From an uncultured Tateyamaria sp. (GTDB lineage: Bacteria; Pseudomonadota; Alphaproteobacteria; Rhodobacterales; Rhodobacteraceae): DNA of 64,000 nt. The stretch is from positions 496,001-560,000 of the forward strand of contig NZ_CANNDS010000002.1 in NCBI RefSeq assembly GCF_947503415.1, written 5' to 3'. The notes under the pieces are model-generated. The model had not been told where the DNA came from and made no database searches. It saw nothing but the letters and a program-made list of their open reading frames with translations. Positions 1-64,000 of the stretch are shown here, piece after piece; the stretch's first letter is position 1, and each line of letters starts with the position of its first letter. Both the position numbers and the translations under genes were made by a program.

Positions 1-913
1 GCGCGCCATTGGGGTCCATCGCGCCAATGTCGACGCCCTTGAGGATCGCGAGCGCTTGCAACAGGACCGGCCCCTGCGACCAGGCGTGGGTCTTGTGCAC
101 GGTCCAGCCGTGATAGTCGAAGCTCAGCGGGGCTTCGTAGGTGGCGCGCCAATCGGCCATGTCGGACCGGGCAAGAACGGCGGAGTGCTTGGCTTCGGAC
201 ACATCCATCACATGCGCATCCTTGAGATAATCAAAAATGGCGTCGGCCACGAAGCCTTCGCGCCATTCCGCGCGGGCGGCGTCGATCTGCGCTTCGCGCG
301 TGTCGCCCGTGGCATCGGCAAGGCGGTCATAGGTGGCGGCCAGATCGGGGTTCCTGAACAGGTCGTGTGGTGCGGGGGCTTGCCCGCCTGGGGTCCACAC
401 CTCGGCGGACGTGGGCCATTCCTTTGCGAAGAAGTCCTGGAGGCCCGCGATGGTGTTGGCGACGCGCGGCAGGACCGGATGACCGTCGCGGGCATAGTCG
501 ATGGCCGGTTGCAGCACATCGCGCAGGGACATGGTGCCGTGATCGCGCAGCATCAGCATCCAGCCGTCAAATGCGCCGGGCACCACCGTTGCCAGCAGAC
601 CCGAACCGGGCACGAGGGTGAGGCCCTGATCGGTGTAGTGTTCCACCGTCGCGGCCGCGGGTGCCGTACCTTGGGCGCACAGGACTTCGACCTTGCCGGT
701 CTTTGCAGAATAGAAGATCGCGGGCATGTCCCCGGCGGGACCGTTCAGATGCGGCTCGACCACCTGCAGGGTCAGGGCTGTCGCGATCGACGCGTCAAAC
801 GCGTTGCCCCCCTTTTCGAGGATGCTCATGCCCACGCTCGATGCGATCCAGTGGGTCGAGGTCACAACACCGAACGTCCCTCGGATTTCGGGTCTTGTGG
901 TGAAATCAGACAT
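1..913 (-). CDS. ggt: gamma-glutamyltransferase, C-terminal part outside the window
   Basis: This gene runs off the left edge, so it is absent from the ORF track. Reading the minus strand from ATG at 913 gives about 304 residues without a stop. The N-terminus matches the large subunit of gamma-glutamyltransferases (Ntn-hydrolase family): it has the GGNAFDA segment, a NGPAGD segment and later a WSQGPVLLQAL segment. The catalytic threonine at the head of the small subunit lies outside the window. The family cleaves or transfers the gamma-glutamyl group of glutathione and related peptides. No export signal is visible at the N-terminus, so a cytoplasmic enzyme is likely. An AAAGGA-type ribosome site precedes the ATG, and the gap to the upstream permease is only 16 bases, so it is probably the last gene of that transporter operon. 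Other Ggt-like acylases of the same fold cannot be excluded. Confidence 0.85.
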   Translation of the reverse strand, partial: MSDFTTRPEIRGTFGVVTSTHWIASSVGMSILEKGGNAFDASIATALTLQVVEPHLNGPAGDMPAIFYSAKTGKVEVLCAQGTAPAAATVEHYTDQGLTLVPGSGLLATVVPGAFDGWMLMLRDHGTMSLRDVLQPAIDYARDGHPVLPRVANTIAGLQDFFAKEWPTSAEVWTPGGQAPAPHDLFRNPDLAATYDRLADATGDTREAQIDAARAEWREGFVADAIFDYLKDAHVMDVSEAKHSAVLARSDMADWRATYEAPLSFDYHGWTVHKTHAWSQGPVLLQALAILKGVDIGAMDPNGA

Positions 914-929
914 CTGCGGTCCTTTTTGA

Positions 930-1817
930 TCAGTGTTCGCGCGGATCGAGTGCATCACGCAATCCGTCGCCGAGAAGGTTGAAGCCAAGGACGACACAGA
1001 AGATCGACACACCGGGCCACATGGCCATCCAGGGCGCCTGATTCAGGAAGTTTTTGGCGGTGTTGAGCATCGATCCCCAACTTGGCGCGGGGGGCTGCTG
1101 GCCAAGGCCCAGAAACGACAGTGACGCTTCGGCGATGATGGCCGTCGCAATTGTCAGCGTCGCCTGAACAAGGATGGGCGGCAGGACATTGGGAAAGATG
1201 TAGCGCGTGAGGATTTTATGCGTCGGCAAACCGATGGCGCGCGCGCTGTCGACGTAATCCTCGGATTTGATGTTGATCACCTGCCCGCGCGTAAGCCGGA
1301 TGAAAATGGGCGTGGCCGATATGCCGATGGCAATCATCGCATTGGTCAGCGACGGGCTGAGGAAGGCGGCAAGTGCAATGGCGAGGATCAGGAACGGCAC
1401 CGCCAGCAGCGCCTCGGTGCAGCGCGAAATGATCGCATCGGTCCAACCACCAAAATAGCCCGCGATGATCCCGAGGGGGACACCGAACAGCACGGCGATG
1501 CCCACCGACACAACCCCGGCCAATAAAGACGCCTGCGCGCCCCAGATCAACCGGGCCATGACATCGCGGCCAATCTCATCCGTGCCCATGGGATGCGCCC
1601 AGCTTGGTGCCTTGCGCACGGCGCTCCAATCGGTTGCGGCGGGCTCCGGTATAGGCAGGATCGGGGCCGCGAGGGCGATGAGCACAAAGAATGCCACGAG
1701 ACCCCCGCCGATCATCGCGCTTTTGTGGCTACGAAATTTTTTCCAGACGCGGTTTTCGGGCCGTGCGGACAACACCGGATCCGAAGCTGTTGGGGTGTTG
1801 GTGGCGGTCTGGGTCAT
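930..1817 (-). CDS. peptide ABC transporter permease, DppC/GsiD type
   Basis: The 295-residue integral membrane protein has a soluble N-terminal stretch, a first membrane segment near residues 35-57 and about five more helices. The EAA-type ATPase-contact loop is visible near residues 190-215 (DSARAIGLP followed by FPNVLPP). This is the DppC/OppC family of inner-membrane permeases, which pairs with the neighbouring DppB-type subunit to import di- or oligopeptides. It starts one base after the stop of that partner and is followed 16 bases later by ggt. Substrate specificity is not readable from the permease. The gene order suggests glutathione-like gamma-glutamyl peptides, which is inference. 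Confidence 0.93.
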   Translation of the reverse strand: MTQTATNTPTASDPVLSARPENRVWKKFRSHKSAMIGGGLVAFFVLIALAAPILPIPEPAATDWSAVRKAPSWAHPMGTDEIGRDVMARLIWGAQASLLAGVVSVGIAVLFGVPLGIIAGYFGGWTDAIISRCTEALLAVPFLILAIALAAFLSPSLTNAMIAIGISATPIFIRLTRGQVINIKSEDYVDSARAIGLPTHKILTRYIFPNVLPPILVQATLTIATAIIAEASLSFLGLGQQPPAPSWGSMLNTAKNFLNQAPWMAMWPGVSIFCVVLGFNLLGDGLRDALDPREH

Positions 1818-1818
1818 A

Positions 1819-2778
1819 TCAGTGCCCCCTCAGCCTTGGGTTCAGTACGTAGTACATCGCATCGGCAAAGAGGTTCATGAAGATGAACCCGATGGCTGTC
1901 ACCAGCACGATCCCCTGAACAACGGCGTAGTCCCGATTGAAAACCGCATCGACAACCAGTTTGCCAAAGCCGGGGATGGTGAAAATCTGTTCGGTCAGCA
2001 CGGCGCCTGCCACCAGTTCGCCAAACAGCAGCGCGGTCAGCGTGACAATCGGGGTAAGCGCGTTGCGAAAGGCATGTTTCAGGATCACGACCCGCTCTGC
2101 CAAGCCCTTGGCACGGGCGGTGCGCACGTAATCCGCACTCAGCACGCCAATCATGGACGAGCGCGTGTGCCGCATCAGCGTCGCGGCCAGCGCTGTGCCA
2201 AGGACAAAGGACGGCATCAGCATGGTGCGGATCGATTGGCCAAAGTCTTCGGACAGCGGGACGTAGCCGGACGCAGGCAGAAGTTGCCATTTGACCGACA
2301 CCAGCAGGATCAACATGATGCCCAGCCAGAAGTTCGGGATCGACAGGCCGGACAGCGCCACGACATTGGCCACATAGTCGGTGGCTGTCCCCTTCTTGAC
2401 GGCAGACAAGATGCCAGCCGGTATGCCGATCACCAGCGCAAAGATCATCGACATGACCGCCAACTGGATCGTCACGGGCAGCTTTTCGGCCATCAGTTCG
2501 GTCACGGGCTGGTTGGTGCGCAGGGACACGCCCAGGTCGCCCTGCAAAGCGTTTCCGACCCAAGCCAGATATTGCACCGGGATCGGGTCGTTCAGGCGGT
2601 ATTTCTCGCGCAGGGCTTCCAGCACCTCGGGGTCGCGTTCTTCGCCTGCAAGCACAAGAAGCGGGTCGCCCGGCAACAGCTGTTGCAGTGCAAACACCAT
2701 GATCGAGATGATCACAATGGTGGGTATGGCGATCAGGAAACGGCGCAGAAGAAACGCAAGCATTTGAGACCCGTTCAA
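1819..2778 (-). CDS. peptide ABC transporter permease, DppB/GsiC type
   Basis: The 319-residue membrane protein starts with a typical DppB N-terminus: a membrane helix, then QQLLPGDP in the periplasmic loop. The EAA loop (DYVRTARAKGLAE) sits near residues 215-230. Six membrane segments are expected. It forms the translocation pore with the DppC-type gene immediately downstream. It lies 46 bases after the binding-protein gene, and that gap is filled by a strong hairpin (see 2786-2816), so its expression is probably lower than that of the binding protein. The overlapping ORF 1814-2782 in another frame is a shadow. Confidence 0.93.
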   Translation of the reverse strand: MNGSQMLAFLLRRFLIAIPTIVIISIMVFALQQLLPGDPLLVLAGEERDPEVLEALREKYRLNDPIPVQYLAWVGNALQGDLGVSLRTNQPVTELMAEKLPVTIQLAVMSMIFALVIGIPAGILSAVKKGTATDYVANVVALSGLSIPNFWLGIMLILLVSVKWQLLPASGYVPLSEDFGQSIRTMLMPSFVLGTALAATLMRHTRSSMIGVLSADYVRTARAKGLAERVVILKHAFRNALTPIVTLTALLFGELVAGAVLTEQIFTIPGFGKLVVDAVFNRDYAVVQGIVLVTAIGFIFMNLFADAMYYVLNPRLRGH

Positions 2779-2785
2779 TCAAAGC

Positions 2786-2816
2786 GCCCGCGCCGCCGGA
2801 AAGGGGCGGCGCGGGC
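2786..2816 (-). promoter_or_regulatory. intra-operon GC hairpin after the binding-protein gene
   Basis: A perfect 12-bp inverted repeat (GCCCGCGCCGCC and its complement) with a 7-base loop fills the gap between the binding-protein stop and the permease start. No run of U follows it on the minus strand, so it looks more like an mRNA-stabilising or partial-termination element than a full terminator. Such elements are known between binding-protein and permease genes, for example malE-malF. Confidence 0.7.
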
Positions 2817-2824
2817 TGGAAAGA

Positions 2825-4345
2825 TCACTCTTCCCAGGTCACGTTTTCAAGGCGGATCATGCCATCGGGATAGGGGGTGAAGCCCTTGAGGCTGCTGTTG
2901 TAGGCCCAGATCCAGTTGACGTGGTAGAGGAACACGCGGTTCAGCTCATCCATCATGAGGGCGATGGCTTCGTCATAGAGCGCCTTGCGTTCTTCGACGC
3001 TGCCCGCGACACGGGCCGCGTTCATCACCTCGTCCATCTTGGCGTCCGAAAACTTGGAATCGTTGATCCCGCCGTCTGTGGTCACGAACTGGTGGTTGTT
3101 CCCGTCCGGGTCGACGCGGCCCGACCATCCAATCTGGCTGGCGGTGTAGTCACCGGCGGACTGATCCGACAGCAAGGTGGCAAATTCCTTGGAGGTCAGG
3201 GTGATGTTGATCCCCGCCTCTGCCGCCATGGCCTGCACCACCTGCATCACTGCCAGCGGCTCGGTCGAGTTTGGCACCTGAACCTCAAGGTCCAAGCCAT
3301 CGGGGAAGCCTGCCTCGGCCAGAAGGCTTTTGGCTTTGTCGATGTCGCGCGCTTCGACCGGGAAGGACTGGTTGTACCACGGAGACGTTGACGGGAACGG
3401 CTGGTTGCCGGGGGCAAAGGCCCCTTCGAACACCACCTGGTTCAGCGCCTCGCGGTCAATCGCATAGCTCAGGGCCTGGCGCAGGCGTTTGTCATTGCCC
3501 CACGGATTGTCGCCCCGTTCGCCGTTGTTGATGTTGAACGTGATGCCCTGATAGCCCAAGGACACCGCGCTATCGACGACGATGCCGTCATCTGCGTTGG
3601 CTTGCGCGAGGTCCGTCGCCGCCAAGCGTTCCAGCATGTCGATGTCGCCCGATTGCAGGTTGGCCAGACGCACGGTTGTGTCCGGGATCGGCAGGAAGGT
3701 GACGCTGTCGAAGTTGATCGCGTCGGCGTTCCAGTAGTCGTCGAACTTGGTCAAAACGATCTTGTCCTGTGCGACGCGTTCCGCAAATGAAAAGGCCCCG
3801 GAACAGACCGGATTCAGGCCGAAATCAGCGCCTGCCTCCGCCGCTGCTGTCGGCGAGACCATCATTCCCGCCCGGTCGGCCAGTTGTGCCATCAGGGTAG
3901 CGTCCGGACCTGCAAGATTGAGCACGATCTCGTATTCGCCGGTGACCTCGGTCGATGTGATCGACTTCAGTTCGGACTTGCGGCGGGATTCGTCCAGTGT
4001 TTGCGAGCGTTCGATATTTGCCGCGACCGCCTCTGCGTTGAAGGGTGTGCCGTCATGGAACACAACGCCTTCGCGCAATTGCATGGTGATGGCGGTGCCG
4101 TCGTCGGACGTGGTCCAGGACGTGGCCAGCTGCGGGATGATCTCAAGGTCCGGGGTGATGTCCACCAGCTTGTCGCACATGGAGGCATAGACAATCCGGC
4201 CCACGAATGTGCGCGACTGGTCCGGGTCAAGCACATCCGCGTCCGATTGCAGCGCGATGCGCAGGTCCTTGGCCAGGACCGGGCTGGCGGTCAGCGCCGT
4301 GGCGCCGATCAACGCCGTGATCATGGCTGTTTTCAAATGTGGCAT
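2825..4345 (-). CDS. peptide ABC transporter substrate-binding protein (SBP family 5)
   Basis: The 506-residue protein begins with a Sec signal peptide (basic start, hydrophobic core, PVLAKD cleavage region near residue 25), so it is periplasmic. The body is that of the DppA/OppA family (SBP_bac_5): LRIALQSDADVLDPDQS at the mature start, LREGVVFHDGTPFNAEAV near residue 95, and RLRQALSYAIDREAL near residue 285. It captures peptides for the two permeases downstream. It lies between the ATPase pair and the permease pair, the arrangement D-F-A-B-C, as in gsi-type glutathione importers. The family also includes nickel, opine and glutathione binders, so the ligand is uncertain. Confidence 0.93.
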   Translation of the reverse strand: MPHLKTAMITALIGATALTASPVLAKDLRIALQSDADVLDPDQSRTFVGRIVYASMCDKLVDITPDLEIIPQLATSWTTSDDGTAITMQLREGVVFHDGTPFNAEAVAANIERSQTLDESRRKSELKSITSTEVTGEYEIVLNLAGPDATLMAQLADRAGMMVSPTAAAEAGADFGLNPVCSGAFSFAERVAQDKIVLTKFDDYWNADAINFDSVTFLPIPDTTVRLANLQSGDIDMLERLAATDLAQANADDGIVVDSAVSLGYQGITFNINNGERGDNPWGNDKRLRQALSYAIDREALNQVVFEGAFAPGNQPFPSTSPWYNQSFPVEARDIDKAKSLLAEAGFPDGLDLEVQVPNSTEPLAVMQVVQAMAAEAGINITLTSKEFATLLSDQSAGDYTASQIGWSGRVDPDGNNHQFVTTDGGINDSKFSDAKMDEVMNAARVAGSVEERKALYDEAIALMMDELNRVFLYHVNWIWAYNSSLKGFTPYPDGMIRLENVTWEE

Positions 4346-4363
4346 TGTGTCTGTTCCTCTCTG

Positions 4364-5458
4364 TCAGTTTTGGGTTTTATGCGTCACAGTTCCGCCTTCG
4401 CTTGCGGCCCGGTGAAGGGCAAAGCGGGCTTGGGCGGCCTGTGATCTGTTGGTTTTGTGGGTCGAGACCGGCGCTGCGGGCAGGCTGTCCCAGAAGTGGC
4501 AGGCGATCTGATGATCACCGTCGTCAGATGTGCGCAACACCGGCGTTTCGGACCGGCACCGGTCTTGCACAAACGGGCAGCGGGTGTGGAAGCGGCAGCC
4601 CGACGGTGGGTCGGAGGGGCTTGGCATCTCCCCAAGCACCGTCGCCTCGTGATCGACGCCGGGGCCATCCATGGACGGGATCGATGCCAGCAGTGCCTGC
4701 GTGTAGGGATGGCGCGGGTTGGCATAGACGTCCTTCGTCTCTCCCAACTCGACAATGCGGCCCAGATACATGACGGCGACGCGGTCGCTCATGTGGCGGA
4801 TGACGCCCAGATCGTGCGCAATGATCACAAGTGTCAGCCCGAGGTCGCGCGACAGATCACCCAGCAGATTGATCACCTGTGCCTGCACCGACACGTCCAG
4901 CGCAGACACCGGTTCGTCCCCGATGATCAGCTTTGGACCAGCGGCCAGTGCCCGCGCGATCCCGATGCGTTGCCGTTGCCCGCCGCTGAATTCATGCGGA
5001 TAGCGGTCGGAATGCTCGGCCCGCAACCCGACAGAGCGCAGAAGGTCCGCCACTTTGGCCTGTCGCGCCTGCTTGCCAAGGTCGGGGGCGTGGACTTCGA
5101 TCGGCTCACCGACCAGTTGCCCGACCGTCATGCGCGGGTTCAGGGACGAAAACGGGTCCTGAAAGATGAATTGCACGTCGCGGCGCAGCGCCTTGAGCTT
5201 TTCGCCCTTGGCCGCGCTGATCTCGCGCCCTTCGAACTGCACGCTTCCGGATGTGGGTGCCAGCAGCCGCATCAACAGCCGCGCAAGTGTGGATTTGCCG
5301 CATCCGCTTTCGCCCACAATCGCAAATGTTTCACCACGCTTTATCCTGAGCGATACGCCGTCCACCGCCTGCACGACCGGGGCCTTCGACAGCCAGCCAC
5401 CGCCCGACCCGAAATGCTTGGTCACATTGTCGGCGGCCAGGATGACATCATCGCTCAT
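4364..5458 (-). CDS. peptide ABC transporter ATP-binding protein, DppF type
   Basis: The 364-residue ABC ATPase has Walker [10 protein letters not shown] near residue 52, a Q-loop, the signature FSGGQRQRIGIARAL near residue 160 and Walker B LIIGDEPVSALD. The C-terminal oligopeptide-transporter extension has the cysteines typical of OppD/OppF proteins (GCRFHTRCPF), which in relatives hold an iron-sulfur cluster or disulfide. It drives transport with the preceding ATPase, sharing an ATGA 4-base overlap with it. The tail beyond residue 330 (SQAAQARFALHR...) is longer than usual and unremarkable. Confidence 0.93.
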   Translation of the reverse strand: MSDDVILAADNVTKHFGSGGGWLSKAPVVQAVDGVSLRIKRGETFAIVGESGCGKSTLARLLMRLLAPTSGSVQFEGREISAAKGEKLKALRRDVQFIFQDPFSSLNPRMTVGQLVGEPIEVHAPDLGKQARQAKVADLLRSVGLRAEHSDRYPHEFSGGQRQRIGIARALAAGPKLIIGDEPVSALDVSVQAQVINLLGDLSRDLGLTLVIIAHDLGVIRHMSDRVAVMYLGRIVELGETKDVYANPRHPYTQALLASIPSMDGPGVDHEATVLGEMPSPSDPPSGCRFHTRCPFVQDRCRSETPVLRTSDDGDHQIACHFWDSLPAAPVSTHKTNRSQAAQARFALHRAASEGGTVTHKTQN

Positions 5459-6495
5459 GCGCTGACCGCCACATGCATCTCAAGCGGTGCGTAATGGCAC
5501 GCCACGTCGTGTTTTGCCGCAACCTGCGCCAATGGGGGCCGGGCCGAACAGGTGTCTGTGGCGAACGAACAGCGGGTGCGAAACCGGCAGCCTTGGGGCA
5601 TATTCGCGACCGTGGGCACTGTGCCCGGCACGGTTGCCAGGCGCCCACCCGGATCGTCAAGCGAGGGCATCGCGCTCATCAATCCGATTGTGTAAGGATG
5701 CTGCGGGTTGCTGAACACCTCCCTTACGGGCCCCTGTTCGACAATCTGCCCACCATACATAACCGCAACGCTGTCGGCGATTTCGGCCACGACACCCAGA
5801 TCATGCGTGATCATGATCGTCCCCATCCCGGTTCCGTCCCGAAGATCGCGGATCAGATCAAGGATCTGCGCCTGAATGGTCACGTCCAGCGCTGTCGTCG
5901 GCTCATCCGCGATCAAGAGCTGTGGTTCGTTGGCCAGCGCCATGGCGATCATCACCCGCTGGCGCATCCCACCTGACAACTGATGTGGATATTCGGTCAA
6001 CCGTTGTTGTGGGTTTGCGATACCCACCCGTTCCAACATGTTCTGCGCGCGCTTCAGGGCGGCGGATTGGCTGCCCCCTTGATGACGCATGACAGCTTCG
6101 GCGATTTGATCACCGATGCGAAAAACGGGGTTCAGGGACGTCATGGGTTCCTGAAAGATCATCGCCATTGCGTTGCCGCGCAGCGTCCTTGGAACTGATT
6201 GGTGAGATAAATCAAAGGCTTCGTCGTCCAAACTGACCCTGCCCGACGATATCTGAGCCGCGTCCGGCGGAAGCAGCCCCATAAGCGCCATCGCTGTCAC
6301 GCTCTTGCCGCACCCGGATTCGCCGACAATGCACAGCACTTCGCCCCGGTGAACGGTGAGGGAGACGTCCTCTACAACATCATTTGCCTGACCACGAAAC
6401 CTGAGAACCAAGTTTTGCAATTGCAGCAGGGGACGTTCCCCGACTGGTTGTGGCGCTGAATGATCGGTGCTGTCTGCCTTCATCGCTTGCTGCAT
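5455..6495 (-). CDS. peptide ABC transporter ATP-binding protein, DppD type
   Basis: The ABC ATPase has Walker [10 protein letters not shown], the signature [15 protein letters not shown] and Walker [13 protein letters not shown], followed by the [10 protein letters not shown] cysteine tail of the OppD family. The track ORF begins at 6813, but the sequence before MQQAMKAD has no family similarity. I choose ATG 6495 (346 residues); an AGAAGGGG ribosome site lies very close to it, and ATG 6483 is the alternative. This is the first gene of the minus-strand importer operon. A TTGACA -35 box and a palindrome lie just upstream, so the operon probably starts here. Its stop overlaps the next ATPase start by 4 bases. 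Confidence 0.9.
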
Positions 6496-6519
6496 CACCC
6501 CTTCTGCAACTGAACGAAA

Positions 6520-6566
6520 AACCAATTCGATATTGGTTAAGCTGACGCAATGCCGCGCCCTGTCAA
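6520..6566 (-). promoter_or_regulatory. candidate promoter and operator of the minus-strand peptide operon
   Basis: On the minus strand a perfect TTGACA (6561-6566) stands 17 bases before a weak -10 (AGCTTA, 6538-6543). Directly after it is a perfect dyad AACCAAT-N5-ATTGGTT (6520-6538), which ends 24 bases before the chosen start of the first ATPase. The dyad would cover the likely transcription start, the usual place for a repressor site. The regulator is unknown and none is encoded next to it. The -10 is poor, so the promoter call is tentative. Confidence 0.5.
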
Positions 6567-6912
6567 GGTTTACAGACCCGTTTTCGTGATCGGGGCACGC
6601 AAAAAGGCAAAGCGCGCTTGCAATACCGGCATCGACCGGATGATCCCCAATCGCTGGCGCTTCGGCGCGCTGACGTCCCGGTGCGTTACGACCCGTGGTG
6701 CAGCACTCAGGCAGCAAAAGCATGTGCGATATGGCTATTCTGCGGTCAGCGATGCGGCAGCTTGGCGGGTGCGAAGACCATGTCGCGCGGCGGAAGTCCG
6801 CCGACCGGCGCATACCTTGACGTCACCCCGGCCCAAGATCGCTTTGGCCTTGGTCGCGCATGGGTCACAATACAACCATCGAATGAATTGCAATCGACCG
6901 AGGAGATCACCC
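6567..6912. other. divergent intergenic region between two peptide-importer operons
   Basis: These roughly 350 bases separate the minus-strand importer operon from the plus-strand opp-like operon. The track ORF 6550-8529 reads through it, but its N-terminal part has no signal peptide or family similarity. A clear AGGAG ribosome site at 6901-6905 precedes the oppA-like start. I see no convincing sigma-70 promoter for the plus operon and no RNA gene. Confidence 0.6.
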
Positions 6913-8529
6913 ATGGAACGCCGTTCGTTTTTCGTCGCGGCCCTTGCCACGACATTCCTGACCATGCCTGCGTTTGCCGCCGACGTGCCCGAAGGGGTCA
7001 CTTTGGCCGAGGAGCAGACGTTTACCTACCGCATCCTCGACGAATTTTCGTCCTTTGATCCGCAGCTTATCGAAGACACGTATGGATCCGACATCGCCCG
7101 TGACTTGTTCGAAGGGCTTTATAATCAGGACTCCGACGGCAACATCGTGCCCGGTGTCGCGCTGAACCATGAGGCGTCTGCGGACAACCTGACCTACACG
7201 TTTACCTTGCGCGACGACGCCAAATGGTCCGACGGCACGCCCGTGACCGCAGGTGATTTTGTCTATGCCTGGCAACGGGCTGTGACGCCCGAACTCGCCT
7301 CGCCCTATGCGTGGTACATGGAGTTGATGTCGATCGAGAACGGCGCCGCCATCATCGCAGGCGAGATGGAGCCGACCGCATTGGGCGTTTCGGCCCCCGA
7401 TGACACCACGCTGGTCGTGAACCTGTCCCAGCCGCTGCCCTATTTCAACAAGATGGTCACCCATGCCACGACCTTTCCGGCCCCCAAATGGGCGATCGAA
7501 GAGCATGGCGCCCAATGGACCCGCCCCGGAAATCTGGTGAGCAACGGTGCCTATGTCCTGAAAGAGCATGTGCCCAAGGAACGGTCCGTGCGCGCGCGAA
7601 ACGAGATGTACTGGGACAACGAAAACACCGTTCTGGAAACGGTCACGACGCTTGTGATCGGTGACGATGCGCAAGGGTTGACCCGTTGGCGCGCAGGCGA
7701 GGTCGACATGACCGACATTCCTGCAGGTCAGTATCCGGCATTGGCCAACGAATTCCCGGACGAGGCTTTTGCCGTGCCGCGCCTGTGCAACTACTATTTC
7801 AACTTCAACCTGGCCTCCGGACCCGAGGCATTCCAGGACGTGCGCGTGCGTCAGGCCCTGGCAATGGCCCTTGACCGCGAAGTGATCGTGGACCGCGTCT
7901 TGCAGGGCGGTCAGTTCCCGGCCTTTACCTTTACCCCTGCCGCGACCGCCGGGTTCGACGTGCCGGATGTGGACATCGCAGCGATGACCCAGGCCGATCG
8001 GGACGCGCGCGCCAAGGAATTGCTGACCGAGGCAGGCTATGGCGAGGGCGGTGAGCCGCTGAGCTTTACCTATCTTTACAACACCAACGAGGCGCACCAG
8101 CAGGTTGCCATTGTCGCCACGCAGATGTGGAAGCAGAAGCTGGGTGTCGACGTGACGCTGGAGAACCAGGAATGGAAGGTTTTCCTTGAGACCCGGGGGG
8201 CCCAGAACTTTGACATGGCCCGTGGTGCGTGGTGTGGCGACTATAACGAGGCGTCTACGTTTCTTGATCTTCTGACCACCGAGTCCGGCTACAACGACGC
8301 CAAATTCTCGAACGCCCGTGTGGATGAGTTGATGGCCGATGCGAAATCGTCCAGCGACCCGCAGCCCCTTTACACCGAAGTGGAACAGATCCTGGCCGCC
8401 GAGATGCCGGTGATCCCGATCTATCACTATTCCACGAACCTGATGCTGTCCGATGCCATCCAGGGTTGGCCCATCAACAATGTTGAGCAGAACTGGTACG
8501 CCAAGGACCTCTACCGGGTCGCCGAGTGA
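6913..8529 (+). CDS. oppA: oligopeptide ABC transporter substrate-binding protein, OppA type
   Basis: I take ATG 6913 as the start because AGGAG lies 7 bases before it and it opens a signal peptide (MERRSFFVAALATTFL, cleavage after PAFA). The 538-residue periplasmic protein has OppA/SBP family 5 hallmarks: YRILDEFSSFDPQLIEDT near the mature start, TYTFTLRDDAKWSDGTPVTAGDF near residue 105, and VRQALAMALDREVIV near residue 315. It is closer to oligopeptide binders of the OppA/MppA type than to the DppA type of the divergent operon. It delivers peptides to the oppBC-type permeases downstream, and pepN at the end of the cluster would process them. The exact ligand is unknown. Confidence 0.93.
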   Translation: MERRSFFVAALATTFLTMPAFAADVPEGVTLAEEQTFTYRILDEFSSFDPQLIEDTYGSDIARDLFEGLYNQDSDGNIVPGVALNHEASADNLTYTFTLRDDAKWSDGTPVTAGDFVYAWQRAVTPELASPYAWYMELMSIENGAAIIAGEMEPTALGVSAPDDTTLVVNLSQPLPYFNKMVTHATTFPAPKWAIEEHGAQWTRPGNLVSNGAYVLKEHVPKERSVRARNEMYWDNENTVLETVTTLVIGDDAQGLTRWRAGEVDMTDIPAGQYPALANEFPDEAFAVPRLCNYYFNFNLASGPEAFQDVRVRQALAMALDREVIVDRVLQGGQFPAFTFTPAATAGFDVPDVDIAAMTQADRDARAKELLTEAGYGEGGEPLSFTYLYNTNEAHQQVAIVATQMWKQKLGVDVTLENQEWKVFLETRGAQNFDMARGAWCGDYNEASTFLDLLTTESGYNDAKFSNARVDELMADAKSSSDPQPLYTEVEQILAAEMPVIPIYHYSTNLMLSDAIQGWPINNVEQNWYAKDLYRVAE

Positions 8530-8542
8530 CCTGACCACGTGT

Positions 8543-8567
8543 GCGCCCCGGTGTCAGTCCGGGGCGC
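8543..8567 (+). promoter_or_regulatory. intra-operon GC hairpin after oppA
   Basis: A perfect 9-bp inverted repeat (GCGCCCCGG, 7-base loop) lies 13 bases after the oppA-like stop and 39 bases before the permease start, with no U-tract. It matches in position and character the hairpin at 2786-2816 in the divergent operon. A role in keeping binding-protein mRNA more abundant than permease mRNA is inferred. Confidence 0.65.
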
Positions 8568-8606
8568 GATGCGCGGTAACCCATCGCTCAAATCCGGGAA
8601 CGCCTT

Positions 8607-9539
8607 ATGCTCAACTACACGCTCCGCCGCCTGCTGATGGTGGTGCCCACCCTTCTCATTCTGGTGATCTTTGCCTTCTACCTGATGCGGCTGGCACCGG
8701 GCGGGCCGTTCACCTCGGAACGTCCCCTGCCCCCGGCCGTCATGGCCAATGTGCTGGAACGCTATGGCATGGATGAACCGTTGCATGTGCAGCTTTGGAC
8801 CTATGTGAGCAACATTGTCTGCTGTTTCGACTTTGGGCCCAGCTTTTCCCAGAAGGATCGGTCGGTGAATGACGTCATCGCCCAAGGGTTTCCCGTCACG
8901 TTGACCTACGGGTTCTGGTCAGCGGTGTTCGTGCTGTTGCTGGGGGTGCCGCTGGGTATCATCGCGGCCCTTCGGCACAACGGGTTCTGGGACTACACGA
9001 TGACCGGCCTTGCCATCTTTTCGCAGATCTTTCCAAATTTCGTGCTGGCACCGCTGCTGGTGCTGCTCTTCACGCTGTCCTGGGGCTTGCTGCCGGGTGG
9101 TGGATGGAACGGGGGGCAATGGCAATATATCGTGATGCCCGCCATAGCGCTCGGAACGTCCTACATGGCGTCGGTTGCACGGCTGACGCGCGGGTCAATG
9201 CTGGAGGTGCTGGGCTCGCCCTACATCCGTACGGCGCGCGCCAAGGGATTGCCGGAGCGGACCATCATCCTGCGCCATGCCCTGAAACCGGCGCTGCTGC
9301 CGACGCTGACCTATATGGGGCCGGTCTTTGTCTACATGATCACCGGATCGGTGTTTGTGGACGTGTTCTTTTCGACGGGCGGCATTGGGCAGGATTTCAT
9401 CAACGGAGCCTATAGCCGCGACTATGCGATCCTTCTTGGCCTTGCGATCCTCTATGCCGTGCTGACCTTTGTGCTGACGCTGATGGTTGACCTGCTTTAT
9501 GCGTGGATCGATCCCAAGGTGCGGGCGGGGCTGTCATGA
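8607..9539 (+). CDS. oppB: oligopeptide ABC transporter permease, OppB type
   Basis: The 310-residue inner-membrane permease starts with MLNYTLRRLLMVVPTLLILVIF, the usual OppB first helix, followed by LAPGGPF in the periplasmic loop. The EAA loop (SPYIRTARAKGLPERTI) is near residue 205. About six membrane helices are expected. It pairs with the OppC-type protein, whose start overlaps its stop in an ATGA. The long periplasmic segment with NIVCCFDFGPS is characteristic of OppB rather than DppB. Confidence 0.93.
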   Translation: MLNYTLRRLLMVVPTLLILVIFAFYLMRLAPGGPFTSERPLPPAVMANVLERYGMDEPLHVQLWTYVSNIVCCFDFGPSFSQKDRSVNDVIAQGFPVTLTYGFWSAVFVLLLGVPLGIIAALRHNGFWDYTMTGLAIFSQIFPNFVLAPLLVLLFTLSWGLLPGGGWNGGQWQYIVMPAIALGTSYMASVARLTRGSMLEVLGSPYIRTARAKGLPERTIILRHALKPALLPTLTYMGPVFVYMITGSVFVDVFFSTGGIGQDFINGAYSRDYAILLGLAILYAVLTFVLTLMVDLLYAWIDPKVRAGLS

Positions 9540-10474
9540 TCCTGTCCGCGGCGCGCCGCCGCCTGCAATCCCGTGCCTTCGCCGAAGAACAAGCGCCAGA
9601 GATGGTTGCGTCCCGATCCTTCTGGGCCGATGCCGGACAACGGTTCATGCGCAACCGCATGGCGATCTTTTCGGTCGGGATGCTTGGCCTTCTGATCCTG
9701 TTCTCGATCTTCGGGAACCTGTTTTCGCGTTGGTCCTTCGAAGAGATCGACTGGAACGTTCTGGGCCGCATCAAGGAAGACGGCGGCCCCTCGCTTGAAA
9801 ACGGTCACTGGTTCGGCGTCGATGAGTTGGGCCGAGATCTTTATGCGCGCGTGGTGCAGGGCACGCGGACCTCGCTGCTGGTGGGGTTCATCGCGGGCCC
9901 TGTCTCTGTTCTTCTGGGTGCGACGCTGGGCGCGCTGTCGGGCTATTATGGCGGGCGTTTTGACCGGACGGTGCTTGGGGCCTACACGATCTGGCTTGCG
10001 ATCCCCTACATCATCTTCTTTGTGGTCTGGCAGGCCTTCTTTGGCCGGTCCATGAGCCAGATGATCATGGTCATCATCCTCGTGAACTGGACCGCCGGGC
10101 TGCTGATTGTGCGCGGGCAGGTCATGATGCTGAAGAACCGCGAATTCGTGGACGCAGCCCGGATGCTGGGCATGTCGGACACCAAGATCATCTTTCGTCA
10201 CCTCGCGCCGAACGTCCTTTGGGTGGTGGTGATCTATACCTCCCTCGTCATTCCCGAGGTCATCATGATGGAAAGCCTCGTGTCCTTCCTGGGGGTCGGT
10301 ATCCAAGAGCCGAACACATCCATCGGGGCGCTCTTGTCCCAAGGGGCGTCCACCATGACATTCGGCACGCTGTGGCAGTTGGGGTTCCCTGCGGCGATCT
10401 TTGTCATCGCGCAGGTTTCGCTGTTCTACATCGGGGACGGGTTGCGGGACGCTTTGGACCCCAAGGAGAGATAA
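9536..10474 (+). CDS. oppC: oligopeptide ABC transporter permease, OppC type
   Basis: The track ORF begins at 9503, but ATG 9536 makes the usual 4-base ATGA overlap with oppB and removes a non-conserved prefix. The result is 312 residues. A soluble N-terminus with FMRNRMAIFS leads into the first helix near residue 45. It is followed by the OppC periplasmic domain containing HWFGVDELGRDLYARVV, five more helices, and the EAA loop (NREFVDAARMLGMSDTKII). It completes the transmembrane pore with OppB. Confidence 0.92.
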   Translation: MILSAARRRLQSRAFAEEQAPEMVASRSFWADAGQRFMRNRMAIFSVGMLGLLILFSIFGNLFSRWSFEEIDWNVLGRIKEDGGPSLENGHWFGVDELGRDLYARVVQGTRTSLLVGFIAGPVSVLLGATLGALSGYYGGRFDRTVLGAYTIWLAIPYIIFFVVWQAFFGRSMSQMIMVIILVNWTAGLLIVRGQVMMLKNREFVDAARMLGMSDTKIIFRHLAPNVLWVVVIYTSLVIPEVIMMESLVSFLGVGIQEPNTSIGALLSQGASTMTFGTLWQLGFPAAIFVIAQVSLFYIGDGLRDALDPKER

Positions 10475-10516
10475 GTTGAGCCAGAAATTCCCAATGCTTG
10501 CCCGGCGCACGCGCCC

Positions 10517-11464
10517 ATGCTGAGTGTCGAAAACCTGCACATCCGCTTTCGCACTGGCGATGGGATGGTCCATGCGGTCAACGATGTTTCGTTCGAGGTT
10601 GGTGCTGGCCGCCAAATTGCGGTTGTCGGCGAAAGCGGGTCCGGCAAGTCGCAGATCGCGCTGGCCATCATGGGCCTGCTCGCCAAGAACGCCGAGGTCG
10701 AGGGCCGCATCATGTGGAACGGGCAGGATCTGCTGGCCGCGTCCAACCGAGAGATGAACCGCATCCGCGCCCGCGAGATCGGGATCGTGTTTCAGGATCC
10801 GATGTCGTCGCTGAACCCCTACATGACCATCGAACGGCAACTGACCGAGATTGTCGAATATCACGAGGGGCTGTCCCGACGTGACGCCCGCGCCCGCGCG
10901 TTGCAAGTGATGGATGCGGTGCGCATCTCTGACGCAAAAGCGCGCCTGCGTGCTTATCCGCACGAGTTCTCAGGCGGCATGCGGCAGCGGATCGTCATCG
11001 CCATGGCGTTGATGTGCCAACCCAAACTGATCCTTGCCGATGAACCGACAACCGCGCTTGATGTGACGGTTCAGGCCCAGATCATGCAGCTTCTGGCAGA
11101 CGTGCAACGTGATCTTGGCACGTCCGTTGTGCTGATCACGCACGATCTGGGCGTCGTTGCCGGATTTTGCGAAGAGGTGGTGGTTCTTTATGGCGGGCGG
11201 ATCATGGAAGAGGCTGAGACGATCGCCCTTTTTGACCAGCCCACGCATCCCTATACGCGCGGCCTGTTGTCCGCTGTCCCGAATATCAAGGACCCTTCCG
11301 ACGCGCTGACGGCCATCCCCGGCAGCCCACCAAACCAACACCGTTTTCCGCAGGCCTGCCCTTTCGCGCCGCGCTGCGTTGACGCGGTGGACATCTGTCG
11401 CGACACCCTGCCCGCCTTGCGTCAGGGGCGCGCCTGCCTGCGCCCCGTCGAGGAGCTGACATGA
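10517..11464 (+). CDS. oppD: oligopeptide ABC transporter ATP-binding protein, OppD type
   Basis: The 315-residue ABC ATPase has Walker [10 protein letters not shown] near residue 38, the signature [15 protein letters not shown] near residue 150, Walker [13 protein letters not shown], and the C-terminal [13 protein letters not shown] cysteine motif of OppD/F proteins. The start is uncertain. [11 protein letters not shown] is the family N-terminus, yet no ribosome site precedes ATG 10517. The good AAGGAGAG at 10463-10470 stands before a TTG (10476) in a different frame, which opens a 15-codon leader ending at 10523. Translation may therefore be coupled to that leader. It shares a 4-base overlap with oppF. 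Confidence 0.9.
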
Positions 11465-12456
11465 TGCTGTCCGTCCAGAATGCCCATGTCTCGTTCACCG
11501 CGGCCCAGACCAAGAAATGGCCATGGTCCCGTCCGGGCGTGGTGAGCGCGGTGAACGGCATCTCCTTCGATCTGGAGGCGGGAAAGACACTTGGGATTGT
11601 CGGCGAATCCGGATGCGGCAAATCCACGTTGATCCGTGCGGTTGCTGGCCTCACACCTCTGGCGTCTGGCACTGTGACCCTGAACAACGAACCTGTTGCC
11701 TATGAAAATCGCGCCTCGGTGCAGCGGTTGCGGGCGACCATGCAAATGATCTTTCAGGACCCGATTGCCTCTCTCAATCCGCGCATGACCATTCGGGAAA
11801 TCGTCGTGGAACCTCTGACCTTTTTTCGAACGGACATGAGCATGGAAGAGCGGCGAACTGCCGCCATGGCGATGCTTGAGCGGGTCGGCATCCCTGCGAC
11901 GCAGGCCAACCGCTTTCCCCATGAGTTTTCCGGTGGGCAGTGCCAGAGGATCGGCATCGCACGGGCGCTTGTCGCTGAACCGAAGGTCTTGCTGTGTGAC
12001 GAGCCTGTGTCGGCGCTTGACGTATCAATTCAGGCGCAGGTCGTGAACCTGCTGAAGGACTTGCAGCGCGAAATGGGGCTGGCCATTGTCTTTGTTGCGC
12101 ATGATCTGGGCGTGGTGCGCCATATCTCGGACGAGGTGCTGGTCATGTATATGGGGGCCCAGATGGAGCGTGCATCTGCCGCCGACCTCGTGCGGGAGCC
12201 GAAACATCCCTATGCACAGGCCCTGCTGTCTGCCGTCCCCGTCCCCGATCCGCGCACGCGCATCACACCGCAGATGCTTGAAGGCGACTTGCCAAGCCCC
12301 ATGGACCTTCCGCCCGGATGCCTGTTTGCGTCACGGTGCCCAAAGGCGATGCCGAAGTGTCATACGTCACGGCCGCCCGCGATCTGGCACGGTCAGCATC
12401 AAGCGGCCTGTTTTTTGTTGGAGGACAGAGCGGTCGCGGCGAGCGACGTTCATTGA
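11461..12456 (+). CDS. oppF: oligopeptide ABC transporter ATP-binding protein, OppF type
   Basis: The 331-residue ABC ATPase has Walker [10 protein letters not shown] near residue 61, Walker B VLLCDEPVSALD and the PPGCLFASRCPKAMPKC cysteine tail. The signature reads FSGGQCQRIGIARAL, with a cysteine where most relatives have arginine (GGQRQR). This is seen in some OppF proteins and should not abolish function. It starts inside the oppD stop (ATGA overlap) and ends the oppABCDF set. A 157-base gap without recognisable features separates it from pepN, so cotranscription with pepN is possible but not shown. Confidence 0.92.
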   Translation: MMLSVQNAHVSFTAAQTKKWPWSRPGVVSAVNGISFDLEAGKTLGIVGESGCGKSTLIRAVAGLTPLASGTVTLNNEPVAYENRASVQRLRATMQMIFQDPIASLNPRMTIREIVVEPLTFFRTDMSMEERRTAAMAMLERVGIPATQANRFPHEFSGGQCQRIGIARALVAEPKVLLCDEPVSALDVSIQAQVVNLLKDLQREMGLAIVFVAHDLGVVRHISDEVLVMYMGAQMERASAADLVREPKHPYAQALLSAVPVPDPRTRITPQMLEGDLPSPMDLPPGCLFASRCPKAMPKCHTSRPPAIWHGQHQAACFLLEDRAVAASDVH

Positions 12457-12613
12457 GCGTTTGGTCTGGGGGGCATGCGGCGACTTGGAAAACGCTTGGG
12501 CGTTCTGATCACTGCCAATCAGCAGTTCCCCGCCCCGCAGAGGAACGCTCGCCATTGAAGTCACCCGGTCGCGGACCTAACGTGACCCTCAGCCCCTTGA
12601 TTGAGAGTACCAA

Positions 12614-15157
12614 ATGCGCGACGCGACCCCCCAGACGATTTACCTCAAGGATTACACGCCCTTCGGCTTCAAGGTCGAAGAGGTCCACCTGACATTCGAC
12701 CTGGCCCCGTCGGCCACGCGCGTGACGTCGCGTATCAGGTTCGCGCCAAACCCCGACGCTGCCGACAGGACGTTTTTCCTGCATGGCGAAAACCTGTCCC
12801 TGATCTCGGCCAAGATCGACGGAGAGGCGGTGACGCCCACCCTCACGGACGAAGGGCTGACGTGCGACGTGCCCAATATGCCCTTTACCTGGGAGGCGGA
12901 GGTGCAGATCGACCCGGCGGCCAACACGGCCCTTGAGGGGCTGTACCAGTCGAACGGGATGTATTGCACTCAATGCGAGGCAGAAGGCTTCCGCAAGATC
13001 ACGTATTATCCCGACCGCCCTGACGTAATGTCGGTCTTCTCGGTCCGCATCAACGGGCCGCATGCCGTCTTGCTGTCCAATGGCAATCCGGTGGCGTCTG
13101 GCGATGGCTGGGCGGAATGGCATGATCCGTGGCCCAAGCCCGCCTACCTGTTCGCACTGGTGGCAGGCGAGTTGATCGCCCATCGCGACAGCTTCACCAC
13201 GATGGAAGGGCGCAAGGTTGATCTGGCGCTTTACGTGCGTCCGGGGGATGAGGGCAAATGCGCCTTCGGGATGCAGGCGCTGAAGGATTCGATGAAATGG
13301 GACGAGGATGTCTATGGCCGCGCCTATGATCTGGATGTGTTCAACATCGTGGCCGTCGACGATTTCAACATGGGCGCGATGGAGAACAAGGGGCTGAACA
13401 TCTTCAACGCCTCGGCTGTGCTCGCCTCGCCCGAGACTTCAACGGACGGGAATTTCGAACGGATCGAGGCGATCATCGCGCATGAGTATTTCCACAACTG
13501 GACGGGTAACCGGATAACCTGCCGGGACTGGTTCCAGCTGTGCCTGAAGGAAGGGCTGACCGTGTTCCGCGACAGCCAGTTCACGGCCGATATGCGGTCG
13601 GAACCGGTGAAACGTATCAGTGACGTGATCGACCTGCGTGGCCGTCAATTCCCCGAGGATCAGGGGCCGCTGGCCCACCCGGTGCGACCCGAGAGCTTTC
13701 AGGAAATCAATAACTTCTATACCGCAACCGTATATGAGAAGGGCGCAGAGGTCATCCGCATGCTAAAAACGCTTGTCGGTGATGAGGGGTACAAGAAGGC
13801 GCTGGATCTCTACTTTGACCGTCATGACGGCGATGCCGCGACGATCGAAGACTGGCTGGCTGTTTTCGAGGAGGCGACGGGACGCGATCTGACGCAGTTC
13901 AAACGCTGGTATTCCCAAGCGGGCACACCCCGTGTCGTGGTGTCTGAGCGTTTCGAGGACGGCACCTACTCCCTGAACTTCGCGCAACATACACCACCGT
14001 CTGCAGCCACGCCGGACCCGCAAGCACAGGTCATTCCGATTGCCGTGGGATTGCTTGGTCCCAATGGGGACGAGGTGCTGCCAACGCAGGTGCTGGAACT
14101 GACGGAAGACAGCCAAAGCTTCAGCTTTCCGGGTCTGAGCGCCAAGCCGGTGCCGTCGATCCTGCGCGGGTTCTCGGCCCCTGTGGTGCTGGACCACACG
14201 CCCGACCACGCGTTCCTGCTGGCCCATGACACCGATCCGTTCAACCGCTGGGAGGCGGCGCGGAACCTCGGCAAGGCATCGCTTCTGGGCGCTGTTACCA
14301 AGGGCACCTGGCCGGATGCCGCGTGGCTGGATGGCGTGGCAGGTCTTTTGACCGATGAGGCTCTGGACCCGGCCTATCGGGCCTACTGCCTGGCCCTGCC
14401 CGGTCAATCGCAACTGGCTGCCGAATTGCACGGGGCGGGCACGACGCCGGACCCGGACGCGATCTGGACGGCACACGAGGACCACAGGCAGGCCTTGTCG
14501 GACCGTATGGCAGATGCGCTGCAGGGGCTTTACGCGGCGCATCAGGTCGATGCCCCCTATGCCCCCGACGCGGCACAGTCCGGGCACCGCGCCCTCGGCA
14601 ACGCCGTGCTGGCCATGCTCACGCGGCAGGATGGCGGCGACGCGGCGCAAGCGCAGTTCGACGAGGCCACCAACATGACCCAACAGCTGGCCGCGCTTGG
14701 CTATCTGATCCGTGCGGGGCGCGGCGACGCAGCACTGGCACGGTTCGAAGCGCAATGGAAAGACGACCGGCTGGTCATGGACAAGTGGTTCGGCCTGCAA
14801 GTGATGGAAGCCAAGCCCGATGACGCCGCTGACACGGCCAAGGCGCTGACAAAGCACGCGGATTTCAACTGGAAAAACCCCAACCGCTTCCGTGCGACGC
14901 TGGGCAGCTTCGCAGGGCATCACGCCGGTTTCCATGCAAAGGACGGGTCAGGCTACACCTTGCTGGCTGATTGGCTGATCACCCTCGATCCGGTGAACCC
15001 GCAAACCACGGCGCGTATGTGCTCGGCCTTCCAGACGTGGCGGCGCTATGACGCGATCCGTCAGTCCATGATCGGCAAGGAGCTTGAGCGCATCGCGGCC
15101 ACCCCGAACCTTAGCCGCGACACAACCGAAATGATCACCCGCATCCGGGAAGCATGA
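12614..15157 (+). CDS. pepN: aminopeptidase N (M1 zinc metallopeptidase)
   Basis: The 847-residue cytoplasmic enzyme removes N-terminal residues from peptides. The exopeptidase motif GAMEN is at about residue 254. The zinc site HEYFH at about 290 is followed after exactly 18 residues by the third ligand in KEGL (HEXXH-X18-E). After the catalytic domain come the beta-sandwich and the long C-terminal helical domain (DUF3458 type), ending in the usual QTWRRYDAIRQ region. The length is normal for proteobacterial PepN. It lies directly downstream of an oligopeptide importer, so it may hydrolyse the imported peptides. A hairpin at 15194-15211 probably ends the transcript. Confidence 0.96.
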   Translation: MRDATPQTIYLKDYTPFGFKVEEVHLTFDLAPSATRVTSRIRFAPNPDAADRTFFLHGENLSLISAKIDGEAVTPTLTDEGLTCDVPNMPFTWEAEVQIDPAANTALEGLYQSNGMYCTQCEAEGFRKITYYPDRPDVMSVFSVRINGPHAVLLSNGNPVASGDGWAEWHDPWPKPAYLFALVAGELIAHRDSFTTMEGRKVDLALYVRPGDEGKCAFGMQALKDSMKWDEDVYGRAYDLDVFNIVAVDDFNMGAMENKGLNIFNASAVLASPETSTDGNFERIEAIIAHEYFHNWTGNRITCRDWFQLCLKEGLTVFRDSQFTADMRSEPVKRISDVIDLRGRQFPEDQGPLAHPVRPESFQEINNFYTATVYEKGAEVIRMLKTLVGDEGYKKALDLYFDRHDGDAATIEDWLAVFEEATGRDLTQFKRWYSQAGTPRVVVSERFEDGTYSLNFAQHTPPSAATPDPQAQVIPIAVGLLGPNGDEVLPTQVLELTEDSQSFSFPGLSAKPVPSILRGFSAPVVLDHTPDHAFLLAHDTDPFNRWEAARNLGKASLLGAVTKGTWPDAAWLDGVAGLLTDEALDPAYRAYCLALPGQSQLAAELHGAGTTPDPDAIWTAHEDHRQALSDRMADALQGLYAAHQVDAPYAPDAAQSGHRALGNAVLAMLTRQDGGDAAQAQFDEATNMTQQLAALGYLIRAGRGDAALARFEAQWKDDRLVMDKWFGLQVMEAKPDDAADTAKALTKHADFNWKNPNRFRATLGSFAGHHAGFHAKDGSGYTLLADWLITLDPVNPQTTARMCSAFQTWRRYDAIRQSMIGKELERIAATPNLSRDTTEMITRIREA

Positions 15158-15183
15158 TCCACCTTCATCTTGCCAAATAAACT
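15153..15183. repeat. 31-base repeat, copy 1 (overlaps the pepN stop)
   Basis: This 31-base stretch is the exact reverse complement of 30073-30103. Here it covers the pepN stop codon; in the other copy it carries the ribosome site and start codon of the M24 aminopeptidase. The core TTTATTTGGCAAGATGAAG looks like a dispersed roseobacter element. Confidence 0.8.
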
Positions 15184-15193
15184 TCGGGGAGCG

Positions 15194-15211
15194 CGAGGGG
15201 CTGGCCCCTCG
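15194..15211 (+). terminator. hairpin downstream of pepN
   Basis: A perfect 8-bp stem, CGAGGGGC-TG-GCCCCTCG, 36 bases after the pepN stop is followed by TTCCC. The U-run is weak, so this is a candidate terminator only. Confidence 0.5.
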
Positions 15212-15237
15212 TTCCCGCCCTCTCAACCGGACAGACC

Positions 15238-15753
15238 ATGGACCTTTACGACGCAACCGTACCGCCCTTGAAGCGTCTCACCGATGCAGTGCAACGCCTG
15301 CTGTCCTGCCTTGATGCGCCCGCGCAGCTTGAGGCGCGGCTGGCACCGGATGGCTTCACCGCGGCTGAACATTTCTGTGTCGCCCTTGGATACGTCGCCC
15401 GCACCGTCATGCCCCTGACGGGGGACGAGGTGCCCGAGATGCCGATGGATACCGACCCCGGCGCCATCCTGGCGCTGGCGCAGGACATGCGCTTTGTGCT
15501 CGACCAACTGGACAGGGCCGCGCTGGAAGGGGCAGAAGCACGCCACATCACCCATGTCGCCGGCGAAGCGGAATTGACCCAATCGGGCCGCGATTATGCC
15601 CTGCTTTACGCATTGCCCAACGCCCAGTTTCACCTGACGCTTGCCTATGCCACCGTGCGGATGGCCGGGGCGCAGGTCGGCAAGGGTGATCTGGACGGGT
15701 TTCACGTCTACGCCCCCGGCACATCGCTGGTGTCGGACACACCGCTGAATTGA
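15238..15753 (+). CDS. DUF1993-like protein
   Basis: The 171-residue soluble protein starts MDLYDATVPPLKRLTDAVQRLL. It contains LEARLAPDGFTAAEHF near residue 30, which resembles the rLapDMf block of DUF1993 proteins, a DinB-like four-helix fold. Later segments follow the same helical pattern, with FHLTLAYATVRMAG near residue 125. The biochemical role of the family is not known to me. It stands alone between pepN and an SDR gene 19 bases downstream, with which it may be cotranscribed. The family call rests on remembered motifs only. Confidence 0.75.
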   Translation: MDLYDATVPPLKRLTDAVQRLLSCLDAPAQLEARLAPDGFTAAEHFCVALGYVARTVMPLTGDEVPEMPMDTDPGAILALAQDMRFVLDQLDRAALEGAEARHITHVAGEAELTQSGRDYALLYALPNAQFHLTLAYATVRMAGAQVGKGDLDGFHVYAPGTSLVSDTPLN

Positions 15754-15772
15754 AGTCGAAAGGAATAACGCA

Positions 15773-16516
15773 ATGACCAAACGCCCTGTTTGCCTGATCA
15801 CGGGGGCCTCTGCCGGGATCGGTGCGGCCTGCGCCCGCCTCGGGGCCGCGGAGTATGATTTTGTGCTGGGGTACCGGACCGATCTGGAAGGGGCCAACGC
15901 CGTCAAGGCCGCGGTCGAGGCAGAGGGCGCAACAGCCATCACCGTTCAGGGCGACGTGGCGGACCCCACTGACATCGCCTCTATCTTTCAGGCCGTTGAT
16001 GACAGCTTTGGTCGTCTCGACGTGCTTATAAACAACGCGGGCATCGTGGATCAGTCGGCAACCCTGACGCAAATGGACCACGATCGTCTGACCCGGATGA
16101 TGAACGTCAATGTCATCGGCGCAATGCTGGTCGCCAAAGAGGCAGTGCTGCGCATGCAGGCACAGGGCGACGGCGGGGCCATCATCAACGTCTCTTCGGC
16201 CGCCGCACGGCTGGGATCAGCCAACCAGTATATTGACTATGCCGCCTCAAAGGCTGCCATCGACACCTTCACCAAGGGGCTGTCGGACGAGGTGGCCCCC
16301 GACGGCATCCGCGTGATGTCGGTGCGCCCCGGGCTGATCGACACGGAAATCCATGCCAAGGGCGGCCAACCCGGGCGCGCCCAGAAACTGGCCCACATGG
16401 TGCCGATGCGCCGCGAAGGCTCGGCCGAAGAAGTGGCCAAGGCGATCTTGTGGCTTGCCTCGGACGACGCCAGCTATGTCACCGGCTCCGCGCTTGATGT
16501 GACCGGCGGGCGATGA
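15773..16516 (+). CDS. SDR family oxidoreductase (FabG-like)
   Basis: The 247-residue short-chain dehydrogenase has the nucleotide-binding motif TGASAGIGAACARL at residue 9, NNAGI near residue 84, the catalytic YAASK near residue 158 with the upstream serine in INVSSAAA, and the C-terminal YVTGSALDVTGGR. It is probably a cytoplasmic NAD(P)-dependent dehydrogenase acting on a sugar, ketone or acyl substrate. The substrate is not deducible. The glycine-rich loop lacks the usual second glycine run after GAACARL, reading GAAEYDF. An AAGGAAT ribosome site precedes the start, and its stop overlaps the next gene in an ATGA. Confidence 0.9.
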   Translation: MTKRPVCLITGASAGIGAACARLGAAEYDFVLGYRTDLEGANAVKAAVEAEGATAITVQGDVADPTDIASIFQAVDDSFGRLDVLINNAGIVDQSATLTQMDHDRLTRMMNVNVIGAMLVAKEAVLRMQAQGDGGAIINVSSAAARLGSANQYIDYAASKAAIDTFTKGLSDEVAPDGIRVMSVRPGLIDTEIHAKGGQPGRAQKLAHMVPMRREGSAEEVAKAILWLASDDASYVTGSALDVTGGR

Positions 16517-16944
16517 CGCCATACCGTTACGAGACGACCGGTCGGAACCGGCGCACGCTTGTGGCGTTGGGGCTGGTGTGGGGCGTGATCTTTTTGGCAA
16601 TTGCCCTGCTTGATGCGTCTGTGATCCTGATGGCGCTGATTGCGTTGTGTACCGCACCCGCCCTGTATGACCTGATTTCGGGACGCAGATCTGGGCTGGT
16701 TTTGGGATCGGACGGGCTCAGTTGGTTCGCGGGTCGCCGGACCGGAGAGATTGCGTGGAACAAGATCGATCACATCCGCCTCGACACACGCCTCGACTTT
16801 TCGGTGCGGGCAAGTGCGGTGCTGGTGTCGGGTCGCAAGGTCCGGATCCCGCTGGAGGCGACCCCGCCCTCCGAAGGCTTCGAAACGACGCTGACAGATC
16901 GGGGGATCACCGTGCGGCGGCATCACTTCTCATTGCTGGGATGA
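16513..16944 (+). CDS. small membrane protein with two helices and a PH-like tail
   Basis: The 143-residue protein has two close membrane segments near residues 15-53 (TLVALGLVWGVIFLAIALL and VILMALIALC). A soluble beta-rich C-terminal half follows (SGLVLGSDGLSWFAGRRTGEIAWNKIDHIRL), resembling bacterial PH-like domains such as those of YdbS-type proteins. The function is unknown. It is tightly coupled to both neighbours, with ATGA overlaps at each end, and so belongs to an SDR-membrane protein-lipoprotein hydrolase operon. Confidence 0.75.
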   Translation: MTPYRYETTGRNRRTLVALGLVWGVIFLAIALLDASVILMALIALCTAPALYDLISGRRSGLVLGSDGLSWFAGRRTGEIAWNKIDHIRLDTRLDFSVRASAVLVSGRKVRIPLEATPPSEGFETTLTDRGITVRRHHFSLLG

Positions 16945-17840
16945 CACGGCTGGGCACCCTGATCCTGTGCCTGTGGATGGCCGCCTGTGCAGCACCACAT
17001 ATGGCAGACCCCTCCGATCCCCTACTGTTCGATATGGGGGCGATGGCACGGGCTGACCGCGTGGTTGTTGGCATCCCCGGGGTGATGACGTCGATAAACG
17101 TGCTCCAGCCCATCGGCGCGTTCGAAACCCCGGACCGCGCGATTGCCTATTTCAGGCTTCCCGGGTTCGACGGGCGCCCCTCCGAAGAGAGTATTGTCAT
17201 AGATCGCGCGGCCCAACGCATCGTCGATCTGGTACGCACCTACGACCTGGATCGGATCGACCTCATCGGGCACTCCACCGGCGCGGTGATCGCACTGGAA
17301 GCGGCCAAGGACCTGCGCACAGAGCTGCCCCATGTCGATGTGCACGTCTTTGGCATCGCCACCGCCCTGCCAGCACCGCAACCCCTGTTGGCCGGGGTGC
17401 GCGGCGCCATGGGAACGGTCGCAGCTGCCGCCCGCACCGGCAGTTTGAACCCACGCACGGTGTGGCTGGAATATTACCGCCGCCTTGCCTTCGGAGCAGA
17501 TGTCGAAACGACCCCCGCCAGCGCAAACGCAGCTGATGCTCTGGTCGAAGCCAATTCCGACCGGATCACACTGCCCAAGGACGGGCTGTACCGCCGTCAC
17601 ACGCGCGATCTGCGGCGATGGAGAAACCCGAACCCCGAGACGCTCAAGGGCACTGAGATCACGTTTTTCCACGGTGCGGTCGACCCCGTTTTCCCGCCGC
17701 GCCCGACGCGGCGGTTTGTCGAAACCCTGCCGGATGCCGAATTGAACTTCATCGCAGGCAACGGACACCTGCTGCTTCTGACCTACCCGCAAGTCTGGGA
17801 CCGGATTGGTGCATCGCTCCTGTCCTCTTCTTCTGACTAG
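16941..17840 (+). CDS. lipoprotein-like alpha/beta hydrolase
   Basis: The track ORF starts at 16722, but ATG 16941 overlaps the preceding stop (ATGA) and opens a lipoprotein signal, TLILCLWMAAC, with a lipobox cysteine near residue 17. The 299-residue protein has the nucleophile elbow GHSTG near residue 110 (IDLIGHSTGAVIAL). A late Asp candidate lies in GAVDPVFPP and a His in GNGHLL, so the triad looks complete. It is probably a membrane-anchored esterase or lipase of unknown substrate. It shares its operon with the PH-like membrane protein. The stop codon lies within a dispersed 3' repeat (see 17827-17871). Confidence 0.82.
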   Translation: MTRLGTLILCLWMAACAAPHMADPSDPLLFDMGAMARADRVVVGIPGVMTSINVLQPIGAFETPDRAIAYFRLPGFDGRPSEESIVIDRAAQRIVDLVRTYDLDRIDLIGHSTGAVIALEAAKDLRTELPHVDVHVFGIATALPAPQPLLAGVRGAMGTVAAAARTGSLNPRTVWLEYYRRLAFGADVETTPASANAADALVEANSDRITLPKDGLYRRHTRDLRRWRNPNPETLKGTEITFFHGAVDPVFPPRPTRRFVETLPDAELNFIAGNGHLLLLTYPQVWDRIGASLLSSSSD

Positions 17841-17871
17841 AAATACCACGGAGCGCGAGGCAGAGCCTCGC
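17827..17871 (+). terminator. 3' repeat plus hairpin, copy 1
   Basis: The end of the hydrolase gene runs into a segment (TTCTTCTGACTAGAAATACCA) that recurs with two mismatches on the minus strand at 52828-52852, again just after a gene. A perfect 7-bp hairpin GCGAGGC-AGA-GCCTCGC (17855-17871) follows. A second perfect hairpin, GCGCCC-GCAA-GGGCGC, is at 17914-17929 just before the stop of the convergent transglycosylase. They probably act as bidirectional terminators. Confidence 0.55.
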
Positions 17872-17931
17872 CTGATCGCAGCACCCGGAGGGGGCTGCAA
17901 AACGTGATGTGCGCCCGCAAGGGCGCTCCGT

Positions 17932-18789
17932 TCAATCGATGATGGTCGGCACGGCCGGACGGGACACTGGGCGCACTGAATCCAGAGGTGCGCAATATCG
18001 CTGACGTCGCAGCCATCCTGCCATATCCGCCCGCTTGGACTTGGAGCGCAGCGGCCCCCAGTCCGCCGCGACCCCCTTGCCGCCCCGGCCATAGATCACA
18101 CCGTCGCGTGGCACGGTCACAGCCATGATGCGCACCGCACAGCTGAGGTTCGCCGCCCCGTTCTTGAGCGCGGCGCCCGTGCCGACGTTGCAGCCATACC
18201 CCCGTGCCGTCGCGGGCAAGATCTGCAAAAGCCCGTACCATTTGCCTCCTCCGCCCACCGCGCGGGGCTTGTAGGTGCTTTCGTGCTTGGCCAGCGCCGA
18301 CAGGAACCCGAGCCAGAAGGCACGCCGGTCGGCGTCATTTGCGCTTGGGTAACGCGGGCACCAGTCGGTAACATCCGCTGGCACCAGATCGACCAACGGT
18401 GCGCCATGCGCTTTCAGCGCAGAAAGAGTAGAGCGATTCCACAGCATATGGTCTGGCTGATGCGTCCAGCGTGTGCTTGGTACATCACTCGTGCGGGCCG
18501 GAGGGCGAAGCCCGTTAAATGGATCAATCGGGCGAAGCCCGTTGAATGGATCACCCGGGCGAAGCCCGTTAGATGGGTCGGTTGCGCGAAGCGCGTTGGA
18601 TGTGTCCTTCGCGAGACGTCCGTCGTCGGAGCCATCAAGCCCGCTCTGACCGTATTCATCGCCCTCACGGACATCGCTGGCAAGTTGATCCACTGCGGCA
18701 TCCCCAACGGGCACGATGCCTTGTGCTGCCGACGGCACTGGAACCGCCATCGCAAGGAAAAGACAAAGACTGTAGCACAGGCGGAACAT
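17932..18789 (-). CDS. lytic transglycosylase, SLT domain
   Basis: The track ORF extends to 18978. I prefer ATG 18789 because it opens a signal peptide (MFRLCYSLCLFLAMAVP with SAAQ cleavage), giving 285 residues. No clear ribosome site decides the start. After a low-complexity linker with 9-residue repeats, the C-terminal SLT domain shows ALAKHESTYKPRAV with the catalytic Glu, then the GLLQILPATARGYGC motif of the lysozyme-like fold. It probably cleaves peptidoglycan glycan strands in the periplasm. It is divergent to the 19025 gene and convergent with the lipoprotein hydrolase. Confidence 0.85.
   Translation of the reverse strand: MFRLCYSLCLFLAMAVPVPSAAQGIVPVGDAAVDQLASDVREGDEYGQSGLDGSDDGRLAKDTSNALRATDPSNGLRPGDPFNGLRPIDPFNGLRPPARTSDVPSTRWTHQPDHMLWNRSTLSALKAHGAPLVDLVPADVTDWCPRYPSANDADRRAFWLGFLSALAKHESTYKPRAVGGGGKWYGLLQILPATARGYGCNVGTGAALKNGAANLSCAVRIMAVTVPRDGVIYGRGGKGVAADWGPLRSKSKRADMAGWLRRQRYCAPLDSVRPVSRPAVPTIID
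18507..18614 (-). repeat. four 27-base tandem repeats inside the transglycosylase gene
   Basis: GAAGCCCGTT recurs at 18507, 18534 and 18561, with a divergent GAAGCGCGTT at 18588, so the period is exactly 27 bases. It encodes DPFNGLRP-type 9-residue units in the linker between signal peptide and SLT domain. The last unit is the most diverged. Confidence 0.9.
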
Positions 18790-19024
18790 GACGCTCAGTA
18801 TGTTGATCCGCGCCCCGACCTGTCCACCCGGCGTTTCGAGAAAAAGCGACTTGTCGCCCGTGCTTCGGCAACAATCTGCACGCATCGAGAGCATTGTTAA
18901 AACTATGAATAGAATTTCTCTAAAATGATCTCGGACATGGCCTGAACATGTCTTGGGCCTGCCCCTTTTAGGTCCCAATTACAGGCCATTTTCGCAGCTG
19001 TAACGAGTGATGGAATAGGTAACG

Positions 19025-20332
19025 ATGGCATTTGCAGAACGCCTCATGGCGCCCTTGGCGCAGCTCCGTGACAAGATCACGGGACCGCAATTGTCTTTGG
19101 CCCAGGATGGCGTTCTGCAGACCCATGAACCGGCTGCTCCGCGCGCACGCGACACGACACCTGTGTCAACGGATGCAGGTGTCGGCGACCTCTCGATCCC
19201 CTGCCCCGATCCAACCGCAGAAGAGCGCGCGCGTGATATTCACCAGGCCCGAGGGCTGAAACTGGCCCGGCTGGACGACTGGACCCGCCTGAGCGCCGAG
19301 ATCACGCGCACCGGAAAAGCCCGACAAAAAACGCTTGGCGGCACACCCGTTGCGGACCTGCTGGCGTTCGGTGCCCGCTCCGACGTGGTGAGTGCTGCGG
19401 AACACGCCCTTATCTCGGGCCGCCCGGATCCAAAGGCACCGCTGATGGCAGGTATCGAAGCCTTGGAACGCGTGCTGGCTGATCATCCCGACAACCCGGT
19501 CATCGCAACCATCGTGGCGCAGACCCATATGGACTTGGGCTGGGCCTGGCGAGGAACGGGATGGGATGTCGAAGTTCCCTTGCGCAACCGCGAGGCCTTT
19601 TCCGCGCACTTTGATCGCGCGGGCGACATCCTGATGGAATTTGACCCCAAGGACGAGGATTCCCCCCTTCTGGCCGCTGCCCACTGCGCGCTGATCACCG
19701 GTCGTGGCGGTTCGGTCCGCGAGGTGGTCTCACGCTATGACATGTGGATGGAGCTTGATCCAAAGAATGCCCGCGCTTTTCGCGCCATGGGCACCCATTT
19801 GCTGCCGCGCTGGCATGGGTCTTACGAGCGGCTGGAGCTTGAGGCGCGCCGTGCTGCTGGCCGGACCTATGATCTGTGGGGCTCAGGTGCGTATGCCTGG
19901 GTCATGTTCGATGCCATTGCGCAGGACAGCGAAGCCTGCGCCCGTCTGGATCTCGATTTCTTCCTCGATGGGCTGACCGACATCCTCAAGCGCGCGTCGG
20001 ACCAGCACACGGTGAACCTGCTCGCGGCCTATTGTGCCAACACGATGGGTGCCACGCCAACAGGACACGACGAAACCGACTATATCCGCATCCAGATCGC
20101 CGCCGCCGCCGACGAGATTGTGCGCGAATACCTGACCGAATTGCACCCGATGCTGTGGGCCCATCCCGCGCGCGGTTTTGACAACGGTTTACGTGTGCGC
20201 TGCGCCGACAAATTCGCGGCGTCCGGCCATGCTGATGCGGTGCGCTATCTCAGCCAGCTTTTCCGTCGCGAACTGGCTGCTGGCAAAAGCGTGGTGTTTA
20301 CCGATGACGGACCAGAGCTTCAGTCTGGCTGA
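19025..20332 (+). CDS. uncharacterised 435-residue helical repeat-like protein
   Basis: I do not recognise a named family. The protein is soluble, without signal peptide or membrane segment. Its body from about residue 130 onward is alpha-helical with tetratricopeptide-like spacing (VIATIVAQTHMDLGWAWRG, LLAAAHCALITGRGGSVREVV, WMELDPKNARAFRAMGTHLLP). The N-terminal 70 residues are poorly structured. GGAATAGG precedes the ATG at a good distance. It stands alone, divergent from the transglycosylase. Its end overlaps the convergent 20320 gene by 13 bases. It is probably a cytoplasmic scaffold or a diverged TPR protein; no enzymatic motif is visible. Confidence 0.8.
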   Translation: MAFAERLMAPLAQLRDKITGPQLSLAQDGVLQTHEPAAPRARDTTPVSTDAGVGDLSIPCPDPTAEERARDIHQARGLKLARLDDWTRLSAEITRTGKARQKTLGGTPVADLLAFGARSDVVSAAEHALISGRPDPKAPLMAGIEALERVLADHPDNPVIATIVAQTHMDLGWAWRGTGWDVEVPLRNREAFSAHFDRAGDILMEFDPKDEDSPLLAAAHCALITGRGGSVREVVSRYDMWMELDPKNARAFRAMGTHLLPRWHGSYERLELEARRAAGRTYDLWGSGAYAWVMFDAIAQDSEACARLDLDFFLDGLTDILKRASDQHTVNLLAAYCANTMGATPTGHDETDYIRIQIAAAADEIVREYLTELHPMLWAHPARGFDNGLRVRCADKFAASGHADAVRYLSQLFRRELAAGKSVVFTDDGPELQSG

Positions 20333-20808
20333 ACCCGCCGCGCCGCCCCGGCCAGAAGTGCCCGGGAATAGACCTTGTGTGCAGTGAGCAGGCTGTGAAA
20401 GACCGGCCCAAGCGTCAGCTTGCCCGACTTGGTGCGCTGCGGCACGACAACAGACCCAAAGCGCAACGCATCCGGCGTGGTCATCAGCCATGACATCGTC
20501 CGCCCCGACCGGTCCGCCATCAGCAACTCTGTGCCCGTTCGGTTTGCCACGTCCCAGACGGCGAACCTGTCAGCCGTGCCCTTGGCAAGCGCCATCACGT
20601 CGTCGTCCGACGAGGGCTGCTTGGCCGCGATGCGCAGGACCAACCGTTCTGCTTTGAACAGCGGCTGGGTGTAAAATGCGCGGATGAAGGCCCGCAAGGA
20701 CACGGGCTGCGCCACCGGCGTCTCAAAGCAATCGGTATAGTGCGCCTCTTTCGTCGCGAAGGGCGCAATCAATGTGCCGTCGGGCAGCGGAATTTCGTCG
20801 ATCTTCAT
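20320..20808 (-). CDS. uncharacterised protein, about 162 residues
   Basis: The likely start is ATG 20808 (MKIDEIPLPDGTLIAPF); the track ORF uses a TTG at 20841. Neither has a good ribosome site. It is a soluble alpha/beta protein with HYTDCFETPVAQPVSLRAFIRAFYTQPLF near the N-terminus and GPVFHSLLTAHKVYSRALL near the C-terminus. The layout is reminiscent of DUF2867-type proteins, but I cannot confirm the family. No catalytic signature is visible. It is convergent with the 19025 gene and divergent from gatB. Confidence 0.7.
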   Translation of the reverse strand: MKIDEIPLPDGTLIAPFATKEAHYTDCFETPVAQPVSLRAFIRAFYTQPLFKAERLVLRIAAKQPSSDDDVMALAKGTADRFAVWDVANRTGTELLMADRSGRTMSWLMTTPDALRFGSVVVPQRTKSGKLTLGPVFHSLLTAHKVYSRALLAGAARRVQPD

Positions 20809-20927
20809 CGCTGTAGTTTGCACGGCAACCCGCAGTCGCAAAGACGCCGCATCGTCGCGCCCTCTTGCAGCACGTGCGGTGCCGCATTACACCGCCAAAA
20901 AGCCCCTTGATCCTGATCGGTGACACT

Positions 20928-22442
20928 ATGCTTGACCTGACCTACGACCTGCCCAAACCCAAAGTCATCTCCGGTGCCAAGCACGATTGGGAGCTGGTGA
21001 TCGGGATGGAGGTGCACGCGCAGGTGTCATCCAACGCCAAGCTGTTTTCGGGTGCCTCGACCACCTTCGGGGCCGAGCCCAATTCCAACGTGGCCTTTGT
21101 GGACGCGGCCATGCCCGGCATGCTGCCCGTCATCAACGAATATTGCGTGGAGCAGGCCGTGCGCACCGGGCTGGGCCTGAAGGCCGAGATCAACCTGATG
21201 TCAGCCTTTGACCGCAAGAACTATTTCTACCCTGACCTGCCGCAGGGCTACCAGATTTCGCAGCTGTATCATCCCATTGTGGGCGAAGGTGAGGTGCTGG
21301 TGGAACTGGGCGACGGCACCGCCCGCATGGTGCGCATCGAACGTATCCACATGGAACAGGACGCGGGCAAGTCGATCCACGACATGGACCCGAACATGTC
21401 CTTTGTGGATCTCAACCGCACGGGCGTCTGCCTGATGGAGATTGTCAGCCGCCCCGACATTCGCGGGCCGGAAGAGGCTGCCGCCTATATCGTGAAGCTG
21501 CGCCAGATCATGCGGTATTTGGGAACCTGCGACGGCAACATGCAGAACGGCAACCTGCGCGCGGATGTGAACGTATCGATCTGTCGGCCCGGTCAGTATG
21601 AAAAGTATCAGGAAACTCAGGATTTTTCCCATCTGGGCACGCGGTGCGAGATCAAGAACATGAATTCCATGCGCTTTATCCAGCAGGCCATTGATGTTGA
21701 GGCCCGCCGTCAGATCGCGATTGTCGAGGCCGGTGGGTCCGTCGATCAGGAGACGCGTCTTTACGATCCCGACAAGCAGGAAACCCGGTCGATGCGGTCC
21801 AAGGAAGAGGCGCATGACTACCGTTACTTCCCCGATCCCGACCTGCTGCCGTTGGAGATTGAGCAAGCGTGGGTAGATGATATCGCCGCCTCTTTGCCCG
21901 AGTTGCCCGATGCCAAGAAAACCCGCTTTATGGGCGACTTTGGTTTGACCGACTATGATGCGTCCGTTTTGACGGCGGATGTGGACACGGCGGCCTATTT
22001 CGAAGCTGTGGCCGAGGGCCGCGACGGCAAGCAGGCGGCGAACTGGACGATCAACGAGCTCTTTGGCCGTCTGAAGCGCGATGATGACAAGGGCATCACC
22101 GACAGCCCCGTGTCGCCCGCGCAATTGGGCGGCATCATTGATCTGATCGGCAAGGGCGACATCTCGGGCAAGATCGGCAAGGACCTGTTCGAGATTATCT
22201 ATACCGAAGGTGGCGATCCGGCTGAGGTGGTCGAGGCCCGCGGCATGAAGCAGGTGACGGACACCGGCGCCATCGAGGCCGCTGTGGACGAAGTGATTGC
22301 CGCCAACCCCGCGCAGGTCGAGAAGGCCAAGGCGAACCCAAAGCTGGCGGGCTGGTTTGTGGGTCAGGTAATGAAGGCGACGGGTGGGAAAGCCAATCCG
22401 AAGGCTGTGAATGAGATCGTTGCCGGGAAACTCGGGCTTTAG
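20928..22442 (+). CDS. gatB: aspartyl/glutamyl-tRNA amidotransferase subunit B
   Basis: GatB is the tRNA-binding kinase subunit of GatCAB, which amidates misacylated Glu-tRNA(Gln) and Asp-tRNA(Asn). The track ORF begins at 20865; I use ATG 20928, giving 504 residues, the usual length, and the family N-terminus ([23 protein letters not shown]). Hallmarks are [19 protein letters not shown] near residue 90, ADVNVSI near residue 210, and the C-terminal YqeY-like helical domain ending [16 protein letters not shown]. gatA and gatC are not in the window, so the gene is unlinked from at least the adjacent positions. Confidence 0.97.
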
Positions 22443-22532
22443 CCCCGTTTCACAGCAACGATCCGTGCGCGGCAGCGTATCCCGCACGGGATGCGCGAGA
22501 GCGGCACTCGGTCAAAGTTCTCGCGCCATGGC

Positions 22533-22554
22533 GGTGGGCAGGATGCCCACCCTA
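22533..22554. repeat. REP-like hairpin abutting the methyltransferase stop
   Basis: GGTGGGCA-GGA-TGCCCACC followed by CTAC, read on the minus strand, is TAGGGTGGGCA... with the stop TAG as part of the repeat. It belongs to the same GTAGGGYGGGC family as the four copies at 53617-53935. Confidence 0.7.
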
Positions 22555-23730
22555 CACCAGCACCTTTGAATAGTGCATCATACCCGCGCCGCAGAGTGCG
22601 CTCTCAACCGTGACCCAGACATCACGATCCGCGTCTGAGCGTGCGATATCCGCAATTGAGCGCTTGCCGTCCACCCGTGCGATCAATTCTGCCGCCCGCG
22701 CCGGAATGTCGAAGCTGAACGCCTCACCCGCCGTATCAATCGTAACCCCTTTGCCCTTCGCCACATGGGCGGCCAGCACGCTGGCCTCAACATCGCGCAG
22801 ATGCGGGATTGCCTCTGGATCATTGTAAGGTGGCGCAATCACCTGTCCCTTGGGTCGGGCATAGGCGATGTGGGTCTTGAAGGTCCCGCGCAGGTCTTCG
22901 GCCAGTTGCATTTGCTGCACAGGGTCCAAGTCTGGCGTGGCCCCAAGCAATGGCACGGGATCGTAGAGCATGGGCTCAGGCGCGCCCGCATAATCCAGAC
23001 CTGCCATGTTCAGCGCGCCCACCAATTCGGTGATGGTGAAGGGCCTGTCCTGACTGTGCAGAAGCAAATCATAGAACCCGGCATCCCCGTTCTTGTGATC
23101 CACGACACGCGTGTTGCGCTTGAACGGGTGCGCGTCTGGCAAGCGGTCGAATATGCGCTTTGCGGCTTTGAGCTGTTTTTCGGGTGGCAGGTCTTTGAGC
23201 GCTGCGTTGAAGGCGTCCTGCAGCGGGTAGACCCCTGCCCGCCCGTGCGGAGCGTAGACCATCAACCCCATGCCACCATCCGGTTTCAGAGCTGCCGACA
23301 AGGCATCGAACCCCGCCTGCGGGTCCGGCAGATGGTGCAGCACACCGCAGCAGTCGATGTAATCAAACGGGCCATACTCCCCCGCATCCAGCAGCGACCC
23401 GGTGATAAAGGTGATGCCTTGCAGTTTGCGCACCTCTGCCCGCTTTTCCGCAATCCGGCGCGACGCTTGGGACAGGTCCAGATAAGTGATGTCGTAAGGC
23501 CGCCCGGCATCCGTCAGCTTTTGCGCCAATTGGATCAGCGCGTCGCCGGTACCGCCACCCGCAACCAGCGCCTTGAGCGGTTGCGACCAATTGCGCGCGC
23601 CGCCCCACAGCCAATGGTCCATTTCGACCGGCAGCGACGGGGAGCCGGTGATCAGGCGCTTGCGCTCGTCCGTCGGTTTGCGTTCGGGATAGGGAAACGC
23701 CTCGTACTGGGCGCGGACGGTGTCGGTCAT
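22552..23730 (-). CDS. class I SAM-dependent methyltransferase
   Basis: ATG 23730 gives 392 residues beginning MTDTVRAQYEAFPYPER; the track ORF extends 29 residues further without similarity. The Rossmann motif I, ALVAGGGTGDALIQLAQ, is near residue 55. An acidic post-I strand (ITYLDLSQ) and FDYIDCCGVLHHLPDP (motif IV region) follow near residue 125. The C-terminal half (about 200 residues) is extra and not assigned. An N-terminal QYEAFPYP segment is typical of a family of uncharacterised methyltransferases. The substrate is unknown. The gene is divergent from the thioesterase at 23812. Confidence 0.88.
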   Translation of the reverse strand: MTDTVRAQYEAFPYPERKPTDERKRLITGSPSLPVEMDHWLWGGARNWSQPLKALVAGGGTGDALIQLAQKLTDAGRPYDITYLDLSQASRRIAEKRAEVRKLQGITFITGSLLDAGEYGPFDYIDCCGVLHHLPDPQAGFDALSAALKPDGGMGLMVYAPHGRAGVYPLQDAFNAALKDLPPEKQLKAAKRIFDRLPDAHPFKRNTRVVDHKNGDAGFYDLLLHSQDRPFTITELVGALNMAGLDYAGAPEPMLYDPVPLLGATPDLDPVQQMQLAEDLRGTFKTHIAYARPKGQVIAPPYNDPEAIPHLRDVEASVLAAHVAKGKGVTIDTAGEAFSFDIPARAAELIARVDGKRSIADIARSDADRDVWVTVESALCGAGMMHYSKVLV

Positions 23731-23811
23731 TGGGTATCCGGTCTTGGGCGTTTTCAGCTTTACCACCCCTGCCGGTCCATGCAATCCGAAGAGCGTATCA
23801 ACGGAGATCCC

Positions 23812-24282
23812 ATGCAAGCGCCATTTCAGTCAACCGTGATAACGGTCAAGCCAGAGTGGATCGACTTCAACGGCCATCTGAACATGGCCTACTATGGTGT
23901 CCTGTTCGACATGGGCGCGGATCAGATGTTCGATCATTTCGGCTTTGGCCCTGACTATCAGGCGCGTACGGGCAACACGACATATGCGGCCGAGTTCCAT
24001 GTCCGATACCTGCGCGAGTTGCATGTGGAGGATCCGGTGGTCGTGACCTACCACTTGATTGATTACGACGCCAAGCGCCTGCATTCATTCCAGGAATTGC
24101 GCCATGCCGATGGCTGGCTTGCTGCCACGGGCGAGACGATGACGCTGCATGTGGATCAATCGGGACCGCGCGTGGCACCTATGCCCGACGATGTGCAGAG
24201 CCGCGTGGCCGCGATTGGGCAGGCACACGCCGTGTTGCCGCGGCCTGATGGTGTAAATGCCAGCATTGGCATTCGTCGCTGA
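23812..24282 (+). CDS. acyl-CoA thioesterase-like hot-dog protein
   Basis: The track ORF starts far upstream at 22765 and is antisense to the methyltransferase there. ATG 23812 has GGAG 6 bases before it and opens the conserved domain: VKPEWIDFNGHLNMAYYGVLFDMGAD. The aspartate in DFNGHLN is the position used by 4-hydroxybenzoyl-CoA-type thioesterases. The 156-residue single hot-dog domain resembles the betainyl-CoA/carnitine-pathway thioesterases of roseobacters, though the exact acyl-CoA is not determinable. It probably acts as a cytoplasmic dimer or tetramer. Confidence 0.85.
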   Translation: MQAPFQSTVITVKPEWIDFNGHLNMAYYGVLFDMGADQMFDHFGFGPDYQARTGNTTYAAEFHVRYLRELHVEDPVVVTYHLIDYDAKRLHSFQELRHADGWLAATGETMTLHVDQSGPRVAPMPDDVQSRVAAIGQAHAVLPRPDGVNASIGIRR

Positions 24283-24348
24283 GCCATGGGCTTTCCACTT
24301 GTGGCCCTGCCGGATATATCCGCGCGCAGCAGGATAAAGGGACGCCAC

Positions 24349-24837
24349 ATGGGCAGCTGGGAATACAAGGTCGTGCCGGCCCCCACCAAGGGGCAGAAGG
24401 GCAAAGGTATCAAGGGGCCAGAGGCGCGCTTTGCCTTTGCACTTGAGGCATTGATGAACGACATGGGCGCCGAGGGCTGGGAATTTCAGCGGGCCGAGAC
24501 GTTGCCATCCATCGAGCGGTCTGGCCTGACGGGCAGCACGACAGAGTGGCGCAATGTGATGGTCTTTCGCCGTGCCGTCAGCGCACCCATGGATGATTTC
24601 GAACCGGAGTTATTGCCGCCACCGGCCGAAACGCCGGACGCGATTGCGCCTGAGGCCGCTGAACCGGTGAACAACGCCGCGGAAGTCACTGAAACAGATG
24701 CCGAATTTGTTCCCGGTGAAGGGGCCACACATATGGCGCGGGACAACGGCGTCGAAGAGACAAGCCCCGTGTCCGGCATGACAACATCGCTCAAGAACCT
24801 CGCCTCGCAACGCGGTGCATCAGAGCCGAAGGACTAA
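24349..24837 (+). CDS. DUF4177 domain protein
   Basis: The start is ATG 24349, with AAAGGGA upstream (162 residues). The N-terminal 75 residues form the DUF4177 pattern, WEYKVVPAP ... LNDMGAEGWEFQRAETLP ... WRNVMVFRR, a small beta-alpha-beta domain of unknown role. The rest is an acidic, low-complexity tail rich in Pro, Glu and Ala, probably disordered. It follows the thioesterase by 66 bases and is convergent with bolA, only 8 bases from its stop. Confidence 0.8.
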   Translation: MGSWEYKVVPAPTKGQKGKGIKGPEARFAFALEALMNDMGAEGWEFQRAETLPSIERSGLTGSTTEWRNVMVFRRAVSAPMDDFEPELLPPPAETPDAIAPEAAEPVNNAAEVTETDAEFVPGEGATHMARDNGVEETSPVSGMTTSLKNLASQRGASEPKD

Positions 24838-24845
24838 CACGCGGC

Positions 24846-25115
24846 TCAGACGTCCAGATCGAGGGCAAGGGCGTGGATGCGCCCGATCAGTTCTGCGCCC
24901 AAGGCTGCATGCACGGCGCGGTGACGTGCAACCCGGTTTTTCCCTTCGAAATCAGCACTGCGCAGCATGACATTAAAGTGGCTTTGACCTGCTGCAGGCG
25001 CACCCGCATGACCTGCATGGCTGGCACTGTCATCTACCACCACGATGTCGCGCGTGGCAAAGGCTGCGCGCAGTTTGTCCTCGATTTCCTGCCGTACGGT
25101 CAATTTGCCTGACAT
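24846..25115 (-). CDS. BolA family protein
   Basis: The 89-residue protein has the BolA fold: VRQEIEDKLRAAF helix, a variable loop with two His, then SHFNVMLRSADFEGKNRVARHRAVHAAL with the conserved FxGK-like and RH motifs, ending in IHALALDL. BolA proteins act with monothiol glutaredoxins in iron-sulfur handling. This short form resembles the BolA2/IbaG side. No grx gene is adjacent. It is divergent from the J-domain gene. Confidence 0.93.
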   Translation of the reverse strand: MSGKLTVRQEIEDKLRAAFATRDIVVVDDSASHAGHAGAPAAGQSHFNVMLRSADFEGKNRVARHRAVHAALGAELIGRIHALALDLDV

Positions 25116-25190
25116 TTTTTTCGTCCACCCCCTTCAATCTCTGTCGCCAGACTCTAAACTTGTGGGCCTGAGTCGGAAAGGACCCCTTCC

Positions 25191-25817
25191 ATGCCCAAAC
25201 CTGATCCTTTTGGTTTTGATATGTCCGTGTCTTCTGCAAAGAAGAAAAATCCGCGCGGGCGTCGGGGCATGTCAGGTGCATCCGAGACGTCCACGCGGGT
25301 GTGTGATCACGAGGGCTGCGAAGAGGCCGGCAAGTTCCGCGCGCCCAAGGCACCCGACGTGCTCGATGACTTTTTCTGGTTCTGCCAGCAGCACGTGCGC
25401 GAGTATAACACCAAGTGGAATTTCTTTGACGGCACGACCGAGGCCGAGATCAACGCGCAGCAGTCCAAGGACAAGGTGTGGGAGCGTCAGACCAAGCCCA
25501 TGGGCGACCCCGAGGCCCGCGCGTGGGCGCGGCTGGGCATCGAAGACCCCCATCAGGTGCTGGGCAAGAACGCGACCCAGAACCCCGGCCGCGGCGGCAC
25601 CGTGTCCGCGCGTCGCCTGCCCCCGACCGAAAAGCGCGCCATCGACATTTTGGAGGCCAAGCCGGATGCCACAAAGGCCGAGGTGCGCAAGGCCTACAAG
25701 GCGCTGATCAAGGTGCTCCACCCCGACATGAACGGCGGGGACCGGAGCCAGGAGGAGCAGCTGCAAGAGGTTGTCTGGGCCTGGGACCAGATCAAGGACA
25801 GCCGTAATTTCAAGTAG
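25191..25817 (+). CDS. J-domain (DnaJ-like) protein
   Basis: The 208-residue cytoplasmic protein has its J domain at the C-terminus (about residues 145-205): DILEAKPDATKAEVRKAYKALIKVLHPD, with the HPD tripeptide that stimulates DnaK. The N-terminal half contains CDHEGCEEAG ... FFWFCQQH, a Cys-Cys-Cys-His arrangement that could bind zinc, followed by a YNTKWNFFDG helix. It is a class C type Hsp40 without the G/F region. Its stop overlaps the convergent 25810 gene by 8 bases. It lies near bolA and cobS, but no functional tie is evident. Confidence 0.92.
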   Translation: MPKPDPFGFDMSVSSAKKKNPRGRRGMSGASETSTRVCDHEGCEEAGKFRAPKAPDVLDDFFWFCQQHVREYNTKWNFFDGTTEAEINAQQSKDKVWERQTKPMGDPEARAWARLGIEDPHQVLGKNATQNPGRGGTVSARRLPPTEKRAIDILEAKPDATKAEVRKAYKALIKVLHPDMNGGDRSQEEQLQEVVWAWDQIKDSRNFK

Positions 25818-26289
25818 ATAGAGACCGCTCACGTCGAAGGATGATGTGAATACACGTCGCCGACAACACCCAGATCGTCGCGACGTAGGGGCTGTTTGCG
25901 ATGCCGTCCCCGATCGCCAACAGACCCAGCGGCGCGGCACTTTCGACAGCCGTAAACAGCATCTCAGTGGCGCTGACGTGCGTGGCCGCATCAACCAACC
26001 CGAACGGGATTGCCGCCAGAACGGCCCCCAGCAAGGTGGCAACGGGCCAGGCTAAGGCGCTGATCATCACGCCGATCCAGCCACTGCGCCCCAGCGCTTT
26101 TGCCAGAACAACACCCGCGCATGCACCACCAAAGGCTGCCGCAAGCGTCAGAAATGGCAAAGGCGGCAGGAACCGCGCCAAATCGCCGCCCCACAGGCTC
26201 ATCGCTTGTGCGGTTGCGCCCCCGGCCAAGCCGGTCAAAAGCGCGCTTTGGGTGGTCAGGGATTGGGATTTCAGATGTGTCACGTTCAC
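25810..26289 (-). CDS. uncharacterised membrane protein, 159 residues
   Basis: I do not recognise a family. The protein has about four hydrophobic segments (FLTLAAAFGGACAGVVLAKAL, WIGVMISALAWPVATLLGAVLA, ESAAPLGLLAIGDGIA and the terminal VATIWVLSATCIHIIL). It is Ala/Gly rich and probably lies in the inner membrane. The gene starts next to cobS on the opposite strand, so the 184 bases between them must hold two divergent promoters; none is obvious. Confidence 0.7.
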   Translation of the reverse strand: MNVTHLKSQSLTTQSALLTGLAGGATAQAMSLWGGDLARFLPPLPFLTLAAAFGGACAGVVLAKALGRSGWIGVMISALAWPVATLLGAVLAAIPFGLVDAATHVSATEMLFTAVESAAPLGLLAIGDGIANSPYVATIWVLSATCIHIILRRERSLST

Positions 26290-26473
26290 GTCTCCTTGAT
26301 TGGTGATGACATTGTGACGGCGCGATGTGCAGATGTGCCCGGGCCAATTGTGCAGGTGGTGTGCAAATTCCGCCCGTCCATCCGCCCTTCCCCTTGCCCT
26401 TTTCCGCTATATGTTGCACCACGATCAGCGCGCCCATTCGGGGCGCGTTTTCTATGCTGAAGGACAATTCGAG

Positions 26474-27460
26474 ATGGCGGACGGCGCGATGGACATCAAT
26501 GCAAAACCAACCGAGGAAATCTCGGTCCGCGAAGTGTTCGGCATCGACACGGACATGGTGGTCAAAGGCTTTGCTGACCGGTCTGACCGCGTGCCCGATC
26601 TGGACAGCACCTACAAGTTTGATCCCGACACGACGCTGGCGATTTTGGCGGGCTTTTCCCACAACCGCCGCGTGATGATCCAAGGGTACCACGGGACAGG
26701 CAAGTCAACCCACATCGAACAGGTGGCGTCGCGTCTGAGCTGGCCCACGGTGCGTGTGAACCTCGACAGCCACATCTCGCGCATCGACCTGATCGGCAAG
26801 GATGCCATTAAGTTGAAAGACGGCAAGCAAGTCACTGATTTTCAAGAAGGTATCTTGCCTTGGGCCCTGCGCACGCCGACCGCCATCGTGTTCGACGAAT
26901 ACGATGCGGGCCGTGCAGACGTGATGTTCGTCATCCAGCGCGTGCTGGAAGTGGACGGCAAACTGACGCTTCTGGACCAGAACAAGGTGATCGAGCCGCA
27001 CCCCTATTTCCGCATCTTTGCGACGGCCAACACGGTTGGTCTGGGCGATACGACGGGTCTTTATCACGGGACCCAGCAGATCAACCAAGGCCAGATGGAC
27101 CGCTGGTCGCTGGTGGCGACTCTGAACTACCTGTCGATTGACGCAGAGACGGCCATCGTTCTGTCGAAGAACCCCCACTACAACACCGCCGAGGGCCGCA
27201 AAAAGGTCAAGCAGATGGTGACTGTGGCGGACCTGACGCGCACGGCGTTCATGAATGGCGATCTGTCGACCGTGATGTCGCCGCGCACGGTGATCGCGTG
27301 GGCGCAGAATGCCGAGATTTTCCGCAACGTAGGCTATGCGTTCCGCCTGTCCTTCCTGAACAAATGTGACGAGCTGGAGCGGCAGACGGTCGCCGAGTTC
27401 TACCAGCGTTTGTTTGACGAGGAACTGCCGGAAAGCGCGGCAAGCGTGAGCTTGGGGTAA
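26474..27460 (+). CDS. cobS: cobaltochelatase subunit CobS (AAA+)
   Basis: CobS forms a ring with CobT and powers cobalt insertion into hydrogenobyrinic acid a,c-diamide by CobN in the aerobic cobalamin pathway. ATG 26474 (328 residues) follows AAGGA at a suitable distance; the track ORF reaches further upstream. The sequence opens [17 protein letters not shown], typical of CobS. Walker [10 protein letters not shown] is at about residue 72 and Walker [12 protein letters not shown] near 136, and a sensor region [19 protein letters not shown] follows. The length is normal. cobN is not in the window, and a racemase-like gene separates cobS from cobT. Confidence 0.96.
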
Positions 27461-27475
27461 GCCGAAGGAGGCACG

Positions 27476-28180
27476 ATGCATATCGGCCTGATTGGCGGCA
27501 TTGGTCCGGCAGCGACCATTTCGTATTACCAGCGCCTGAGTGCTGCGATGCGTTCTGAGGGTCATCCGCTTGAGCTGACCATCGTCAACGCCGACGTGGA
27601 CACGCTGTTGGCCAATAACACCGCAGGCGACAAGCGTGCGCAGGCGCAGGTCTATGCGGGCTTGATCGACCGTCTCAAGGCAGCGGGCGCTGACTGCGCT
27701 GCTATCACCTCGCTGGGTGGACATTTCTGCTTTGAGGAGACGGTTCCATTGTCTTCTTTGCCTCTTGTGAGTGCAGTCGCTCCGCTCGACGCCTTCTTTG
27801 TGGCGAAGGGATACGGGACGGTCGGTCTGCTGGGCACTGGCGTGGTGATGCGTACGCAGCTTTATGGACAGCTTGAGCGGACGCGCGCTGTTGAGCCGGA
27901 CGACATCGAAGGTGTTGGCAAGGCCTACACCGACATGGCCATCGTCGGCGCTTGCACTGATACGCAACGGGCGTTCTTTGTCGAAGAAGGGCGCAAATTG
28001 ATTAGGGACCAGGGGGCGCAGGCCATTGTTCTGGCAGGCACCGATCAAAACCTTGCCTTCGATGGGCGCGACGTAGGCTATGAAGTCATCGACGCGCTTG
28101 ATATCCATGTGGACGTTCTGGTTGCCCTGGCGACCGGGCGCGCCACCCTGACTGACCATTCCGTAGGCGGTTCTGCATGA
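27476..28180 (+). CDS. aspartate/glutamate racemase-fold protein lacking both catalytic cysteines
   Basis: The 234-residue protein starts with the family opening [21 protein letters not shown]. In typical family members the first catalytic Cys lies in a CNTxH motif and the second in GCTEL. Here the corresponding places read [10 protein letters not shown] and VLAGTDQNL, so neither cysteine is present. The fold is probably kept while the cofactor-independent racemase chemistry is not. GGAGGC precedes the start. Its stop overlaps cobT by ATGA, so it is in the cob transcript. A role in cobalamin synthesis is possible but unproven. Confidence 0.82.
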
Positions 28181-30054
28181 GCACTCAAAACGACAACCCT
28201 GCCGATCCGTTCAAGAAGGCGCTCGCCGAGGCCACCAAGGTCATGGCGAATGACCCTGAATTGAACGTCTCCTACTCGGTAGATCCGGCGGGTGTGTCGG
28301 GCGATTCCATGCGCCTGCCGCAGGTGTCCCGCCGCATGACGCGAGAGGAAGTGCTGCTGGCCCGCGGGACAGCCGATGCGCTGGCGCTGCACCGTCGCTA
28401 TCACAATGGGCAGACCCATGCGCGGTACTCGCCACAGGGCGAGATGGCGCGGGATCTCTACGAAGCGATGGAGACGGCGCGCTGCGAGGCGATGGGCGCA
28501 CGCGACATGCCGGGCACCGCTGGCAATATCGACGCCAAGATCGCGAATGACGCGGTGCGCAAGGGATATGATCAGTGCAAGCAGGCCTCGGACGTGCCCT
28601 TGGCCGCCGCTGCGGGCTATTTGGTGCGCCATCTGGCGACCGGGCGTGACCTGCCCAAGGGGGCCGAGAACGCGATGGAGTTGTGGCGCGGATTTATCGA
28701 GGATCAGGCCGGGGGCACGCTAGAGAACCTCGACAACATTCTGGAGGATCAGGCTGCGTTTGCGAAGTTCGCGCGGCAGGTGATCAGCGATCTGGGCTAT
28801 GGCGATCAGCTGGGGGATGACCCCGATCAGCTGGACGAAGACATGGAAGACGAGGCCGAGGACGGCCAGGAAGAGGATCAGGAGCCCGACAGCACGGGCC
28901 AGGATGATCAGGACGAGGAAAACGCCGAAGGAACGCCGGAATCGTCGCAGGACGAGACGCAGGATGCGTCAGAGGCACAGGTCTCCATGGACGACATGGC
29001 CGATCAGGAGATGGGCGAAGAGGCGGAGATGCCCGAGGGTGAAGCCCCGCTGGAACCCCCTGCCCCGCAGCCCGTGTCAGAGGCTGATCCGGACTACAAA
29101 GTGTATCTGGACACCCATGACGAGGAAATCGGGGCCGAGGATCTGGCCGAGCCGATCGAGTTGGAACGCTTGCGCGCATATTTGGATCAGCAGTTGGAAC
29201 CGTTGAAGGGCGCCGTATCGCGTCTGGCCAACAAGTTGCAGCGCCGCTTGCAGGCGCAGCAGAACCGATCCTGGGAGTTTGATCTGGAAGAGGGCACGCT
29301 GGACGCGGGCCGTCTGGCGCGGATCGTGGCGAACCCGACAACGCCCCTGTCCTTCAAGGTCGAGAAGGACACCGAGTTCCGCGATACATGCGTGACCTTG
29401 CTGCTCGATAACTCCGGGTCCATGCGCGGGCGGCCTATCTCCATCGCCGCCATTTGTGCCGACGTTCTGGCCCGCACGCTGGAGCGGTGCAATGTGAAGG
29501 TCGAAATTCTTGGCTTCACCACCCGCGCGTGGAAAGGCGGTCTGGCCCGTGAGGCGTGGCTGAACGAGGGTCGCCCCAGCCAGCCCGGCCGTCTGAACGA
29601 TCTGCGCCACATCGTCTACAAGTCGGCAGATGCGCCATGGCGCCGGACGCGTCCCAATCTTGGGCTGATGATGAAAGAGGGTCTGTTGAAGGAAAACATC
29701 GACGGGGAGGCGCTGGAATGGGCGCATCGCCGGATGATGAGCCGCCCCGAGGCGCGCAAGATCCTGATGGTGATTTCCGATGGCGCACCTGTGGATGACA
29801 GCACGCTGTCGGTGAACCCGGCCAATTACCTTGAGAAACACCTGCGCGATGTGATCGCCATGGTGGAACGGAAAAAGGCCGTTGAACTGCTGGCCATCGG
29901 GATCGGCCATGATGTGACCCGCTACTATGACCGCGCTGTGACCATCACGGATGTAGAGCAGTTGGCGGGGGCGATGACCGAACAGCTGGCGGCTCTTTTT
30001 GACAGTGATCCCCGGGCGCGGGCGCGTGTCATGGGGATGCGACGCGCGGGTTGA
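28177..30054 (+). CDS. cobT: cobaltochelatase subunit CobT (VWA domain)
   Basis: CobT is the midas-bearing partner of CobS in the cobalt chelatase complex. The 625-residue protein has an N-terminal helical domain, a strongly acidic low-complexity segment around residues 220-310 ([16 protein letters not shown]), and a C-terminal von Willebrand A domain. The MIDAS motif DNSGSMRG sits near residue 410, with later [13 protein letters not shown]. The length is as expected for alphaproteobacterial CobT. It overlaps the racemase-fold gene by 4 bases. Confidence 0.96.
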
Positions 30055-30072
30055 GATCGGCCCTTCGGGGAG

Positions 30073-30103
30073 AGTTTATTTGGCAAGATGAAGGTGGATC
30101 ATG
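30073..30103. repeat. 31-base repeat, copy 2 (start region of the M24 aminopeptidase)
   Basis: This is the exact reverse complement of 15153-15183. Here it ends in GGTGGATCATG, so it includes the ribosome site and ATG of the aminopeptidase gene. The TTCGGGGAG that precedes it also flanks copy 1. Confidence 0.8.
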
Positions 30104-31891
30104 TTCCAGAGTTTTGAGGTCACTGCACGCCCGGAACAAGGTCCACCACGGTTGGCTGCTTTGCGTGTTGAATTGAACCGCGAGGGGCTCGACGGGTTTC
30201 TGGTGCCGCGGGCGGATGCGCATCAGGGCGAGTATGTCTCGGCCCGCGATGAGCGGCTGGCTTGGTTGACCGGGTTTACCGGGTCCGCCGGGTTCTGCGC
30301 CGTGCTGCGCGATGTGGCGGGTGTGTTTATTGATGGGCGGTATCGCACACAGGTGAAGGCGCAGGTGGCGGACGTCTATTCGCCCGTGCCGTGGCCTGAA
30401 ACGTCGCTTGCCGATTGGTTGAAAGAGCAACTGCCGGAGGGCGGCAAGGTTGGCTTCGATCCTTGGCTGCACACGCCGGGGCAGATTTCGCAAACCGAAG
30501 ACAGCTTGACCGGCAGCGGTGTCGAGTTGGTGCAATGTGCCAACCTCGTGGACCGGATCTGGGACGACCAGCCGGGGCCAGCCGCCGAGCCTGCCAAGGT
30601 GCATCCCATTGAGTTCGCTGGCGAAAGCCATGACGCCAAGCGCGCGTGTTTGGCAGAGGCGCTGACCAAAGCGGGTGCAAAGTCAGCGATGATCACCCTG
30701 CCCGACTCGCTGTGCTGGCTGTTGAACATCAGGGGCTCTGACATTCCCCGCAATCCGATTGCGCAAGGCTTTGCCGTGCTGCACGCCTCTGGCACTGTTG
30801 ATCTGTTCATGGACCCGGCAAAGCTGGACGAGGTGCGCGACCACCTTGGGGCCGACGTGACCTGCCATGCGCCCGACGCCTTTCTGGGTAGGTTGAAAGG
30901 GCTGGACGGTCCCGTCTGCCTCGACAAATCCTCCGTCCCCGTGATCGTTGCGGACACTATCGGGGACCGGGTGCAATGGGGCGATGATCCCTGTGCGCTG
31001 CCCAAGGCCTGCAAGAACGAGGCCGAGATTGCGGGCAGTGCGGAGGCGCATTTGCGCGACGGGGCCGCGGTGGTTGAATTGCTGGCGTGGCTCGATGCCC
31101 AAGCGCCCGGCAGCGTACGAGAAACGCAGGTGGTGACACAACTCGAGACCTACCGCCGCCGCGACAATGCCCTGCAGGATATCAGCTTTGAGACCATTGC
31201 CGGTACCGGTCCCAACGGTGCCATCATGCACTACCGCGTGACCGAAGAGACGGACAGCACGCTTGAGGACGGGCATCTGATCGTGCTCGACAGCGGCGGG
31301 CAATATCTGGACGGTACCACCGACATCACCCGCACCATTCCCATCGGAACACCGCCCGAGGAGGCACGCGCCGCCTTTACCCGCGTGCTGATGGGCATGA
31401 TCGGCATGTCGCGCCTGATCTGGCCCAAAGGGCTGGCGGGCCGCGATATCGAGGCCATCGGACGCGCGCCGCTGTGGTATGCGCATCAGGACTTTGACCA
31501 CGGGCTGGGCCACGGCGTTGGCGCTTACCTGTCGGTACATGAGGGGCCGCAACGGCTCAGCCGGATCAGCACCGTGCCCTTCCTGCCCGGCATGATCCTG
31601 TCGAACGAGCCGGGGTATTACCGCGAGGGTGGGTTCGGTATCCGGATCGAGAACCTGATTGTCGTGGAACAGGCCGAGTGCCCGCCCGGCGGTGACGCCC
31701 ATCGCGAGATGCTGTCCTGGCGCACTTTGACCTTTGCGCCCATCGACCGGCGGCTGATTGTGGTGGACATGCTGGATGCGCCCTCGCGCGCATGGCTCAA
31801 TGCCTATCACGCCGAAACGATTGAGAAAATTGGGCCGCGTGTGTCGGACGAGGCAAGGGCCTGGCTGGCGCAGGCCTGTGCGCCGCTCTGA
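30101..31891 (+). CDS. Xaa-Pro aminopeptidase (M24B, long form)
   Basis: The 596-residue enzyme has two creatinase-like N-terminal domains (RLAALRVELNREGLDGFLVPRADAHQGEYV near the start) and a C-terminal pita-bread domain. The metal ligands can be followed: Asp in VLDSGGQYLDGTTDITRT, His in DHGLGHGVG, Glu in SNEPGYY and Glu in GIRIENL. The long form (about 600 residues) resembles eukaryotic-type aminopeptidase P1. It removes N-terminal residues before proline in cytoplasmic peptides. The ribosome site AAGGTGG and start lie inside a 31-base repeat shared with the pepN end. Confidence 0.95.
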   Translation: MFQSFEVTARPEQGPPRLAALRVELNREGLDGFLVPRADAHQGEYVSARDERLAWLTGFTGSAGFCAVLRDVAGVFIDGRYRTQVKAQVADVYSPVPWPETSLADWLKEQLPEGGKVGFDPWLHTPGQISQTEDSLTGSGVELVQCANLVDRIWDDQPGPAAEPAKVHPIEFAGESHDAKRACLAEALTKAGAKSAMITLPDSLCWLLNIRGSDIPRNPIAQGFAVLHASGTVDLFMDPAKLDEVRDHLGADVTCHAPDAFLGRLKGLDGPVCLDKSSVPVIVADTIGDRVQWGDDPCALPKACKNEAEIAGSAEAHLRDGAAVVELLAWLDAQAPGSVRETQVVTQLETYRRRDNALQDISFETIAGTGPNGAIMHYRVTEETDSTLEDGHLIVLDSGGQYLDGTTDITRTIPIGTPPEEARAAFTRVLMGMIGMSRLIWPKGLAGRDIEAIGRAPLWYAHQDFDHGLGHGVGAYLSVHEGPQRLSRISTVPFLPGMILSNEPGYYREGGFGIRIENLIVVEQAECPPGGDAHREMLSWRTLTFAPIDRRLIVVDMLDAPSRAWLNAYHAETIEKIGPRVSDEARAWLAQACAPL

Positions 31892-31967
31892 CACTGGCAC
31901 CACCCTCACCGATCTGGTACACCGACGCTTCATCACTGAAGACAGACGCAAGACAGGAGGCTCAGCC

Positions 31968-32312
31968 ATGGCTGATCACATCACGATCCGCAAAGCACCC
32001 GGCACATGGACCGTGCGCGCAGGTGGGGCCGTTCTGGGCGAAAGCAGCAACGCGCTTGAACTGAGCGAAGGCGATTATCCCTTTGTGATCTATTTCCCGC
32101 GCGAAGATATCGCGACCGCCTTCCTCGACCGGACGGACAAGACCACGCATTGCCCGCACAAGGGTGACGCCAACTACTATTCCGTGGTGACAAAATCGCA
32201 GACCCTGACCAATGCCGTCTGGACCTACGAGTCGCCCAAGGATGGTGTGGCACGGATCAAGGACCACCTCGCATTCTACGTCGGTGACGGGATCGCGGTC
32301 GAACAGATCTAA
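31968..32312 (+). CDS. DUF427 domain protein
   Basis: ATG 31968 follows a good CAGGAGGC site; the track ORF begins inside the upstream gene. The 114-residue protein has the DUF427 pattern with VRAGGAVLGESSNALEL, YFPREDIATAFL, the conserved THCPHKGDANYY and DHLAFY. The family is a small single beta-barrel-like domain of uncertain function. It is convergent with the ClC gene and overlaps it by 4 bases. Confidence 0.92.
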   Translation: MADHITIRKAPGTWTVRAGGAVLGESSNALELSEGDYPFVIYFPREDIATAFLDRTDKTTHCPHKGDANYYSVVTKSQTLTNAVWTYESPKDGVARIKDHLAFYVGDGIAVEQI

Positions 32313-33997
32313 CTGTGCTCTTCGGCTGCAGTGGCGGCCAGTGCGCGGTTGTAGGCCTTCAACGCATCAACATGAAACAGCGCGCCCTGTAACTCGGGTG
32401 CTGCGTTTTCGCCTGTCAGTGTGACCACCGGAATAAACCGGACCATGGTGCGGTCGAACACGGGCATTGCGGTTTCAAGGGTTGCCTTCTCGTCCACATA
32501 GATGCCATCCGCGATCATCTCCCAACACTCGTCTTCGTCCGCGGCCCTAGGATCATCGGGTTTGCGCATCACCGTTCCCACGCGGAACATGGCCAGCAGG
32601 TAGGCCTGCGGCCCCGCAGCAAGATGCACACCGCGCCGTTCGAGCTGCGTCAGGAAAAAGGACCGGTCGACAAGGCGCGATGACAAGGCGGTGGACATGG
32701 ACACGGCCACCATGACGGCCAGACCCGTCTGCCAGTCGCCCGTGAGTTCAAAGACAATGAGCGTGGTCGAAATGGGCGCGCCCAACACGGCGGCGGCCAC
32801 GGCCCCCATGCCTGCCAGCGCATAGAGCGTGACCGAACCGGACACATCCGGAAACAGCCCCGTTGCTACAAGGCCAAAGCCAAGCCCCGTCAGCGCTCCG
32901 ATCATAAGTGACGGCGAAAACACCCCGCCCCCCATCCGTCCGGCCATGGTGATGGCCACAGCAGCGGTTTTCAGGATCACAAAGACCATCACCTCGTTCA
33001 GGGCCAGTTGTCCGGTCAGTGCCAGCGACGTCGTTTCGTACCCGACGCCGATGATATGAGGATAGAAAATCGCCATGCCGCCCAACAGCGCCCCCGCCAC
33101 AGCGGGGCGCAGCCAGCGTGGCATCCCCGTGCGCCGTTGAAAGGACGAGCCGATGTCGTCTGTCCAGAAGATCGCGCGCATCAGCACCACGGACACAAGA
33201 CCGCACATCAGCCCAAGCAGCAGGAAGGCCGGCAGTTCCTGGTAGAACACCAATTCGTTGGTATCGGGCACCATGAATTCGGTGACGTCCCCGAACTGCA
33301 ATCGGTTGATGACGGTGCCTGCGACAGACGCAATCACGATGGGCGCAAAGGCGTGCACTGCGAAATGGCGCAGGACCACTTCGAGCGCAAAGAGCGCGCC
33401 CGCAATGGGCGCATTGAAGCTGGCCGACACGGCAGCGGCCACCGCACAGCCCAGCAGATCACGCCCCGTAACCCCATCGGCCTTGATGAACCGGCACACC
33501 TTGGTCGAGATGACGGCCGCGATGTGGACCACCGGCCCCTCTCTCCCCGTTGAGCCGCCTGTGGACAGGGTGATGAAGCTGGCAAAGGCCGAGGCGACCC
33601 CCGCCTTGGTGCCCACGCGTCCATCGCGCAAGGCGGCCCCTTCGATCACGTCGGCCACACTGCGCGCCACGCCATCCTTGGTGAAGTTGTGCAGGATCAG
33701 GCCCGTGCACAAGCCGCCGACAATGGGGATGACAAGGATGTAGTACCACGGCAGGGACGACGCGAAGCTGTGCAGGTGTTGCACATCATCAGTGCCATAG
33801 AGCCAGGCCTGCAACGCCTCGATCCCCTTGCGAAAGAACAAGGCCGCCACGCCCGCCGCAATCCCGATGGCCAGAGCGATGAACCAGAACTGAAGCTGGT
33901 TCGGCCCCCGGTGCCGCAGCACGTGCCAGCCGTCCTTGCACGCGGTGACCGCGAGGTCGAGTTGCTTGGAAAGGATGGGTCGTTGCGGGGCAGACAT
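32309..33997 (-). CDS. ClC family chloride channel/antiporter
   Basis: ATG 33997 gives 562 residues; a TTG 15 bases earlier is the track start. The ClC signature blocks are present: STGGSTGREGPVVHIAAV, whose Glu in GREGP is the proton-gating position of Cl-/H+ antiporters, and GGGVFSPSLMIGA (GXFXP). The first block, corresponding to GSGIP, is changed here to the STGGS context. About 10-12 membrane segments end near residue 430. The C-terminal 110 residues form a cytoplasmic CBS-like tail. It probably moves Cl- or another anion against protons in the inner membrane. Confidence 0.93.
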   Translation of the reverse strand: MSAPQRPILSKQLDLAVTACKDGWHVLRHRGPNQLQFWFIALAIGIAAGVAALFFRKGIEALQAWLYGTDDVQHLHSFASSLPWYYILVIPIVGGLCTGLILHNFTKDGVARSVADVIEGAALRDGRVGTKAGVASAFASFITLSTGGSTGREGPVVHIAAVISTKVCRFIKADGVTGRDLLGCAVAAAVSASFNAPIAGALFALEVVLRHFAVHAFAPIVIASVAGTVINRLQFGDVTEFMVPDTNELVFYQELPAFLLLGLMCGLVSVVLMRAIFWTDDIGSSFQRRTGMPRWLRPAVAGALLGGMAIFYPHIIGVGYETTSLALTGQLALNEVMVFVILKTAAVAITMAGRMGGGVFSPSLMIGALTGLGFGLVATGLFPDVSGSVTLYALAGMGAVAAAVLGAPISTTLIVFELTGDWQTGLAVMVAVSMSTALSSRLVDRSFFLTQLERRGVHLAAGPQAYLLAMFRVGTVMRKPDDPRAADEDECWEMIADGIYVDEKATLETAMPVFDRTMVRFIPVVTLTGENAAPELQGALFHVDALKAYNRALAATAAEEHS

Positions 33998-34093
33998 GCG
34001 GAACAGTCGCAAATTACAGGGTATTTCCCAGCATTATGTCACTTGCTGCGCCTGCGAAAGCCCCCGTGATGTCACAGGGACGCAAGTGTGGCC

Positions 34094-35743
34094 CTAACCG
34101 CCCAGAAGGGCACGGGCCGCGCCGCGTGCCTCGTCCGTGATGGTGTCACCCGCCAGCATGCGCGCAATCTCGTCCACGCGGTCAGGGGCCGCGAGCGGCA
34201 CCACCTGCGACGTGGTCATCCCCTTGGCCACCTGTTTTTCCACCCGCCAATGATGCGCGCCAAGGGCTGCGACCTGCGGTGAATGAGTGACCACCAGAAC
34301 CTGCCCGTTCTCGGCAATCTGACTGAGCCTGCGCCCCACCGCATCTGCCGTGGCACCGCCCACACCGCGGTCAATCTCGTCAAAGATCATGGTCAGGCCC
34401 GTCTGTTCGCGGGTCAGGCAGACCTTCAACGCCAACAAAAAGCGGCTGAGTTCACCGCCCGATGCGATCTTGTTCAGTGGCCCTGCCGGTGCGCCCGGGT
34501 TGGTGGCGACGGTAAAGGCCACCGCATCACGCCCATCCGGGCCGGGATCGTCGTCGGTGATCTGGGTCTCAAATACCGCCCGCTCCATCTTGAGCGGGGC
34601 AAGCTCGGCCATTACGGCCTTGTCCAGCGCCTTGGCAGACTTGCGCCGCGCAGCGCCCAGCTTTTCGGCGGCGGTGTCATAGGCCGCTTCGGCCTCGGCC
34701 ACAGCAGCACGCAAGCGACCCAGATCAGCATCACCCGCATCCAGCGCCGACAGTTTCGTGCGCAGACCTTCGGCAAAATCGGCAAGCTCGTCCGGTGCCA
34801 CACTGTGCTTGCGGGCCAGTCCGCGAATGGCAAAAAGCCGTTCCTCGGTGTCTTCCAGCTCCGTCGGATCAAAGGTCAGATGCTCAAGCGCCGACACGAT
34901 GCCATCGGTCGCCTCGTCCAGTTCCACCATGGCACGCGCCAACGCGGCCAGCGGCGCATCAAGCTGGCCTTCGGCGCTTTCGGCCACCCCATCCAGCCAA
35001 CGGATCGCATCGCCCATGGCCCCTTCGGCGCCATTGTGACCCAGGATCTGATGGGCGCGCTGCACATCCTCGCGAATGCGCTCCGCCCCTTGCATCAACC
35101 GACGTTTTGTATCGAGCGCAGCTTCCTCGCCCGGCTTCGGATCAAGCGTATCAAGCTCTGCCACCGCATGGCGCAGGAACTCCTCTTCGTCCCGGATTGC
35201 GGCCATTGCGGCTTCGGCCTCTCCTTGAGCCTTGCGGGCCTGTCCCATGGCCCGCCACGCCTTGCGGGTCTTGTCCCGCGCGCCGTCCAGAACGGCAAAC
35301 TCATCCAGAATGGCACGGTGCCCGCGCGGGTTCAAAAGGCCGCGATCATCATGCTGCCCATGCAATTCGATCAACGTTTCGGACAGGGCACGCAGTACCT
35401 CGCCCGAACAGCGTCGATCATTGACCCATGCCGTCTTGCGGCCGTCCGCGGCGTTGACACGGCGCAGGATCAACTCGTCATCCACCGGCAGCCCCGCCTC
35501 TTCCATGACAGCGCGGGCGGGGTGGTCATCGGTCAGGTCAAACCACGCCGTCACCTCACCCTGTGCGGCCCCCTGGCGAACCAGATCAGCACGCCCACGC
35601 CAGCCCAGCACAAAGCCAAGGCTGTCCAGCAGAATGGATTTTCCCGCGCCCGTCTCGCCGGTCAACACGTTCAGACCCGGCTGGAACTGCAATTCCAGCC
35701 GATCGATGATCAGCATGTCGGAAATGTCCAACCCACGCAGCAT
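34094..35743 (-). CDS. recN: DNA repair protein RecN
   Basis: RecN is an SMC-like ATPase that helps recombinational repair of double-strand breaks. The 549-residue protein starts MLRGLDISDMLIIDRLELQF and has Walker A GETGAGKS near residue 33. A long coiled-coil middle region lies at about residues 150-370. The C-terminal ABC half follows, with SGGELSRFLLALKVCL and Walker B TMIFDEIDRGVGGATADAVGRRL. It lies 40 bases after bamD in transcription order and may share its transcript. No LexA-type SOS box was identified. Confidence 0.96.
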   Translation of the reverse strand: MLRGLDISDMLIIDRLELQFQPGLNVLTGETGAGKSILLDSLGFVLGWRGRADLVRQGAAQGEVTAWFDLTDDHPARAVMEEAGLPVDDELILRRVNAADGRKTAWVNDRRCSGEVLRALSETLIELHGQHDDRGLLNPRGHRAILDEFAVLDGARDKTRKAWRAMGQARKAQGEAEAAMAAIRDEEEFLRHAVAELDTLDPKPGEEAALDTKRRLMQGAERIREDVQRAHQILGHNGAEGAMGDAIRWLDGVAESAEGQLDAPLAALARAMVELDEATDGIVSALEHLTFDPTELEDTEERLFAIRGLARKHSVAPDELADFAEGLRTKLSALDAGDADLGRLRAAVAEAEAAYDTAAEKLGAARRKSAKALDKAVMAELAPLKMERAVFETQITDDDPGPDGRDAVAFTVATNPGAPAGPLNKIASGGELSRFLLALKVCLTREQTGLTMIFDEIDRGVGGATADAVGRRLSQIAENGQVLVVTHSPQVAALGAHHWRVEKQVAKGMTTSQVVPLAAPDRVDEIARMLAGDTITDEARGAARALLGG

Positions 35744-35783
35744 CAGTGGCCCCTTGAACGGTGCGGCGTGCCCGCCCGAGCGG

Positions 35784-36653
35784 TTACAGCCACCGGCCCT
35801 TGATCATCTGACGATAGACCTGGCTCAGCCAGTTGTTGCCACGCGGACGCGCATCAAGGCCTGCGCCGGTCAACAGGGCGAAACTGTCCTGATACCATTC
35901 GGTCGACTGGTAGTTGTAACCCAGGATCGCACCTGCGGTCTGTGCCTCGTCGGTCAGGCCAAGTGACAGATACGCCTCTACCAGACGATGCAACGCCTCG
36001 GGCGTATGGCTGGTGGTCTGGAAATCCTCAACCACAACGCGGAAGCGATTGATCGCAGCCGAGAAGTTGTCGCGACGCAGGTAATAGCGCCCGATCTCCA
36101 TCTCCTTGCCCGCAAGGTGGTCAAAGGCGAGGTCGAATTTCAGGATCGCCGATTTGGCGTATTCACTGTCGGGATAGCGTTCGATCACTTCGCGCAGGGA
36201 CTGGAGCGCTTGAAATGTCAGCCCCTGATCCCGCCCCACTTCGTCAATCTGATCATAATAGCTGAGCGCCAGCAGGTACTGCGCATAGGCCGCATCATCG
36301 TCATCCGGATAGAAATCGATAAAGCGCTGCGCCGCGGACCGGCTGTTGGGATAATCCTTGTCGCGGTGATGCGCAAAGGCTTGCATGATCAGGGCACGAC
36401 GCGCGAAATCGGAATACGGATAAAGACGTTCGATTTCCGAGAAGTAGAATGCCGCTTCGGGCAGATCGCCCTGCTCAAGCTCGAACTCACCGCGTTCGAA
36501 GATCTGTTCGGCGCTGAAGTTCTCCAGCGGCACTTCCTGACGATTGAAGAAGCTGCCCGTGGTCGGACGCCCGTTGCCGTTGCTGCAAGCCGCTACCAGC
36601 GCCGTGACTGTCACGATCGCCGCAAGTCGCGCGATGGATTTTCCGCGGATCAT
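35784..36653 (-). CDS. bamD: outer membrane assembly lipoprotein BamD
   Basis: BamD is the essential lipoprotein of the BAM complex that inserts beta-barrels into the outer membrane. I take ATG 36653 (289 residues) rather than the 36716 start because it opens a lipoprotein signal with lipobox LVAAC near residue 23. TPR-like helices follow (FERGEFELEQGDLPEAAFYFSEIERLYPYSDFARRALIMQAF, then AQRFIDFYPDD). It sits between lpxC and recN, the usual alphaproteobacterial order. The 111 bases to lpxC contain no clear terminator. Confidence 0.94.
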   Translation of the reverse strand: MIRGKSIARLAAIVTVTALVAACSNGNGRPTTGSFFNRQEVPLENFSAEQIFERGEFELEQGDLPEAAFYFSEIERLYPYSDFARRALIMQAFAHHRDKDYPNSRSAAQRFIDFYPDDDDAAYAQYLLALSYYDQIDEVGRDQGLTFQALQSLREVIERYPDSEYAKSAILKFDLAFDHLAGKEMEIGRYYLRRDNFSAAINRFRVVVEDFQTTSHTPEALHRLVEAYLSLGLTDEAQTAGAILGYNYQSTEWYQDSFALLTGAGLDARPRGNNWLSQVYRQMIKGRWL

Positions 36654-36764
36654 CCCTTGCCACCCCCAAGATGCTTTGGCACCGCCCATTCCGGGCTGTT
36701 TGCCTGTCTCTAGCATAAAGCTTTGGTAGGATGAAATGACGATTTCACGTGTGAGCCGGTCGGA

Positions 36765-37697
36765 TCAGGCGACTTCAGGAATTTCATCCCACACAAGGCC
36801 AGACCCCGGCAGGCGTGCCGTCATTTCCGGATCACACGTCACCATGCGCACCGCATCCGGTGTCGCGAAAAGTTCGCGCAACAATTGGTTGGTCAGGGTG
36901 TGCCCTGCCCGTGTCCCCGAGTAATGCCCGATCAACGGTGCCCCGGCCAAGGCCAAATCACCCAGCGCGTCCAGCATTTTGTGGCGCACAGGCTCGTCCG
37001 AATGGCGCAGACCGCCCGGGCTCGACACACGGTCGCCATCGAATACGACAGCATTCACACCGGGCGCGCCGCCAAGGGCCAGCCCGTTGGCTTGCATGTT
37101 CTTCACGTCATCCTGACGGCAGAAGGTGCGGCTGTCGCTCAGTTCGCGGGCAAAGCTGCCATTTGACATGTTCAGCGACTTCGCCTGACGGCCAATGGCC
37201 TGATCGGCAAAGTCGATCTGGAAATCAATGCGCATCACCTCGGATGGCGAGATTGTCGCCGTCGCATCGCCTTGGGTCACGGTCACGGACTTGAGCACTT
37301 CGAACGCGCGCACACGTGCCGGAAGGCGGCGCAATCCGCGCTGCATGATGCCACGCACGAACGGCAAGGCCGACCCGTCAACAATCGGCACTTCGGGGCC
37401 GTCGATTTCGATCAATGCGTTGTGCACGCCGCAGCCTGCGATGGCCGCCATGATATGTTCCACGGTGCTGACGGACACGCCTGCGTCGTTCACCAATGTC
37501 GTGCAAAGCGGCGACTGACGGACCACGTCATAGCGGGCCGGGATCAGGGCATCGCGGTCCGTGATGTCGGTGCGGCGGAACCAGATACCGTGCTCGGCCA
37601 TCGCTGGACGAATGGTCAAACGCGCAGGCTTACCGGAATGCAGTCCGCATCCGGTAAATACGACAGCGCTTTTGACAGTTGTTTGCACGGGCCTCAC
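36765..37697 (-). CDS. lpxC: UDP-3-O-acyl-N-acetylglucosamine deacetylase
   Basis: LpxC catalyses the committed deacetylation step of lipid A synthesis and needs Zn2+. The protein has about 308-310 residues: GTG 37697 as in the track, or GTG 37688 (VQTTVKSAV), which is the commoner N-terminus. The zinc and catalytic residues are in place: TVEHIMAA with the first His, HKMLDALGDLALAG with His and Asp, and HYSGTRAGH with the general acid His. It follows ftsZ after a clear terminator and is therefore expected to have its own promoter in 37698-37834. Confidence 0.96.
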   Translation of the reverse strand: MRPVQTTVKSAVVFTGCGLHSGKPARLTIRPAMAEHGIWFRRTDITDRDALIPARYDVVRQSPLCTTLVNDAGVSVSTVEHIMAAIAGCGVHNALIEIDGPEVPIVDGSALPFVRGIMQRGLRRLPARVRAFEVLKSVTVTQGDATATISPSEVMRIDFQIDFADQAIGRQAKSLNMSNGSFARELSDSRTFCRQDDVKNMQANGLALGGAPGVNAVVFDGDRVSSPGGLRHSDEPVRHKMLDALGDLALAGAPLIGHYSGTRAGHTLTNQLLRELFATPDAVRMVTCDPEMTARLPGSGLVWDEIPEVA

Positions 37698-37834
37698 CCA
37701 GTTCTATTTCGTTGGACTGAGAGCTAAGCGGATGCGGCCAAACACTCAACTCACTCTTTGCAACGGTCTGAAACATGGGTGTAACAGGTGCGCGGCAATG
37801 CGCGCACAACCAGCCAAGCATTTGAAATAATGAC

Positions 37835-37863
37835 GTAAAAAGGGCCGCGAAATCGCGACCCTT
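37835..37863 (-). terminator. intrinsic terminator of ftsZ
   Basis: On the minus strand AAGGGTCGCG-ATTT-CGCGGCCCTT forms a 10-bp stem with one wobble pair, followed by TTTTAC. It starts 22 bases after the ftsZ stop, which separates ftsZ from lpxC. Confidence 0.85.
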
Positions 37864-37884
37864 GGCTTAGTTTGTGACCGGAAT

Positions 37885-39528
37885 TTAGTTCGCCTGACGG
37901 CGCAGGAAGGCTGGAATTTCAATCCGCTCCTGATCTGGGTCCACCGCTTCGGTGGGCCGTGGGGCCGGTGCGGGCGCTGGTGCGGCGGCACGCGCCTGTA
38001 CCGGTGGCTGCTGGCGCGCGGGGCGTTCAGCGGGTTGGCCACCCTCGGTTGTACCCGTCATGCGGTTGATCAAGGAGTTGATGCCAAAGCGCGGCTTGTC
38101 CGCTGCTGTATGCGCTTCGGGCGCAGGCTGCTGCGGCGCTGCGGAGGGTGCCGCCTTTTGCGTTGCGGCACGCAGGCGCGCCAATGCTTCGGGGGATGGC
38201 GTGCCCGGTGCCGGGGCACGGGGGGCTACAAACTCTTCCGCCGGGGGCATGTCGGTGTCCTGCGTCGGTTCAAACGCCGCGACCTGCGGCTGATAGGCCG
38301 GGGGCGGCAGGTCGTCAGTCGCGGCGACGGGCGCTTCTTCTGCAAAGATATCTTCGGCCATGTCCTGTGCTGCGGCCTGCTGCACATCCAGACCCTGGAA
38401 CAGCGACGGCTCTTCGGCAGCGGCTGCGACGGGGGCCGGAACCGCTTCGGGCACGGGCTGTTGGGCGGCGACCGGAGCTTGCGCCGGTTCTTCCACTGCA
38501 ACTGTCTGCGTCAAGGGCGCGGCCATCGAACGGCGCGGCACGGGAATGTCGCTTTGCACGTCGGTCGCATCGATGCCTGTGGCGACCACGCTCACGCGCA
38601 TCATGCCCTGCATCTCGGTATCCAGCGTCGACCCCACGATGATGTTGGCGTCCGGATCCACTTCCTCGCGGATGCGGTTGGCGGCTTCGTCCAGTTCGAA
38701 CAGGGTCAGGTCGTGCGCGCCAGTGATGTTGATCAGCACGCCTTTCGCCCCGCGGAGCGAGATTTCGTCCAGCAGCGGGTTCGCGATGGCCTTTTCGGCG
38801 GCCTGAATGGCGCGATCGTCGCCGTCCGCCTCGCCCGTTCCCATCATGGCCTTGCCCATCTCGTCCATCACGGCACGGACGTCCGCAAAGTCGAGGTTGA
38901 TCAGTCCCGGACGGACCATCAGGTCGGTCACACCTTTGACGCCCTGATACAGGACATCGTCGGCCATGCTGAACGCCTCGGTAAAGGTCGTCTTTTCATT
39001 GGCCAGACGGAACAGGTTCTGGTTCGGAATGATGATCAGCGTGTCGACCATCTTTTGCAGGCTGTCCACGCCGTCCTCGGCCTGACGCATCCGCTTGGCC
39101 CCCTCGAACTGGAAGGGCTTGGTCACAACGCCGACGGTCAGAACACCCAGCTCGCGGGCGGCTTGGGCGATGATGGGCGCGGCTCCGGTACCGGTGCCCC
39201 CGCCCATCCCGGCGGTGATAAAGCACATGTGCGCGCCCGCCAGATGATCGACGATCTGTTCGATTGATTCTTCGGCCGCGGCGGCACCGACGCTTGCGCG
39301 CGCCCCTGCCCCCAGACCTTCGGTCACTTTGATGCCCAACTGGACCCGGTTCGTTGCGGCCGACTGCTGCAGCGCCTGCGCATCGGTGTTGGCCACGACG
39401 AAATCAACGCCATCCAGTTGTTTTTCAATCATGTTGTTGACGGCGTTGCCACCTGCGCCACCAACACCAAAGACGGTGATACGCGGTTTCAGCTCGTCAT
39501 GTCCGGGCATGGAGAGATTGAGGGTCAT
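37885..39528 (-). CDS. ftsZ: cell division protein FtsZ
   Basis: FtsZ is the tubulin-like GTPase that forms the Z-ring. The 547-residue protein has the GTP-binding signature [12 protein letters not shown] near residue 110 and the [20 protein letters not shown] region early on. The globular part ends near residue 320. The linker of about 200 residues is rich in Pro, Ala and Gln, long as in other alphaproteobacteria, and ends in the conserved C-terminal peptide ([11 protein letters not shown]) that binds FtsA and other partners. The gap to ftsA is 175 bases, larger than elsewhere in the cluster, so a separate ftsZ promoter is likely. Confidence 0.98.
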
Positions 39529-39703
39529 AGGTCAGGTCCGCCTGTCTGGTTTGCCGCATTCGCGGGTGTTTTTGTGCCTAAATCGCCCCAATCCTAGCGA
39601 TTCAACGCCCCAACGTCACCTATTAATCGCGATTTTACCGCAAAATATGGGCGATTTCTTGCTGTTTTTTACCGGATGTCCACGCGGACCCCAGATATGG
39701 GGA

Positions 39704-41038
39704 TCACCAGTTGTCGCGGAACCATTTGACCGCGCGGCGCAGACTGCGGGCCGGGTAGCGGTCGTGCGGGATGTCAAAGTCCCACCATTCGTCCTGCGGA
39801 TGCGCTGCAAACAGCGCGAGGCCCACGGCAGAGGCAAAGCCGGGGCCCGTGGCCGCCTGCGGCAAACCATGCACGCGCAAGGGCCGGCCCAGACGCACCT
39901 GCTGGCCCAGAATTTTCGACGCCAGCCCATCAAGGCCGGGGATCTGGCTGCCACCGCCGGTCAGCACGATCTGCTGGCTCGGCAGATGGTCAAAGCCTGC
40001 CGCATCCAGACGGGCGCGTACTTCTTCCAGAATCTCTTCCACACGCGGGCGCATGATGCCGATCAATTCGGCGCGGCTTGCTGTGCGCCGGTCATGTTCA
40101 TAATCGCCCGTATCACCGCCAATCTCGATCATCTCGCGATCATCCATGCCCGTGGCATGCACACCGCCATAGAATGTCTTGATCCGCTCGGCATTGGTCA
40201 TGGGCACCTGCAGGCCCATGGAGATATCGCTGGTGACATGATCGCCGCCCATGCGCACCGCATCGCCATAGATCATGTGCTTCTTGATAAAGATCGACAC
40301 GCCGGTCGACCCGCCACCCAGATCAATGCAGGCCGCGCCCAGTTCCTGCTCGTCCTCGACCAAAGCGGCAATGCCCGACGCGTAAGACGACGATGCAATG
40401 CCCGCCAGTTCCAGATCACAGCGTTTGATGCAGTGGGCCAGGTGTTGCACGGCAGAGGCTTCGACCGTCAGCATGTGCAGATCCACCGCCAATTCATTGC
40501 CCAATTGCCCGCGCGGGTCCGACAGGCCCGAGCGGTGATCGAGCGCAAAATTCACAGGCTGCGCATGCAGCACCTCGCGCCCTTCGCCATAATCCGGCAC
40601 ATCGCAACGCGACAACACACGCGCCACGTCCTGCTCGCTGACCATGTCCCCTTCCAGCTCAAGCCGCGCATCAAGGCCGTAGCTGCGTGGCTCGGCCCCC
40701 GCAAAACAGGCAATGACATGATCGACGCGGATACCGGCCATCTTTTGCGCGGCCTGAAGGGCGGTGCGAATGGCACGCTCGGTTTCCTGCATTGCACAGA
40801 TTTCACCGAAACGGACACCGCGCGACCGGGTGGTCGCCGCACCAATGACACGAAACCCCGACTGACCGGCAAGCGAGCCGATCTCGCCCTCCTCGCCCAG
40901 TTGCGTCGTGCCGTCAAAGCGCAGCACAAGGCACGCGATCTTGGAACTGCCCACGTCCAGAATGGCCACCACACCCCGCTGCATCGCGATCTTGCGCATG
41001 TTCCGCATACTGCGTTGGCTGGCATAAAGGTCGGTCAT
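39704..41038 (-). CDS. ftsA: cell division protein FtsA
   Basis: FtsA is the actin-like membrane tether of FtsZ. I choose ATG 41038 (444 residues, start MTDLYASQRSMRNMRK), 5 bases after ftsQ, instead of the upstream-extended track ORF. The actin-fold phosphate motifs are visible: VAILDVGSSKIACLVLRF near residue 25 and CIDLGGGSTGVSIF near residue 215, with IVLTGGGSQIPGL near residue 345. The C-terminus contains a basic-aromatic segment (RSLRRAVKWFRDNW) suited for membrane attachment. Confidence 0.96.
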   Translation of the reverse strand: MTDLYASQRSMRNMRKIAMQRGVVAILDVGSSKIACLVLRFDGTTQLGEEGEIGSLAGQSGFRVIGAATTRSRGVRFGEICAMQETERAIRTALQAAQKMAGIRVDHVIACFAGAEPRSYGLDARLELEGDMVSEQDVARVLSRCDVPDYGEGREVLHAQPVNFALDHRSGLSDPRGQLGNELAVDLHMLTVEASAVQHLAHCIKRCDLELAGIASSSYASGIAALVEDEQELGAACIDLGGGSTGVSIFIKKHMIYGDAVRMGGDHVTSDISMGLQVPMTNAERIKTFYGGVHATGMDDREMIEIGGDTGDYEHDRRTASRAELIGIMRPRVEEILEEVRARLDAAGFDHLPSQQIVLTGGGSQIPGLDGLASKILGQQVRLGRPLRVHGLPQAATGPGFASAVGLALFAAHPQDEWWDFDIPHDRYPARSLRRAVKWFRDNW

Positions 41039-41043
41039 CACTG

Positions 41044-41910
41044 TCACTCGGTCCCGGTATTCAACTGTCTGATACGCCACCATTCTTCGGTGGAATGTTC
41101 TGTCATGCGGACGGTAGGACGGTCCGGCAGACGCAGGTCGATCCGCGCGATGTCGCGCTTCAGCACCTCGTCCACGCCGTCCAGCGCAATCACACGCTCC
41201 AACGCCTGCACGGCCCCTTCGGTGGGCAGCATGATGCGTTGATTGCGGTCCAGCACCACGTCCCAGCGGCGGTCGCCCAAGCGCACCAGCCCGCGCAACC
41301 GGTCACCCAAAGGCGCACCGGCGTCGATCAGGGCCATGGCTTCGTCCACATGCTTGTCCGCCCCGTCGCCTGCAATCACAGGCAGGTCGGTGCGCAGGCC
41401 ACGCCGCGCAATCGGGCGCACCAAAGCGCCACCATCATCAATCAGGGTTAAGCCTTCGGGACGCCGCCAGATCGCAACGGGCACGCGCGGCGTGATGTCC
41501 ACCTGCAAGACCCCGCCCGGACGGATGCGGACGGAGGCTTCCTTGACCGGCGGCATCTCAAGCACCGTGGCGCGAATGGCCGCCGGGTCGAGGTCGAACG
41601 AAGAGATCGGAAAATGCAGCGGGACAGCGGTGCGGATGTTTTCTGAAAGTTCAGTGTCGGCGCCGTCAATGGCCATCAGGTTGACCATGAATTCAGGGCG
41701 TTCCTCGATGCTCGCCTGCGCCTCGGCCACCGTGGCCTGAATGGCCGCTTGGGTGTCAGGATCGGACAACCACCAGCTTGCCGTCCCGAAACAAAGGGCA
41801 AACGGGATGCCCGCACGCAAAAGCAAACGGATGCCCGGCGTCAGCATCATCCGCTGAAAGCGCCAGGACCAGCGCGACGGGGCGGGATCGGAGCGTTTTA
41901 TCGTGGGCAT
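41044..41910 (-). CDS. ftsQ: cell division protein FtsQ
   Basis: FtsQ is a bitopic inner-membrane protein of the FtsQLB divisome complex. ATG 41910 (288 residues) overlaps the end of ddl by 13 bases; the track start 9 codons upstream lies deeper in ddl. A short cytoplasmic part precedes one membrane helix near residues 30-50. A POTRA domain follows ([35 protein letters not shown]) and then the beta domain with [20 protein letters not shown]. It is cotranscribed with ftsA (5-base gap). Confidence 0.94.
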
Positions 41911-42818
41911 GACGCGTCCTCCACCATCCAGGCGCACAGCTCACCAAAGGACACACCCGCCGCCTCCGCCTGTTCCGGCGTCAGCGATGTGGGCGTCATG
42001 CCGGGTTGCGTGTTGGTCTCAAGCAGGATCAGGCCCTGAGGCCCCTTGGCTTCATCCCAACGGAAATCAGTGCGGCTCACTCCACGGCACCCGAGCGCAT
42101 TGTGGGCGCGGATGGCAAAGTCGAGGCACATCTCGGCAATCTCGGTCGGCACATCGGCGGGGATCACATGGCGCGACCCGCCGGGCTTGTACTTGGCGTC
42201 ATAGTCGTACCAGCCATCGGTGATGATGTCCGTCACGCCCAAAGCCCGGTCGCCCATCACGGTGGTGGTCAACTCGCGGCCATGGGCAAATGCCTCGACC
42301 ATCACGAACTCGGGCATGTCATCATCCAGATGTGGCGGGGAATTGGCCCCCTCCTCCACCAGATAGACGCCGACGCTCGATCCTTCATTGTTGGGCTTGA
42401 CGACATAAGGGGGCGGCAGCACATGGCCCGCCATCACCTCGTCCTTCGCGCGGATCACGCTGTCCACGACCGGAAGACCCGCGGCGCGGTACACGTCCTT
42501 CGTGCGCTGCTTGTCCATCGCCAAAGCCGACGACAGAACACCCGAATGGGAATAGGGGATGCCCAACCACTCAAGCATGCCCTGCACACAGCCATCCTCG
42601 CCCCAACGGCCATGCAGGCAGTTCAGAACGGCATCGGGGGCAATGGATTGCAAAACAGCGCACAGGTCGGGGCCAGCATCGACCTCGACCACTTCATGTT
42701 TCATGTCCCGTAGCGCGGCTGCGCAGGCCTGTCCCGTCGACAAGGACACCTCGCGTTCCGCCGAGGGTCCACCCATTAACACCGCCACTTTGGGAGCCCT
42801 GCTCGACTGACCCGCCAT
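41898..42818 (-). CDS. ddl: D-alanine--D-alanine ligase
   Basis: Ddl makes the D-Ala-D-Ala dipeptide for lipid II precursors. The 306-residue ATP-grasp enzyme has [19 protein letters not shown] at the N-terminus with the conserved Glu, the ATP-loop region [19 protein letters not shown] near residue 145, and [24 protein letters not shown] with the metal ligands near the end. The dcw position between murB and ftsQ fits DdlB. Confidence 0.97.
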
Positions 42819-42893
42819 GTGCCTCTAAGTCCCGGAGCCCTTTTGCGGACCCTCAATTATGTGCCGATTTTCGGCCTGCCTGCGCGTCAGATC

Positions 42894-43817
42894 CTATTCA
42901 GGATCACCAACCCGCATAATTTCCCATTCTAGCGTGATACCGCTTGAATCGTAAACCTTTTTTCGCACCTCTTCGCCCAATCCTTCCAGATCGGCAGCGG
43001 TGGCCCCGCCCGCGTTGATCAGGAAGTTGGAATGCTTCTCGCTCATCTGCGCCCCACCCCGCCGCGCGCCGCGCATACCCGCATCATCAATGACCTTCCA
43101 GGCCTTGAGATCATGCACATCGTCGTCCTTCCCGGTAGACGAGAACCCCGCCGGATTGCGAAAGGTCGAGCCCGCGCTGCGGTCCTTGGTGGGCTGGGTC
43201 GCATCACGCTTTGCCAACTGATCGGCCATGCGCGCGTGCAGTGCCTCAGGGTCGGCCTTGGGCCCACGCAAAGTCACATGGGTCAACACAGCGCCCTCGG
43301 GCAGATCGCTCTGACGGTATTGAAAATTCAACTGCCTCGCGCTGATGGTGGTCACAGTCCCGTCACGCAACACCACGCGGGCCTCGACAAACACATCCGC
43401 GGTGTAGCTGCCATAGCACCCCGCATTCATCCGGACAGCGCCACCAATGGCACCGGGAATGGTGCGTAGAAAGGTCAGGTCCACACCGGCATCAGCCGCC
43501 TTGCGGGCGACATGAGCATCCAGCGCGGCAGCCCCGGCCGTCACAGTATCGCCCTCGACCTCGATCCCGTTGAACCCACGGCCCAAGCGGATCACCACAG
43601 CCCGCAAACCACCATCGCGGACAATCAGATTGCTGCCCACGCCCATGGGAAACACCGGCACGGATGGATCAAGGGCGCTCAGAAAAGCGCTCAGATCCTC
43701 AACATCGGCAGGTTGGAAAAACCAGTCAGCCGGGCCGCCCACACGCAACCAAGTGAGGCCGGACAGGTCCTTGTCGGGGGTCAGGGTTCCGCGCACGGCA
43801 GGCAGGTCATAGCTCAT
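42894..43817 (-). CDS. murB: UDP-N-acetylmuramate dehydrogenase
   Basis: MurB reduces UDP-GlcNAc-enolpyruvate with NADPH and FAD. The 307-residue protein shows the FAD-binding segments [19 protein letters not shown] near residue 25 and [14 protein letters not shown] near residue 58. It also has [17 protein letters not shown] near residue 120 and the catalytic-Glu C-terminus [10 protein letters not shown]. It follows five small membrane-protein genes that separate it from murC, and a 75-base gap precedes ddl. Confidence 0.97.
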
Positions 43818-43848
43818 GGCGCCGCAATGCCGCGCCGTCAGGCCAAGG

Positions 43849-44106
43849 TCAAGCCGTGCTGCGTTGCCGCGCCAGCCAACGGAAGACAGAGCCCCCGATC
43901 ACACCCGCCAAAAGCGGCGGCGTGCACAGGATTGCGGCCAGATACGGCGCACCCCAATCCTCCGAAGGAATGTTCAAAATCAACACGATGGTCGTCGCCA
44001 AAGCGATCACAACCACACCAAGCGTGCGCAACATCGCCTTGCTGGCCAGCATCCAGCCACCTGCAATGCCAATGGCCAACGCACTCAACGTCACGACATA
44101 GATCAT
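43849..44106 (-). CDS. small membrane protein, 85 residues, upstream of murB
   Basis: The track ORF 43849-44484 fuses this to out-of-frame upstream sequence. The real start is probably ATG 44106, overlapping the preceding small gene by 4 bases. It has three hydrophobic segments ([53 protein letters not shown]) and a basic end (RWLARQRS). I know no function. It is translationally coupled to the DUF2484 gene, suggesting a common membrane role. Confidence 0.75.
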
Positions 44107-44351
44107 CGGACCATTCTCCCTTTCACCCAGCGGCTCAGATAAATAACGGGCCAGCGCAGAATGCTCATGCCGGCCACCATGACGGCAATGCCAGCCCACG
44201 GCCCGTGTTGCCATGTCACGTAGCCGATGATTGGAATACCGACTGCAATCAGGACATAGGCGTTGGTCCAATGGTTGTCCCGGCTTGGCATCATGGCAAG
44301 CACATTGGCAATCACGGCCCAAAGGCATGCAAGAATAAGGGAAATGCTCAT
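44103..44351 (-). CDS. DUF2484 family membrane protein (a)
   Basis: ATG 44351 gives 82 residues. MSISLILACLWAVIANVLAM, a PSRDNHW motif and a C-terminal SILRWPVIYLSRWVKGR match the DUF2484 pattern that Rhodobacterales carry between murC and murB. Three membrane helices are expected. It overlaps both neighbours by 4 bases and is a paralogue of the next upstream gene, whose LPMRHQYFP and FRNPLRYLWAKARG segments occupy the same places. The function is unknown. Confidence 0.82.
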   Translation of the reverse strand: MSISLILACLWAVIANVLAMMPSRDNHWTNAYVLIAVGIPIIGYVTWQHGPWAGIAVMVAGMSILRWPVIYLSRWVKGRMVR

Positions 44352-44608
44352 GAGCGCAGCTCCGGCGGAAGAGATGGATTTTGACCACGGGCCTTGGCCC
44401 AGAGGTAACGAAGCGGGTTGCGGAACATCGACACAAACGCAGCCAGGGCCAACAGACCCGCCCACCACGCAATGCTGATGCCAACCCAAAGGATCAGGAC
44501 AGGCGCCGCAACAAGCAACGCAATGCCCGGAAAATACTGATGCCGCATCGGCAGCATGGCCACGACGGTGGCGGCAAACACCCATGCGATACACGCCCAC
44601 AACAGCAT
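44348..44608 (-). CDS. DUF2484 family membrane protein (b)
   Basis: ATG 44608 gives 86 residues: MLLWACIAWVFAATVVAMLP, then a central hydrophobic region and FRNPLRYLWAKARG. The layout parallels the adjacent DUF2484 gene, so the pair probably arose by tandem duplication, with this copy more diverged. The start ATG shares its A with the stop TGA of the upstream gene, implying translational coupling. Confidence 0.72.
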   Translation of the reverse strand: MLLWACIAWVFAATVVAMLPMRHQYFPGIALLVAAPVLILWVGISIAWWAGLLALAAFVSMFRNPLRYLWAKARGQNPSLPPELRS

Positions 44609-44838
44609 CACACACCCCCGCCAAACCGTTTGCCCAACGTCCAGCCCACCATCAGCGCAAGGGCCGCAGGGCCTGCGAAAAACAGGGGCGATCCCTGCGT
44701 GCCCGCGATCAGGTTGTAGACGCTCAGGATCAGACACAGCACGACAAGAGCGCCAAGAACCATGGGCAGATTTCGCATACGCAGCAGGATGCCAATCGGC
44801 AGCATCAAGAGGGCGAATATGATTGCCAAGGTGATCAT
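44608..44838 (-). CDS. small membrane protein, 76 residues
   Basis: It has three hydrophobic stretches: MITLAIIFALLMLPIGILL, LPMVLGALVVLCLILSVYNLI and LFFAGPAALALMVGWTLG. A short basic end follows. No family is recognised. The stop overlaps the next start by one base. The gene belongs to the murC-murB membrane-protein cassette. Confidence 0.72.
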   Translation of the reverse strand: MITLAIIFALLMLPIGILLRMRNLPMVLGALVVLCLILSVYNLIAGTQGSPLFFAGPAALALMVGWTLGKRFGGGV

Positions 44839-44868
44839 GTCACCGATCCAAACACATGAATGGTTTCA

Positions 44869-45132
44869 TCACGGCCACGTCCAAAAGCGCCAACTCCGAT
44901 GCCAGCCCACCAGCAGCCCGACAATCGAAATCGCAAGCATGCTGACAAACGTCCATGCGTGCTCATCAACTTTCGTAGCCAACAAGGCGATCAAACTGAC
45001 CATGACAATGCCAGCACCCCACACGAGCAGTAAAAGCTTGAGCCATGCCCGCGCGCCATTCAGACGGAAAAAATATCCGAACCCAAGTGAACCAATGCCC
45101 ATTATCAATACATGCTCCAAGCCTAGGGTCAC
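44869..45132 (-). CDS. small membrane protein, 87 residues, after murC
   Basis: A GTG start at 45132 follows the murC TAG directly (TAGGTG). It has three likely membrane helices (VLIMGIGSLGFGYFF, WLKLLLLVWGAGIVMVSLIALL, FVSMLAISIVGLLVGW). The C-terminus WHRSWRFWTWP is rich in Trp. No family is recognised. The context implies cotranscription with murC. Confidence 0.7.
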   Translation of the reverse strand: MTLGLEHVLIMGIGSLGFGYFFRLNGARAWLKLLLLVWGAGIVMVSLIALLATKVDEHAWTFVSMLAISIVGLLVGWHRSWRFWTWP

Positions 45133-46539
45133 CTAAGCAGCCCCCTTGTGCAACCGCGCGGGCAAACCATTCGCCCAGGCGCTGATCGACCCGGCCCCAA
45201 GGCACACGACCATATCACCGGGCCGCGCCTGTTCGCGGACCAGCCGCTCCAGATCGTTCTCGTCCACGACGGCGCGCGCATGGCGGTGGCCGTGACGGAT
45301 CAGGCCCGCCACCAGATCGTCCCGGCTGGCACCCTCGATCGGGTCTTCGCCAGCAGCAAACACATCCCCAATGCCTACGACATCCGCGTCGTTGAAGCAG
45401 GAACAGAAATCCTCGAAATGATGGTGCAGCCGCGTATACCTATGCGGCTGGTGAACCGCGATAACGCGGCCTGATGTGGCTTGACGTGCAGCTTTCAACA
45501 CGGCGGCAATCTCGGTTGGATGGTGGCCGTAATCGTCGATGATCGTAACGCCCTCAACTTCGCCCACACGGGTAAACCGGCGGTTAACGCCCCCGAAATT
45601 GGCCAAAGCGGTGCGAATTTCATCTGCTTTCATGCCCAAATGTCGGGCAACGGCGACGGCAGACAGGGCGTTGGAGACGTTGTGATCGCCGGGCATGGGC
45701 AGGCTGCACCCTTCGATCACCTGATCCTCAGCCTGCAACGCGATATCGAAATGCGCCACGCCATTTTCATAGGTCAGGTTCATCGCCCGCACGTCCGCTT
45801 GCGCGTTGAACCCATAGGTGGTCACACGGCGGTCGGTGATCTTGCCCACAAGCGCCTGCACATCCGGATCATCGGTGCAGCACACGGCCAGACCATAGAA
45901 GGGAATGTTGGACACGAAGTCATAGAAGCCCTGATGCAGCGCCTCTTCGGTGCCCCAATGCTCCATATGCTCGGGGTCGATATTGGTCACGATGGCGATG
46001 GTCGCGGGCAGCCGGTTGAAGGTGCCGTCACTCTCATCGGCCTCAACCACCATCCATTCGCCGTCCCCCTTGCGCGCGTTCGATCCATAGGCATGGATGA
46101 TGCCGCCATTCACGACCGTGGGGTCAAACTTGCCCTCGTCCAGCAGGGCCGCGACCATGGTGGTCGTGGTGGTTTTGCCGTGTGTTCCAGCCACGGCAAT
46201 ATTCGACCGCAGCCGCATCAGTTCCGCCAACATCTCGGCCCGCCGGACAATGGGCAGGCCCAGCGCCCGCGCCGCATCCAGTTCCGCATTGCCCGGCTTG
46301 ATCGCGGACGAGATCACGACAACCTCGGCTGTTTCAACATTCTTGGCGTTCTGACCGACAAAGATATGCGCACCCAGTTCCTGCAACCGGTCCGTGATGG
46401 GTGTCCGCTTCAGGTCCGAGCCCTGCACGTTGTACCCGTGGTTCAACAGCACCTCTGCAATACCCGACATGCCGATCCCGCCGATGCCGACAAAATGAAT
46501 GGGCCCCACGTCTCCGGGCAGTTTGGTTGCGGCATTCAT
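45133..46539 (-). CDS. murC: UDP-N-acetylmuramate--L-alanine ligase
   Basis: MurC adds L-Ala to UDP-MurNAc. The 468-residue Mur ligase has [17 protein letters not shown] in the N-terminal Rossmann domain, the P-loop GTHGKTTTT near residue 118, and EADESDGTF in the central domain. The [13 protein letters not shown] His motif and HQPHRYTR follow. The length is normal. Its start overlaps the murG stop by 4 bases, and a GTG-start small gene follows without a gap. Confidence 0.98.
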
Positions 46540-47636
46540 TCGGCATTCCCTTTCTGGCTGAGGGTTTCGACCATATGGACAAGGTGTTCTGTGGCGTCGG
46601 GCTTTGCCACGCTCAACGCGGCGTTCGCCATCTGCAATGCGCCACCGGGATTGTCCAGCACCGCATTGATCTGTTCCGTGACGTTCTGAACGTTCATGTG
46701 ACTTTCCGGGATCAGAATGGCCGCGCCTGCGTCCACCAGCCCCCGCGCATTGGCGGTCTGTTCGTCGCGAATGGCGGACGCCAACGGCACCAGAATAGAC
46801 GGACGCCCAATAATAGAGATATCCGCAACTGACGACGCCCCCGCCCGGCTGATGATCAACTGCGCCTCCGACATCCGCCGCGGCACATCCTGAAAGAACG
46901 GCTGCACATCGGCCGTGATCCCGCTCTCGGCATAAAACGCCCGCACCCGCTCCTCATCCTCACCCCGGGCCTGATGGCTCACACGGATATTGCGAAGGCG
47001 CTCCATAGATAGGCTGGCAATGGCAGGTGGAATGACATCGGACAGGATGCGCGCGCCCTGACTGCCGCCAATGACCAGTATTTCCATCGGATAGTCGCCC
47101 GGCTGGATATAGGCGGCCCCCGCCCGCTCCAGCACAGCACCACGCACCGGGTTGCCCACATGCACACCCTCAACCCCTTCGGGCAAGGCCGTGGGCCACG
47201 TCCCGCAGGCGACGGCATCGACACGCTTGGCCAACAGCTCATTCACCCGGCCCAGCACCCCGTTCTGCTCATGGATCATACGCGGCAGGCGCAGCACCGT
47301 CGCCGCAGCCATCGCCGGAATGGTCGGATACCCGCCAAAGCCCACCACGACCGCAGGCTTATCGCGCATCAGCTTGGTCACAGCCCCCAGCACACCGCCC
47401 GCAATGCGAAACGGCACGGCGGCCTTTGCGACCAAACCGCCACGCGCAAACGTGGCCGAAGACACCTGCTCGATCTCTGTGGTATGGGGAAAGCCCCCGG
47501 TATAGCGCGCGCCCCGCGCATCGGTGCTCAGCTTCACCCGCCAGCCCCGCGCCAGCATCGCCTCGGCCAGCGCCTGGGCCGGGAACATATGCCCGCCCGT
47601 GCCGCCCGCAGCGATCAGAAGAAGCGGCTGGCTCAT
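46536..47636 (-). CDS. murG: UDP-GlcNAc:undecaprenyl-PP-MurNAc-pentapeptide GlcNAc transferase
   Basis: MurG makes lipid II from lipid I on the cytoplasmic membrane face. The 366-residue GT-B enzyme has the first G-loop [33 protein letters not shown] near residue 95, [25 protein letters not shown] near 190 and [22 protein letters not shown] in the UDP-GlcNAc site. It overlaps ftsW and murC by 4 bases on either side. Confidence 0.98.
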
Positions 47637-48796
47637 CTGCGCCGCCCCAGCAAATCCGAAATCTCGCCCTGCGGACGCGACCGCGTAAAGGCCAGCAACA
47701 TGCCCACGGCGATGCCCGACGCAATCACAGAGGACCCACCATAGCTGACAAAGGGCAAGGTCATGCCCTTGGCTGGCAGCAACCGCACGGCCACGCCCAT
47801 ATTGATCATGGCCTGCACCCCAAACATGCAGGCAAGGCCCGTGCCCGCCAACCGAATGAACGGATCACGCTCGCGCATCAGACGCATCAACGACCGGACC
47901 ACGATGCCGGAATAAAGCGCAATGATACACAGAACGAGGATCAGACCATACTCCTCCGCCGCCACGGCAATGATGAAATCCGTATGGGCATCGGGCAAGG
48001 ACCATTTCACCTGCCCCTCGCCCACACCGACGCCAAACAACCCACCTTCCTGAATTGCATTGGTGGCATAGCCAAGCTGCGTACGCGGATCGACATCGGG
48101 GCTCAGAAAGCCATCAATGCGGCGGGCAAAGTGCTCCGAATTGGAATAGGCGATGGTGCCCGCAGCCACGACCAAACCGGCCATACCGACCAGCAGAACC
48201 ATGGGCGCACCGGCCACAAAATACATCACACCCCAGCCAAACAGGACCAGACAGGCTTGGCCAAAATCCGGCTGCAGGGCGAGCATGAGAACAATGGAAA
48301 TACACAGGGCAAAGGACCACGTCCGCCCCGGCGGGCCATTCAGATCCTGACTGGCGGCCAGCATCCATGCAGCAGCGACAACAAAACCGGGCTTCAAAAA
48401 CTCCGACGGCTGGATCGATGCAAAGCCCATGGAATACCACCGCACAGCCCCCTTGCCAAAATCGGTGCCAAAGAACGGCAACAGGGCAAGGGCCACAAAG
48501 GACACCAAGAACCCCAGCACCGCCAGACGGCGCACCACAACGGGCGACATCATCGACGTGATGATCATGACGACAAGCGCGACAACACCAAAAAACGCCT
48601 GCCGGGTCACATAGTGAAAGGGGGGAAAGCCGTTCTTCTCGGCCAACGGCACGGATGCCGCCAAACCCAGCAACAGGCCAATGGCGAACAGAAAAAGCAC
48701 GCAGCTCAACGTCCACCTGTCGACTGTGCGCCACCACTTTGGAAGAATGGGTTCGCCGTCCCGAACCGGAACCGCACCATAGACCATCTCAGTCAT
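47633..48796 (-). CDS. ftsW: SEDS-family peptidoglycan glycosyltransferase FtsW
   Basis: FtsW is the septal SEDS glycosyltransferase that polymerises lipid II, working with FtsI. ATG 48796 (387 residues, [12 protein letters not shown]) has a GGCAG site; the track start is upstream. It has ten expected membrane helices, [20 protein letters not shown] near residue 125, and [32 protein letters not shown] near the end, both conserved in SEDS proteins. It heads the ftsW-murG-murC segment. The 118 bases upstream include a hairpin that probably ends the peroxiredoxin-like gene. Confidence 0.96.
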
Positions 48797-48881
48797 GATC
48801 TGCCGCCTTGCTGCCTGTCTCTGCCTCATGCCGACGGTTGACCCGACGTGCATGGGGCGCAGCATAGCGACAAACAGCCGC

Positions 48882-48909
48882 GCGGGCCAGCCTTAGTTTA
48901 CTGGCCCGC
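48882..48909 (-). terminator. hairpin downstream of the peroxiredoxin-like gene
   Basis: GCGGGCCAG and CTGGCCCGC form a perfect 9-bp stem with a 10-base loop, 8 bases beyond the stop at 48918 on the minus strand. No strong U-run follows, only GTTTGT a little later. It may separate this gene from ftsW. Confidence 0.5.
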
Positions 48910-48917
48910 AGGCAGGC

Positions 48918-49445
48918 TTACGCCGCCTTGTGGGTGCCCCGGATCGGGTAGTCATTGGCACGCACAAAGTTGATGCCGTTCAGCACGCCTTGCAGGTCGG
49001 GGCGCAGGAACGGCGCGTTGGACACATCGACCATCTGGATGCTGCCCTCCCCGTTTACGACAAACAGGCCGGGCTCCGCAAACGGGCGGTCGGTTTCGTT
49101 CGGACTGCGCGGGTCGGACACATACAGTCCCAGCGTCTTCATCTGCTCCACGGACATCCCATGGCCCAGCCTGATGCTCAGCCCCTTTTCCTCGGCCATG
49201 GTCTGCGCCTTGTCTTGCGGATCGCCCGATACGGCCACAACATCCACACCCGCCTCATTGAACTGGCTCTCAAGCTCTTGCAACTGCGCCAGATATTTCT
49301 TGCACAAGGGGCAGTGCAGACCGCGGTACACGACCACCAATTGCCAATCGTGCCCACCTTGCGGCGCACCCAATGTCAACGTCCCGCCGCCCAATTGGGC
49401 AACCTCGAATTTCGGAAAGTCAGAGCCAGCGGCCAAAGCAGTCAT
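48918..49445 (-). CDS. peroxiredoxin-like (AhpC/TSA) protein
   Basis: ATG 49445 gives 175 residues (MTALAAGSDFPKFEV). The thioredoxin fold shows LVVVYRGLHCPLCKKYLAQLQEL near residue 40, with a CPLC motif at the catalytic position. Then come VVAVSGDPQDKAQTMAEE and PGLFVVNGEG. The CxxC centre places it in the peroxiredoxin-like group; a cytoplasmic thiol peroxidase or thiol-disulfide role is likely. It is divergent from the flavoprotein gene with a 106-base gap, and it interrupts the dcw cluster between murD and ftsW. Confidence 0.88.
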   Translation of the reverse strand: MTALAAGSDFPKFEVAQLGGGTLTLGAPQGGHDWQLVVVYRGLHCPLCKKYLAQLQELESQFNEAGVDVVAVSGDPQDKAQTMAEEKGLSIRLGHGMSVEQMKTLGLYVSDPRSPNETDRPFAEPGLFVVNGEGSIQMVDVSNAPFLRPDLQGVLNGINFVRANDYPIRGTHKAA

Positions 49446-49551
49446 ATCGGGAACCCCGTGTAAATTTGCGTTGCATCCCACCTATGCGGACATCCCAAGG
49501 CTGCAACCCCATCCGCTTGACCCTTTCTGTGCGATGCTGCACGGGGACGTC

Positions 49552-50724
49552 ATGGACTACGACACGCTTGTCATCGGGGCCGGAGCGGCTGGCATGATGT
49601 GCGCCGCCCACGCGGGCGGGCGCGTTTTGCTTGTGGATCACGCCAAGGCGCCGGGCGAAAAAATCCGCATCTCGGGCGGCGGGCGCTGCAATTTCACCAA
49701 CATTTATTGCGACGCCAATGCGTTCATCAGCGAGAACCCCCATTTCGCAAAATCCGCCCTTGCCCGCTACACCCAATGGGATTTCATCGCGCTGGTGGAC
49801 CAGCACGGCATCCCCTGGCATGAAAAAACGCTGGGCCAGCTCTTTTGCGACACCTCCGCCAAGGACATCATCGCCATGCTGCGCGGCCTGCTGCAATCGT
49901 CAGGGGTCGAGACGCATTTGCAAACCGAGGTTACGGAATTTGCAAAGAGTAACGAAGGCTTCACATTTACCCTCAACGGCACCCGAGAACTCACTGCCCG
50001 CAATGCGGTCATCGCCACGGGCGGCAAGTCCATCCCCAAGATGGGCGCCACCGGCTTTGCCTATGACATCGCCCGCCAGTTTGGCCACCGGGTCACGCCC
50101 ACGGACCCCGCACTAGTGCCCTTCACCTTCCCCGACCGCCGCTTCGCCGACATCTCGGGCGTCGCCTGTCCGGCCCGTGTCACTGCAAACGGCCCCGGTT
50201 TCGACGAAGCACTGCTTTTCACCCATCGCGGCCTGTCCGGTCCTGCCATCCTGCAAGCCTCCAGCTACTGGGATGCGGGCGATCCGATCACCGTCCACCT
50301 CGCCCCGGACACCGACCTCGCCGCGATCCTGCGCGACAAACGCACCAGCGACGGCAAGAAGGCCCTGACAACCGAACTCTCCCGCCACCTGCCCGCCCGC
50401 CTCGTCGATCATCTCAGCACGCAGATGGACCTCTCGGGCCGCTTGGGTGACCTGTCCGATGCCCGCATCGACGCGCTCTCCCACGACCTCAGCCACTGGC
50501 ACCTCACCCCCGGCGGCACCGAAGGTTACCGCACGGCAGAGGTCACCCGCGGCGGTGTGGCCACAGACCAGATCAGCTCCAAGACCATGGAATCCCAAAC
50601 GACGCCCGGTCTCTATTTCATCGGCGAAGCGCTCGACGTGACAGGCTGGCTGGGGGGCTACAATTTCCAATGGGCCTGGTCGTCCGCCATGGCCACCGCC
50701 CGCCATCTCGCCTCGCAAAACTGA
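49552..50724 (+). CDS. flavoprotein, YhiN/HI0933 family NAD(P)/FAD oxidoreductase
   Basis: ATG 49552 (390 residues; ATG 49534 is the alternative) opens the FAD dinucleotide site YDTLVIGAGAAGMMCAAHAG. EKIRISGGGRCNFTN near residue 37 is the hallmark of the HI0933/YhiN family. VIATGGKSIPKMGATG and the C-terminal GLYFIGEALDVTGWLGGYNFQWAWSS complete it. The family is a putative flavin reductase of unknown substrate. It is the only plus-strand gene inside the dcw region, convergent with murD. Confidence 0.93.
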   Translation: MDYDTLVIGAGAAGMMCAAHAGGRVLLVDHAKAPGEKIRISGGGRCNFTNIYCDANAFISENPHFAKSALARYTQWDFIALVDQHGIPWHEKTLGQLFCDTSAKDIIAMLRGLLQSSGVETHLQTEVTEFAKSNEGFTFTLNGTRELTARNAVIATGGKSIPKMGATGFAYDIARQFGHRVTPTDPALVPFTFPDRRFADISGVACPARVTANGPGFDEALLFTHRGLSGPAILQASSYWDAGDPITVHLAPDTDLAAILRDKRTSDGKKALTTELSRHLPARLVDHLSTQMDLSGRLGDLSDARIDALSHDLSHWHLTPGGTEGYRTAEVTRGGVATDQISSKTMESQTTPGLYFIGEALDVTGWLGGYNFQWAWSSAMATARHLASQN

Positions 50725-50803
50725 CCGGCCGCGAAAGCGCGCAGCACCCGGTTGCTCCACGGTGCGGCTGGTAGCTTTTGCCGCGCTGCGCCCGTCGGAT
50801 CAA

Positions 50804-51059
50804 CGGTGTGGCTGGCAGCTTTTGCAAGCAAAAGCAGTCCCTGCCACTGATTGCGCCTGCCTTCGCAGTCGGGAGACTATGCGCCCAGATGCTCCACGGT
50901 GTGGCTGACAGCTTTTGCATGCAAAGCAGTCCTTGCCACTGATTGCGTCTGCCTTCGCAGTCGGGAGCCGGTGCACCCGGAAGCTCCACAGTGTGGCTGA
51001 CAGCTTTTGCAAGCAAAAGCAGTCCCTGCCACTGATTGCGCCTGCCTACGCAGTCGCAA
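50804..51059. repeat. three tandem copies of a 92-base repeat
   Basis: Units begin CRGTGTGGCTGRCAG at 50804, 50897 and 50989. Each carries the near-palindrome GCTTTTGC-AA-GCAAAAGC, damaged in unit 2, then TGCCACTGATTGCG and CTGCCTTCGCAGTC. A degenerate partial unit lies at 50757-50803. The units are highly similar with a few substitutions. Confidence 0.9.
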
Positions 51060-51098
51060 TCGATCTGTCTCGGAGCCGCGTTCGCCTGAGACCGAACA

Positions 51099-51190
51099 GA
51101 CTGGGGATGGGCTGACGGGCAAGCTGAAATGCGGAGGGTCCGTGCAAGCGGAAACCGTATTTCAGCTTGAGCGGCAGACCAGCCCCAGTC
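51099..51190. repeat. long inverted repeat (36-base arms, 20-base loop)
   Basis: The arms start GACTGGGG and end CCCCAGTC. By hand, 30 of 36 positions are Watson-Crick and one more is G-U. The innermost 14 pairs (AAGCTGAAATGCGG) are continuous apart from that wobble. It could be a structured RNA, a MITE-like element or a processing site. Confidence 0.85.
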
Positions 51191-51370
51191 AGGCACGGAT
51201 CAGGCGGGCGTGGATACGAGGCAGAGTTCTGTCTTGGTGAGCGTGAAGCTCATCCCAAATCAATAATGTCGTGCGCGCGAAGCGCGCTCCGCTGGATCAC
51301 ATCCGTCTCTTTCTACAGATCAATGGTGTGGGGCCGCGCATGCGCCTCGCGCATACGCTCACCCCACCGC

Positions 51371-51395
51371 CCCCTTTTCGCGACGCGAAAAGGGG
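51371..51395 (-). terminator. palindromic terminator-like hairpin after murD
   Basis: CCCCTTTTCGCG-A-CGCGAAAAGGGG is a perfect 12-bp inverted repeat, 3 bases beyond the murD stop on the minus strand. There is no U-run outside it, but its position between convergent genes supports termination. Confidence 0.65.
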
Positions 51396-51398
51396 CTG

Positions 51399-52793
51399 TC
51401 ACAACCGCCGCGTCACCTGATCCACGAAATCCTCACCGCGCCGCTCAAAGCTGTCATACTGATCAAAACTCGCAGCCGCAGGCGCCAACAACACCACGTC
51501 GCCGCTTTCCGCATCATCCATGGCAGCAGCGACAGCCTCCGCCATCGTCCCACACACCTGCGCCTCAACATCCAACTGCATCGCAAACTGCGCCGCCTCG
51601 CGCCCGATGACATAGGCCTTCTTCACTCGACCCGACACAGCATTCAACGGGTCCAACCCGCCCTCTTTCTGCAACCCGCCACAAATCCACCGAATGTTCT
51701 CAAAGGCGGACAAAGCCTTGGCCGCACTGTCCACATTCGTAGCCTTGCTGTCGTTCACATACCGCACGCCCGCCGCCTCAGCGATGGTCTGACTGCGATG
51801 CGGCAGACCTGCAAACTCATGAAACGCCTGCTCAATCACCTTTGGCGCCACCCCCACGGCACGGGCAGCGGCATAAGCGGCACAGGCATTCTGATGGTTG
51901 TGCGCCCCCGGCAAGCCCGCAACACCGCGCAAATCCACCGACGCCACCTGACGACCCTTGCGAAACTCGGCCAAAAACCCCTTCTTCGCAAAGACCTGCC
52001 ACCCCGGCCCGGTCAGCTTCTCCTCAACCGACACACGGATAACCCGGTCATCGCCATTGCCCTCGGACAACTGCCCCGCCAGGAACCGCCCCTCATGCTC
52101 ATCCACACCGATGACAGCGCGGTCCGGCCCCCCTTCGGCAAAAAGCCGACGCTTGGCTGCAAAATACCCGCCCATGCCCGCATGACGATCCAGATGATCG
52201 GGGGACAGGTTGGTAAAAACGGCCACATCGGGGGTCAGGCTCCGGGCCAGATCGGTCTGATAGCTGGACAACTCCAGCACCACGACCTCGCCATCATGGG
52301 GCGGCTCGATATCCAGCACACCGCGCCCGATATTGCCGGCCAACTGGCTGGGTCGGCCCGCCACCTCCATGATGTGATGGATCAACGCACAGGTGGTGGA
52401 CTTGCCGTTCGACCCGGTCACCGCAATCACGCGCGGGGCGGTGTCAAAGCGGTTCCACTCGGACGTCGCAAAGGATTGAAAGAACAGACCAATATCGTTG
52501 TCCACCGGCACACCAGCCGCCCAGGCCGCCACAATCACCGGGTTCGGAGCCGGGTACAAATGCGGGATACCGGGCGACACGATCAGCCGCGCGACATCCT
52601 CAAAAGCACCGTGGGTCCTGAGATCGGCACAGGCAAAGCCCTCGGCCTCGGCCCTCGCGCGCGCATCCGGGTTGTCGTCCCAACAGATCGGCACAGCACC
52701 CCCGGCCTCCAGCGCCCGCGCCGCCGACAGACCGGACCGGCCCAGCCCCAGCACCGCAACCTTGGCGCCCGACAAACCAAGGACAGGGATCAT
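51399..52793 (-). CDS. murD: UDP-N-acetylmuramoylalanine--D-glutamate ligase
   Basis: MurD adds D-Glu to UDP-MurNAc-L-Ala. The 464-residue Mur ligase has [23 protein letters not shown] in the N-terminal domain, the P-loop [11 protein letters not shown] near residue 118, and [22 protein letters not shown] in the central domain. The C-terminal [24 protein letters not shown] is also present. It is the last of the mraZ-murD block; a palindromic hairpin follows immediately. The SDR gene and a 3' repeat lie upstream. Confidence 0.97.
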
Positions 52794-52806
52794 CGCAGCA
52801 GCCCCC

Positions 52807-52852
52807 GGGGGCTTTGCCCCCAGACCCCCATGGTATTTCCAGTCAGAAGAAA
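52807..52852 (-). terminator. 3' repeat plus hairpin, copy 2 (after the SDR gene)
   Basis: On the minus strand, just after the SDR stop, TTCTTCTGACTGGAAATACCA (52828-52852) matches copy 1 at 17827. It is followed by the hairpin GGGGGC-AAA-GCCCCC (52807-52821). The same order of motif then GC hairpin at both sites suggests a dispersed terminator-type element. Confidence 0.55.
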
Positions 52853-52857
52853 CATCA

Positions 52858-53511
52858 TCACCACGCCTTTTCGTGCCGGTCGCGAAAGAACTTGCCGGTC
52901 AGGTCCGCAGGGGCATCCAAGGCAAGCCACAGGGCCGTATCAGCACCCTCTTCCAGCGTGCGCGGCGCGGCCTGACCCCCCATGCGCGTGTGCACCCAAC
53001 CGGGGCACATGGCATTGACGCTGACACCTTTGGGCAGATCACGGGGCAAAGCGTGGCTCAACGCGTTCAGCGCCGCCTTGGCCACACCGTACCCGCCGGG
53101 GCCTTCCAGCCCCTCGTCATAGGCGCCCCACCCGGAACTGACATTGATGATCCGCCCTTGCCCGGCCTGTGCCATATGCGGCAGGCACAACAGGATCAGC
53201 TCGAAGGGTGCGTGAAACATCACCTGCATGGATCGGCGCAGCCCCTCGGGATACGCAATCATGCTGTCCTCGATCAGGATACCGGCATTGTTGATCAGAA
53301 TATCCACCGGGCCTGCCGCGTCGATGGCCGGGGCAAACGTGTCAGGCGCTTCCAAATCCAGATGCACTGAAGTGCAGCCCAGATCGGCTGCAGCGCTGGC
53401 CCCGGCCTGCGCATCGCGCGCACCGATGACCACATCGCAGCCCCGCGCGATCAGGCCTTGGGCCATGGCATAGCCAATCCCCCGATTGCCCCCGGTCACC
53501 AATGCCCGCAT
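52858..53511 (-). CDS. SDR family oxidoreductase
   Basis: The 217-residue short-chain dehydrogenase starts [20 protein letters not shown], with the cofactor motif at residue 7. It contains ILINNAGIL near residue 71, a serine in [14 protein letters not shown] and the active-site YGVAK near residue 145. The substrate is unknown. It has no known part in wall synthesis, yet it sits between the TPR protein and murD inside the dcw cluster. The REP-rich spacer upstream suggests this stretch was inserted. Confidence 0.9.
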
Positions 53512-53966
53512 GATGTCGTCCCGTCGTTTATTTGGATGTCAGAGGTCTCACGAAACCCGCGCCTCGGCAAGAGGGGGCGGCAGCGGCACGCAGGCCCAAT
53601 GTGTTTTCCGGAAGGTCCGTAGGGTGGGCTTTCAGCCCACCATCCCCCCGGTGCAAAACACGCCACTCATTCAAAACATCAACCCGTAGGGCGGGCTTCA
53701 GCCCGCCATCCACCAGACACCAAACAGCAAAACGCCCCCACAACAGGCGTTCTGTACGCAAGCCACCACACCACCGCGCTTCACGCCCCCCAGCGCAACC
53801 CCGCGCAACCCCGTAGGGTGGGCTTTCAGCCCACCATCCGCGCGGTGCCAAACAGGCAAACGACCTCACGCAGGGTGCGCCTTAACACCCCAGCGCAACC
53901 CCGCTTAAGTCAGTAGGGCGGGCTTCAGCCCGCCGCGACAGTGCAAAATCGCGACCCCCACACAGG
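53512..53966. repeat. REP-rich 455-base spacer with four GTAGGGYGGGC hairpins
   Basis: No gene is seen. Four copies of GTAGGG(T/C)GGGCTT(T)CAGCCC(A/G)CC are at 53617-53645, 53684-53711, 53811-53839 and 53911-53935. Copies 1 and 3 have the A/T form, copies 2 and 4 the G/C form. CAGCGCAACCCCGC recurs before copies 3 and 4, and GGTGCAAAACA-like text after several, so the true unit is longer than the hairpin. Confidence 0.85.
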
Positions 53967-55181
53967 TCAAGCGCCACCACCTGCGCGCCCGGCCAACAGA
54001 ATGTCGAGGTTTTTCCGAACGGTCTGCGTCTGCGGATGGTCCGATCCAAATACCGCCTCGGACATCGCCAGCGCCTCACGAAAGAGCGGCTCCGCCTCCT
54101 CAATCCGTCCTGTGTCCTGAAGCAAATCCGCAAGGTTATTGAGCCGGACCGCCACATCAGGATGCCGACCACCCAACACCTCCCTGCCAATCTCCAGCGC
54201 CTCACGAAAGAGCGGCTCCGCCTCCTCAAACCGCCCCGTGTCCCGGAGCAGACCCGCAAGGTTGTTGAGCCGGATCGCATAGTCCGGATGCCGCTCATCC
54301 AATACGTCTCGATCAATCTCCAGCGCCTCACGGTAGAGCGGCTCCGCCTCCTCAAACCGTCCAAGCGACCGGTAGCTTTCCGCAAGGTTGTTCAGCGCAG
54401 TGGCGGTCTTGGGGTCTTGCTCTCCAAATTCTAGTCGCGCCAGTGAAACAAGCATCTCCTCCACTGCCACGGCTTCCACGCTGCGCCCCGACCACTGCAG
54501 AAGCCTGCCTGCCGCGATCAGCGTGTCATAGCATGGGTCTAACCGCGCCGCCTTTGCGTAATGCTCCGCCGCCTCGCCCCACCGCACCTCGGCCTCGGCA
54601 ATCTCTCCCCGCCCGAACGCAGCTCGTGCTGCGTTCTGCACCTCCAGATCAGCGCGCGCTTCGACCTCGGCAAAAAGGTCATCCGCGACGGAATAGTCGC
54701 CCTTCTCCAACGCAGCCCGCGCCTCTGCCAACCGATCCCCGCCAATCTCGTTGCCCAGCCGCTCCAGCCGGGTTTCCAAGTCAGCGATGCGCGCCTTGGC
54801 TTCGGCCAAAGCCGGTTCAGGATCGGCAATCTGGCGCTCCAGTTCGGCCAACTGTTGGCGCAATACTTCACCTTGCCCATCCGGCGACTCTGCGATCTCT
54901 TTTCGAACTTCCTCTGCGCGGGCGTCCAAACGGCGTTCGAATTCTTCCAGTGATAAGGTCACAATCGGACCATTGGAGGAGTTTAGTGGGTTGCCGCCTG
55001 TGTCACTGCCGCGTTCACCAGATGGTTTTCGTTGAACAAGCCACCAAATCGCAGACAGGATTGCCCCTGCAACAACCGCGAATACACCAAATGCGGCTGC
55101 GATTGCCGAGACACGGTTCTGGTTGTCTTCAACACCGAACCAAGACCAAACGGCCAAGCCAAATTCTACGAACCAATCCAC
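53967..55181 (-). CDS. membrane-anchored TPR protein (kinesin light chain-type repeats)
   Basis: I prefer GTG 55181 (404 residues) because GAGGG stands 8 bases before it; the track uses 55247. A membrane helix, AIAAAFGVFAVVAGAILSAIWWLV, lies near residues 25-50. It is followed by a predicted coiled coil (about 70-170) and then TPR units. The last three 42-residue units are nearly identical, each with ALEI(D/G)R(D/E)VL ... RLNNLA ... GRFEEAEPL(F/Y)REA. This is the TPR_10/TPR_12 style. The role is unknown; a scaffold at the membrane is likely. It sits unexpectedly between mraY and murD. Confidence 0.85.
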   Translation of the reverse strand: MDWFVEFGLAVWSWFGVEDNQNRVSAIAAAFGVFAVVAGAILSAIWWLVQRKPSGERGSDTGGNPLNSSNGPIVTLSLEEFERRLDARAEEVRKEIAESPDGQGEVLRQQLAELERQIADPEPALAEAKARIADLETRLERLGNEIGGDRLAEARAALEKGDYSVADDLFAEVEARADLEVQNAARAAFGRGEIAEAEVRWGEAAEHYAKAARLDPCYDTLIAAGRLLQWSGRSVEAVAVEEMLVSLARLEFGEQDPKTATALNNLAESYRSLGRFEEAEPLYREALEIDRDVLDERHPDYAIRLNNLAGLLRDTGRFEEAEPLFREALEIGREVLGGRHPDVAVRLNNLADLLQDTGRIEEAEPLFREALAMSEAVFGSDHPQTQTVRKNLDILLAGRAGGGA

Positions 55182-55349
55182 TTGTAACGCCCTCAATTCC
55201 CCAAAGGCACCATACCAGCATAACGCGCACCGCAAAGCCGTTTTCAACCCGCGTTCTCCGGGGCCCCAATCCTTAACAACGTCTAAAGACGCCGCCGTAA
55301 GTCCTTGAAATTCAATATGGCGCGTGCTGTCCCAGCGTGGGACGCACCC

Positions 55350-56432
55350 TTATCGGACCTTCAAAGTGGCCAGCCCAATCATCGCGAGGATCAGCGAAAT
55401 AATCCAGAACCGGATCACGATCTGAGGCTCCGCCCAGCCCTTTTTTTCATAGTGGTGGTGGATGGGTGCCATCAAAAACACCCGCTTGCCCGTCCGCTTG
55501 AAATAGAGGACCTGAATGATCACCGACAGCGCCTCGACCACGAACAGCCCGCCCACAATCGCCAGCACCAGTTCATGTTTGGTCGCCACCGCGATCGCCC
55601 CCAATGCCCCGCCAAGCGCCAGCGACCCGGTGTCGCCCATGAACACGGCCGCAGGCGGCGCGTTGTACCACAGGAACCCCAACCCCCCGCCAAACAAGGC
55701 GGCCGCAAAGATCAGCAATTCGCCCGTTCCCGGCACGTAATGCACATCCAGATACTCGGTGAAATCCACCCGCCCCACAGCGTAGGCAATGATCCCCAGC
55801 GTGCCGCCCGCAATCATCACCGGCATGATCGCCAGACCATCCAGCCCATCCGTCAGGTTGACCGCATTTGCAGCCCCCACGATCACGATGATGGAGAACG
55901 GGATGAACAGCACACCCATATTGATCAGCACGTCCTTGAGAACGGGCACCGCCAACTGGTTCTGCAGCGCCTCAGGGTGGCTGATCGTGGCGAAATAGGC
56001 GGCTATGCCAGCAATCAAGAACCCCAGCAGCAGCCGTACCTTGCCCGGCACCCCGGCTGTGGTTTGCTTCGACACCTTGGCATAGTCATCGGCAAAACCG
56101 ATCAGCGCGAAGGCCAGTGTGACGCCGATGACAATCCACATGAACGGGTTGTCCCACCGCGCCCACAAGAGCGTGGATGTCGCCAAAGCTCCTACAATCA
56201 ACAAGCCCCCCATGGTCGGAGTGCCCGCCTTGGAAAAATGCCCTTCAGGACCGTCATCGCGAATGGGCTGCCCCTTGCCCTGCTTGCGCCGCAGCACTGC
56301 AATCAGTGGACGACCAAACAGAAACCCAAAGATCAGAGCCGTCAGAAATGCGCCCCCGGCCCGGAACGTGATGTAGCGGAAAAGGTTGAAAAAGTCCCCG
56401 CCATCCGAAAGTGCCGTCAACCAATAGAGCAT
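55350..56432 (-). CDS. mraY: phospho-N-acetylmuramoyl-pentapeptide transferase
   Basis: MraY transfers phospho-MurNAc-pentapeptide to undecaprenyl phosphate, giving lipid I. The 360-residue protein has ten membrane helices. The catalytic motifs are [12 protein letters not shown] near residue 70, [10 protein letters not shown] near residue 115, [13 protein letters not shown] near residue 190, and [13 protein letters not shown] near residue 325. It is 11 bases from murF. A 168-base gap with no evident terminator separates it from the TPR gene. Confidence 0.98.
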
Positions 56433-56443
56433 GCCTGCCTGTC

Positions 56444-57892
56444 CTACGCTTTATCTTGTGGGTCTTCGCCCTTGTCCACCGGATGGCCCATTTTACGGAT
56501 CGCGTCAACGACGCGGGCCAATTTCATGCTGAGCGAACCCTTGACCAAAACCACATCTCCACTGTCCAGACGCCTCCGCACCTCTGCCGCCATCTCGTCC
56601 GAGGTTTCGGTCCAAAGGCCCCGCTTTTCCGTAGGCAAAGCATCGTGCAGGTGTTTCATCAGCGGCCCAACGCAGTGGATCATGTCTATTGCCGCGACCG
56701 CCTCAAGCGCCGAGATCTCTGCATGCATCGCTGGACCATCATTGCCCAACTCTTTCATATCGCCCACAAAAGCGATGCGCCGCCCTTTGCTGACGCGGCC
56801 GATGTCGTGGGTGACTTCTGCCGCCGCCAACACCTCCAATGCCGCCGCCATGGACGTCGGGTTGGCATTGTAGCTGTCGTCGATCAACTCAAGTGTCAGA
56901 TGCGTTTCCACCGGGTCCAGCACGATCACCTCGCGCGCCCCGCGTCCCTCATAGGGCGACCACCGGCCCAGCGATTGCGCAGCCAAAGCCAAATCGGCGC
57001 CCAACGCCTCTGCTGCGGCCAATGCGCCAAGGCCGTTCATGGCATAGTGCTTGCCAACCGCCCCTATCTTGAACAGGAGCGGCGCCTCATGCGCCTCTGC
57101 CTGCACCACGGTTGTGTCACGCCCGAGATCAACCGATTTCAGTTTGAAATCAAAGCCGTGTTCGCCAAAGCCAATGTCGCGCCGCTTGGCATCATGAGCC
57201 TTGGCCTGCAGGATGGCCGCCGTGGAACAGTCGTTGTTCAGCACTGCCGTGCCGCCATATTCCAGCCCATCGATGATCGACGCCTTTTCCAGCGCAATCC
57301 CTTCGATATTCTCGAACGCCTCCAGATGTGCCGCCGCAACGGTGGTGATCATCGCCACGTGGGGCCGCGCCATTTTTGCAAGCGGTGCAATCTCTCCGGG
57401 GTGGTTCATCCCGATCTCGATCACCGCGTATTCAGTCTCGGCAGGCATGCGCGCGAGTGTCAGCGGCACACCCCAATGGTTGTTGTAGCTCGCCACGCTC
57501 GCATGTGTGCGCCCCTGATCCGAGAGGATCGCGCGCAGCATTTCCTTGGTTGATGTCTTGCCCACGGACCCCGTGATCGCCACTACGCGCGCCTCTGTCC
57601 GGGCGCGAGCTGCTTGGCCCAATGCCTCCAGACCCGCCAGCACGTCCTCCACGATCAAAAGCGGCGCATCTTCGGCCACACCTTCAGGCACATGGGTGAC
57701 AAGGGCGGCCGCCGCACCATTCTCCAACGCCTGCGCCACAAAATCGTGCCCGTCGCGCGCGGCTTTCAAGGCCACGAACAGATCGCCCGGTTGCAAGGTG
57801 CGTGTGTCGATCGACACGCCTGTTGCGGCCCAATCGGTCGTCGCGCGCCCACCCGTTGCGTCCGCAGCCTCAGCCGCTGTCCAAAGCGTCAT
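56444..57892 (-). CDS. murF: UDP-MurNAc-tripeptide--D-Ala-D-Ala ligase
   Basis: MurF adds D-Ala-D-Ala to the UDP-MurNAc-tripeptide. The 482-residue Mur ligase has the N-terminal [29 protein letters not shown]-loop [14 protein letters not shown] near residue 108, and [13 protein letters not shown]. It also has [16 protein letters not shown] near residue 335 and FVGDMKELG. It overlaps murE by 4 bases. The normal order murE-murF-mraY is kept. Confidence 0.98.
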
Positions 57893-59364
57893 GTCAGTCG
57901 TCCTTCCAAAGCGGCCACCGCCACGCTGGCCTGCTCAACATCGTCAAAGGGCAGCACATCATCGCCCACGATCTGCCCGGTCTCATGCCCCTTGCCCGCG
58001 ATCAGCAGTGCGTCGCCGGGGCCAAGCGCATCGACTGCGCGCAGGATCGCCTCGGCCCGGTCGCCAACTTCGGTCGCGTCAGGACAACCCTCCATCACCG
58101 CAGCCCGGATCAGAGCCGGATCTTCGGACCTCGGGTTATCATCCGTCACGAACACGAGGTCGGCGTTTTCTGCCGCCGCCGCCCCCATGAGGGGTCGCTT
58201 GCCTGCATCCCGGTCGCCACCCGCGCCCACGACGGCAACCAAACGGCCCATCACATGCGGGCGCATCGCCTTAAGCGCAGTCGCGACCGCATCCGGCGTG
58301 TGGGCGTAGTCCACGAACACCGCCGCGCCGTTTTCACGCGTGGCGGCCAGTTGCATCCGCCCCCGTACAGTGCCCAGATGCGGCAGGGTTTCGAACACAC
58401 GCGCAGGCTCCGCCCCGCAGGCAATGATCAAGCCACAGGCCAGCATCACGTTGTCGGCCTGAAAGCCGCCGATCAGCGGCAACCGCGCGGTATAGGCCTT
58501 GCCCTCATATTCAAACCGCACGTCCTGCCCGGTCGCGTCAAAACGTTGCGCCGTAAGGTGCAGATCACCACCATCGCGGCCCACGGCCAGCACGGTCTGA
58601 CCGCGCGCCCGCGCAATGGCCGCCATGTCCACGCCGCGCGCATCGTCCAGATTGATGACCGCTATGCCATCCTCGGGCAGCACACGTGCAAACAGCCCCG
58701 CTTTGGCGTCAAAATAGGCCTCGAACGTCTCGTGATAGTCCAAGTGGTCCTGGGTAAAGTTTGTGAACCCAGCTGCCTTCAACGTCACACCATCGAGCCG
58801 CCGCTGGTCCAGCCCGTGCGAGGATGCCTCCATCGCGGCATGGGTGATCCCGTTTGCCTTTGCTTCGGCCAAGGTTCGGTGCAAGGTGATCGGCTCGGGC
58901 GTCGTATGGGCCAGCGGCGCAGTCCAGGCCCCTTCCACCCCCGTCGTGCCAAGGTTCACCGCAGGCAGACCCATCTCAAGCCAGATCTGGCGCACAAACG
59001 TGGACACGGAGGTTTTCCCATTGGTGCCGGTCACGGCGACCATAACCTCGGGCTGTCCACCAAACCACAGCGCTGCCGTCCGGCTCAATACCTCGCGCGG
59101 GGCGTCGGTGATGACAACGGCCACGTCCCCCAGCCAATCGGCGGCCAAAGCGGCCCCTTCGGCATCGGTCAGAACGGCTGACGCGCCCATGCGCACCGCG
59201 TACTGAATAAACTCCGCCCCATGCACGCGACTGCCGGGCATGGCGGCGAACAGGAACCCGTCCTTCACCTCGCGGCTGTCGACGGCAATGCCGGTGATGT
59301 CGGGATTGGCCCCACCCCGGGCCGTCAGGCCCAGCGATGAAAGTGATCGTGCCTGCGCGCCCAT
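57889..59364 (-). CDS. murE: UDP-MurNAc-L-Ala-D-Glu--meso-DAP ligase
   Basis: MurE adds the third residue of the stem peptide. The 491-residue ligase has the P-loop VTGTNGKTSVSTF near residue 110 and EASSHGLDQRRLDG near residue 178. The DDNPRSEDP motif near residue 405 is diagnostic for meso-diaminopimelate. The start ATG 59364 is 34 bases after ftsI. The stop overlaps murF by ATGA. Confidence 0.98.
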   Translation of the reverse strand: MGAQARSLSSLGLTARGGANPDITGIAVDSREVKDGFLFAAMPGSRVHGAEFIQYAVRMGASAVLTDAEGAALAADWLGDVAVVITDAPREVLSRTAALWFGGQPEVMVAVTGTNGKTSVSTFVRQIWLEMGLPAVNLGTTGVEGAWTAPLAHTTPEPITLHRTLAEAKANGITHAAMEASSHGLDQRRLDGVTLKAAGFTNFTQDHLDYHETFEAYFDAKAGLFARVLPEDGIAVINLDDARGVDMAAIARARGQTVLAVGRDGGDLHLTAQRFDATGQDVRFEYEGKAYTARLPLIGGFQADNVMLACGLIIACGAEPARVFETLPHLGTVRGRMQLAATRENGAAVFVDYAHTPDAVATALKAMRPHVMGRLVAVVGAGGDRDAGKRPLMGAAAAENADLVFVTDDNPRSEDPALIRAAVMEGCPDATEVGDRAEAILRAVDALGPGDALLIAGKGHETGQIVGDDVLPFDDVEQASVAVAALEGRLT

Positions 59365-59398
59365 GTCTTGGCCCTAGGTTTTGGGTGCGATGCGCACC

Positions 59399-61186
59399 TC
59401 AGTTGCTGCTGGTCAGCGTTATATCAGCGAGGGTGGCAGGTTCAACGCTTGGCCGCAGGCCCAGAAGCGGTGCAATCCGGCCAATCATTTCAGCAGCCAC
59501 TGGCACAGCCGTCCAACCAGCGGTGCGGCGCGGCTTATCGCCGGAGGTTTCCACCGGCTCATCCAGCGTCACCACCAGCACATATTTCGGATCATGCGCG
59601 GGGAACATCGTGGCAAAGGTCGCGATGGTCTTGTCGTCATAGTACCCACCGCGTGGCTTTGGCTTGTCCGCGGTTCCGGTCTTGCCACCGACAGCATAGC
59701 CCGGCACCTCGCCCATGCTGGCGGTGCCAGAGGTCACGACCTTGCGCAGCATGTCACGTGCTGCGCGGGCAGCGCCCTCACTCATCACGCGTTCGCCCAG
59801 ACGGGGGCCGTGCTGTTTCAGGATCGTAGGCGCCACCACATGCCCGCCATTGGCAATGGCCGCATAGCCCGCCGCAAGATGCATGGGCGACGACGACAGT
59901 CCGTGCCCGTAACTCACCGTCACCGCACTCAGATCGGTCCAGCGTTTCGGCAGCAACGGCTTACCAGTGCGCGCCTCGACAATCTCGAACGGCGTGGCCT
60001 CAAAGAAGCCCAGTGATTTCAGGAATTCCTGTTGCCGCTCGATCCCGATCTGCAAGGCCATGCGGCCTGTCCCCCGGTTCGACGACTTCACGATAATATC
60101 GGCCACGCTCAGCTTGCCGTAATTCTTGTTGCGGAACTCACCAATCCGGTGGCCGCCCACGCGCATCGGACCCGACGTGTCGATGATGGTCGACGGGGAC
60201 ACCAGCCCCAAATCCACAGCCTGCGCCGCGGTAAAGATCTTGAAGGCCGAACCCAGCTCGTACACTCCCTGCACCGATCGGTTGAACAGAGGGCTGTCGC
60301 TTTGATCGCCCTTGGTGGCAGGACGTGGGCGGTTGTTCGGGTCGAAATGCGGGAGCGACACGACCGAGATCACCTCACCCGTATGCACATCCATCAGAAC
60401 AGACGTCGCCCCCTTGGCGTTCATCAGCCTCATGCCACCATACAGCACCCGCTCGGACGCGGCCTGCACCGTCAGATCTAAGGACAGCTGCAATGGCTTT
60501 TGCCCATTGGCGGGATCGCGCAGATAGTCATCAAACTGCTTTTCAACACCGGCCACGCCGATCACCTCGGCGGCACTCACGCCCTCTTTGCCAAAGGACG
60601 CGCCACCCAGCACATGCGCCGCGAGCGAGCCGTTGGGATAAAGGCGCATGTCACGCGGGCCAAACAGCAGGCCGGGATCGCCGATCTCGTGCACGGCCTG
60701 CATCTGCTCGGGGCTAATTTTCTTGCGAATCCACAGGAACTTACGCTTGCCGGTGAAATCCTTCAGCAGGTCCTCTTCCTTCAGATCGGGAAAGACCGCC
60801 GCCAACCCCTTGGCCGCAGCCGCAGGGTCCACCATGTGCGGCGGCTGGGCATACAAAGCGTGGGTTTCGAAATTCGTCGCCAAGAGCCGCCCATCGCGGT
60901 CTACGATGTCGGCACGGGCCGCAGAAATGGCCGCCCCTTGGGCACTGGCGCGCGGCTCAACCGGCTCGGACGTGGCCAATAGCCCCATGCGCACGGCGAC
61001 CGTGACAAAGGCGCAAAAGAAAAACAGACCTAGGACCAGAAGCCGCCCCTCGGCGCGCTGGCGTGACCGGTCGCGCATCTCTTCATGGCGGGCGCGCAGG
61101 TTCTCACGCTCGATGGCTTCGGTGCTTTCACCCGCCGCACGGGCAGGCAGGATACGGGCCAGAGGGCGCAGGGGGGTGCGGGTCAT
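59399..61186 (-). CDS. ftsI: penicillin-binding protein 3, septal transpeptidase FtsI
   Basis: FtsI cross-links septal peptidoglycan with FtsW. The 595-residue class B PBP has a cytoplasmic N-terminus, one membrane helix near residues 50-70 (LLVLGLFFFCAFVTVAV), and the dimerisation domain with RADIVDRDGRLLATNF. The transpeptidase motifs are SAFK (near residue 310), SSN (near 365) and KTG (GGKTGTAD, near 510). The stop lies 34 bases before murE and the start overlaps ftsL by 4 bases. Confidence 0.98.
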   Translation of the reverse strand: MTRTPLRPLARILPARAAGESTEAIERENLRARHEEMRDRSRQRAEGRLLVLGLFFFCAFVTVAVRMGLLATSEPVEPRASAQGAAISAARADIVDRDGRLLATNFETHALYAQPPHMVDPAAAAKGLAAVFPDLKEEDLLKDFTGKRKFLWIRKKISPEQMQAVHEIGDPGLLFGPRDMRLYPNGSLAAHVLGGASFGKEGVSAAEVIGVAGVEKQFDDYLRDPANGQKPLQLSLDLTVQAASERVLYGGMRLMNAKGATSVLMDVHTGEVISVVSLPHFDPNNRPRPATKGDQSDSPLFNRSVQGVYELGSAFKIFTAAQAVDLGLVSPSTIIDTSGPMRVGGHRIGEFRNKNYGKLSVADIIVKSSNRGTGRMALQIGIERQQEFLKSLGFFEATPFEIVEARTGKPLLPKRWTDLSAVTVSYGHGLSSSPMHLAAGYAAIANGGHVVAPTILKQHGPRLGERVMSEGAARAARDMLRKVVTSGTASMGEVPGYAVGGKTGTADKPKPRGGYYDDKTIATFATMFPAHDPKYVLVVTLDEPVETSGDKPRRTAGWTAVPVAAEMIGRIAPLLGLRPSVEPATLADITLTSSN

Positions 61187-61533
61187 GGTTGCTGCTCCAA
61201 CTCGCCGGACACTTCGACGGCATTGTCGATGATCAACGTGGGCGGCGCGGGGTATGCCACCTCATCCACGTGACCAAACTGATCAGGCCGGAACGGCAAC
61301 AGGCCAAGGCTGTCAAAGTTGATGTCGGCCAGATCGCGCAAACGGTCGGGGCGGTTCAGATACGCCCACTCGGCCTTGAGCACGGCCAAACGAGAGTGCG
61401 CCGCACGGATATCGCGGTGCAGCCGGTCTGTTTCAGCCAGCGACTCCTGCGTGGCGTAGTTCTCGCGGTAGGCCCAGAACGCCAGACCGATCACACCCAA
61501 CGTGGTCAAAATATACAAAACCGTGCGCATCAA
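61183..61533 (-). CDS. ftsL: cell division protein FtsL
   Basis: The 116-residue bitopic protein has one membrane helix right at the N-terminus ([19 protein letters not shown]) and a heptad-rich periplasmic helix ([32 protein letters not shown]), typical of FtsL in the FtsQLB complex. LNRPDRL is often conserved in alphaproteobacterial FtsL. It overlaps rsmH and ftsI by 4 bases each. Similarity is low as usual, so context carries much of the call. Confidence 0.9.
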
Positions 61534-62495
61534 ATGGCCCCTCTGACCTGCGGCATACCAATAGACTTCGCGTCAATCTCTCCGGGTGCTGCGTCCGTGC
61601 GCACCGCCACCCGCAACTTGGCCGACCGGCTGCGCGGGTTCATCTCCAACTCGTCCTTGTCCGGACCAATCGCCTTGCGGGTCCGCAATTCGAACTGAGC
61701 CGGGGCGCTTTCCACCTCTGGCGCATAGCGGTTGGCATTGGCCTGCCGTCCGCCGCGCGCGGTCATGAACCGTTTGACCATCCGGTCCTCAACCGAATGA
61801 AAGGTCACGACAGCCAGCTTGCCACCGGGTTTCAACGCGCGCTCCGCGGCCATAAGCCCCTGATACAGCTCATCATATTCATTGTTCACCGCAATGCGCA
61901 GAGCCTGGAAACTGCGCGTGGCGGGATGCGACTGGCCGGGTTTGGGGCGCGGCAGGCATTTTTCGACCACAGCCACCAATTCCAGTGTGGTGGTGATCGG
62001 ACGCGCCGTGATGATCGCCCGCGCGATGCGACGCGAGGCGCGTTCCTCGCCATACTGAAACAGGATGTCGGCCAAAACACCCTCATCCGCTTCATTGACA
62101 ATATCCGCAGCCGACGGCCCGTCCTGTGACATGCGCATGTCCAGTGGCCCGTCCTTCATGAAGGAGAACCCACGCTCTGCCTGATCCAACTGCATGGAGG
62201 ACACGCCAAGGTCCAAGACCACACCATCAAGAACCTGACCGTACTCGTCCAGCTTGGAAAACACGCCGGGCTGCATGGTGATCCGGTCGCCATAAGCATC
62301 CGCCCAGCTTGCCGCCATCTCAAAGGCCAAAGGATCGCGATCCACCGCAATCACGCGGTCCGCACCGGCCTCCAGCAATGCTCGGGTATAGCCCCCGGCC
62401 CCAAAGGTGCCATCCAGCCAAACGCCTTCGATGGGCGCGCATTCCTTCAGGATCGCGTTGATCAGAACCGGAATATGTGGCCCCCCAGCCGACAT
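61530..62495 (-). CDS. rsmH: 16S rRNA (cytosine-1402-N4)-methyltransferase
   Basis: RsmH (formerly MraW) methylates N4 of C1402 in 16S rRNA. The 321-residue protein starts [15 protein letters not shown] and has the SAM-binding motif [19 protein letters not shown] near residue 24. It contains [16 protein letters not shown] near residue 105 and [13 protein letters not shown] near residue 205. The C-terminal [11 protein letters not shown] is also present. It follows mraZ directly, with start and stop in adjacent bases. Confidence 0.98.
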
Positions 62496-62987
62496 TTAAC
62501 CCAGATCCCCGTCCAAATAGGCGGACGGGTCCAGATCCGGGTCGAACCCGTCATCGTCCAGCGCCGCGATGCTCTCGTCATAGGCGTCGGGCTGCCAAAT
62601 CTCGAACGTATCGCCCGAGGACACAAAACGCGCCATGCCGTCCAGACCAATCTTTTGGCGCAGCTTGGCGGGCAGCACGATGCGGCCCGTGTCGTCCACA
62701 ACAGTCTCTATGGATTGCGCGGAGTACAACCGCTCCATCGCCTTCCGCTTGGCCGAGCCGCGCGGGAATTTTGCAATCTTGTCGTCCACCTCATCCATGG
62801 CCTCAATGGTGAAGCCTTCAAGGTAGTCGCGTGTAGCGCCGCCATAGACGATGATGATGCGGGGTGGCAGGCCGTCGGTCCAGTCAGGGTCGCAGGCTTC
62901 GATCACACGACGAAACGAGGCCGGGATAGACACCCGCCCCTTTGCGTCCACCTTGTGGTCGCTTTCGCCTCTGAACCTGCGTGCCAC
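62496..62987 (-). CDS. mraZ: transcriptional regulator MraZ
   Basis: MraZ is a ring-forming DNA-binding regulator of the dcw cluster that represses its own operon in E. coli. The track start (63161) reads through a leader hairpin. I use GTG 62987, giving 163 residues with the family N-terminus ARRFRGESDHKVDAKGRVSIP; ATG 63020 is possible. The two AbrB-like halves each carry a D-x-x-G-R motif (DAKGR, DDTGR). AAAGGGA precedes the GTG. It heads the mraZ-rsmH-ftsL-ftsI-murE-murF-mraY transcript. Confidence 0.95.
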   Translation of the reverse strand: MARRFRGESDHKVDAKGRVSIPASFRRVIEACDPDWTDGLPPRIIIVYGGATRDYLEGFTIEAMDEVDDKIAKFPRGSAKRKAMERLYSAQSIETVVDDTGRIVLPAKLRQKIGLDGMARFVSSGDTFEIWQPDAYDESIAALDDDGFDPDLDPSAYLDGDLG

Positions 62988-63074
62988 TGTGTTGGCCCGT
63001 CCCTTTGTACCGTCGCGCATCCGCGCGTTGCCTTCTGTCCGTCGCGCCCCCGCGCTTGCATTCCCCAGTTGCCT

Positions 63075-63290
63075 GAAAAGAAAACGGCGGGTTGATCTGC
63101 TGCCACTGATCAACCCGCCGCCCTCGTCCCGCTGAGCGGGAAGTCCAGCTGCGCGCGCCACCTGGGGGGATGTCTGCTCGCTCGCGCGCCGGATCTCTGG
63201 TCTGATGAAAGCGAGGTGCCTGTATGAAACCTGCTAGAGTTTTGTTGTCTGCGTGGGGTCGTTTGTTGCCCCGTGCTCGTTCTCATCTGA
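63075..63290 (-). ncRNA. UpsM-like leader sRNA upstream of mraZ
   Basis: The mraZ leader contains a strong terminator-like hairpin (63086-63119) followed by a U-rich tail, about 100 bases before the mraZ start. In Rhodobacter sphaeroides the dcw cluster has an extended leader from which the small RNA UpsM arises. A transcript from about 63290 to 63075 would be a little over 200 bases, the UpsM size. The 5' end is a guess: a weak TTGCGT-N19-TACCTA stands just upstream and overlaps the TGGGA boxes at 63308-63332. A smaller hairpin CCCGCT-G-AGCGGG (63128-63140) lies inside. Confidence 0.55.
63086..63119 (-). terminator. terminator/attenuator hairpin in the mraZ leader
   Basis: GGCGGGTTGATC-N10-GATCAACCCGCC is a perfect 12-bp stem, followed on the minus strand by GTTTTCTTTTC. 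It lies 98 bases before the GTG chosen for mraZ, so transcripts must pass it to reach the dcw genes. Confidence 0.8.
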
Positions 63291-63307
63291 TGTCATTAGG
63301 TATGACG

Positions 63308-63332
63308 TGGGAAAACATGGGACGCAATGGTT
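63308..63332 (+). promoter_or_regulatory. MraZ-box-like triplet
   Basis: TGGGA-N5-TGGGA-N5-TGGTT with exact 10-bp spacing lies in the mraZ leader, on the strand opposite to mraZ. E. coli MraZ binds TGGGN direct repeats separated by 5 bases. It overlaps the weak promoter suggested for the leader sRNA. Confidence 0.65.
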
Positions 63333-63479
63333 TTTTACGGATTACTGAGGGAAAATAGATCGTTCTAAGCCATAGAAATAAAGGGCGCGCGGTGTAGTTT
63401 CGACAATCCGGCGCATATAATGTTGAATAGGTGGGTATCTACACAACATATTGTGCTTATCGGTGCAGGATCAAAACCT

Positions 63480-63493
63480 CCCACAATTTCCCA
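63480..63493 (-). promoter_or_regulatory. MraZ-box-like pair and candidate distal mraZ promoter
   Basis: On the minus strand TGGGA-AATTG-TGGGA-GGTTT leads into TTGATC, which stands 18 bases before TATGTT. Box and -35 are therefore adjacent. Both hexamers are 4/6 matches, so the promoter is tentative. Confidence 0.5.
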
Positions 63494-63605
63494 AAAAAAT
63501 GTACTCTCCGAGCGCCCACCGCTTTATGTTTTTCTTTTGTTCTCAGCGAATAACACCCGCATTAACAAAAATTGATTCGCTTCACCCCTGAATCGCACCC
63601 GATGG

Positions 63606-63650
63606 CCCATGATTTCCCACACCACGTCCCATGAACGCCCATCCGGCCCA
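63606..63650 (-). promoter_or_regulatory. five TGGG repeats with about 10-bp spacing
   Basis: CCCA occurs at 63606, 63616, 63628, 63638 and 63647 on the plus strand, i.e. five TGGG repeats on the minus strand at steps of 10, 12, 10 and 9 bases. They end 63 bases before the divergent gene start and about 620 bases from mraZ. Confidence 0.6.
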
Positions 63651-63713
63651 TGAAATCCCTTGTGTCCCCACCCGCAGTCAGGGAAACACAGGCATTCAGT
63701 CACGAGGTTCCCC

Positions 63714-64000
63714 ATGTCACACGCCATCCGCATCTTCACACACGCCGTATCGATGGTGTTCCGCGATCTCGGCGCCACACTCCGCGCGACATCCGTGGGC
63801 GTCATCCTGATCGCCCTGGCGTCCGCCCTTCTGATCGCCATTGCGCCCGGCCTTGCCAGCGGCGTCACGACGTTTGATGATCCGGAGGCGCTGGCGCAGA
63901 TTCCCAATTTCGGACTGGTGGTGCCAGCCTTCTTCCTTATGGCGATCGGGTATCTGGTCATGATCGCTGCATGGCACCGCTTCGTGCTGCTGCCCAACGA
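63714..64000 (+). CDS. membrane protein, C-terminal part outside the window
   Basis: This gene is not given as an ORF in this frame because it runs off the right edge. From ATG 63714, with GAGG upstream, at least 95 codons are open: MSHAIRIFTHAVSMVFRDLG, then a helix VGVILIALASALLIAIAPGLA and a second helix LVVPAFFLMAIGYLVMIAAW. I do not recognise the family from this part; the N-terminus resembles integral membrane proteins of unknown function. It is divergent from mraZ and shares its 726-base intergenic region. The minus-strand ORF 63524-63997 is its shadow. Confidence 0.75.
   Translation, partial: MSHAIRIFTHAVSMVFRDLGATLRATSVGVILIALASALLIAIAPGLASGVTTFDDPEALAQIPNFGLVVPAFFLMAIGYLVMIAAWHRFVLLPN

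Follow-up and report, generated by a model that had tools for sequence, protein, structure and literature searches.

The mraZ leader and its terminator hairpin

The window, that is, the whole 64 kb stretch of DNA that was analysed, carries on its minus strand the gene mraZ, followed downstream by rsmH/mraW, an ftsL-like ORF, a PBP gene (ftsI) and a Mur ligase gene (murE). Given these genes, the dcw cluster begins here. The ftsL-like ORF is without a Pfam match and was named from its position and look. A divergent hydrophobic ORF (63714-63998, plus strand), also with no Pfam match, extends past the end of the window. MraZ was sought in viral contigs as well, and none was found there. The leader in front of mraZ possesses an R1-R4 architecture with a final intrinsic terminator; its parts, with the evidence for each in brackets, are the following.

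63299..63327 (-): predicted promoter, TTGCGT (63327-63322), 17 nt, CATACC (63304-63299) (homology to the R. sphaeroides TSS)
63308..63321 (-): MraZ-box-like direct repeat, TGGG-N6-TGGG on the plus strand, between the -35 and the TSS (locus comparison)
63076..63289 (-): predicted UpsM small RNA, ~205-214 nt, TSS near 63289-63287 (homology to R. sphaeroides UpsM)
63276..63287 (-): R1 closing stem, 5' strand, GATGAGAACGAG (covariation)
63255..63272 (-): R1 inner hairpin, GGGGCAACAAACGACCCC (folding, R1 model)
63218..63234 (-): site GCAGGTTTCATACAGGC, complementary to a StsR-like RNA (complementarity search, cofolding, 75-locus comparison)
63204..63215 (-): 3' strand of the R1 closing stem, CTCGCTTTCATC, where RNase E is published to cut the UpsM of R. 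sphaeroides (130-nt fragment mapping, covariation)
63144..63193 (-): R2 hairpin with near-invariant apex GCGAGCAGACATCCCCCCAGGTGGC (family alignment)
63128..63140 (-): R3 hairpin, CCCGCTCAGCGGG (folding, alignment)
63076..63120 (-): R4 intrinsic terminator, conserved loop GTGGCAGC and U-rich tail (hairpin scan, alignment)
62496..62987 (-): mraZ, GTG start, first dcw gene (Pfam MraZ, 57.8 bits)

On the minus strand R4 consists of a left arm CGGCGGGTTGATC (63120-63108), a 10-nt loop AGTGGCAGCA (63107-63098), a right arm GATCAACCCGCCG (63097-63085) and a tail TTTTCTTTT (63084-63076). The sequence-only reading had described a perfect 12-bp hairpin with a U-rich tail about 100 bases before mraZ. 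The perfect pairing, the tail and the distance (97 nt from the end of the stem to the GTG at 62987) stand, and the stem is corrected to 13 perfect base pairs, lengthened by G-U pairs. The U tail is broken by one C, which counts against the explanation favoured below. When hairpins with a stem of at least 12 perfect pairs, a loop of 3-12 and at least 6 T in 10 were sought on both strands of the window, R4 alone was recovered, and no hairpin of this kind appeared in 12 dinucleotide shuffles, each of one strand. A pattern scan did not list R4 because it permits loops of 3-8 only. For the 223-nt leader the folding energy is -90.7 kcal/mol, which corresponds to z = -4.7 vs shuffles.

Homology to UpsM and conservation of the structure

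In R. sphaeroides, UpsM (RSs0682) is a 206-nt small RNA derived from the 268-nt 5' UTR of the dcw cluster (PMC5089854). The leader described here is present in 29 of 30 mraZ loci from the host genus and ten other genera. A covariance model of hairpins R2-R4 (model R1, not to be confused with hairpin R1) was built from 20 of those loci, with no R. sphaeroides sequence among them, and matched the R. sphaeroides leader with 101.4 bits (E 5e-16). The proposal of an UpsM-like small RNA, for which a covariance search with R. sphaeroides UpsM had been suggested as a check, is thus borne out, since a model free of R. sphaeroides recovers the UpsM locus of that species and the published leader and RNA map onto the alignment. 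The R. sphaeroides genome (G094) was recognised by its reaction-centre L chain, identical both to the query from R. sphaeroides and to reaction-centre entries of the PDB. Its mraZ GTG lies 180 nt past the start of the model R1 match, which places the beginning of the published 268-nt leader at GAGATGAG and the end of the 206-nt RNA in the U tail. Since the alignment runs through these points in the window too, the TSS was placed near 63289, and with the R. sphaeroides TSS carried over by alignment an UpsM of 205-214 nt is predicted.

Model R1 matched 265 of 298 Rhodobacteraceae genomes (297 genera), nearly always once per genome; UpsM, previously tied to one model organism and a few relatives, is thereby extended to 264 of the 297 genera sampled. 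An order-level sample gave matches in 146 of 150 genomes, every one of them in Rhodobacteraceae, and among 237 genomes from the rest of the Alphaproteobacteria there was none. All 76 matches examined lie upstream of mraZ as judged by profile search; a strict MraZ sequence expression recognised the gene in only 44 of the 76. A scan of the leader against Rfam returned no match at E <= 5. Among 20 species of the genus the RNA is 93-95% identical, vs 90% for early mraZ.

The segment 63289-63076 (-) is therefore very probably the UpsM homologue of this Tateyamaria-type genome, and its terminator would be a partial one, controlled by MraZ and by StsR/RNase E. With R. sphaeroides UpsM it shares the site before mraZ, hairpins R1-R4, the terminator, a length of about 206 nt, the conserved loops and the RNase E segment. 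It differs in the sequences of the R4 and R1 stems, by way of compensatory changes, and in a longer spacer to mraZ in this genome; R. sphaeroides has in addition an sORF peculiar to it.

In an alignment of 74 distinct sequences, 97% of the cells of R2-R4 stay paired and 27 of 35 pairs are altered on both sides (8.5 in shuffles), figures biased in favour of the structure by an alignment that was fitted to it; slid structures reduce the paired cells to 34-40%. Weber 2016 considered R1 hardly conserved (PMC5089854). A separate model of hairpin R1, built from 15 sequences, matched 54 of the 63 loci that had not been used to train it, including two (L067 and L103) missed by the R2-R4 model, and over these 54 loci 15 of 16 pairs are altered on both sides vs 8.6 in shuffles. 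Of the unpaired parts of the RNA, UUCAUACAGGC, the apex of R2 and the loop of the terminator (GUGGCAGC) are near-invariant.

R. sphaeroides UpsM yields a 130-nt 3' fragment after an RNase E cut (PMC5089854). Mapped on locus L066, this fragment puts the cut at about CUUUCAUC, i.e. in the 3' strand of the R1 stem, and CUUUCAUC lies within the R1 stem in the window too. The covariation of R1 suggests that pairing with StsR could open the RNase E site across the Rhodobacteraceae.

The terminator loop GUGGCAGC (63097-63107 and family loci) is almost invariant and the stem around it varies freely through compensated pairs. As a terminator does not need an invariant loop, the loop probably binds something. 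The R2 apex GCGAGCAGACAUCCCCCCAGGUGGC (63144-63193) is also nearly invariant, and StsR pairing does not account for it. One genome (G020, leader L025 / L067) retains R1 and the StsR site GCAGGTTTCATACAGGC; R2 and the conserved terminator loop are gone, and another hairpin precedes mraZ.

A StsR-like RNA, the likely partner

Ten genomes were searched for sequences complementary to UUCAUACAGGC; besides UpsM, this revealed a second conserved locus in at least eight of them. This second RNA has a promoter (CTTGG...GTATAA) followed by ACUGCUCGAUAGGUUUCUUGCCUGUAUGAAACCUGCC and a terminator formed by a GC hairpin with a T run, and is 72-77 nt long. Its covariance model (model R2) found it in 292 of 298 Rhodobacteraceae genomes. 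In the present genome it lies on another contig, outside the window (G000:C5:56933-57014, plus strand), and in the R. sphaeroides genome at G094:C4:1443993-1444074. About 40 nt of it are invariant, even where UpsM has drifted, and no co-variation with deviating UpsM sites was found. Outside the Rhodobacteraceae the best match reached 34 bits, vs 104-113 inside it, and was not accepted. Rfam gave sub-threshold matches only; one of these, BjrC1505 (RF02356), scored 30.5 bits, below its gathering score of 50, and the relation was not accepted.

Gruetzner 2021 is reportedly a study of StsR and UpsM. StsR of R. sphaeroides (formerly RSs0827) is a 72-nt RNA that depends on RpoHI/RpoHII and binds UpsM (PMC8307010). 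The second RNA resembles it in length, promoter, terminator and complementarity to UpsM, and on these traits it was taken to be, apparently, StsR.

The StsR-like RNA of this genome pairs with 18 nt of UpsM with no mismatches. As intramolecular pairing makes a simple duplex energy misleading here, the two RNAs were cofolded; the ddG was -20.4 kcal/mol vs -6.1 +/- 2.8 when the partner was shuffled (none of 150 shuffles did as well). In the predicted complex the R1 stem is lost, and weak pairing with StsR takes up part of the segment that holds the cut site. For the pair from R. sphaeroides, which has one mismatch, the cofolding energy was no better than that of shuffled partners. The weak pairing at the cut site and the R. 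sphaeroides energy both count against the explanation favoured here.

Proposed control of the dcw cluster

The predicted promoter has a weak -10 whose exact hexamer is uncertain, and a sigma-70 scan did not list 63299..63327. Of 75 diverse loci, 51 have a relaxed form of the MraZ-box-like repeat at the corresponding place, where shuffles predict 1.1; in other bacteria MraZ binds repeats with a period of about 10 nt (PMC7761207, PMC5282649). Among the nearest known systems are MraZ autoregulation and the E. coli dcw/mraZ leader (mraZ1p); the latter is likewise a promoter of mraZ and dcw, but its 5' UTR is 38 nt long and contains neither this terminator nor the small RNA (PMC5089854).

By analogy with R. 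sphaeroides, from which transcription, termination, read-through rates and the actions of Hfq, RNase E and StsR are carried over, control would proceed as follows. Transcription would start near 63289 from a promoter that is probably MraZ-repressed; most transcripts would end at R4 and give a small RNA of about 210 nt, and a minority would run on past it into mraZ and the dcw genes. Under stress or in stationary phase an RpoH-type StsR would pair with the 17-nt site in R1 and open the R1 stem, exposing the CUUUCAUC region to RNase E in the dcw leader as well as in free UpsM. The suggestion that the whole cluster is controlled by read-through at R4 likewise rests on this analogy, and a constitutive partial terminator with StsR/RNase E control, as in R. 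sphaeroides, fits the data best.

Three other explanations were weighed. A structured leader, a strong terminator and genes downstream are the layout of an attenuator, and a riboswitch-like device in which a signal-driven conserved antiterminator turns dcw on could also draw on the possible R2-R4 refolding in R. sphaeroides noted by Weber et al. (PMC5089854) and on the capacity of the R4 left arm, once the right arm is deleted, to pair upstream in many sequences. The upstream partner of that arm is inconsistent across species, however, and the refolding was not found conserved by Weber et al. (PMC5089854). A candidate antiterminator in which the left arm of R4 pairs with the linker of R1 was rejected: within species it paired no better than after a between-species swap (p 0.74), a test that the true R4 arms pass. 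As the search yielded no conserved antiterminator, there is no support for a switch-type attenuator, which appears very unlikely, and partial termination controlled by MraZ and StsR/RNase E is preferred to a riboswitch. It is scarcely credible that R4 is an ordinary terminator of an upstream transcript, with a separate mraZ promoter nearer the gene and the small RNA incidental. Within a long intergenic region a strong terminator might serve only to insulate mraZ, but conservation covers the promoter, R1, R2, R3 and the loops in addition to the terminator. The spacer to mraZ, in contrast, is only 43% identical across the genus and varies from 48 to 148 nt, and the genus comparison found no conserved sequence between terminator and mraZ, which speaks against a conserved promoter there. 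Such an unconserved spacer fits the situation in R. sphaeroides, where mraZ lacks its own promoter and relies on about 1% read-through (PMC5089854).

The remaining alternative concerns the R1 site, which might serve a DNA element, a protein or something else, with its complementarity to StsR incidental. The constancy of StsR where the UpsM site deviates would agree with this, as would the existence of further StsR targets, e.g. rpoE mRNA (PMC8307010). Against it, at least 15 of the 17 positions of the site match in 65 of 75 loci, vs a maximum of 12 in shuffles, and binding of StsR to UpsM in R. sphaeroides has been published (PMC8307010, PMC8625941); an incidental match is accordingly unlikely.

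The UpsM/StsR system itself is already known (Weber 2016, PMC5089854; Gruetzner 2021), and as UpsM and its StsR-like partner are kept in nearly the whole family, the locus is regarded as a well-supported member of that system and not as a new one. New beyond the cited literature, with Gruetzner 2021 outside the comparison, are the count across the family, the covariation seen in R1 and a family-wide StsR-like partner with a fixed pairing site. Taken together, we think it reasonably probable that UpsM and StsR make up an ancient module of two RNAs in nearly all Rhodobacteraceae, in which a near-unchanging stress RNA (about 40 invariant nt) acts on one fixed site in a division-gene leader, the R1 stem that guards the RNase E site is kept by compensatory change, and a MraZ box lies on the same promoter. 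With the box on the UpsM promoter, MraZ and stress inputs would converge on one leader. The StsR pairing site is now defined in a testable form. Marine roseobacters are abundant, and little is known of how they couple division to stress.

Four of the eight TGGG-N6-TGGG repeats in the window lie upstream of mraZ (63308-63321, 63480-63493, 63606-63619 and 63628-63641). Boxes occur at similar places in several related species, and the retention of the upstream ones in several relatives suggests more than one MraZ site.
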